The notes below the pieces were generated by a model that saw only the letters and a program-made list of their open reading frames with translations, did no database searches and was not told the origin of the DNA. 37,304 bases of DNA from Nitrospirota bacterium (GTDB lineage Bacteria; Nitrospirota; Thermodesulfovibrionia; Thermodesulfovibrionales; Dissulfurispiraceae). The position numbers and the translations under genes are program-made. Each line of letters opens with the position of its first letter. Position 1 is the first letter of the stretch. Below are positions 1-37,304 of the stretch, piece by piece. Location of the stretch: positions 1 to 37,304 of the forward strand of contig JAJYVD010000020.1 in the NCBI GenBank assembly GCA_021792185.1. The letters are read 5' to 3'.

Positions 1-65
1 CGAGCCAGTCGCAGCAGCTTTTCCTTCTCTTGTGCTAAATAAGCCCTGTCCCCCTCTATTTTCAT
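1..65 (-). CDS. Partial CDS, N-terminal 21 residues only, running off the window
   Basis: Reading leftwards from an ATG at 63-65, an open frame continues to the window edge and encodes MKIEGDRAYLAQEKEKLLRL followed by Ala. The charged, helix-prone sequence has no recognisable domain in the visible part. No clear Shine-Dalgarno precedes the ATG, so the start is uncertain. It lies 27 bases downstream of the small Cys-motif protein in the same orientation. I do not recognise the gene. Confidence 0.3.
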   Translation of the reverse strand, partial: MKIEGDRAYLAQEKEKLLRLA

Positions 66-92
66 GAGCTAATGATAACATAGGCAAATCCT

Positions 93-293
93 TTATGTAA
101 AGTTAATTAACGGACAATACACTAGCGTGCAATTAGGGCATTTAAAGAAATTCAAATCCGCCCATTCCGGATAGCTCTCTTTCGGCTGGCGAATTAAGTT
201 CAATGTCTCGCTGTCGAGCCTGACATCGAACCTCTTTTCGGATTCGTCGCCAAATTTAAAAACGTAATTAAAATATATCGGCTTGCTCTCCAT
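93..293 (-). CDS. Short CxxC protein (66 aa), probably a truncated member of a longer family
   Basis: The likely start is the ATG at 291-293 (MESKPIYFNYVFKFGDESEK), because the longer in-frame extension upstream is low-quality sequence with no similarity in style. The protein has a beta-rich N-terminal part (FGDESEKRFDVRLDSETLNL), then a C-terminal CPNC motif and one further Cys, and stops at once. From memory, environmental Gram-negative bacteria carry longer proteins with the same 'FGDG...RFEVRLDPETL...CPNCPL' layout that continue well past the Cys cluster. This one therefore looks C-terminally truncated. Function unknown. No good ribosome site is visible. Confidence 0.4.
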   Translation of the reverse strand: MESKPIYFNYVFKFGDESEKRFDVRLDSETLNLIRQPKESYPEWADLNFFKCPNCTLVYCPLINFT

Positions 294-356
294 GAAAATT
301 ATTTTACCATAGTCAAAACATCTCAGGCATAAGCCGTAAAGGAATTTTCTAAGGCA

Positions 357-518
357 GGATAGCAGGTGTGCTGAAAAGACTTTAATAGCGAGACCATAGC
401 GCCGAACCCTCCAGCCGTTTAAGGGCAAATTCAGCATTACCTGTTACATTCAGCAGAAAAACAGGCTATGCGGTTTCTTATCGCATTATTAAAGGCTTTG
501 CAGGCATACCTGCTATCC
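357..518. repeat. Long imperfect inverted repeat (arms about 35-38 bp, 162 bp overall)
   Basis: The arm starting GGATAGCAGGTGTGCTG at 357-391 matches the reverse complement of 481-518 (GGATAGCAGGTATGCCTG) with a few mismatches and small gaps. The similarity continues through CTTTAATA and GCGA. A weaker inner inverted repeat is visible around 434-471. The whole could fold as one long hairpin. It may be a MITE-like element or a structured RNA; there is no coding potential. Confidence 0.5.
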
Positions 519-565
519 ATCTTCCCAGTCTCCAGAGTAACTCGCTTTTCTGATTCTATATATGC

Positions 566-706
566 GGGAAGCCAAAGCATTGGAGCGACTTCGACAGCCC
601 AAGCGTAACATGGATGTTTAAGCGGCTGGCGTAGCTTCGGCCAATGGCTCGTAGAGAGAATGGCGGGATGCCTTTCGAGAATGAAGCGGAAATGCTTTGT
701 CTCTCT
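566..706 (-). repeat. MITE-like intergenic element, copy A
   Basis: On the minus strand this copy reads from CAAAGCATTTCCGCTTCATT at its start to GCTCCAATGCTTTGGCTTCCC at its end, with a conserved core CGAAGCTACGCCAGCC...AAACATCC...GTTACGCT...GGGCTG...CGAAGTCGCTCC. The outermost CAAAGCATT is repeated inverted at the two ends. The same core recurs at 3071-3200 and 3956-4119. This copy is in the opposite orientation to the other two and has about 16 extra bases in its left half. Confidence 0.7.
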
Positions 707-725
707 GAATCTCAAACATTTTCCT

Positions 726-1892
726 TCAGCTTGCCCGCAGCGCCTCCACAATATTCATTCTTGCTGCGCGAAACGCAGGAAGCACTCCTCCCACAAGCCC
801 CATTATCAGCGAAAACGCCATCGACTGAAGGATTATCTCAAGCGTGAGGCTGAAAGAAAACGCAAGCTCCGAAAAAGTCTGGAAATTCATTGTCGAGACA
901 GTGAAAAGCTGCAAAAACGATGCAAAAAAAAGCCCGACGCATCCTCCGATAAGGCCGAGCAGCAGAGATTCAGCCAAAAACGCCATTAGAATGCTCCGCC
1001 TTTGAAACCCGAGCGATCGGAGGGTTCCTATTTCGCTTACGCGATTGGAGACTGCCGCGTACATCGTGATCATTGCGCCTATTACGGCTCCGACCGAAAA
1101 TATAATCGTCAAAGACAATCCTAAGATTCGCAGGAACTTCGCCATCATCTCAGACTGCTCCTCATAGTATTTGGTTTCCCGTAAAACATCAACCGTAAGC
1201 CGGGGGTCGCTCTCCAATCTGCGCTTCAGCTTCTCGAATTCAGAGGAATCCCGCAGTTTGAGTATAACGGAGGAATAAACAGGCCGCCTGAATGCCTGCA
1301 TAAGCTGGTCAGCGTCTCCCCATATCTCCGAACTGAAACCAGTATTCCCGGCATCGAATATCCCGACCACTGTCCAGTCCCTCATCCCGAATCTAAGGAT
1401 CTCGCCTATGCCGCCGCCCTTGAACCGTTTTGCGATGCTCTGCCCCGCCATTATCTCCGATGAGCCGGATTTAGGCATCCTGCCTTCGACAATTTTTACC
1501 TGCGGCCGCATTTTCAGAGAGGTTTCGGAAATACCCCTGATAACGACGTGGGACGGCTTATCCGTGCCTCTTTTTGGAAGGTTTATGAGCACCACTATCT
1601 CTTTTGCGACAAGCCTGCGGCTGTCAGGGCCCATAGCTATCTCCGGCTGCACCTCAACTATAGATGCCTGCCCGCGCTCTACGCCGCTCTGAACCTCGGA
1701 TTTAGATGCCTTTCTTATTATCACAGCATTGTCGTAAGAGCCTGTCTCAACATGGGTCTTTTGAAGCCCTTCGGCAAGCATCAAAATCGCTGCGAATACA
1801 AAGACAACAAGCGCCATTCCGGCTATCGTAAGTGTCGTGGTGAGCCTGCGGGTCCAGAGATTTCGGAAGCTGTAATAAAGCGGGATAGCCAT
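726..1892 (-). CDS. ABC transporter permease, FtsX/MacB type (388 aa)
   Basis: This is an inner-membrane permease subunit of a MacB/LolCDE-like exporter. A transmembrane segment lies near residues 20-42. It is followed by a MacB-type periplasmic domain (about 45-250) and by three C-terminal membrane segments of the FtsX fold (about 255-280, 300-330 and 350-375), which include the typical sequence EIGTLRSLGFQRRSILM. The ATG overlaps the stop of the preceding permease by one base (TAATG), showing translational coupling. It is the last gene of the adaptor-ATPase-permease-permease operon and is followed by repeat elements. MacB proper fuses its ATPase to the permease; here they are separate. Substrate unknown. 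Confidence 0.85.
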   Translation of the reverse strand: MAIPLYYSFRNLWTRRLTTTLTIAGMALVVFVFAAILMLAEGLQKTHVETGSYDNAVIIRKASKSEVQSGVERGQASIVEVQPEIAMGPDSRRLVAKEIVVLINLPKRGTDKPSHVVIRGISETSLKMRPQVKIVEGRMPKSGSSEIMAGQSIAKRFKGGGIGEILRFGMRDWTVVGIFDAGNTGFSSEIWGDADQLMQAFRRPVYSSVILKLRDSSEFEKLKRRLESDPRLTVDVLRETKYYEEQSEMMAKFLRILGLSLTIIFSVGAVIGAMITMYAAVSNRVSEIGTLRSLGFQRRSILMAFLAESLLLGLIGGCVGLFFASFLQLFTVSTMNFQTFSELAFSFSLTLEIILQSMAFSLIMGLVGGVLPAFRAARMNIVEALRAS

Positions 1893-3049
1893 TAACCGAT
1901 CCTCCTGAGGCCGTCGGCTATGCGTATCCTCACGGACCGGTAAGTCGGAAAAAGCGCGGCAACCGTCCCTACGACTATCGATGCGGCAATATCCATATAG
2001 ATTGTCGCGGGAGCTATGTTGAAGATCGGGAAATAAGTGCTTAACGCCGTGCTGAAAATATCCGCAACCGGAAAAGTGGCAATAATTCCCAAGGCGCAGC
2101 CAATGGATGTAATTATAAGGGATTCCCCGAATATCAATCCTGCTATGTGCCTGCCGCCAAACCCCATAGACTTAAGCACAGCGTATTCTCCTATGCGCTC
2201 GCGGGTTGTCATCGCCATGGTGTTTGCCACCACAGCCATTATGATAATGATGATGACGAACGAGACAAGCTGGATTGCGACAACAATCGCCTCGGTCATG
2301 GAGATGAAGCCGAGCTGAAACGCCTTTTCGGTTTCGGTTAATGTCTCGGCGAGGGAATTCTTAAAGAGCTTATCGATAGCCACCGAAACCTCGGATGAAA
2401 GTTCAGGATGCCTTATGCCTATCATGAAAAAACCTGTCTGGTCACCCCTTCTGGGCACGCTCTTTTTCAGTGTTTCATTGAGATAGTCCCAGTGAAATAT
2501 AAACATTGTCTCGTCAGTGCCTTTATCCCTGCCCTTATAGACTCCCCTCAGCACAAAGTCCCAATTACCGGGGAAGATCGTGCCTTTCAGGGTAATTATA
2601 TCCCCGATTTTCCAGCCGTATTTGTCAATGAGCTTTCGGCCCGCGATAGCGCTTTTTCTATCCCGCACAAACGCCTGATAATACTCGGGCGAAAGCACTA
2701 TTTCAGGATAGAGTTCGAGATAAGGCTTAGGCTCTACCGCGAAGTTCGCGAAGAAGTTTTTCTCGTCTATATAAATTCCTCCGAACCAGCTTCCGGCAGA
2801 CACGACCTTCACGCCCTCGACCTGCTGTATCTTTTCTTTGTAGGAAATGGGAAGCGAAAATACGAGGGATATGGCGTTTCTTGTTACGAGGCGGCTTGCG
2901 GATGAAGCAGCAACGCCGGCGTACCATGCGTCAACCACTGTCCGCAGCAGGCCAAAGGCAAGTATTGCTATGGTCATGCCCAAGATGGTAAGGGAGGTGC
3001 GGAGTTTATGCCGGAAGGCGTTTCTTAATATAAGCTTAATTATAAACAT
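1892..3049 (-). CDS. ABC transporter permease, FtsX/MacB type (385 aa)
   Basis: This is the second permease of the same exporter and a paralogue of its downstream neighbour. It has an N-terminal membrane segment (about 18-40), a periplasmic MacB-like core (about 45-245) and three C-terminal membrane segments (about 255-280, 300-325 and 350-370). The coupling-helix-like sequence TTRERIGEYAVLKSMGFGG precedes the second of these C-terminal segments. Two different permeases suggest a heterodimeric channel, as in LolCE. The stop overlaps the next start (TAATG). The gap to the ATPase gene (3050-3241) holds copy B of the repeat element, which may uncouple the two halves of the operon. Confidence 0.85.
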   Translation of the reverse strand: MFIIKLILRNAFRHKLRTSLTILGMTIAILAFGLLRTVVDAWYAGVAASSASRLVTRNAISLVFSLPISYKEKIQQVEGVKVVSAGSWFGGIYIDEKNFFANFAVEPKPYLELYPEIVLSPEYYQAFVRDRKSAIAGRKLIDKYGWKIGDIITLKGTIFPGNWDFVLRGVYKGRDKGTDETMFIFHWDYLNETLKKSVPRRGDQTGFFMIGIRHPELSSEVSVAIDKLFKNSLAETLTETEKAFQLGFISMTEAIVVAIQLVSFVIIIIIMAVVANTMAMTTRERIGEYAVLKSMGFGGRHIAGLIFGESLIITSIGCALGIIATFPVADIFSTALSTYFPIFNIAPATIYMDIAASIVVGTVAALFPTYRSVRIRIADGLRRIG

Positions 3050-3070
3050 AACTTGCTGTTGTCAATAGCA

Positions 3071-3200
3071 TGCGTAAGCCAAAGCATTTCCGCTTCATTC
3101 TCGACTGGCTTCCGGCCATTCTCCGAAGCTACGCCAGCCCGCTTAAACATCCGTGTTACGCTCGGGCTGCCGAAGTCGCTCCAATACTTTGTCTTCCGCC
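3071..3200 (+). repeat. MITE-like intergenic element, copy B
   Basis: On the plus strand it begins GCCAAAGCATTTCCGCTTCA and ends CGCTCCAATACTTTGTCTTCC, so the CAAAGTATT/CAAAGCATT ends are inverted. The core contains CGAAGCTACGCCAGCCC, then a hairpin whose outer arms are AGCCCG and CGGGCT and whose inner arms AACA and TGTT enclose TCCG. It fills the spacer between the second permease gene and the broken ATPase gene. Confidence 0.7.
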
Positions 3201-3241
3201 TTTGCTATCGTAATTTCTAAATTCTTTTCGGATTCTGCTTA

Positions 3242-3930
3242 TCATTCAAAACTCAAAACGCCTTTTTCGAGATGAACGATTATGTGTGCCTTTTCAGCCG
3301 CACGGGCGTCATGCGTAACCATTATGATAGTCTTTCCGAGTTCCCTGACAAGCCTATCCATAAGCTCCAATATCTCCTTTGCCGAAACCCTGTCGAGGTC
3401 TCCTGTAGGCTCGTCCGCAACAAGAATTGCCGGGTCTGTTATGATCGCCCGCGCTATGGCCACGCGCTGCTGCTGCCCGCCTGAAAGCTGCGCCGGGTAA
3501 TGATCCATTCTGTCCGAGAGATTAACTACCCGCAATGCCATCTCCACGTGCTCATGCCTCTCTTTTTTTGAGAGTCCTGTTAGAAGAAGCGGCAACTCGA
3601 CATTTCAAAGGCCGTAAGCACAGGGATAAGGTTATAAAATTGAAAGATAAAGCCTACATTCCCTGCCCTCCACCCGGCAAGCTCTGTCTCTGAAAGTGCG
3701 GCTATATCCACGCCCCCAACCCTCACAATCCCGCTGTCAGCCTTGTCTATGCCTGCGATAAGGTTTAAAAGAGTGCTTTTGCCCGAGCCTGACGGTCCCA
3801 TTAAGGCTAAGAATTCCCCTTCAGGGATGTCGAGGTTTATGTCCTCAAGCACAGGGATAATCTGGCTTCCCCGGCGATATGATTTCGAGAGATTTTTAAT
3901 TTCTACAATCAGCGGTTTTTTGTTTTCCAT
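3242..3930 (-). pseudogene. ABC transporter ATP-binding protein, split by a one-base frameshift
   Basis: Two overlapping frames together make a normal MacB/LolD-type ATPase of about 229 residues. The first half (from the ATG at 3930) has Walker [10 protein letters not shown] and the Q-loop [15 protein letters not shown]. The second half has the signature [14 protein letters not shown], Walker B ILVADEPT, the D-loop GDLD and the switch histidine MVTHD. The join is at [12 protein letters not shown]: the gene has GAAATGTCGAG where GAAAATGTCGAG would restore the frame. One A of a four-A run is therefore missing (plus-strand T run, 3603-3605). This may be a true inactivating mutation or a homopolymer sequencing error, since every motif is intact. 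It sits between copies B and C of the repeat element. Confidence 0.8.
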
Positions 3931-3955
3931 AAATAACTTTTTAAATCATCTGAGG

Positions 3956-4119
3956 GGGAAGGCAGGGATTTACGCTTCATTCTCGAAAGGCATCCCGCCT
4001 TTCTCCGAAGCTGCGCCAGCCAGCTTCAACATCCGTGTTACGCTTTGGGCTGCCGAAGTCGCTCCAACCCCATGCCTTCCTCCTCTCTTATAAATGAAGC
4101 GGAAATGCTTTGGCTTCCC
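3956..4119 (+). repeat. MITE-like intergenic element, copy C, with near-complete terminal inverted repeats
   Basis: This copy has terminal inverted repeats of about 26 bp. The left end (3956-3981) reads GGGAAGGCAGGGATTTACGC..., and the right end (4093-4119) is the inverse of GGGAAGCCAAAGCATTTCCG.... Between them lies the same core as copies A and B (CGAAGCTGCGCCAGCC ... CATCCGTGTTACGCT ... CCGAAGTCGCTCCAA). It separates the ATPase gene from the adaptor gene. Confidence 0.75.
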
Positions 4120-4141
4120 TGATAACAAAGATTTATCCTCT

Positions 4142-5359
4142 CTATTTTTCGGCAAGTTTTATCTTTGAGCCGTCTTTTAGCTTCTTTGGCGGATTAAGCA
4201 CCACCCTGTCCCCGCTCTTTACCCCGCTCAAAACCTCCACCATATCCCCGAGCTTTGCGCCTGCGGTTACCGGAGTTTCCGCCACCCTGTCTCCCTTCAC
4301 TACAAACGCTGCCTGCTTGCCATTACGGGTAACCAATGCGGCCGGATTTATAGCTGTCTTCGGCTTTTGCTCCTCCGTAGTTACGGCCCTCAAAAGGAAC
4401 GCGACCTTTGCGCTCATCTCAGGCAATATCCGGCTGGCCTTGTCTATAAAGCGCACCTTTACCATAACAGTCGCCTTTGTGCGGTCGGCAGTAGGCACGA
4501 TCATATGAACCGCGCCGCGAAAGCGGGAATCGGGCAGGGCATCGAGCTGTATCTCGGAGGGCTGGCCCAGGCTCACGTTCCGGATATTAGATTCGGAGAC
4601 ATCAACCTCTATCTGCAGCGAAGCCATGTCCGCTATGGTTACAACCGCAGCTTTCGCATTGGCAGCAGCGCCGAGAGGCGTAATAATATCCCCGATATCC
4701 GCGTTTTTGGTGAGGACTACGGCGTCAAAAGGCGCGCGGATCAAGGTATATTCAATAGAGACCTTAGCGCCTTTAAGCGTCGCGGCGCTTGCCTTAACAG
4801 CCGATTCAGCGGCTGCAACAGCGGCCTGAGCCTTGTTTAAACGTGCCTCCGAGGCGTCATATTCGGCCTGCGATACGTATCCGTGCGGAAGCATCTCCTT
4901 ATTACGTTTAAAGGAAAGTCCTGCATCCTGAAGCTCTGCCTTTGCCTGTTCGAGATTGTGGCGGGCTACATTCAGATTGGCAGTGGCCTGCTCTTTTGAC
5001 GCCTCGACGTCCTCGCTTTCGAGACGGGCTATGACCTGCCCTTTTTTAACAAGGCTTCCCTCTTCTACCCCGAGCCAGACGAGCCTGCCTGTGGTCTTTG
5101 AGGCTACTGCGGCCTTGCGCTGGGCAACAACGTAGCCGCTCGCGTTAAGCAGTGTTAATGCCTGCGAGGGATACGCTGGGGAAACAGTGGCCACTTCTAC
5201 CTGAACCGCAGGGGTGAATACGCCTTTTATGCCAAGGATTATTAGGACAACGGCAATTGCGGCTGCCGTTATTTTGAAAACCGGTTTTTTCTTTTTATAT
5301 CCGATGCCGGTTGTTGCTTTCTCTATCTTAAGTTTTGAAATATCCTCATTCGCCATCAT
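4142..5359 (-). CDS. HlyD/MacA-type periplasmic adaptor subunit (405 aa)
   Basis: This is the membrane-fusion protein of the tripartite efflux system. It has a cytosolic N-terminus and one membrane anchor (about residues 29-47, AAAIAVVLIILGIKG). A biotinyl-lipoyl-like half motif follows (VEEGSLVKKGQVIARLES, about 97-114). Next come a long alpha-hairpin rich in Ala and Glu (about 115-200), the returning lipoyl half (YTLIRAPFDAVVLTKNADIGD) and beta-barrel/membrane-proximal domains to the C-terminus. A strong AAGGAG lies just upstream of the ATG. It is the first gene of the efflux operon, and the parS palindrome directly abuts its ribosome site. Substrate unknown; no outer-membrane TolC partner is present here. 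Confidence 0.85.
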   Translation of the reverse strand: MMANEDISKLKIEKATTGIGYKKKKPVFKITAAAIAVVLIILGIKGVFTPAVQVEVATVSPAYPSQALTLLNASGYVVAQRKAAVASKTTGRLVWLGVEEGSLVKKGQVIARLESEDVEASKEQATANLNVARHNLEQAKAELQDAGLSFKRNKEMLPHGYVSQAEYDASEARLNKAQAAVAAAESAVKASAATLKGAKVSIEYTLIRAPFDAVVLTKNADIGDIITPLGAAANAKAAVVTIADMASLQIEVDVSESNIRNVSLGQPSEIQLDALPDSRFRGAVHMIVPTADRTKATVMVKVRFIDKASRILPEMSAKVAFLLRAVTTEEQKPKTAINPAALVTRNGKQAAFVVKGDRVAETPVTAGAKLGDMVEVLSGVKSGDRVVLNPPKKLKDGSKIKLAEK

Positions 5360-5367
5360 CCGCTCCT

Positions 5368-5383
5368 TGTTCCACGTGGAACA
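5368..5383. promoter_or_regulatory. parS: parS centromere site, perfect 16-bp palindrome
   Basis: TGTTCCACGTGGAACA is a perfect palindrome that matches the well-known ParB-binding parS consensus (TGTTNCACGTGNAACA). It lies between the dgt stop codon (5385-5387) and the ribosome site of the adaptor gene, about 12 kb from the candidate oriC, which is the expected position for a chromosomal parS. It is the only match I saw in the window. parA and parB are not in view. Confidence 0.88.
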
Positions 5384-5384
5384 C

Positions 5385-6422
5385 TCATAGAACCTTCCAT
5401 TGCTCGGGAAGGAAAAGCCTCTCGTAGGTTATGAACGCAAAACTATCCGTCATTCCCGCAATAAAATCGCAGACCATGCGGTGACGATCCAGCCTCTTTT
5501 CAGAAGGGACGTCTTTAACCAACTCATCTATATGCTCCAGATAATATTCATAGAGCGCCTTTAATATGCCCTTTGCCTTGTTGAACTCGTTCCTTATCCT
5601 CTCGCTCTCATAAACCCTCTCAAAAAGAAAATCCCTCAGCTTATAAACCGCCATAGACATTTCTTCGCCCATTCCTATGTCCTTTATCCCTGCCTCAAGG
5701 CTTGCCTTAATAACATCCCGCACCATCACATCTATCCGGTTTGAATAGACCTCGCCTATCACCTTTATTATCTCTCTCGGCAGATCCGATTTCTTAATCA
5801 CCTCTGCCCTTAATGCGTCATCGAGGTCGTGATTCACATAGGCTATGATGTCGGAGACGCGGACAACCATGCCTTCAAGGGTTGCGGGTTTGTCCTTTGG
5901 ATTGTCGGAAAGAATCAGGCCCTTGCCCTTTGAGTGCTTCACTATCCCGTCCCTGACTTCCTTGGTCAGATTAAGCCCCAGCCCGTTTTTCTCAATAAAA
6001 TCAACGACTCTCAGGCTTTGCTTGTAATGATCGAACCCTCCGGGATGAAGCTCTCTTAATATCGCCTCTCCTGCGTGGCCGAATGGCGTGTGCCCGAGAT
6101 CATGGCCGAGAGCGATCGCCTCGGTCAAATCTTCGTTCAGCCTCAATGCCCTCGCGATTGTCCGAGCGATCTGCGACACCTCAAGCACATGCGTTAAACG
6201 TGTCCGGTAATGATCCCCCTTAGGAGCAAGAAAGACCTGAGTCTTATGCTTTAATCTCCTGAATGCCTTTGAATGGATTATCCTGTCCCTGTCCCGCTGA
6301 AAGCATGTCCTGAGATTATCTTCCTTCTCAGGCCTTGCCCTGCCTTTGCTTTTTGAGCTCAAGCAGGCATTGGGATGAAGTATCTGCTTCTCTATATCTT
6401 CAGTCTGTTCGCGTATTGTCAT
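5385..6422 (-). CDS. dgt: Deoxyguanosinetriphosphate triphosphohydrolase-like HD protein (345 aa)
   Basis: This is an HD-superfamily enzyme of the dGTPase-like family, which hydrolyses dNTPs to deoxynucleosides and triphosphate. The N-terminal signature is [20 protein letters not shown]. The metal ligands are the His of [10 protein letters not shown], the HD of [16 protein letters not shown] and the Asp of YVNHDLDDA. At 345 residues it fits the shorter 'dGTPase-like' class rather than the 500-residue E. coli Dgt, so its preferred nucleotide is uncertain. It is a soluble cytosolic protein. An AAGGAG lies about 11 bases before the ATG. Its stop codon almost touches parS. Confidence 0.9.
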
Positions 6423-6440
6423 GTTTTGCTTTGCTCCTTT

Positions 6441-7046
6441 TTAAATCTCGCCTGTCAATCGCGCAAGATTGTGAATTGCCGCGGGAATAGACGAATATTC
6501 GGCTTTTCCTTTATATGGAAACGGCTCCCAAAATACAGAGATCAAACTGCCGTCGCATCTTATCGACTGACTGCCTGAAAGAAAAATCTCTTTTATCGCC
6601 TGCCTTTTGTCCCGAGACTCTAAAAAACCGCCAGCGAATCTGGGAGTTTCGGCTGTTACATAAAAATCCTTATCGAAATCAGGGTCGTGGGTCTTAATCT
6701 CATTGGAGAAACCCATTGATTTTAATAATTTATTTGCCAGATGCCTAATCCCTTTCATGTTTATGAGATTTCTTGCTCCGGTATCTGCCTTAGCGGTAAT
6801 CAAGAAATTTCCGCTTGCTGCGCAAGGTCTTGAGATTGAAAAATGGCTCGGCGTGTTTTCATCTCCCGAATAATAATCGTATTCGAAATCTATCCCATGC
6901 CACGCAGCCGACCCCTTTGCTCCGGACAACTTAATGTCCAGAACCTTTGAGAGTTTGCTTAAAACATTCCTCTCTTTATACCATGTATGAAGGAATGCGG
7001 CAAAAACGACAACGGCAATAAGCAGAATAAAATAAACATATTCCAT
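6441..7046 (-). CDS. Hypothetical membrane-anchored protein (201 aa)
   Basis: One N-terminal membrane segment (residues 3-20, YVYFILLIAVVVFAAFLH) is followed by a mixed soluble domain of about 170 residues without a family motif I recognise. The soluble part contains GIDFEYDYYSGDENTPSHF and a C-terminal FWEPFPYKGKAEY. The N-in/C-out or C-in arrangement cannot be decided. It lies 3 bases after hepT and 18 bases before dgt on the same strand, so it may be co-transcribed with either. Function unknown. Confidence 0.6.
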   Translation of the reverse strand: MEYVYFILLIAVVVFAAFLHTWYKERNVLSKLSKVLDIKLSGAKGSAAWHGIDFEYDYYSGDENTPSHFSISRPCAASGNFLITAKADTGARNLINMKGIRHLANKLLKSMGFSNEIKTHDPDFDKDFYVTAETPRFAGGFLESRDKRQAIKEIFLSGSQSIRCDGSLISVFWEPFPYKGKAEYSSIPAAIHNLARLTGEI

Positions 7047-7049
7047 TTT

Positions 7050-7385
7050 TTATCGATCCACTATTTTTTCAAGCTCTGCAATTAATGCCGGAATGTCCTT
7101 TTTTACAGTTTTCCAGAGGATATTCAAATTTATGTCGAAATATGCGTGTATCAGCCGATTTCTCATACCGACAATACTCGCCCACGGAATTTGCGGGTAT
7201 GCATTCCTGGTTTCATCGGTTATCTTTGTTGCAGCTTCTCCGATAATTTCTATGGATTTAACAATGGCAAGAACAAGCTGCCTGTCTGTGTTGAGTGATT
7301 TTCTGGTTTTGTTTTCCGCAAACGACATCGCATCAACAGCGGCATCAAACATATGCCGCAGTCGAACAAAATCATCTTTCTGCAT
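7050..7385 (-). CDS. hepT: HepT-like ribonuclease toxin, DUF86 family (111 aa)
   Basis: This is a small all-helical HEPN-domain protein with the active-site motif Rx4HxY, seen as RNRLIHAY near residue 81. Other family hallmarks are KSIEIIGEAATKI and PQIPWASIVGMRN. HepT proteins are toxins whose RNase activity is silenced when the partner MntA adenylylates the conserved Tyr. The gene overlaps mntA by 14 bases, the standard order for this type VII-like module. The catalytic residues are intact, so it is probably active. Confidence 0.85.
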   Translation of the reverse strand: MQKDDFVRLRHMFDAAVDAMSFAENKTRKSLNTDRQLVLAIVKSIEIIGEAATKITDETRNAYPQIPWASIVGMRNRLIHAYFDINLNILWKTVKKDIPALIAELEKIVDR

Positions 7386-7695
7386 ACTGTACCCGTGCCG
7401 ACTTCACTACCTCTTTCCTGAAATAGCGGCTTAAATCCTGCGCTGTTCTTAAATCAACCTTGCGGCCAAGAAGCTTTGTCAGTTCTATTTCCATGCCGGC
7501 CAGACCAATGAAGCCCGGAGTCTTGGCAGGATAAAATTCAATGAGCAAGTCAATATCGCTCTCAGGTTTTAACCGCCCCTCTAATGCGGAGCCAAAAAGC
7601 GCCAATTTGCGGATGCCGTTTCTTTTACAAAAATCAGCGATAGCCTTTCGGGGAAGCTGAAGAGAGGTATTAGCTTTCGGGTTACCCTGTTTCAT
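7372..7695 (-). CDS. mntA: MntA-like minimal nucleotidyltransferase antitoxin (107 aa)
   Basis: The nucleotidyltransferase motif GSx10DxD is seen as GSALEGRLKPESDIDLL (about residues 35-51). It follows the strand IRKLALFGS, and LGRKVDLRT follows later, all typical of the minimal NTase partner of HepT. In this family the antitoxin transfers AMP to the HepT tyrosine. It is translated just ahead of hepT with a 14-base overlap. The 12-residue N-terminal lead before LPRKAIADF is slightly long, so a later start is possible. Confidence 0.85.
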   Translation of the reverse strand: MKQGNPKANTSLQLPRKAIADFCKRNGIRKLALFGSALEGRLKPESDIDLLIEFYPAKTPGFIGLAGMEIELTKLLGRKVDLRTAQDLSRYFRKEVVKSARVQYAER

Positions 7696-7747
7696 GAGTA
7701 AATTATAACATAAGGAATTGAGGGAGACAGGGAAAGAGTAAATGTTG

Positions 7748-8662
7748 TTACAGAATTTCGTACGGCTCGACAGTTCTGCATTCTTTTTCTATTTGATACT
7801 TAACCTGGGTTATGGTGGTCTCATCCACCATGTTTCTCCTTGCCGTAATCACGCCTTCGCACATCTTAGGATTTATTACTATCAGCGAATCATCCGTGGT
7901 TCGGTAATTTACCATCCAACCCGGCAATGCGAGCACAGGTGTAACAAAGACCTGCTTCCCAATGCTCTCCCTTAAAAATTTAGAAAGCCATTTCGCCTGC
8001 TCTTTCGCCTGCCTGATAAATTCTGTATTTCCGCCATCGGGAAAGTTGAGCACGTTTCCGTCGTAACTTACATTCGCCGCCTCTGTTCCTTTTATATTTT
8101 GCTTGCTTTTGGTTTTTGTCTCAACGGCATAAATACCTGTCTTGCCTATAACAATATGATCAATATTAAATTTGTCCGCAGGAAAGTCGTGATAAACATA
8201 ATACCCGTGCCTCATAAGCTGATTAAGTGCCTGCGCTGTGGCGAGTTCGCCGTCAAGACCAAGGCTTATATGACGAAGGCTTGCAGAATGATTTTTTATT
8301 TTCCTGAAGAAGGCAAAATAAAATACAGTATAAAGACCTGTAAAAAGTAACTCCACCAATAAAGAAGCTGTCTTGTATCTTTCAGGCGTTAATAAAACCG
8401 CTATGATAAATATCACCGTAACAAAGTATAAACTCGTCATAGCAAGCATTCTATCTATGGCTATCTCTCGTTCCTGCTTGCGTAGTGTTTCACCAGGATT
8501 GCGTAATAGCTTTTCTTTTAAGGGTGATCGCTTCTTTTTCTGGTAAATTTTTTTGCCGATTTTTGTATCTTTCCATAAGCCGGTCGGCAAAAGAAGCGCA
8601 CTGTAAAGAGCGCCAAACATTGAGAAGAAAAGCAAAATTTTCACGGCTAACTGAATTTCCAT
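7748..8662 (-). CDS. Membrane protein with a NERD nuclease-related domain (304 aa)
   Basis: The N-terminal half has three membrane segments (about residues 7-25, 75-95 and 100-118) with a basic linker KKIYQKKKRSPLKEK. The C-terminal half is a NERD domain: LGLDGELATAQALNQL, then FNIDHIVIGKTGIYAVETKT, the D...E-x-K arrangement of a restriction-like fold (about 135-185). NERD proteins are often found in defence or DNA-processing settings, but their roles are mostly unproven. AGAGG lies about 6 bases before the ATG. Its neighbours are HepT/MntA and a DUF2254-like protein. Confidence 0.8.
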   Translation of the reverse strand: MEIQLAVKILLFFSMFGALYSALLLPTGLWKDTKIGKKIYQKKKRSPLKEKLLRNPGETLRKQEREIAIDRMLAMTSLYFVTVIFIIAVLLTPERYKTASLLVELLFTGLYTVFYFAFFRKIKNHSASLRHISLGLDGELATAQALNQLMRHGYYVYHDFPADKFNIDHIVIGKTGIYAVETKTKSKQNIKGTEAANVSYDGNVLNFPDGGNTEFIRQAKEQAKWLSKFLRESIGKQVFVTPVLALPGWMVNYRTTDDSLIVINPKMCEGVITARRNMVDETTITQVKYQIEKECRTVEPYEIL

Positions 8663-8767
8663 AATATCCTCTTGATAATTCCATCACTACTGTGCGACTG
8701 TCAATACTCTGAATCACAAAAGAGACTGATTGGCCTCAGGTAACTGCATGAAGATAAACCTTGGTTC

Positions 8768-11101
8768 TCAGTTATCAATATCGCCTTCAGCCTTTTTATC
8801 CGTACTCCCTATCGGTTCATCCGACTTGTTGGGCGATAACAGGTTAGCCAGTTCCTCTAACAGTGATTCCATCTTCGTCTGTTCTATTTGACTCATTTCG
8901 TACTCAATCTTAGAATACCGATAATCTTGACGGTAACGCTCCTCGGCTTTACGCCTAATATTGTAGGCTGTACGACCTCTGATTTCCTGATCCGGCGCAT
9001 CTGCGCGAGAGAGACGATCAGCTATCTGGCGTTTGAGATTCTCAACTGCCTGAGAATTTGCGATGAGTGCAAGAGTTGCAAGCCCGTAGAATGATCGTTC
9101 CAATATTCCCCAACCGGTTTGTTGTCTGCCTCCCTTGAACGCCCACCCCATAAGTAACCCCTGCAACTTCTCAAAGACCTCAAAACACTCTCGTTGATAG
9201 GCATCTATTGCTATTTCAAACAGGGTCTCTGTTAGCTGAAAGCTCTCGACAAAAGCCACTGTCTCTTTGTCATCAGGAATCCATGAAACAGTAGAGATAA
9301 GCCAGAGTGCGTGTTTACGAAGCTCATCTCTGATATGATCGTTGCAGACTGGCGAGTTCGAGAGCGCGAGAAGTATTTGTGTCATACGTGAGATCCAGTG
9401 AATCATGTCAAAGGTAAAATGGGACCGCTTCTCGATAGCCAGCAGAAGCAACTCTTTTTGGGCTTGATACAACCCATCTGCCCAATCCTCTATATGCTGA
9501 ACTGCCGTTCTTGCACCCTCATTCTCTGGATTAGCTTCGACAATTGCATTAGCCAACTCCGTTAACCACGATAGAAGTGATTGCGTGGTCGTACTCGAAT
9601 AGTATGGAGCCAGATATGTGCTGTGAGCGCTCACCAAGGGGGTATCGGGCACTTTTAGAAAGAGCTTCGTAACCATCGTGACATTTTCTTTAAGATGATC
9701 TACTAAGAAGTGAATATCGTGCGCATTAGATCGAATAAGCGCAAATGTCAGCTTTGCAAGTTGCTCTATAGCAGTTAACGTAACTGGGCGATACTTCTCA
9801 TTTGCAACCCCCGTGCAGGCTATTAGTCCAATCTCCTCTGTTAGTGTGGTGATGCTATTTGGTTCATTGCGCTCAAGGAAGAAATGCGCTGATTGCCCCA
9901 TTAATCGAACCCCCTCCATCAGCACGTCAGCCATCTGATGGGGTATTACAGACTTCACAGCCTCCGAAAGATATCCAGCGGCAATAATCGCATGGGTTTT
10001 CGATGCATATCTGTTGGAGTAATCTATTGCGATATAGACTCCTATTAGTTCCGCCAAAGTCTGCAATGATTGTTCGATCTGTTGCTCATCTCCGCGACTG
10101 ACACCGAGCCTTGTATTTTGACGGAGAAGTTCTAGTGTATCATTGATAAACCTGTCAGTGGACAACGGGTTATCTATTACCAGGGGATTGTGGAAAAAGG
10201 TCTGTCCCTTCGCCTCGACATAATTTCTGTTGATAACGACAACTGCCCTCAATGCTGCATCAGAAACTTCATGATCTCCCTGTTCAGCATACCGTCTAGC
10301 GAGCGAAATCGCGTACTGAATTGCCTTCTGTGCTCCAGCAGTCCAATGTGGATTGGCCAGAAAATATGCTGCACGAGATGTGTCAAAAGAAGTACCAGAG
10401 GGATCAGCATCGGTACCAGGAGCAGTATCTGTAGACTGAAACAATGGTGCAGCTCGTTTTGCCCGCCTAACCCATACTCGCATTTCACGGTTAGAATCTT
10501 TAATGACGAGATTCAGTTGCTTCAAAGGATTTATGAGCGCAAGGGCACGGCGATAGGCATATAAAAAAAGCATGAGGATCAGAGATATTCCCCACGCAGA
10601 TCCCAAAATAGCTACTGCGGCCCATGATGTGTCCGAGATGAGAGAGGCGCAGGCTATGGAAATTGCCAGAAGAAATATGCCTGCAAAAGACACTATAATG
10701 CGTATGTCCGTGCTGAGTCTACGGAATAGCCCATGTGGCATACGTTCGACATTCACCTGCATTGCAAACATAACGAGAGAAAAGGCAATGGCTGCTGCAC
10801 CTATCAGCGCACTTCCAATATTAAGAAATAGCGACTGAAGGTCATTGAGCTTATTTTGTTCGGAGAGATGTGGCTCCAACAGGTTCTGGAGGACGGGAGA
10901 AAAATAGGCACTTATGAGTACCAGTAGAGTAATCAATATCCATATAGCAATAGCACTATGCTTGGCTTTCAATATCGAGAAGCGATAACGAGCCCAATAG
11001 AACTGATGCCACCCCAGAGCGAAAGTGCGCGAGACCGCCCCGACTGCTTTTTGATACATCTTTTTAACAGCTCCTACTTTCGCATTGAGTTTTGCTTTCA
11101 T
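8768..11101 (-). CDS. Large DUF2254-like membrane protein (777 aa)
   Basis: Four or more N-terminal membrane segments (about residues 50-68, 95-118, 135-157 and 163-185) include SALIGAAAIAFSLVMFAMQV and the conserved-looking MPHGLFRRLSTDIRIIVSFAG, which resemble DUF2254 membrane proteins. A long, mainly alpha-helical cytosolic part of almost 600 residues follows, ending in a charged tail (TKMESLLEELANLLSPNKSDEP). I see no nuclease, kinase or ATPase motif. At 777 residues it is longer than the common DUF2254 protein (about 400-450), so the C-terminal part may be a separate helical-repeat domain. Function unknown. Confidence 0.65.
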   Translation of the reverse strand: MKAKLNAKVGAVKKMYQKAVGAVSRTFALGWHQFYWARYRFSILKAKHSAIAIWILITLLVLISAYFSPVLQNLLEPHLSEQNKLNDLQSLFLNIGSALIGAAAIAFSLVMFAMQVNVERMPHGLFRRLSTDIRIIVSFAGIFLLAISIACASLISDTSWAAVAILGSAWGISLILMLFLYAYRRALALINPLKQLNLVIKDSNREMRVWVRRAKRAAPLFQSTDTAPGTDADPSGTSFDTSRAAYFLANPHWTAGAQKAIQYAISLARRYAEQGDHEVSDAALRAVVVINRNYVEAKGQTFFHNPLVIDNPLSTDRFINDTLELLRQNTRLGVSRGDEQQIEQSLQTLAELIGVYIAIDYSNRYASKTHAIIAAGYLSEAVKSVIPHQMADVLMEGVRLMGQSAHFFLERNEPNSITTLTEEIGLIACTGVANEKYRPVTLTAIEQLAKLTFALIRSNAHDIHFLVDHLKENVTMVTKLFLKVPDTPLVSAHSTYLAPYYSSTTTQSLLSWLTELANAIVEANPENEGARTAVQHIEDWADGLYQAQKELLLLAIEKRSHFTFDMIHWISRMTQILLALSNSPVCNDHIRDELRKHALWLISTVSWIPDDKETVAFVESFQLTETLFEIAIDAYQRECFEVFEKLQGLLMGWAFKGGRQQTGWGILERSFYGLATLALIANSQAVENLKRQIADRLSRADAPDQEIRGRTAYNIRRKAEERYRQDYRYSKIEYEMSQIEQTKMESLLEELANLLSPNKSDEPIGSTDKKAEGDIDN

Positions 11102-11245
11102 TATTAGAATATCCTTTACATAAAAGACCCAGAATATGCATACGCGTATAATGAAAGCAAAAACAACAAAACAAATCCCTTATTCATTGCACCCTCATCC
11201 CTTCTTCCCCCTTTAAAACAAAAACCGCTTTAAACTATTTCCTCG

Positions 11246-11602
11246 TTAATACGCCTTTTTCAACAACAATGAAATATCGTTCAGTTTCTTATCGAGCGTC
11301 CAAAGTGGAATATTACTTAAGACAGATGAAGCCAACAGGTGCATATCGACATAGCCCAATCCCTTCCCCATAAGACGGTACTTTTCGATAAAAGTCATAA
11401 CTTCTTCGTGTTCCGCCTGAACAGCCATTGGAAGGGTTTGTAAAAGAGAAATTATTTCATCCCTGTTTTTGAGATTTCCGCAGGCAAGCTCGCCGATAAT
11501 AAACGGGTGGCAGACCGCAATGCCGTCGTTTAACAAAACATCAAGGCCGATACTACCCTCGCGCAGATGCGCAATCCATACTGATGTGTCGACAAGGACC
11601 AT
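11246..11602 (-). CDS. vapC: VapC-type PIN-domain toxin (118 aa)
   Basis: This is a PIN-domain ribonuclease of about the standard length. The acidic active-site residues are visible: LVDTSVWI at the N-terminus, IGELACGN at about residue 38, YVDMHLLASS at about 91 and TLDKKL near the end. VapC toxins cleave specific tRNAs or rRNA and are held by VapB. It starts one base after the vapB stop codon, with the ATG embedded in the end of that stop region. All catalytic acids are present, so it looks functional. Confidence 0.9.
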   Translation of the reverse strand: MVLVDTSVWIAHLREGSIGLDVLLNDGIAVCHPFIIGELACGNLKNRDEIISLLQTLPMAVQAEHEEVMTFIEKYRLMGKGLGYVDMHLLASSVLSNIPLWTLDKKLNDISLLLKKAY

Positions 11603-11603
11603 A

Positions 11604-11801
11604 TTATGCGCTTGCGGATCTTCTGCGCGGGATTGCTTTCAACTTCCTTTCGGTGCCGCCGAGAATAGCGAGCCTTCTGGCGCTCTCCCTCGCAATCAAA
11701 GATTCAAGTCCGGCCCTGACAAGTGCAGTTTTTTCTTTAACGCCCGTCAGTTTAGCCGCTTTATCAAGTAATTCGTCCTCGATGTTCAATGTAGTTCTCA
11801 T
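11604..11801 (-). CDS. vapB: VapB-type antitoxin (65 aa)
   Basis: I place the start at the ATG at 11799-11801 (MRTTLNIEDELLDKAAKL), which has AGAGGTGA at ideal distance; the upstream in-frame ATGs lie in the operator repeats. It has a ribbon-helix-helix DNA-binding N-terminus, then a basic C-terminal tail (RKLKAIPRRR) that would wrap the toxin. It precedes vapC, the normal order. Three ATATGCATTA-like repeats upstream are the probable autoregulatory operator. Confidence 0.85.
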   Translation of the reverse strand: MRTTLNIEDELLDKAAKLTGVKEKTALVRAGLESLIARESARRLAILGGTERKLKAIPRRRSASA

Positions 11802-11831
11802 GAAGTCACCTCTTTTTAATATGTATCTATC

Positions 11832-11861
11832 ATATGCATTAATATGCATTAATATGTATTA
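11832..11861. promoter_or_regulatory. Probable VapBC operator: three 10-bp direct repeats
   Basis: ATATGCATTA at 11832-11841 and 11842-11851, and ATATGTATTA at 11852-11861, are three contiguous copies of one near-palindromic unit spaced one helical turn apart. They lie 31 bases upstream of the vapB start. Such spacing suits cooperative binding by ribbon-helix-helix dimers. The VapB link is inferred from position. Confidence 0.55.
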
Positions 11862-11900
11862 AATACCGTCATCCTGTCAATAGCAGACTGCACAGCCGCA

Positions 11901-12212
11901 TCAGCGCTCAAGCGTTCTCTTATCCGAAAATTCTTTTTCTATCTGTTTTTTGACCGCTTCTATCCTTGCCGTCAAATTAGGGTGGGTATCAAGAAGGCCG
12001 GTTCTGTCTTCTTCTTCGGATATGTCGTTTGCCTTTGCTAAAGCTCTCAGTTTCTCAAGGGCGGTTACTGCGGCCTGCGGGTTCATGCCTATGGAGATCA
12101 GCGCTGAAACGGCTTTTTCGTCCGCTTCATATTCGTTTTCCCGCATGTATGCCCTTGTAACGAGCGGATTTACGATGAGATTGGCGAGCCCGCTGCTGCT
12201 TTTTTGCCGGGA
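11901..12212 (-). pseudogene. C-terminal remnant of an M48-family metallopeptidase
   Basis: The open frame follows the gyrB TAG stop directly and in the same frame. It encodes about 103 residues: SGLANLIVNPLVTRAYMRENEYEADEKAV..., then DTHPNLTARIEAVKKQ. The NEYEAD motif matches the third zinc ligand segment of M48 (HtpX/BepA-like) peptidases. The HExxH zinc-binding region and the membrane segments are absent. A short internal start (ATG at 12144-12146) could give an 81-residue protein, but it would lack the active site. It is best read as a 5'-deleted gene joined to the gyrB end by a deletion. Confidence 0.7.
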
Positions 12213-14642
<2,430 letters not shown>

Positions 14643-14662
14643 TCACTCTCCTCTTACTTAAA

Positions 14663-14731
14663 AAGGTTAAGGCTTAGGTCGAGGTTAAAAATCTTTCTCT
14701 TTTCTTAGCCTTATGCTCAACCTTAACCTGC
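14663..14731. repeat. Hairpin element built from degenerate 6-bp tandem units
   Basis: The left arm (about 14664-14687) reads as four hexamers GGTTAA, GGCTTA, GGTCGA and GGTTAA. The right arm (about 14705-14728) reads TTAGCC, TTATGC, TCAACC and TTAACC, the complementary set. The spacer is A/T-rich and contains ATCTTTCTCTTTTC. The element lies between gyrB and dnaN and has the same architecture as the elements inside kdsB and glgA. Confidence 0.6.
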
Positions 14732-14732
14732 T

Positions 14733-15848
14733 TTATAATCTCATCGGCATTACTACGCATTTATAGTCTTCTCCTCTGTCCTGCATAAGCATGACAGGGC
14801 TCAGGGGTTCATTAAGCTTGAAGACTACCTTTTCCGAGGCCATAACATTCAATGCGTCAAGGATATACCGCGCGTTTAACGCCAGCGTCATTGCGCTCCC
14901 CGAATACTCTACCGGTATCTCGTCGCTTGCCTCTCCGAGATCAGGATTTGACGCGGAGATGACCATGTTGCCGGAATCTATATCGACCTTTACGGCGCTG
15001 CTCCTCTCCCTGCTCATGATCGAAACCCTTCTCAGGGACTTTGTCAGGAGGCCTTTATCGACGGATACTATTTTTTCATTGGCGGCCGGTATAACCTGCT
15101 CGTAATTCGGATAGGTGCCGTCTATCAAACGCGTCAAGAACTGGATATCGTCAATCGTAAAGAGGATATGGTTTTTACTCATCGTTATTTTTACGGCCTT
15201 GTCGTCATCGCTCAAAAAACGCCTCAATTCCGCCACGGACTTCCTCGATACTATCATCTTCTTTTCTTCCTTGAATTTTGCGCCTACGGTTTTCTCCGAA
15301 AGGGCGAGCCTGTGCCCGTCGGTTCCTACTACAATAAGTTTTCCGTCCGCTTTCATGTGGAATAAAAGCCCGTTCAATACATACCGGGTGTCGGACTCTC
15401 CGGCCGCGTATATGGATTTATCTATCATCTCAAGGAGGAGGGAAGAAGCTACCTCCATCTCTTCTATGGCTTCATTAGATTCTCTGGCGAGGCCGGGCCA
15501 CACCGGGAACTCGTCGGCGGAAAGGCTTGCGAGCCGAAAGTTGCTCTTTCCGGACTTGACCTTTACCCACTGGGAATCGGCCGATTCGATGGAAACCTCG
15601 CCTTCCATCTCTTTGACTATCTCAAACAGCTTCCTCGCCGGAATGCACATCCTGCCTTCTTCCGCTACGGAAAGGCTTATAGGCTCTTTAAAGGCAGTCT
15701 CGAGATCGGTGGCGGTGATATAAGCTCCGCCTTTTTCCGCTGCGAGAAGGAAATTGTTAAGAATAGGCATCGTGTTTTTCTTTTCCACAATATTCTGGAT
15801 ATCCGAAAGCTTCCTTTGCAGTTCGTCCTTTTCTACTTTTACCTTCAT
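14733..15848 (-). CDS. dnaN: DNA polymerase III beta subunit, sliding clamp (371 aa)
   Basis: DnaN forms the homodimeric ring that tethers the replicative polymerase to DNA. The length is standard. Typical sequences are MPILNNFLLAAEKGGAYITATDLE near the N-terminus, AGESDTRYVLNGLLFH with VVGTDGHRLALSE in the middle domain, and the C-terminal end SPVMLMQDRGEDYKCVVMPMRL. An AGGAGGG four bases before the ATG gives a strong start. It lies 33 bases downstream of dnaA, the classic dnaA-dnaN operon. Confidence 0.97.
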   Translation of the reverse strand: MKVKVEKDELQRKLSDIQNIVEKKNTMPILNNFLLAAEKGGAYITATDLETAFKEPISLSVAEEGRMCIPARKLFEIVKEMEGEVSIESADSQWVKVKSGKSNFRLASLSADEFPVWPGLARESNEAIEEMEVASSLLLEMIDKSIYAAGESDTRYVLNGLLFHMKADGKLIVVGTDGHRLALSEKTVGAKFKEEKKMIVSRKSVAELRRFLSDDDKAVKITMSKNHILFTIDDIQFLTRLIDGTYPNYEQVIPAANEKIVSVDKGLLTKSLRRVSIMSRERSSAVKVDIDSGNMVISASNPDLGEASDEIPVEYSGSAMTLALNARYILDALNVMASEKVVFKLNEPLSPVMLMQDRGEDYKCVVMPMRL

Positions 15849-15881
15849 TGTTCCCTCCTGATTAGAGTTGATGCGTTAAAT

Positions 15882-17225
15882 CTAACTCTTTATCTTTTTT
15901 GAGATATATTCAACGGTTTTTTTTAACGTTTCGTCCCTGCCCCTCTTTTCCTCTATCTGCTTGCATGCGTAGATTACGGTTGCGTGATCCTTCCCCCCGA
16001 AACTCCTGCCGATCTCGCTCAATGAAAGCTGCGTAAGCTGTTTAGTAATATACATGGCTATCTGACGGGCGTTCGCCACCTCTTTTGTCCGTTTTTTTGT
16101 CTTAAGTTCCTGCGCCTTCATCCCGAAATATTCGCCGACCGCCTTCTGAATTATATCTACCGTGACCGGCTTTTCCTCATCCGATATCAAATCCTTCAGC
16201 ACATTCCTCGCCATGTTTATGTCTATAGGCATTCCGGTGAGGGATGCGTGCGCCCCGAGTTTTATCAGGCAGCCTTCGAGTTCTCTTACGTTAGATTTCA
16301 CCTTTGTGGCTATGAAATAAGCGACGTCATCGCTTATCGCCATCTTTTCCATATCGGCTTTTTTGTGTATAATGGCAACCTTTGTCTCCACTTCGGGCGG
16401 CTGAATGTCGGCAATAAGCCCCATGCTGAACCTCGACCTCAACCTGTCGGTAATATCGGCTATCTCCATAGGCGACCTGTCGCTCGAAATCACTATCTGC
16501 CGCTGTTTCTCATAAAGCGAGTTGAATGTGTGAAAAAACTCTTCCTGCGTGGTCGTCTTGCCTGCTATAAACTGTATGTCATCTACGAGCAGGGCATCCA
16601 CGTTCCTGTATTTTTCCTTAAACTCTCCCATCTTCTCATGCCTTATTGCTGCGATAACTTCATTTGTAAACTGTTCTGCCGACACATAATGGACTATCCT
16701 GCCTGGATGCTGATCGACAATGGCATTGCCTATGGCGTTTATGATGTGCGTCTTGCCGAGACCGACTCCTCCATAGATGAAAAGCGGATTGTAGGCAAAC
16801 CCGGGGTTTTCTCCTACCCTGATAGCTGCCGCGTGGACAAATTGGTTGGAAGGGCCGACAACGAATGTGTTAAAGGTATATCTCGGGTTAAGGTAAATCC
16901 CCCTGCTCGCAAGCCGTGTTCTCCTCGTTTCGAGTTTAGAATCCAGCTTTTTGAGTGCGGCATCCTCCTTTTCGGCGATCTTATACTTTACATTCACAGT
17001 ATAGCCGAGCAACCCATCCATTACGTCGGAAATAATCGTGGGATAATAGTCCTCTATCCAATCCCTGAAAAATCTGTTCGGGATTTCTAAAATCGCCGCC
17101 TTGTCCTTAAGCTGGATCAATTTTATGGGCTTAAACCAGAGGTCAAAGGTGCTTTCTCCAACCTTCTCGGCGATTTTAGAGAGACTTTTTTGCCATATGT
17201 CTTCTACGCTCAAACCCGCTGCCAT
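15882..17225 (-). CDS. dnaA: Chromosomal replication initiator protein DnaA (447 aa)
   Basis: DnaA binds oriC boxes and melts the origin. Domain I covers about residues 5-80 (IWQKSLSKIAEKVGESTFDLWFKPI). After a short linker comes the AAA+ domain with Walker A GGVGLGKTHI, Walker B ALLVDDIQFI and sensor sequence ITDRLRSRFSMGL. The C-terminal helix-turn-helix has the signature GRSFGGKDHATVIYA, where Asp-His-Ala-Thr-Val replaces the commoner DHTTV. The linker (domain II) is short. GGAGAAG lies about 13 bases upstream of the ATG. The candidate oriC is immediately upstream. Confidence 0.97.
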   Translation of the reverse strand: MAAGLSVEDIWQKSLSKIAEKVGESTFDLWFKPIKLIQLKDKAAILEIPNRFFRDWIEDYYPTIISDVMDGLLGYTVNVKYKIAEKEDAALKKLDSKLETRRTRLASRGIYLNPRYTFNTFVVGPSNQFVHAAAIRVGENPGFAYNPLFIYGGVGLGKTHIINAIGNAIVDQHPGRIVHYVSAEQFTNEVIAAIRHEKMGEFKEKYRNVDALLVDDIQFIAGKTTTQEEFFHTFNSLYEKQRQIVISSDRSPMEIADITDRLRSRFSMGLIADIQPPEVETKVAIIHKKADMEKMAISDDVAYFIATKVKSNVRELEGCLIKLGAHASLTGMPIDINMARNVLKDLISDEEKPVTVDIIQKAVGEYFGMKAQELKTKKRTKEVANARQIAMYITKQLTQLSLSEIGRSFGGKDHATVIYACKQIEEKRGRDETLKKTVEYISKKIKS

Positions 17226-17529
17226 CTTTAATTTTCTTCTCCAAATAACTGGATATTTCTATGCTTATCAACACTTTACTAACAATTGTTAGTAATTTCA
17301 ACTATTTTTACCTGCTCATTATAGCCTATCTGTTAAATCAAGGGCAATAATCCGTTAATTAAAAACTGTAGTTAATTTTCTTAACAAGCCTCCGCTTGCG
17401 AACATAAAACTCCTGCAAAAATATTATTATGCTATTGTTCTGTAAAACAACCTATTATTCCGGTTATTAACAACTAAACAGCCCCTACTATCTGCTACTA
17501 TTTTATATTTATAAAATAAATAATAGTAG
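17226..17529. other. Candidate oriC between dnaA and prfB
   Basis: About 300 A/T-rich bases without genes lie upstream of dnaA. They contain DnaA-box variants TTATCAACA (17265-17273) and TTATTAACA (17464-17472), each one base off TTATNCACA at position 6, and a 20-bp palindrome made of two TTACTAACA halves (17276-17295). At the prfB side the order is: box (17464-17472), GC-rich step GCCCC (17481-17485), the trinucleotide-type run CTACTATCTGCTACTATT (17485-17502), then an all-A/T stretch (17501-17523). This box/GC-rich/DnaA-trio/unwinding order is that of the basal unwinding system described for Bacillus. No consensus TTATCCACA was found, so the call rests on location and order. Confidence 0.65.
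17276..17295. promoter_or_regulatory. Perfect 20-bp palindrome upstream of dnaA
   Basis: TTACTAACAATTGTTAGTAA is its own reverse complement. It lies 51 bases upstream of the dnaA start and can be read as two inverted TTACTAACA sites, which resemble weak DnaA boxes. It is either a dnaA-autoregulation/oriC site or an operator for another repressor. The sequence does not decide. Confidence 0.5.
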
Positions 17530-18643
17530 TTATTTATTTTCCTGTTTTAAAGTCTTAAGATATCCATGAATAAAAACATCTATATCTCCGTTAAGCACTG
17601 CATCAACATTGCCAACTTCTATATTTGTCCTATGGTCTTTAACAAGCCTATAAGGCTGAAGCACATAAGAGCGTATCTGATTGCCCCATGATATCTCTTT
17701 TTTATCGCCTATAATATCTTCAAGCTTCTGTTCCCGCGCCTTTAATGACAGGTCATAAAGTCTTGATTTCAATAATCTCATGGCCACTTCCCTGTTTCTA
17801 TGCTGGGATCTCTCGCTCTGGCATGCGACTATTATACCGGTAGGAATATGGGTTAACCTGACCGCCGAAGAAACCTTATTGACATGCTGGCCTCCTGCAC
17901 CCGATGCCCTGAAGGTATCCATCTTTAAGTCTTCATCCCTTATGTCTATTTTTATATTATCTTCTATTTCAGGATACACGAGGACCGCTGAAAAAGAGGT
18001 GTGTCTTCTTTTATTCGCATCGAAAGGAGATATCCTTACAAGCCTGTGAATGCCTGCCTCAGCCTTTAAATAACCGTAAGCATACGGGCCTTCTACTGTA
18101 AAAGTTGCGCCTTTTATTCCACCCTCTTCTCCCATCTGCATATCTACTATCGCTGTCTTATAGCCTTTATTTTCAGTCCATCGCAGGTACATCCTCATCA
18201 GCATCTGCGCCCAATCCTGGCTCTCGATTCCCCCGGCGCCCGGATGTATGGTAACGATTGCGCTATTCTTATCCACATCCCCGGAAAGAAGGAGTTTTAA
18301 TTCTATGACTTCCAGAGATTTTTTTAATTCATCGGCTTCTTTTTTTATCTCTTCAAAAAATATCTCCCCTTCTTCTTCGTTTAATATGCTTATCGAATCT
18401 TCGAGGTAAAGCACATGACTGAGAACGGTCTCTATAGGCTGCAGGGTCTCTTCTATTTTCGCCTTTTGCTTCTGCAACTGTTTAAGCCTGTCGGGGAATG
18501 CCCATACGTCTTCGGAAGATAAATCTTTTTCTATAGATGCCAGTTCGGACTTGAGCCTGTCTACATCAAAGATAACCTCTTAATGAGAGTGCCTTTTCTT
18601 TTAATTCCGCCATATATTCTTTAAGTTCAGCCTGCAACAACAT
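17530..18643 (-). CDS. prfB: Peptide chain release factor 2, with programmed +1 frameshift (370 aa)
   Basis: RF2 ends translation at UGA and UAA. The product is made from two frames. Codons 1-25 (18643-18569) run from ATG to ...LSLRGYL, ending CTT, followed by an in-frame TGA (18568-18566). A +1 shift at CTT-T continues from GAT (18567) as DVDRLKSELAS... to the stop at 17530. AGAGG just upstream of CTT acts as the internal Shine-Dalgarno. Downstream are the RF2 anticodon-like SPF (VRISPFDANKRRHTSF) and the catalytic GGQ (GAGGQHVNKV). The start has AGGAGGG seven bases upstream. That site overlaps the lnt stop, so the two genes are probably coupled. Confidence 0.95.
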
Positions 18644-18655
18644 GCCTTTTCCCTC

Positions 18656-20206
18656 CTACGGCTTTTTTTTGAGCAATAACAACAGCGAACAAACAATGCA
18701 GAGATACGAAAATATATCCCCGTATTTCGTATACGCCGTCAGTGTTTTATCTGTTTTTAAATCCCTTATCGAGAACGTCCTTTTAAAAAGTTCGGTTTGA
18801 GAAAGAATTCTTCCGCTGCTGTCTATAAATCCTGAAATGCCTGAATTTGCAGCCCTTATAACAGGCTTTCTGTTTTCAATAGCCCTGAATACAGCCATAC
18901 TGAAGTGCTGATACGGGCCGTGCGTTTTTCCAAACCACGCATCATTGGTTATGGTTACTATAAAATCTCCCCCTTTTGTATAAAACTTCCTTGCAAGGCC
19001 GGGGAAGATTATTTCGTAACAGATCAGCGTGCCGAAACTTCCGAATGGAGTTACTGCCCTTATATAACTATCCCCGGGGGCATAATCCCCTACGCCGACG
19101 ACAAGCTTGTCGATGAAGAATAAGAATTTTCGCAAGGGAACATACTCTCCGAAGGGAACAAGATGTATTTTATCATAGATATACGAGACGTTTCCATCCC
19201 TGTTTAGGAGCACGGCGCTATTTGTGAATTTTTGGGCGATAGTTTTTGATCCGGAACGGTCTTTAGTCAGAACGCTCCCGAAAAGCAGGTAAGAATCGAG
19301 CTGTCTCTGAAAAGAAAGAAGGTCTTCGGTAAGGGCGCCGTCTTTTCCGAAAATGAACGGCACGGATGTCTCCGGCCATATAATAATATCGGGCTTTTCC
19401 TCTGCGGCGGCAGCGGACAATTCTTTATAAGCGCCGATAACCGCGTTCTGGTAAGACGGCTCCCATTTCTTGTCCTGTTCGATGTTGCCCTGAATAACGG
19501 CGGCCTTTATGTTGGCCCCCGGCCGTTGCTGGTACAGTCTGTAGAAACCGTAGGAAAATGTTGCTACAAGAACAACGGAAAGAAGAATAAAGCCGCCGAG
19601 CGTGGGAATGAGCGAATAAAGAGGACGCTCGGTCTTCCGCTGCTTGAGGAGCAGGATGTCCGCAAAGGCGCCGTTCACGGCAATTAGAAGGAAGGATATT
19701 CCGTAAATGCCTGTTATGTCGGCTATCTGTATTGCGGGCAAAAATTTATATTGGCTGTATCCGAGGCTCGACCACGGGAAACCGGTCATTGCGTAGGAAC
19801 GAACAAATTCAAGAACGGTCCAAAATACAGGCGCTACAAACATAATAGGGAGGTCGGATTTTTTTATATGCGCCGCGTATAAAAATGAAAATAACGCCGG
19901 ATACATGCTCAAATAAAGGCATAACAATAAAACCAGGAGGATGCTCGGGACAAAAGGTATGGAGCCGTATTTGTTTATAGAGTGGTAGATCCAGTAAGTA
20001 GTGCCGAAAAAATATACGATGCCGAAGAAAAGCCCGGCTTTAAAAGCGCTCTTTTTATCTTTGCCGTAAACATAGACGAGTAAAGGAACAAGGGCGACCC
20101 ACGCAATGGGATAAAGCTCTATTTTTGGGAAAGATAAAAACAGGAGCAGCCCCGACAGAATCGCGGGCCCGTAAAAGCGGTTGAATTTTGTCTTAAGTTT
20201 GTTCAT
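18656..20206 (-). CDS. lnt: Apolipoprotein N-acyltransferase (516 aa)
   Basis: This is an inner-membrane enzyme that adds the third acyl chain to the N-terminal Cys of lipoproteins, the last step before Lol sorting in Gram-negative bacteria. About seven membrane segments (residues 14-190 and one near 205-225) precede a periplasmic nitrilase-like domain (about 230-490) and a C-terminal segment. The catalytic triad is visible: Glu in IIWPETSVP, Lys in YDKIHLVPFGEYVP and Cys in LICYEIIFP. The stop codon overlaps the prfB ribosome site. It is transcribed divergently from kdsB with a 54-base spacer. Confidence 0.95.
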   Translation of the reverse strand: MNKLKTKFNRFYGPAILSGLLLFLSFPKIELYPIAWVALVPLLVYVYGKDKKSAFKAGLFFGIVYFFGTTYWIYHSINKYGSIPFVPSILLVLLLCLYLSMYPALFSFLYAAHIKKSDLPIMFVAPVFWTVLEFVRSYAMTGFPWSSLGYSQYKFLPAIQIADITGIYGISFLLIAVNGAFADILLLKQRKTERPLYSLIPTLGGFILLSVVLVATFSYGFYRLYQQRPGANIKAAVIQGNIEQDKKWEPSYQNAVIGAYKELSAAAAEEKPDIIIWPETSVPFIFGKDGALTEDLLSFQRQLDSYLLFGSVLTKDRSGSKTIAQKFTNSAVLLNRDGNVSYIYDKIHLVPFGEYVPLRKFLFFIDKLVVGVGDYAPGDSYIRAVTPFGSFGTLICYEIIFPGLARKFYTKGGDFIVTITNDAWFGKTHGPYQHFSMAVFRAIENRKPVIRAANSGISGFIDSSGRILSQTELFKRTFSIRDLKTDKTLTAYTKYGDIFSYLCIVCSLLLLLKKKP

Positions 20207-20260
20207 AATGTTTAAAACGTATTTGCTATTGTCGCCGTTTATGTTATCATAAAAAAAGTT

Positions 20261-21085
20261 ATGCCCGCTATTATTATTATTCCGGCGCGTTATGCATCCA
20301 CCCGTTTCCCGGGAAAACCCCTCTGCCCCCTCTCAGGAAAGCCCTTGATTCTCCATGTTTACGAACGGTCGAAACTGGCAAAGTCGGCTCTGGAAGTCTT
20401 TGTGGCCACAGACAATAAGCTTATTTACGACGCGGTGGAAGGCTTCGGCGGAAAGGCGATAATGACCTCTGAGGGGCATCAGTCCGGCACCGACAGAATC
20501 GCGGAGGCGGTAAAAATACTTGAGAACACGGGATACGGGATACAGGACACGGACATAATCGTTAACGTGCAGGGCGATGAGCCGATGATTCAACCTGAGA
20601 TGATAGACGATGTCATAGAAGTGATGGAGGATGAAAGGGCTTCCATCGGCACTCTTGCAAAGAAAATAGAGAAAGCGGAGGAAATAACGGATCCTAATAT
20701 CGTAAAGGTGGTATTCAACGAAAAGGGCTTTGCCCTTTATTTCTCGCGTTCTCCCATACCGTATCATAGAGACTTATTTAGCGCAGAAGCGCAGAAGTGC
20801 GGAAGCGCAGAAAAAAAAATCTTTAGTTTTGGACTTCCGGACTTCCAGACTTCCGAACTGTTGATGTTTAAGCACATCGGCATTTACGCTTACAGAAAAA
20901 ATGTTTTATTAAGGCTGTCTAACCTGCCTTCCACAAGGCTCGAAGAAATAGAAAAACTGGAGCAGTTGAGGGCTCTTGAAAACGGCTTTAAAATAAAGGT
21001 TAAAGAAACGGGGTTTGAAACTATCGGAGTAGACACACCAACGGATCTGGAGAGGGTAGAGAAATGCCTAAATATATCTTTGTAA
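20261..21085 (+). CDS. kdsB: 3-deoxy-manno-octulosonate cytidylyltransferase (274 aa)
   Basis: The enzyme activates Kdo with CTP to CMP-Kdo for LPS inner-core synthesis. Motifs are [14 protein letters not shown] at the N-terminus, [15 protein letters not shown] (about residues 101-115), [11 protein letters not shown] (about 161-171), [10 protein letters not shown] (about 205-214) and [14 protein letters not shown] near the end. Between RD and the KHIGIY strand, residues about 172-202 are a low-complexity insertion ([18 protein letters not shown]...) encoded by a tandem-repeat hairpin. This makes the protein about 25 residues longer than usual while keeping the frame. It overlaps pyrG by 22 bases. 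CTP synthase in the same operon makes its substrate. No clear Shine-Dalgarno is present. Confidence 0.95.
20780..20860. repeat. In-frame hairpin element of 8-bp tandem units inside kdsB
   Basis: The left arm (about 20780-20811) consists of octamers like CGCAGAAG, CGCAGAAG, TGCGGAAG and CGCAGAAA. The right arm (about 20832-20860) consists of octamers GACTTCCG, GACTTCCA and GACTTCCG, complementary to the left. The spacer (20812-20831) is a run of A followed by TCTTTAGTTTTG. The insertion keeps the kdsB frame and adds about 25-30 residues in a loop between conserved segments. Confidence 0.75.
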
Positions 21086-22719
21086 CCGGCGGAGTCGTAT
21101 CGGCATTGGGAAAAGGGATCGCTGCTGCGGCAACAGGGGCGCTCCTTGAGGCAAAGGGATTAAGGGTCACGATGCAGAAGCTCGACCCATACATCAATGT
21201 AGATCCCGGAACATTAAGCCCATTCGAACACGGAGAGGTCTTCGTGACCGACGACGGATGCGAGACGGATCTCGATCTTGGGCATTACGAGAGATTTACC
21301 CATGTAAGGTCAGGTGTTTTCAATAACTTTACAACAGGCAAGATCTATAACAATGTGATAACAAAAGAGAGAAGGGGAGATTATCTTGGAGACACTGTTC
21401 AGGTCGTTCCGCATATAACCGACGAGATAAAGAGCGCTATAAAGGCGGCGGCAACGGACGAATACGATATAGCGATAGTCGAGATAGGAGGCACCGTAGG
21501 CGATATCGAGAGCCTGCCGTTCCTCGAGGCGATAAGACAGTTCAGATACGACGTGGGCAGGGAAAACGTGCTTTATATGCACCTGACCCTTGTCCCCTAT
21601 ATCAGGGCGGCAGGGGAACTGAAGAGCAAGCCTACGCAGCATAGCGTTAAAGAACTGAGGGCAATAGGTATCCAGCCGGACATCCTTATCTGCAGGTCTG
21701 AAATGCCGCTTTCCGCGGATGTAAAGAGAAAGATAGCGCTCCACTGTAATGTGGATCCGGACGCTGTCATAGCTGCCATGGATGTAGAGACCGTTTATGA
21801 AGTTCCGGTCTGCTTCAAGGCGGAAGGCATGGACAAGCTTTTGGAGAGAAAACTTTCCCTTAATCGTCCGGAGCCAGAATTGTCGATTTGGGCTGAGGTT
21901 GCGCATAGGATAAAACAGCCGAAATTCGACACTACTATAGCCATTGTCGGCAAATATGTCGGCCTCAAGGATGCCTATAAAAGCCTTTCGGAGGCATTGC
22001 TTCATGGAGGGGTCGCAAACAACGCGCGCGTACATCTTCAGTGGGTAGATTCAGAGGAAATAGAGAAAAAGGGAGCGGAAAATTTTTTATCGGAAGTGGA
22101 CGGGATACTCGTTCCCGGAGGCTTCGGAACCAGGGGAATAGAGGGGAAGATAGATGCCATCAGATATGCGCGGGAAAAGAAGATACCTTATTTCGGTATA
22201 TGCCTCGGCATGCAGACCGCTGTTATCGAATTCAGCAGGAACGTATGCGGCCTTAAAGCCAACAGCACAGAATTCGACCCTGAAATAGACGCGCCGGTAA
22301 TCTATCTCATGGAAAAATGGTATAACCACAGGACGGGCAGGATTGAAGAAAGGACAAAGGAATCGCAGATGGGCGGCACCATGAGGCTCGGCGCGTATCC
22401 GTGTGTCCTGAAAGAGGGAACCCATGCGTTCACCGCATACGGAGCAAAGGAAATATCGGAAAGGCACAGGCACAGGTACGAGTTCAACAACAAATATAGA
22501 GATATTATTACCTGTAACGGGCTTATTATAAGCGGCACATCCCCTGACGGAGAACTGGTCGAGATAGTGGAATTGAAGGACCACCCGTGGTTCCTTGGCT
22601 GCCAGTTCCATCCCGAATTCAAATCAAAGCCCATAGAGCCGCATCCTCTGTTCAAGGCGTTCATAGGCGCTTCTCTCAAAGAAAAGCGCGAGCTTTTCCA
22701 TTTGAATGAAGGGCAGTAA
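21064..22719 (+). CDS. pyrG: CTP synthase (551 aa)
   Basis: PyrG makes CTP from UTP, ATP and glutamine. The N-terminal synthetase domain has [56 protein letters not shown] and [13 protein letters not shown]. The C-terminal glutaminase domain has [12 protein letters not shown], the nucleophile Cys in FGICLGMQ and the catalytic HPE in [11 protein letters not shown]. The usual 'VVSSLGKG' reads VVSALGKG here. The length is normal. The ATG lies inside the end of kdsB (22-base overlap), so the two are translated from one message. Confidence 0.97.
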
Positions 22720-22822
22720 GCGGATAGCATTCTAAGCGGTAAAGGGTATGAGGTGTGGACAAAAGAGGTAGAGGGGTTTTTGAGGGAAAGTATATAACAG
22801 CAGACAACATGCTGTGGTATAA

Positions 22823-23056
<234 letters not shown>

Positions 23057-23059
23057 AAA

Positions 23060-23173
23060 ATGCAATTTAAGATCGATGAAAAAAATTCAGATGCACATAA
23101 CTATTTGAAATTTTTTGTCTTTCTGGCGAACATTTATGAGGTAGTTCTAGTGTATCAGCCAGAATGGGGATAA
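23060..23173 (+). pseudogene. Probable 5' remnant of a DUF5615 PIN-like toxin gene (37 aa frame)
   Basis: Three bases after the DUF433 stop, an ATG opens MQFKIDEKNSDAHNYLKFF..., which runs to a stop at 23171-23173. The first eight residues resemble the usual DUF5615 start (M-x-F-x-I-D-E-N). The following residues do not continue the family. This is what a toxin gene would look like after its body was lost by deletion or replacement. The evidence is only the position and a very short match. Confidence 0.4.
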
Positions 23174-23363
23174 ACGAAACAGGTTCGGATATAACCCCCA
23201 ATAAGGGGTATATACGAAATAATTGCGCATATGAACAAGTTAGGCGACATCAGATATTATGGAGTTGCTCAAAATTTCTGATCTAACATATCGCATCTAA
23301 AGTTCTACATGGTTGCCTTAAGCCATTGCAGCAATATTAGAACTTAAAAATAAAAGGGCCACT
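23174..23363. other. Part of a gene-poor stretch with small hairpins
   Basis: Together with 23526-23643 this is non-coding as far as I can see. It contains an inverted repeat GTTAG...ATCAGA / TCTGAT-CTAAC (23239-23287) and a second one, AAGTTCTA / TAGAACTT (about 23299-23345). No transposase gene or tRNA is seen. It looks like scrambled accessory DNA next to the broken toxin. Confidence 0.4.
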
Positions 23364-23525
23364 ATGGATCCTTTAACACTTATATTGACAATTGTCGGAT
23401 TGCTTATAGCAATAATCTTTGGCTACTTTCAGGTTATTGTTCCGTTTGTGAAAGGAGAGGTCAAGTTTTCAAAAACTTGGCCATTTGTAACTAAAATAGT
23501 TGATACCACACAAGACATGATGTGA
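23364..23525 (+). CDS. Small single-span membrane protein (53 aa)
   Basis: The frame encodes MDPLTLILTIVGLLIAIIFG followed by YFQVIVPFVKGEVKFSKTWPFVTKIV... and ends at 23525. Residues 4-28 form one clear hydrophobic membrane segment, with acidic Asp2 outside and a basic segment after it. The composition and a continuous frame support a real gene or the N-terminal anchor of a longer gene cut short. I recall similar short anchors at the start of larger effector-type proteins but cannot name the family. The ribosome site is weak. Confidence 0.4.
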   Translation: MDPLTLILTIVGLLIAIIFGYFQVIVPFVKGEVKFSKTWPFVTKIVDTTQDMM

Positions 23526-23643
23526 GGATTTGGACATTTTTAAAACCACGGCTCAATAATTTTGCCATCGGAAGCCGTCTTCCTGCAAGCTCTGAGTTTT
23601 TCGTTTGCTTGACAAATTATGTCATACATTGTAAACATATATA

Positions 23644-23913
23644 ATGGTCGTTTATGAGGAGAGTGTTAAGAAGGCGGTTATTAAAGGTTTGTTGCCCAAG
23701 GATGTTTTCAAAAGATTTAACAATGTTTTCATCGCGCTGGATACAACTCACGACTTGAGCCTTTTTGATATCAAAAAATTAAAGTCATCCGAGGAAAGGA
23801 CTTACTATCGAGTAAGGAAAGGGAAATATCGAGCAATATTTTATATCGAAGACAACAACTATTTTGTCATATCAATTGCCAAGAGAGAGGAGGTATACGA
23901 TAAATGGGAGTGA
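23644..23913 (+). CDS. RelE/ParE-like toxin (89 aa)
   Basis: A small basic protein with the RelE fold order of two N-terminal helices and a beta sheet: DIKKLKSSEERTYYRVRKGKYRAIFYIEDNNYFVISIAKREEVYDK. The sequence YYRVRKGKYRAIFYI is the usual substrate-binding/catalytic strand region, with Arg and Lys residues in place of an acid-base pair. The next gene, an RHH protein, overlaps it by 10 bases. This is the toxin-first order seen in some RelE/HigB-type pairs. TTGACA lies 30 bases upstream. The protein probably cleaves mRNA on ribosomes. Confidence 0.75.
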   Translation: MVVYEESVKKAVIKGLLPKDVFKRFNNVFIALDTTHDLSLFDIKKLKSSEERTYYRVRKGKYRAIFYIEDNNYFVISIAKREEVYDKWE

Positions 23914-24122
23914 TATCCATAAGATTGAATAAGGACGAGGAAAAGATTTTAAAGAAATTGTCCGAGCATTTTCACGAGGACAAATCCGCCCTCGTGAAAA
24001 AATCGTTGTATGAATTGTATGAGAATATTCTGGATTTGGATGAAATAAAGAAATTCGAGACTAAGGAACGTAAAGGCAAGATATCTTTTTATACTGCGGA
24101 GGATATTTTAAAAATATCATGA
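23904..24122 (+). CDS. Ribbon-helix-helix antitoxin (72 aa)
   Basis: The N-terminus GVISIRLNKDEEKILKKLSEHFHEDKSALVKKSLYELYE is a typical ribbon-helix-helix, with a beta strand, two helices and an alternating pattern. The C-terminal tail (KGKISFYTAEDILKIS) would bind the toxin. It overlaps the toxin gene by 10 bases, and its stop overlaps the ATG of the next gene (ATGA), so all three may be one transcript. It probably represses the promoter upstream of the toxin. Confidence 0.75.
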   Translation: MGVISIRLNKDEEKILKKLSEHFHEDKSALVKKSLYELYENILDLDEIKKFETKERKGKISFYTAEDILKIS

Positions 24123-24775
24123 AAAACAAGCAGAAAAATTTATCTACACGCATCAGTTTTCCGGATGACGAAAAGACACTCCCATGGCTCCCCCTCATCC
24201 TGGACGCCTTTGCCATTATAGACAAGGGCATCTCGGTTGCAATCCACGAGCATGAAAAGAAGTTCAAAACAAGGCTGGCCTGCTCTAAAGGCTGTGGCTC
24301 ATGCTGCCGTACCCATAAGGACATTCCCCTCTATCCTCTCGAAATGGTGGCCATCTACTGGCACGCTATAGAAAAGCTTGAGCAGCCCTTGCGCGGCATG
24401 ATAAAAAAACAGCTTCTCTCGCACAAAAAAGGAGGGACATGCCCTTTTCTTCTGGACGGAGCCTGCTCAATTCATTCCTTCCGTCCTATCGCGTGCAGAC
24501 AGTTCAATGTCTTTAACTCGCCATGCTCTGAAGGCGAAGACCCCTACCATACCCGGAGAAAAGATGTCCTGACCCCTCTTGAAAAATACACGCATCAGGC
24601 TATCGCTGTCATGCTTCCATTTTACGGAATTACAGGCGAGGCGGCAAAAGCCCATGCCGTCAAGAGCGGCTTCATACACACACAGGTCCGCGTGCTTCAA
24701 TCGTGCGACTGGACAGAACTGGCGCGGCGGATGGATGATTTCAATTTCGGAACCCCGGCCTCACACGGAGGCTAA
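24119..24775 (+). CDS. YkgJ-family cysteine-cluster protein (218 aa)
   Basis: The Cys-rich core CSKGCGSCCRTH (about residues 57-68) and the later CPFLLDGACSIHSFRPIACR (about 108-127) are the hallmark of the zinc/iron-chelating YkgJ family, whose role is not established. The protein is soluble, without a signal peptide. Translation couples to the antitoxin gene through a 4-base ATGA overlap, but the functional connection is doubtful. It is convergent with the next gene, with only 8 bases between the stops. Confidence 0.8.
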   Translation: MKNKQKNLSTRISFPDDEKTLPWLPLILDAFAIIDKGISVAIHEHEKKFKTRLACSKGCGSCCRTHKDIPLYPLEMVAIYWHAIEKLEQPLRGMIKKQLLSHKKGGTCPFLLDGACSIHSFRPIACRQFNVFNSPCSEGEDPYHTRRKDVLTPLEKYTHQAIAVMLPFYGITGEAAKAHAVKSGFIHTQVRVLQSCDWTELARRMDDFNFGTPASHGG

Positions 24776-24783
24776 CAGCTCCT

Positions 24784-25296
24784 TCAAAGACTGCTCGCAA
24801 CTATTTTTTTCGTGTCCTCGGCAATCAGATGACAGTCCACGCGTATAGAATGGTTTTTAAGGCGGTCTTCCATCTGTTTTTTGGTCTTGTGGCACAGCTT
24901 TCTTAAGACATCGAATCGCTTTCCGTAATAGAGCCAGGGGAACATGTCATTTATATCCGAGGTCTTGAATGGCTGGATCTCTTTGGAGCTTATACCCGCG
25001 TTTTTGAGAAGCGTTAGCACGTCGCCTGTTGCCGGTTTTTTAGGCTGCCATAATGAAACCTGCAAGAGGTTCTGCCAATTGAGCACTAAATGAATTTTTG
25101 CCGTTCTCGTTAACCCTGAATTGCAGGACTCCACAACACCCGATACCGCTACGAAAATAGCTCCTGCGTCATCTGTTACATAAACATCATCGCTGTAACG
25201 GAACAACTCCTGATGCGCCCGTTTCGCCAGCGCGCTGTCGCAAATTATAAGCTTGTTGTTATCCTTCGGATTATCTATGGGGCATAAAACGGACAT
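24784..25296 (-). CDS. Protein of unknown function (170 aa)
   Basis: It is a soluble protein of mixed alpha/beta character without a motif I recognise. Visible sequences are KLIICDSALAKRAHQELF, VSGVVESCNSGL, and a helical C-terminus KRFDVLRKLCHKTKKQMEDRLKNHS. Four Cys are scattered, with no CxxC pair. It is the last gene of the galT-glgA-kinase-regulator-methyltransferase run, 23 bases after the methyltransferase stop. Confidence 0.6.
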   Translation of the reverse strand: MSVLCPIDNPKDNNKLIICDSALAKRAHQELFRYSDDVYVTDDAGAIFVAVSGVVESCNSGLTRTAKIHLVLNWQNLLQVSLWQPKKPATGDVLTLLKNAGISSKEIQPFKTSDINDMFPWLYYGKRFDVLRKLCHKTKKQMEDRLKNHSIRVDCHLIAEDTKKIVASSL

Positions 25297-25319
25297 CGGT
25301 TAATTTTAGCATATTGAAC

Positions 25320-26561
25320 TCATTTTAACCCCAAAAAAGCCAATGCCTCTATATGATACGTCTGCGGGAAAAAATCTATCACCCTCAAAGATTCGATGTC
25401 ATATTTCACAAGGAGTTTTTTCAGGTCTCTCGCAAGGGTCGTGGGATTGCAGGATACATAAGCTATTCTTTCCGGCGTCATTGAGATAATCTTTTCGACA
25501 GCCCTGTTCGTCAGCCCTGCCCTCGGCGGGTCTGTAATTAGAATATCAACACGGCCTTTAACATTAACTGCCTCTATAGATGAGCGGATAAATCTGCAAT
25601 TTTTTATGGCGTTTATACGGACATTTCTCTTTCCGTCTTCAACAGCATAAGGGTTCTCCTCAACGGCGATTACCTCGCCGGCATCCAGAGAAACGGGAAG
25701 AGAAAAATTCCCCGCTCCCGCATACATATCCAAAACTCTTTTCCCGCGCAAAGGCTGCAAACAATCTTTTAAAAGTCTTACGACATCAAGGTTCAGTCTC
25801 CAATTGCTCTGTAAAAAGCTCATGGGAGATAAGGTGTATTTTTGCGAGTCGAGGTTGAGCGTTATAAATTCCTTTCCCTGTTTTAAGGGTTTGTTGTCGC
25901 CGAAGTCCATGAAGACGCCTGAAAATCCGGATCCAATCATTGCAGCCGCGAAATCATTCCACGCCGATAACCGCCTGTCCTTAGCCTTAATCAGCGCGGT
26001 TGCCTCATCTCCGTATGAAATATGTATTTCTTTGATTTCACTAAAAAGCCTTTCACCTTTTAAAAATTTTTTGGTTTTAGCGAGAAGCTCGTTTATCTCA
26101 TTTATCATAAGGGGACAACTTTCTATATCTATGACTTCGCGCGTCTTTTCTCTGTAAAATCCGATTCCTCCACGAGAAACCTTGAATTGCCCCCTGTGTC
26201 TATAATTATAGGGATTGCCGGCTAATGATTCCGAAAGGTTTATCTCGATTTTTGCTAATCTCTTCAGGCAGTCTTTGAGGATTTCTTCTTTTAATCTTAT
26301 CTGTCTCTGGTATGAAATATATTGAAGCTGGCATCCGCCGCATGCCCCGAAATACCTGCAGAGCGGCTTTATTCTGTCCGGAGAGTATTCTGCTATCTTT
26401 ACGGCTGAGGCCTTATAATAATCCTTTTTTTCCTCTTCTATTTCAGCTTCTATTGTTTCGCCGGGTACTACTCCTTTTATGAATACTATCTTTCCTTTCC
26501 ATCTCCCTATGGATAATCCGCCGTAAGCAGGGGATTCGGCCTTAAGGGTAACGACCGCCAA
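25320..26561 (-). CDS. rlmD: TrmA/RlmD-type RNA uracil C5-methyltransferase (413 aa)
   Basis: This is a SAM-dependent methyltransferase that adds a methyl group to C5 of uridine in rRNA (or tRNA). An N-terminal TRAM domain (about residues 1-58) is followed by an iron-sulfur cluster motif Cx5Cx2C (CRYFGACGGC) with the fourth Cys in ESCPLM. The SAM site is VLDMYAGAGNFSLP, the substrate motif is TDPPRAG and the nucleophile Cys is in AYVSCNPTTLARDL, with the general base in the C-terminal HIEALAFL. These residues fit RlmD/RumA, but the exact target uridine cannot be told from sequence. It starts 5 bases after the regulator stop. Confidence 0.88.
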   Translation of the reverse strand: MAVVTLKAESPAYGGLSIGRWKGKIVFIKGVVPGETIEAEIEEEKKDYYKASAVKIAEYSPDRIKPLCRYFGACGGCQLQYISYQRQIRLKEEILKDCLKRLAKIEINLSESLAGNPYNYRHRGQFKVSRGGIGFYREKTREVIDIESCPLMINEINELLAKTKKFLKGERLFSEIKEIHISYGDEATALIKAKDRRLSAWNDFAAAMIGSGFSGVFMDFGDNKPLKQGKEFITLNLDSQKYTLSPMSFLQSNWRLNLDVVRLLKDCLQPLRGKRVLDMYAGAGNFSLPVSLDAGEVIAVEENPYAVEDGKRNVRINAIKNCRFIRSSIEAVNVKGRVDILITDPPRAGLTNRAVEKIISMTPERIAYVSCNPTTLARDLKKLLVKYDIESLRVIDFFPQTYHIEALAFLGLK

Positions 26562-26566
26562 GTCCC

Positions 26567-26920
26567 TTACTTCCTGCTCTCAACAACCTGTCTTATTGTA
26601 GTCTTCAAGCCGGCAAGATCCGACGACTTGACCACATAGGCATCGGAAACCCATACCGAGAAGTCGTCGCGGTAGTCGTATGCCGTGAGCATTATTATGG
26701 GTATCTCGGGCTTTTTTTCCTTCATCTGGCGCAAAACCTGAATGCCGTCAATGTCCGGCATCAGAATATCGAGGGTTACAATGTCCGGATTTTCGCTTTC
26801 AAAGATATCCAGCGCCTCCTGCCCTGAGTTCGCCGTAACAACGGCATACCCTTCATCTTCGAGTTCAGCCTTGTAAAGCTTCAGTATGTTTTTCTCATCG
26901 TCAACAACAAGTACCTTCAT
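26567..26920 (-). CDS. Single-domain response regulator (117 aa)
   Basis: I take the ATG at 26918-26920 (MKVLVVDDEKNILKLY) because AGGAGGG lies five bases upstream. The acidic pair DDE, phospho-acceptor Asp in VTLDILMPDIDG, Thr in IIMLTAY and Lys in YVVKSSDL make a complete CheY-like receiver. There is no DNA-binding or enzyme output domain, so it must act by protein contact or as a phosphorelay carrier. It starts one base after the kinase stop and is presumably its partner. Confidence 0.9.
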   Translation of the reverse strand: MKVLVVDDEKNILKLYKAELEDEGYAVVTANSGQEALDIFESENPDIVTLDILMPDIDGIQVLRQMKEKKPEIPIIMLTAYDYRDDFSVWVSDAYVVKSSDLAGLKTTIRQVVESRK

Positions 26921-26921
26921 T

Positions 26922-29672
26922 TCAGCCCTCCTCAAAAGGTAGAATTATCTTAAACTTCGTACCCCTGCCCAATACGCTTTCAACTTCTATTTTACCATCA
27001 TGCTCCTCGATAATCCTCTTTGTTATAGAAAGTCCCAAGCCGGTGCCGGCGGGCCGGGTGGTAAAGAACGGATCGAATATCCGGTTTATGTCCTCCTCTC
27101 TGATGCCGTAGCCGTTATCCTCTATCTCTATGACTGTTTCCTTTCTTTCAGACCTGTGTCCGAAAAGGTCTGCATCCGAATATTCGCTTTTAATATATGC
27201 CCTCATGCGTATTTGACCGTTTTCGGTAGCCTGATTTGCATTATTTACTATGTTTAAAATCGCTTCTTTAAACCTGTCATGATCTATGAATATCCTGAAA
27301 GGATGTTCCATCTCCTTTATCAGGACATTGCCCCTCTCGTACATCGCAGGTTCAAGCAAGTTCATAATGTTATCGAAAAGCTCGCTTACATCCACCGCTT
27401 TCCTGTCAAGCCGCGCGCTCTTCACAAAACTCAAGGTATCGTTCAGAATCCCCTCGAGACGTTTTGTTTCGTCCACGATTATCCTCGAATACTCCCTTAA
27501 ATCGCCGTCCAGCCTCTTTTCGAGCCTCCGCGCGAACCCGCCGATGGAAAGGAGCGGGTTTCTTATTTCATGCGCCACCTTTGCCGCCATTTCTCCGAGG
27601 GCAGCCATCCTCTCGGCGGTAATGACCTTTTCCTTCAGCTTTTTAAGTTCCGTAATATCCCTGACGATATGAACAGTTCCCATCAGCTCTCCGGACATAT
27701 CAAGAATAGGCGAACATGAAATAAGGAATGCCTTTCCGTGCTGCGTGTCTTCCAGTTCTTCGAGAAAGGGTCTTTTAATCGACATGTCTTCTTGGCGGTA
27801 ACGCACCTCGCATTTATCGAATTCATGAAGCGCTTCAAAGCTCTTTTTACCTATGATCTCTTCCGGTTTCTTTCCTGTCATGTCGAGGACGGCCTTGTTG
27901 ACCCGCTTAATTATAAAATCCCTGTCGGTGACATACAAGATATCCGATATGGATTCGAAAATGTTTTCGAGTTCCTGTTCCGCCCTTGTAACATGCTCGA
28001 ACAGCCGGGCGTTTTCTATGGCGGATGCTATCTGGTCGGTAAAGCCCTTGAGAAAATCCATGTCGTGATCCGTAATCGGCCGGCGCGAATATAAGTTGTC
28101 GACCCATAAAACGCCTATCACCCTGTCCATGGATATCAAGGGCACTACGGCATAAGCAGCCGTGCCGAGCTGCTGAATGAGGATCAGGTCTGAAAGCCTT
28201 TCCGCATACACATCGGTTACATTAAATGCCCTTTTCTCTTTGACCGTCTTTGTCAATATCGTATCCAGATCGAGAGAGACCTCTATCCCGCAGCAGAGCC
28301 TGTCCATAAAAGAATCCTTCCTCAGAGGGCTGCTTTCTATCTCATCGAGGAGGGACTGAAGATTTTTGTGCTCCATGGAAAGCTGCGACCATATTTGCCA
28401 CGCCTCTTCATGGCTTGCAGGGCCTACTCCCATGGCTCCTTTCAAAATCCCTTTATCTTCATCCAGCAGGAAAAGCATGGCACGGTTAAAACCGAGGCCG
28501 TCGCCCATTGTTACCGCCGTGAGCACCATCCTGAGCAGCTTGTCCAACTCAAGCGTACCCCTCATCGCGGAGCTTATAAAAAAAAGCCTCGAAAGCTCAT
28601 TGTTTTTCCTCAGAAGCTCTTTCTCTATCCTTTTTTTTTCGGTTATGTCTCTGGCTATGCCGCTTATGCCGATTATAGCCCCTGTTGAGCTTTTTATAGG
28701 AGAGAGGGTAAGGCTTACGTCGATAAGCAGCCCGTCCTTCGTCCTCCTGACGGTCTCTATGTCTTTTATAGTTTCTCCGTTTTTCACGCGCTCGCTGTAA
28801 TTTTTTTCCATCTCGATCAGAAAATCCGGTATAAATGGCATGAATTGTCCGATTGCCTCGTCTTTGGTATAACCGTAAATCTTTTCCGCACCGATATTCC
28901 ACGAGGTGACGACCCCCTCCAAGTCTGTTGTCACTATAGCATCGGCGGTATTTTCTATAAGACCCTGCAGGTAATCTTTCAGTTCTTCTATCCGTTCTTT
29001 CGCCTCAACGGCCTCTTTTTCCTGTCTCACTGCGCTTTCATACAGAATCGACTTGTCTATCGCGATGGCCGCTATGGATGCGAAACCTTCGAGTGCTGTC
29101 ATGTCGTCATCTGTAAAAAGCACTATAGAGCCGTCAGGCGATTTTTTATCGTAAATGCCGAATGTCCCTATTATCTGATCCCCTATCTTTAAAGGGGTGC
29201 ATATGGCCGTCTGAATGCTTATATTGGGAGCTATGGTGCCGAATTCCTCGGGACTCCTGGCGATTATCGTCTTCCCTTCCGCCGCTACCTTCCCGGCAAT
29301 GCCTTCTCCGATAGAAACCGTTATATCTTCCCTGATAGCCTCCGGAAATCCGAAGGAGGCTCTCACCTTAAGTTTTCCGCCCTCCATAAGGCGGATCATA
29401 CAGCCTGCCGCATTGAAAAGTTTAGCGGCTTCTTCGGATATCTTCTTGAGCAGTTCGTCGAAGTCGGTTATGGATATGATAGCCTTGGTGAGTTCGTATA
29501 TGACTGTAATCCTGTTGAGCTGCTCTTTCGTTATATTGTAAAGTTCTACGTTCCTGTCAACGGTCTCCTGGAGCTTTTTAAGCATCTCCCTGTCATTGCC
29601 GAGAAGATCTTCCATGGAGAGGCTTTGAGATTCGTCGTTCATCTCGCGTGATATGTAAGCCTTTTCCGTCAT
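26922..29672 (-). CDS. Cytosolic sensor histidine kinase, GAF-PAS-GAF-PAS-HisKA-HATPase (916 aa)
   Basis: The domain order is GAF (about residues 55-210), PAS (about 230-350, ending RDITEKKR), GAF (about 365-560), PAS (about 565-680, ending RDITELKK), HisKA with His701 in AAKVAHEIRNPLLSIGG, and HATPase (about 790-915). The HATPase has N-box ILNIVNNANQA, G1 EDNGYGI, F-box FDPFFTT and G2 GTGLGLS. No membrane segment is present, so the signal is internal, such as a redox, gas or small-molecule ligand. The start overlaps the glgA stop by ATGA. It is the likely kinase for the downstream receiver. Confidence 0.92.
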   Translation of the reverse strand: MTEKAYISREMNDESQSLSMEDLLGNDREMLKKLQETVDRNVELYNITKEQLNRITVIYELTKAIISITDFDELLKKISEEAAKLFNAAGCMIRLMEGGKLKVRASFGFPEAIREDITVSIGEGIAGKVAAEGKTIIARSPEEFGTIAPNISIQTAICTPLKIGDQIIGTFGIYDKKSPDGSIVLFTDDDMTALEGFASIAAIAIDKSILYESAVRQEKEAVEAKERIEELKDYLQGLIENTADAIVTTDLEGVVTSWNIGAEKIYGYTKDEAIGQFMPFIPDFLIEMEKNYSERVKNGETIKDIETVRRTKDGLLIDVSLTLSPIKSSTGAIIGISGIARDITEKKRIEKELLRKNNELSRLFFISSAMRGTLELDKLLRMVLTAVTMGDGLGFNRAMLFLLDEDKGILKGAMGVGPASHEEAWQIWSQLSMEHKNLQSLLDEIESSPLRKDSFMDRLCCGIEVSLDLDTILTKTVKEKRAFNVTDVYAERLSDLILIQQLGTAAYAVVPLISMDRVIGVLWVDNLYSRRPITDHDMDFLKGFTDQIASAIENARLFEHVTRAEQELENIFESISDILYVTDRDFIIKRVNKAVLDMTGKKPEEIIGKKSFEALHEFDKCEVRYRQEDMSIKRPFLEELEDTQHGKAFLISCSPILDMSGELMGTVHIVRDITELKKLKEKVITAERMAALGEMAAKVAHEIRNPLLSIGGFARRLEKRLDGDLREYSRIIVDETKRLEGILNDTLSFVKSARLDRKAVDVSELFDNIMNLLEPAMYERGNVLIKEMEHPFRIFIDHDRFKEAILNIVNNANQATENGQIRMRAYIKSEYSDADLFGHRSERKETVIEIEDNGYGIREEDINRIFDPFFTTRPAGTGLGLSITKRIIEEHDGKIEVESVLGRGTKFKIILPFEEG

Positions 29673-31162
29673 ATCTTCTTACCCGAGTAAAGGTCTAAAT
29701 ACATTGCAGCGGATTTCCTCCATGAAAAATCCTTGTTCATAGTATTCTTGACCATCCTCTGCCACAATTTCTTATCCGCATATCTACTCAACGCCCTGTG
29801 TATGCCTTCCATAAAGGCTCCTGCAGAATATTCATCGAAGAGAAAACCTGACAATCTGTCCTCTATTGTATCGGAAAGTCCACCGGTTTTCCTTGCCACA
29901 GGTATAGTCCCGTAGCGCATCGCTATCATCTGTCCCAAACCGCACGGCTCGTATAGCGAAGGCATCAGAAAAATATCGGCTCCGGCATATGCGAGATGCG
30001 CAACCGCCTCGTCAAATTCCGAGTGGAGAAAAAAAGCATCGGGGAAGCGGTTTTTCATGGAAGCGAGCAGTGTCAGGTAATGCGCCTCTCCTCTTCCAAT
30101 TATAACAATATTCACCTCGCTTGCAATCATTTGAGGAATGGCGTCCGTTAAGATATCAATACCCTTCTGGCTTGCTATTCTTCCGATGAAAGATAAAAGG
30201 GGCGTATCGATATCCCCCCTGAACGAGCATTTTTTCATCAGTTCGGCTTTGCATTGCAGTTTGCCGGACAGTTTAAGTTTATTGTAAACATATGGCAGGA
30301 ATTTATCGTCAGCCGGATTCCACTCCTTATAATCTATCCCGTTGAGGATCCCGACAAGGTTAGCGGTTCTTTTCCTGAGAATGCCGTCAAGACCGAAACC
30401 GGATTCAGGCGTAAGTATTTCCTTTGCGTATGTCTTGCTGACTGTAGTTATAAAATCCGCCCCAACTATCCCCGCCTTGAGAAAATTAATATCTCCGTAA
30501 AATTCTACACCCTCCATATTAAACAACTCCCAGCCGAGACCTGTTATTTCCATTGTTTGCGCCGGGAATATGCCCTGATACCCGAGATTATGGATTGTGA
30601 TAACGGATTTTGTTCCGGCGAATACAGGGGAATGCCGGTAAACCGTCTTCAAATAAATAGGAATAAGCCCTGTCTGCCAATCGTTACAGTGCATAATGTC
30701 GGGACGAATATCGAGCCTCTTGCATACTTCAAGGACGCCTCTGCAAAAAAAGATGAACCGCTGGTCGTTATCAGGATAATCTCCGTAAGGCGTTCCGTAA
30801 AGATCATCCCTGTCGAAAAACTCATCATTGCCGATAAAAAAAATAGTGCCGGGGTGTCGGCGCGTGGGGGTGTCGGTGTGACTTTTTCTCTCCGATACGC
30901 CGATACGCCGATACACCGATACACTGTCCAGTGTAAAAACCCTGCATTTTCTGAATGCTTTCCCGATATGGATATCGATTTCAATGCCTGTGTATTGAAT
31001 ATCATCCGCGAATTGCTCTTTTGTCTTTTTGTATAGAGGAACGAACAGGAGGGCGTCGATCCCCATGTTCGTATATTCTTTAAAGAGCGTTCCCGCAACA
31101 TCGGCAAGCCCTCCTGTCTTTGAAAAAGGAACGGCCTCCGATGTCACTATAGCAACCTTCAT
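29669..31162 (-). CDS. glgA: Glycogen synthase, GT5 family (497 aa)
   Basis: GlgA elongates alpha-1,4-glucan from ADP-glucose (or UDP-glucose). The N-terminal nucleotide-sugar site is FSKTGGLADVAGT. Other family sequences are MHCNDWQTGLIPIYL, FIGRIASQKGIDIL and SLYEPCGLGQMIAMRYGTIPVARKTGGL in the C-terminal Rossmann domain. Residues about 79-106 (SVSVYRRIGVSERKSHTDTPTRRHPG) are an unusual insertion encoded by a tandem-repeat hairpin. It replaces a short loop before the conserved TIFFIGNDEFFDRDDLYG, and the frame is kept. galT ends 15 bases upstream; the kinase overlaps its stop. Confidence 0.93.
   Translation of the reverse strand: MKVAIVTSEAVPFSKTGGLADVAGTLFKEYTNMGIDALLFVPLYKKTKEQFADDIQYTGIEIDIHIGKAFRKCRVFTLDSVSVYRRIGVSERKSHTDTPTRRHPGTIFFIGNDEFFDRDDLYGTPYGDYPDNDQRFIFFCRGVLEVCKRLDIRPDIMHCNDWQTGLIPIYLKTVYRHSPVFAGTKSVITIHNLGYQGIFPAQTMEITGLGWELFNMEGVEFYGDINFLKAGIVGADFITTVSKTYAKEILTPESGFGLDGILRKRTANLVGILNGIDYKEWNPADDKFLPYVYNKLKLSGKLQCKAELMKKCSFRGDIDTPLLSFIGRIASQKGIDILTDAIPQMIASEVNIVIIGRGEAHYLTLLASMKNRFPDAFFLHSEFDEAVAHLAYAGADIFLMPSLYEPCGLGQMIAMRYGTIPVARKTGGLSDTIEDRLSGFLFDEYSAGAFMEGIHRALSRYADKKLWQRMVKNTMNKDFSWRKSAAMYLDLYSGKKI
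30851..30924. repeat. In-frame hairpin element of 8-bp tandem units inside glgA
   Basis: On the plus strand the left arm (30851-30880) has units such as GGGTGTCGG and GGTGTCGG separated by GCGTGG-type variants. The right arm (30892-30924) has octamers CGATACGC, CGATACGC, CGATACAC and CGATACAC, complementary to the left. The spacer is ACTTTTTCTCT. It gives about 25 extra residues in GlgA and follows the same plan as the kdsB element. Confidence 0.7.
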
Positions 31163-31177
31163 CTTACACTTCGGACT

Positions 31178-32176
31178 TTATATTTTGGCTTCCCGGAGGA
31201 ATTTAGTTGCTTCTTCGGGAGGCGTAGGATTGATAAAAAAGCCGGAACCCCACTCGAAACCGGCCCTTTTTGTGAGCCTCGGCAGAATCTCCAAATGCCA
31301 GTGATAGTATTCATTTATCTCCTCTTTAAAGGGAGACGTATGGAGAATAAAATTATAGGGAGGCGAATCGAGAACCTTGTCTATCTGCTTCAGCGTCCTT
31401 TGCAATATTTCTGCAAAGCTCGAAAAGCTCTTCTCCGGAGGAGCGAAACTGGATTCATGCCGTTTTGGAAGTATCCATGTCTCAAAGGGATCCCTCGGGG
31501 CAAAAGGAGAAAGGGCAACATACTTATCGTTTTCATAAATAATCCTTTTGCTCGAATCAAGTTCCTGATTGATAATGTCGCAAAATATACACCGCTCCTT
31601 GCTGTCATAATATTTTTTTGAAGACTCCATCTCTTCCCGAACAGTCTTGGGCACTATGGGGAGCGCTATAAGCTGGCTGTGGCTGTGCTCCAGCGATGAA
31701 CCTGCCACTTCGCCCTCATTCTTAAAGACCAGAACATACTTAAACCGTATATCTTTTTTTAGGTCGGCCAGCCTGAAATAATACGCCCACAGGACATCTT
31801 CGACAGCCCTCTGCGGCATTGTGGCGAGTGACAACTGATGGTCCGGCGTTTCTATTATAACCTCATGCGCGCCGATGCCGTTCATTATGTCGAATACTCC
31901 TTCGCCGCGCTTGTTAAGTTCTCCATGTATCTGAAGTGCAGGAAATTTGTTCGGGACCACCCTGAGCGTCCATCCTGAAGAATTTGGAGGCGTGCTCGCC
32001 GGCCTGAAAGCTATTATTTCAGGTGTTGTTGTATGTTCATTTCCCGGGCAAAAAGGACAAAACCCCCCTGCCTTTCTTTTCTGTGACGGCGATACGAAAT
32101 CCGCAGGCCTTTTGCCTCTTTCAACGGATATGATGACCCACCTTCCGGATATGGGGTCTTTCCTCAATTCAGGCAT
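31178..32176 (-). CDS. galT: Galactose-1-phosphate uridylyltransferase (332 aa)
   Basis: GalT swaps uridylyl groups between UDP-glucose and galactose-1-phosphate. The zinc pair CPFC lies near residue 40, with a second CIFC near residue 193. The active-site HxHxQ is seen as EHSHSQLIALP, and the C-terminal ligand segment is HWHLEILPR. GGAGG lies four bases before the ATG. It heads the operon with glgA and the two-component pair. In bacteria of this kind the enzyme may work on other sugar-1-phosphates in glycogen turnover. The upstream region holds a REP-like hairpin. Confidence 0.9.
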   Translation of the reverse strand: MPELRKDPISGRWVIISVERGKRPADFVSPSQKRKAGGFCPFCPGNEHTTTPEIIAFRPASTPPNSSGWTLRVVPNKFPALQIHGELNKRGEGVFDIMNGIGAHEVIIETPDHQLSLATMPQRAVEDVLWAYYFRLADLKKDIRFKYVLVFKNEGEVAGSSLEHSHSQLIALPIVPKTVREEMESSKKYYDSKERCIFCDIINQELDSSKRIIYENDKYVALSPFAPRDPFETWILPKRHESSFAPPEKSFSSFAEILQRTLKQIDKVLDSPPYNFILHTSPFKEEINEYYHWHLEILPRLTKRAGFEWGSGFFINPTPPEEATKFLREAKI

Positions 32177-32192
32177 AAATCCTCCATTATAG

Positions 32193-32254
32193 AGGGGACA
32201 GTCCCGATTCTACGACTCCGCTTTGCTCCGTCCGTAAATCTGGGACAGTCCCCT
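32193..32254. repeat. REP-like hairpin with GGGGACAGTCCC arms
   Basis: AGGGGACAGTCCC (32193-32205) faces GGGACAGTCCCCT (32242-32254) as an inverted repeat with one central mismatch. The inner parts GATTCTACGAC and GTCCGTAAATC also pair partly. This is the typical look of a repetitive extragenic palindrome of the kind moved by RAYT (Y1 transposase) proteins. No RAYT gene is in the window. It lies between divergent galT and the MBL gene. Confidence 0.6.
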
Positions 32255-32282
32255 AATTCCACAACTCATTGACTCTTTGAGT

Positions 32283-32292
32283 TATAATTATA
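32283..32292. promoter_or_regulatory. Symmetrical -10-like element TATAATTATA between divergent genes
   Basis: The palindrome TATAATTATA contains a TATAAT on each strand. On the plus strand it ends six bases before the MBL start codon. On the minus strand it could serve galT with a leader of about 100 bases that would contain the REP hairpin. No good -35 is visible for either, so this is a weak call. Confidence 0.35.
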
Positions 32293-32297
32293 CCACT

Positions 32298-33266
32298 ATG
32301 AAGCCAACTTTTCATGCAATGCCTGTAAACGGCCCCTTTGAGGATCCGTGTATTTATATAAGAGTCTTGAGAGAAAGAAAATCGCTCATTTTCGATCTCG
32401 GATACATAGACAGGCTCGAACCAGGAAATCTTTTAAAGATCACGGACGTCTTTGTAACTCACATGCATATGGATCATTTTGCCGGATTCGATACCCTTTT
32501 AAGAAACATCCTCCGGAGAGACATCCCTATCAGGATATTCGGTCCTGAAAATTTAATCGATTGTGTTGAAGGGAAACTCAAGGGATATACATGGAATTTA
32601 ATAAAGGATTACCCTTTAAAAATAGAGGTCTTTGAAATAAAGGGCGGCTCAATATCGCAGGCGGGCTTTTATGCGGAAAATGCGTTTGAGAAGATCATGC
32701 ACAATGAAAAGAACTTCAACGGAACTCTTATAGAAGAGCCTTTGTTTAAGGCAAAGGGGCTTGTCTTATCCCATCAGATTCCTGTAATGGCTTACTCTAT
32801 AGAAGAAGATTTTCATATTAACATTAACAAGGCGATGCTTGAAGCTAAAGAACTGCCTGTAGGCCCGTGGCTGTCAAGCCTGAAAACGGCAATAAGAGAG
32901 AAAATGCCGGATGAGACAACATTTGAGATTGCGGATAAGCGCCTCAATCTCTCCGAGCTAAAAGAGATCACCACTATCACAAATGGGCAAAAAATATCTT
33001 ATGTAATGGATATTTCTCCTGCGGATGAAAATATCGAAAAAATAATTCCTTTTGTAAGGGACTCGGACATATTATTCTGCGAAGCGTATTTTTTGGAAAA
33101 AGACAAAGACAGGGCATACGAAAGACATCACCTTACGGCGGCCATTGCGGGAAGGATCGCGCGGGAGGCGAATGTGGGAAGCCTCGAAATCATGCATTTT
33201 TCGCCAAAATACAGGCATTGTGCGGATGAGTTATATCTGGAAGCGATGAAGGAGTTTAAGGGATAA
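32298..33266 (+). CDS. MBL-fold hydrolase, RNase Z-like (322 aa)
   Basis: I take the ATG at 32298 (MKPTFHAMPVNGPFEDPCIY) rather than an upstream TTG. The metal motif HxHxDH is THMHMDHFAGF near residue 61. Further ligands are the Asp in YVMDISP and the His in ERHHLTAAIAGRIA. The latter's HxTxxxA shape and the following MHFSPKY resemble tRNase Z (RNase BN/Z). The protein is diverged from typical RNase Z in its middle part and may act on another phosphodiester. The stop is four bases before bioA. Confidence 0.8.
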   Translation: MKPTFHAMPVNGPFEDPCIYIRVLRERKSLIFDLGYIDRLEPGNLLKITDVFVTHMHMDHFAGFDTLLRNILRRDIPIRIFGPENLIDCVEGKLKGYTWNLIKDYPLKIEVFEIKGGSISQAGFYAENAFEKIMHNEKNFNGTLIEEPLFKAKGLVLSHQIPVMAYSIEEDFHININKAMLEAKELPVGPWLSSLKTAIREKMPDETTFEIADKRLNLSELKEITTITNGQKISYVMDISPADENIEKIIPFVRDSDILFCEAYFLEKDKDRAYERHHLTAAIAGRIAREANVGSLEIMHFSPKYRHCADELYLEAMKEFKG

Positions 33267-33270
33267 AGCA

Positions 33271-34650
33271 ATGAGCTATCTCGATGAAATAAAAACCCTC
33301 GAAAATCTGGACAAACAATATGTCTGGCATCCTTTCACTCAGATGAAGGATTGGATTGGAGAAAACCCGATCATTATTACTGAGGGAAGAGATTGTTTTG
33401 TAAAAGACGCTTGCGGCAAATGGTATCTCGACGGCGTTTCGTCCATATGGGTAAACATACATGGACATCGAAAAAAAGAGATCGACGATGCAATAAAAGA
33501 GCAGCTTGATAAGATTGCTCATTCGACACTCCTCGGACTCGGGAATATTCCTTCAATAAGGCTTGCTGAAAGAATAATAAATCTTACGGATAAATCCTTT
33601 GCCGGATCGACGCCGAGATTATCAAAGGTCTTTTATTCCGATAATGGCTCTACAGCCGTTGAAGCGGCTTTAAAAATGGCATTTCAATACTGGATTCACA
33701 GAGGAGTAAAGGGCAAACAAACATTTTTATCTCTTAAGAATGCCTATCATGGAGATACAATCGGCGCGGTAAGCGTCGGAGGCATCGATATATTCCACGA
33801 AGTCTTCGGCCCGCTTCTTTTTAAGGCATATAAAGTTCCTTCGCCTTATTGCTACAGATGCGAACGCGGGAAAACATGTCATGAATGCTCTCTCTCTTGC
33901 CTTAAAGAGATGGAAAATGTTTTAGAGAAAAATTCCCACGAAATCGCCGCTGTCATAATCGAGCCTATTGTTCAGGCTGCTGGCGGAATGATCGTATGGC
34001 CTGAAGGATATTTAAAAGGCGTGAGTGAACTCTGCGACAAATATAATGTGCTTTTGATCGCGGATGAGGTAGCAACGGGATTCGGCAGGACAGGAAAGAT
34101 GTTCGCCTGTGAGCATGAAAATATTGTCCCGGATATCATGTGCCTTTCAAAAGGGATAACAAACGGATATATGCCGCTGGCTGTTACATTGGCGACAGAT
34201 GAGATTTATAATGCATTCTTGGGCGAATTTAAAGAAATGAAGACTTTTTTTCACGGCCATTCATATACAGGAAATCCTCTGGCATGTGCTGCTGCGATTG
34301 CGAGCATTGATTTGTTTGAGAAAGAAAAAACCTTGGAAAACATGCAGCCCAAAATCGCACTGCTCGAAGACAAATTAAAAGAAATAGCAGATCTTCCAAA
34401 TGTCGGAAATGTGAGAAGCAAAGGACTTATAGCCGGTATTGAACTTGTGAAAGATAAAGCAACGAAAGAACCTTATCCATGGGAAGAAAAAATAGGCTGG
34501 AAGGTTGCTTATAAAGCAAGAGAAGAAGGGGTTTTGATAAGGCCTCTCGGTAATGTAATCGTCATCATGCCGCCATTAAGCATAAACATTGAGAACCTCA
34601 ATCGCTTGATGGATGTGATAAAAAAGGCTATAATTGCGGTAAATAGTTAA
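33271..34650 (+). CDS. bioA: Adenosylmethionine-8-amino-7-oxononanoate aminotransferase (459 aa)
   Basis: BioA makes 7,8-diaminopelargonate for biotin synthesis, using SAM as amino donor (some relatives use lysine). The N-terminal signature is [14 protein letters not shown]-binding segments are [19 protein letters not shown] and [15 protein letters not shown], with the Schiff-base Lys in [16 protein letters not shown] Cys-rich loop C-x2-C-x5-C-x2-C-x3-C (33850-33900) stands out. The other biotin genes are not adjacent. It follows the MBL gene by four bases and precedes the LysM gene by 16. Confidence 0.93.
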
Positions 34651-34666
34651 TGTTAGGAGAAAACCA

Positions 34667-35626
34667 ATGAATATTTTTAGATTCGTTTCTATTTTAATTT
34701 TTCTATTATTGCCTACCCTGCTTCTCGCCGACGAATATACGATTAAAAAAGGCGATACTTTATGGGATATTTCCGAGGAAAAGACGAAAGACCCGTTCCA
34801 GTGGAAAAAGATATGGAAGGCAAACCCTCACATAAAAAATCCCCATCTCATATTCCCTGACCAGAAACTGAATATCCCCGACGAACTGACAGGAAAAGAG
34901 GAAATAAAAGAGGACAAGGCAGTCGCCTCCAAAAAGTCGGAGGCAATACAGCCTGTAAAAATAACTCCCAAGAAAATACCTGTACGCCAAGGAGAATATC
35001 TTGTTTCAAAGGAAGTATTTTTACAGAGCGGGTTCATTGCGGATGCCGTGACTTTTCCGGGGAAAATATCTGGCTCGCCCCAAAAGCAACATCTTATGGG
35101 ACGCGGCGATTATGTATATATAGAAACAGATAAGCCCACGAATACCGGAGACAAATTTTACATATTAACCTCCGGTAAAGAAATCATGCATCCGGCAACT
35201 GAAAAATTGGCCGGTTATCTTGTAAGGATTAAGGGTGTCATGGAGATTCAGGGAGAAGATAACGGGAATAAAAAGGCATTGATCGTAGAATCATACGAAG
35301 AAATAACGCCTGAAGACAAAATCGCACCTTTTTATCCTGTCGAGCCACCCTTAAAGCCTGAAAAAGAAAGAAGGCCGGGTATTAACGGTATGATTATAAA
35401 ATTGTGGAATGATTACAATATAAGCGGCGGTGGAGATATTATTCACCTTGACAAGGGATCGAAAGACGGTATTGAGGTCGGCGATGTTTTCACTATAATC
35501 TCCGGCGAAAAACCGCATACCACCGTAGGAACAGCCCAAATAATAAGTATAAAAGATAAAACCTCCGTAGCCTTATTGAAAAAAGCTGTGGGCGAAATAA
35601 AAACAGGAGATTCGTTCCGAAACTAA
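34667..35626 (+). CDS. Secreted LysM-domain protein (319 aa)
   Basis: A signal peptide (residues 1-21, ending [12 protein letters not shown]) is followed by one LysM domain (about 23-72: [20 protein letters not shown]... [14 protein letters not shown]), which binds peptidoglycan. A Lys/Glu-rich linker (about 75-105) leads to a C-terminal beta-rich part (about 110-315) of a type often found in LysM proteins of environmental Gram-negatives, containing two similar stretches ending GDxFYIL and GDVFTII. AGGAG lies before the ATG. It is probably periplasmic with a role in envelope structure. The stop codon is part of the downstream palindrome. Confidence 0.85.
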
Positions 35627-35664
35627 CTAAAAAGGGGCTGCCGATCGGCAGCCCCTTTTTAGTT
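35625..35664. terminator. Bidirectional intrinsic terminator, 40-bp perfect palindrome
   Basis: Bases 35625-35664 are their own reverse complement: a GGGGCTGCC/GGCAGCCCC stem with a GATC centre, flanked by five A and five T. This can stop transcripts from both strands between the convergent LysM gene and rpoD. It begins inside the LysM stop codon and ends 9 bases before the rpoD stop. Confidence 0.93.
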
Positions 35665-35673
35665 GAAATGTTT

Positions 35674-37098
35674 TTAGCTGGTGAGTATCTTTAATGCCCT
35701 TAACCTGCTCGGATGTTTCAGTTTCCTTAATGCCTTTGCCTCAATCTGCCTTACACGCTCCCTTGTAATGGAAAGATACCTGCCGACCTCTTCAAGGGTA
35801 TGATCCCTGTCAACGCCGATGCCGAAACGCATCCTTATAACGGTCTCCTCCTTTGGAGTGAGCGTCCTCAATACCCTCTGTATCTGCTCTGAGGTCTCTA
35901 TCCTCTCTGCATCCGAATACGGCGAAGGGCTTGCCTTATCGCCTATGAAATCCTCAAGCTCTGTATCCTCGTCGCCGATAGGCGTCTGAAGGGCGATTGG
36001 GTCTTGAATTGCTCTGAATACCTCTTCTACTTTTCTCCCCGGCACCACGAGTTTCTTGGCTATTTCTTCGTTGGTCGGTTCGCGTCCCAACTGCTGGGTA
36101 AGCTCCCGCGACGCCTTGGTGACGCGGTTGTAAAACTCCATCATATGAACAGGAACTCGGATAGTCTTTGTCTGGTCGATAAGCGCCCTTGTAATGGCCT
36201 GCCTTATCCACCATGTCGCATATGTGCTGAATTTAAAGCCCTTCTCGTATTTGAATTTATCGACAGCCTTCATAAGGCCTATATTTCCTTCTTGTATGAG
36301 ATCCAACAGAGGCAGACCTCTGCCCACATAGTTTTTGGCGATATTGACTACCAGCCTGAGATTTCTTGTTATGAGCTCGTTTTTAGCCTCTGTAACGAGA
36401 TATCGTGCCTTTGATATCCTGCTCCATATGTCCTTTATGGCATCGACTTTTATGCCTACTTCGGCCTCTACCCGCTTGTAATCCGCCTGAATTTCTTTCA
36501 AAAGTATTTCTAATTTTTTAGTGCTTTGTTCCTTTTTCTTTTTCTCATTTATAGCCGACCTCAACTCTTTCAAAGCGCCGTATTTTTTAATCTTTCCGTC
36601 GGCATTCTCAACTATTTCCATCAGCTCTTCAAGCCTTAAAAGGGTCTTTATAAGCGCTTCATCCGCCTTTTCTTCCTCGGTTAAGAGTTCTTCCTCTTCC
36701 TCCTCGGTATCGCTCGTTTCTAATATCTTTGTATAGAGCGGCAATCTCGATATCGTTTCCTTTATGATCCCCTTTCCTTCTTCGAGCTTTTTTGCAAGTT
36801 CTGTCTCTTCATATTTAGTAAGGATAGAAATATCGCCCATGGAATTGAAGTATGCTTGAACCAGGTCCTCTGCGCGCTCTGTCTCTTCTACCTCTTCTTC
36901 CGCCTCTTCTTCCGCAGGGACGCCCTCTTCATAATCAACTACTTTGACGCCCATATCGCTGAGCACATCCATGAGGTCTTCTATTTCATTCGGTGAAAAA
37001 AATTCGGACGGAAGGGCCTCATTGATTTCGTCATATGTGAGGACTCCGCGCCTCTTTCCGAGGTTTACGATCTCTTCAAATATATCTCGCTCTTTCAT
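35674..37098 (-). CDS. rpoD: RNA polymerase primary sigma factor RpoD (474 aa)
   Basis: This is the housekeeping sigma-70. A region 1.1-like N-terminus (about 1-60) is followed by an acidic stretch (about 58-75). Region 1.2 is LVQAYFNSMGDISILTKYEETELAK. After a non-conserved acidic/coiled segment come regions 2.1-2.4 (RLVVNIAKNYVGRGLPLLDLIQEGNIGLMKAVDKF..., FSTYATWWIRQAI), region 3 and region 4.2 (LEEVGRYLSITRERVRQIEAKALRKLKHP). At 474 residues it lacks part of the long non-conserved insert of E. coli RpoD. dnaG and rpsU, frequent partners, are not here; the upstream neighbour is the rRNA operon. Confidence 0.96.
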   Translation of the reverse strand: MKERDIFEEIVNLGKRRGVLTYDEINEALPSEFFSPNEIEDLMDVLSDMGVKVVDYEEGVPAEEEAEEEVEETERAEDLVQAYFNSMGDISILTKYEETELAKKLEEGKGIIKETISRLPLYTKILETSDTEEEEEELLTEEEKADEALIKTLLRLEELMEIVENADGKIKKYGALKELRSAINEKKKKEQSTKKLEILLKEIQADYKRVEAEVGIKVDAIKDIWSRISKARYLVTEAKNELITRNLRLVVNIAKNYVGRGLPLLDLIQEGNIGLMKAVDKFKYEKGFKFSTYATWWIRQAITRALIDQTKTIRVPVHMMEFYNRVTKASRELTQQLGREPTNEEIAKKLVVPGRKVEEVFRAIQDPIALQTPIGDEDTELEDFIGDKASPSPYSDAERIETSEQIQRVLRTLTPKEETVIRMRFGIGVDRDHTLEEVGRYLSITRERVRQIEAKALRKLKHPSRLRALKILTS

Positions 37099-37129
37099 CG
37101 GTGGACATTACCCCTTTACAAACAAAAAA

Positions 37130-37159
37130 AATTAAAGAAAGGACTCCCTTTCTTTAATT
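37130..37159 (-). terminator. Intrinsic terminator after the 23S rRNA gene
   Basis: Reading on the minus strand, a 13-bp stem (AATTAAAGAAAGG with its complement, 4-base loop) is followed by eight T. It lies about 75 bases past the end of 23S rRNA and upstream of rpoD, and so would stop the rRNA transcript. Confidence 0.8.
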
Positions 37160-37184
37160 ATATAACGCAATTTATGTATTGCAA
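37157..37184 (-). promoter_or_regulatory. Candidate rpoD promoter
   Basis: On the minus strand TTGCAA (37184-37179) is followed after 16 bases by TATAAT (37162-37157). The start of transcription would fall inside the terminator hairpin's first arm. The rpoD message would therefore not form the hairpin, while rRNA read-through would. Confidence 0.45.
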
Positions 37185-37235
37185 GCAAAAAGTTTGACAG
37201 GATATGGGAGGAGGGAGGGAGTAAGTAAGGAGTAG

Positions 37236-37304
37236 AGGTCAAGGCGCACGGTCAATTAGTACTGGTAAGCTGAACACATTACTGTGCTTACACCTCCAGC
37301 CTAT
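37236..37304 (-). rRNA. 23S ribosomal RNA, 3' end (partial)
   Basis: The complement reads ATAGGCTGGAGGTGTAAGCA at the window edge and ends with GTACTAATTGACCGTGCG followed by CCTTGACCTCTACT. This is the highly conserved 3' end of 23S rRNA. The gene continues beyond the window. No 5S gene follows it before the terminator. Confidence 0.93.

Follow-up and report, generated by a model that had tools for sequence, protein, structure and literature searches.

The analysed stretch of DNA (the window, 37.3 kb) is one whole contig of a 2.65-Mb genome in 89 contigs, and its minus strand carries, in this order, an apolipoprotein N-acyltransferase gene, prfB, dnaA, dnaN and gyrB. The spacer between prfB and dnaA holds a candidate origin of replication. 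The features are listed below in coordinates of the window.

15882-17225, minus strand: dnaA (447 aa), recognition helix GGKDHATV, with I190, K222 and R264 of B. subtilis DnaA conserved in the alignment
17226-17529, unstranded: candidate oriC, the 304-bp prfB-dnaA spacer, from the dnaA start (17225, minus) to the prfB stop (17530, minus)
17265-17273, plus strand: DnaA box TTATCAACA near the dnaA start, an exact lineage box
17276-17295, unstranded: palindromic box pair TTACTAACAATTGTTAGTAA, consisting of two TTACTAACA boxes at 17276-17284 and 17287-17295
17318-17347, minus strand: dnaA promoter-like site TTGCCC-18-TATAAT, with TTGCCCTTG and GCTATAATG among the words enriched in relatives
17378-17386, plus strand: possible weak box TTCTTAACA, one mismatch from the lineage box
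17464-17472, plus strand: trio-proximal DnaA box TTATTAACA with A at position 6, the top-ranked word in relatives
17472-17480, plus strand: degenerate second tandem box AACTAAACA, where relatives have TGTTTATT-TGTTAATAA on the dnaA strand in a conserved alignment
17481-17485, plus strand: GC cluster GCCCC between boxes and trio, as read in the sequence
17485-17500, minus strand: DnaA-trio of the dnaA-sense (minus) strand, read 3'-GATGAT-5'; in plus-strand letters CTACTA-TCTG-CTACTA, split by TCTG
17501-17523, unstranded: pure A/T core of 23 bp between both trios, part of the least stable 40 bp
17524-17529, plus strand: mirrored DnaA-trio, TAGTAG on the plus strand, directly after the prfB stop and beyond the A/T core

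Other features of the contig concern the neighbouring genes. The start of prfB is the ATG at 18643 (minus strand) and a +1 shift is needed at CTT TGA (18571-18566), which is the classical frameshift of RF2 autoregulation; the N-terminus is missing from the 315-aa prfB ORF of the ORF list (minus strand, region 18566-18643). A VapB antitoxin and PIN-domain gene pair (VapBC-like; 11246-11849, minus strand) is located downstream of gyrB, and a 777-aa membrane-like protein, without a Pfam match at E 0.001, is encoded at 8768-11101 (minus strand). A comparison of the prfB-dnaA spacer with Rfam gave no match to a structured RNA.

The preliminary description of this DNA had proposed the spacer as a candidate oriC resembling the basal unwinding system (BUS) of Bacillus, and had suggested a comparison with the corresponding regions of relatives. 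The set for word counts consisted of the DNA upstream of dnaA from 65 members of the order (Thermodesulfovibrionales, Nitrospirota; window included). In 59 loci of the comparison set (window included), prfB and dnaA are neighbours on one strand, prfB being directly upstream, with a spacer of 228-530 bp, and the layout of the window recurs across the order. In a motif-free word count, the 9-mer TTATTAACA/TGTTAATAA ranked first, being present in 46 of the 65 genomes versus 1.3 in dinucleotide shuffles. The other box words TTACTAACA and TTATCAACA were found in 26 and 21 genomes, respectively, and the consensus box TTATCCACA in only 6. Moreover, 164 of the 189 TTA[TC]NNACA words in the spacers of the relatives have A at position 6. 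The counts thus support the view that this A6 word acts as the DnaA box throughout the order. The earlier suggestion of a lineage-specific box therefore holds as far as the order-wide use is concerned, and fails with respect to uniqueness, as Clostridioides difficile also has A6 boxes. The same description had pointed to two best boxes with A at position 6. The base was correct, although the number was not: the spacer contains four exact lineage boxes, all of them with this A. In the whole window there are seven A6 boxes, four of which lie within 208 bp. The palindromic pair at 17276-17295 is the sole site in the genome within three mismatches of TTATTAACAATTGTTAATAA; it lies downstream of the promoter and is probably a site of DnaA autoregulation, a role that the boxes beside the dnaA promoter in general probably have. 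The word TTATCCACA itself is over-represented in the genome (39 sites versus 7 for the reversed word) and absent from the origin spacer; the scattered sites possibly reflect another use of DnaA.

The preliminary description had also linked the A6 box to the DHATV motif in the helix-turn-helix of DnaA. DHATV is indeed common to nearly all members of the order, and the other sampled Nitrospirota families have DHTT or DHST. However, A6 boxes also occur in the families f16 and f17, where DnaA has T at that residue (the DnaA of f16 was checked and reads DHTTV), and in C. difficile the trio-proximal A6 boxes TTATTAACA and TTATCAACA go together with an ordinary DHTTV DnaA. These cases contradict DHATV as the cause of the A6 box, and the proposed link is not supported, although the residue may contribute to the A6 box without explaining it. 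The Thr435 of the E. coli protein has been reported to confer specificity (Sutton and Kaguni 1997, cited in PMC11511705). The single-strand-binding residue and the arginine finger of DnaA (B. subtilis I190 and R264) are conserved in the alignment, and both have been described as needed for strand separation by B. subtilis DnaA (PMC8287927).

The order of box TTATTAACA, GCCCC, CTACTATCTGCTACTATT and A/T tract was described correctly, with every element in its place: CTACTATCTGCTACTATT starts at 17485 and is followed by A and T only up to 17523. The trinucleotides are found on the complementary strand, as had been said, in the form of a minus-strand trio. However, this trio is split by TCTG into two CTACTA pairs, and the inverted TAGTAG beyond the core had been missed. 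Among the relatives, 52 of 65 genomes carry TAGTAG at a distance of 150-400 bp from dnaA, on its upstream side (9.8 in shuffles; 3 for the reversed word), and a box with at most one mismatch was present on the right flank of the first trio in 86% of genomes versus 20% of shuffles. Read on the dnaA strand, the common layout consists, in register, of the A/T core, TAGTAG and further units, a few G/C and the tandem boxes TGTTTATT-TGTTAATAA. As judged by comparison, the putative boxes, the trio and the core, and likewise their arrangement, are conserved throughout the order. A recognisable trio upstream of dnaA was lacking in 12 of 69 loci. Among the genomes of the order in which no TAGTAG trio could be recognised there are L065 and L066 (family f10) and L080, L081 and L085 (genus g15), whose origin may differ or lie elsewhere.

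The agreement with the BUS can be made more precise. The GC cluster between box and trio, the A/T-rich DNA beyond it and the orientation are all as the BUS requires. Box TTATTAACA, with no mismatch to the lineage box and two to TTATCCACA, passes as the box of at most two mismatches that adjoins the trio. The published program rule (PMC8287927) asks in addition for an unbroken run of three or more NAN trios that begins no farther than 16 bp from a box. In the window, the first trio pair lies 12 nt from TTATTAACA and the run of at least three in-register trios 19 nt, which is 3 nt past the limit because the trio is split by the 4 nt TCTG; a distance of at most 16 nt is reached only from a different word with two mismatches. 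When at least two CT[AT] units are asked for, the 16-nt rule detects a trio in 49 of 69 relatives versus 14 in the reversed control.

The second trio-like element faces the first across the core, and its recurrence is confined to a narrow place. CT[AT]CT[AT] occurs within 55 bp next to the anchored first trio in 38 of 56 genomes, versus 9.4 in shuffled sequences (maximum 19 in 300 shuffles), and the three-unit form in 30 of 56 versus 2.2 (maximum 7). With one genome per genus, the respective numbers were 28 of 44 versus 7.6 (maximum 14) and 23 of 44 versus 1.7. All 61 matches fall into the 10-39 bp bins (10, 20 and 30), at most 35 bp from the first trio, and none at 40-160 bp. In most genomes the mirrored element begins no more than about 40 bp past the prfB stop, and in a few just inside prfB. 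The strict form is absent in 18 of the 56 relatives that have a first trio. Among other Nitrospirota lineages, the same mirrored layout is visible in the families f21 and f22 and absent from f16. Two origins of the latter family (L155 and L160) have five uninterrupted TAG units and A6 boxes, and no mirrored trio.

No inverted trio past dnaA was found in any of the eight Firmicutes origins with clear boxes and trios, out of ten outgroup loci in all, which are chromosome pieces filed as plasmids; relatedness ignored, the difference between 38/56 and 0/8 has a Fisher p of 0.0004. Several 'plasmid' records of PLSDB (L227-L235) contain a chromosomal dnaA-oriC-dnaN and are probably chromosome pieces or mislabelled chromosomes. 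Neither an inverted trio nor a trio on both strands is described in the text available of the literature on the BUS, H. pylori, C. difficile, T. maritima and DnaD. The mirrored pair, with one trio per strand, is new here with respect to that literature and the ten outgroup loci.

The main alternative is that of an ordinary BUS, in which the CTACTA/CTTCTT motif on the far side has no trio role and merely forms a pyrimidine-rich edge of the unwinding element that is prone to melting. Indeed, a DnaA box beside the mirrored trio was not found above chance (34% versus 33% in shuffles), the eight Firmicutes origins and the f16 family function without such a motif, and some enrichment is seen for the reversed control word as well (12 versus 3.4). 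Against this, words in the trio register are far above shuffles of equal dinucleotide content and occur in one spot only, and the reversed three-unit word is not enriched (1 versus 0.4). We regard the ordinary BUS as less likely.

It was also considered whether both arms form a hairpin or cruciform, or the terminator of prfB. The arms of the window itself can pair (-6.4 kcal/mol as DNA, z -2.2 and -2.4). However, over the relatives the own arms pair no better than arms swapped between genomes (7.14 versus 7.10 +/- 0.11 of 9), and the left units read CTT in 26 of 69 cases, whereas the right units read AAG in 5 of 103. This usage breaks the pairing and keeps the trio consensus, as both sets of units fit the 5'-YTD-3' given for the complement of the trio (PMC8235120). 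A search for a prfB terminator at the locus yielded none. The hairpin or cruciform is rejected for want of co-variation between the arms, and structural readings of this kind are improbable.

With respect to the identity of the region, a cluster of DnaA boxes lies beside a duplex-unstable stretch within 17226-17529, which is one of the criteria for an oriC. The weakest 40-bp duplex of the window is found at 17499-17538 (-34.7 kcal/mol; mean -53.2, sd 4.1; next value -39.3). A cluster of consensus boxes at another locus, named at the outset as an observation that would speak against the proposal, was not found, the 39 TTATCCACA sites being scattered over the genome. The preliminary reading as a BUS-like origin with a DnaA-trio is well supported by the conservation in relatives, the instability of the duplex and the unique box cluster.

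The GC skew was taken from closed relatives, the own genome being in 89 contigs. In a closed relative of the same family (G007), dnaA is located at base 104, and within the 490 kb examined the A6 boxes are most densely clustered there; the skew in 20 samples was mostly positive in the half after dnaA and mostly negative in the half before. The fine curve is noisy, with a broad minimum that takes in dnaA, and its local minima are found near -96 kb, close to dnaA and at +184 kb. In a second closed genome (G035) the sampled minimum lies near dnaA, but the curve is weak and irregular. The skew is therefore compatible with an origin at dnaA, noisy and not decisive. A further reading, in which the region is no more than a dnaA promoter with boxes for autoregulation and the origin lies elsewhere, agrees with the three boxes between promoter and dnaA and with the ambiguous skew, but is the least probable of all, as the module of trio, box and core is found past the promoter, some 240-300 bp upstream of dnaA, in a layout that autoregulation does not need, and a canonical-box cluster is found nowhere else in the genome. 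On the basis of its sequence, the prfB-dnaA spacer is very probably the chromosomal replication origin. We consider it likely that this origin is opened by the mechanism of DnaA box and DnaA-trio, and the mirrored trio may provide a site on the second strand.

A comparison with known systems puts the locus in context. In the incC/oriC2 BUS of B. subtilis and its relatives, tandem boxes, a short GC spacer, a 3'-GAT-5' trio on one strand and A/T-rich DNA have been described in the same order and orientation (PMC6669920, PMC8287927, PMC10721633). Unlike that system, the present one lies upstream of dnaA beside prfB, has boxes of the form TTAYTAACA and, in this genus, a split trio, in addition to the second, inverted trio past the core. 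The oriC2 of C. difficile likewise has its A6 boxes directly beside the trio (PMC7561715), but differs in its position between dnaA and dnaN and in having no mirrored trio, as well as in its DHTTV DnaA. In the oriC of Thermotoga maritima, with its eTrio, the boxes are likewise lineage-specific, and TAG repeats are bound as a single strand by box-bound DnaA (PMC10316083). There the repeats are on one strand together with a TTATT module, and an inverted copy is not described in the text available of that paper. The DRE of B. subtilis (PMC10201434) is alike in being a sequence that has been proposed to steer helicase loading towards the strand opposite to that of the DnaA-trio; however, the DRE is complementary to the trio and is recognised by DnaD, whereas here a separate inverted trio lies on the other side of the core.

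In B. subtilis, box-bound DnaA is passed onto the trio as a single strand and opens the DNA (PMC6669920, PMC8287927, PMC10721633). By analogy, DnaA on tandem TTATTAACA-type boxes would be handed across the GC spacer onto the trio of the dnaA-sense strand and would from there melt the 23-bp A/T core beside it. After this opening, the mirrored trio could serve as a specific single-stranded site on the second strand, either for DnaA or for the helicase-loading machinery (DciA). Such a site would define where the bubble ends on the far side and may help to place the second helicase.

The loading of two helicases for bidirectional replication at bacterial origins has been stated to be not understood (PMC10721633), and for the second strand in B. 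subtilis DnaD and the DRE have been proposed (PMC10201434). The present genome encodes DciA, and a profile search of it for the DnaD domain (PF07261) gave no match, while the control was positive in B. subtilis and L. lactis. It is therefore unlikely that the second strand is dealt with here as in B. subtilis. We tentatively suggest that origins of the Thermodesulfovibrionales, and of some other Nitrospirota, have one trio for DnaA binding per strand and that each faces its counterpart across the melted core, so that both single strands would be engaged and the two helicases loaded by equivalent steps without a DnaD-like factor. The order-wide shift to the A6 box would also give these origins low scores in consensus-based origin finders. 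Moreover, in a lineage that has DciA and in which DnaD was not detected, the conservation of an inverted trio on the second strand would constitute a concrete and testable alternative to DnaD and the DRE.
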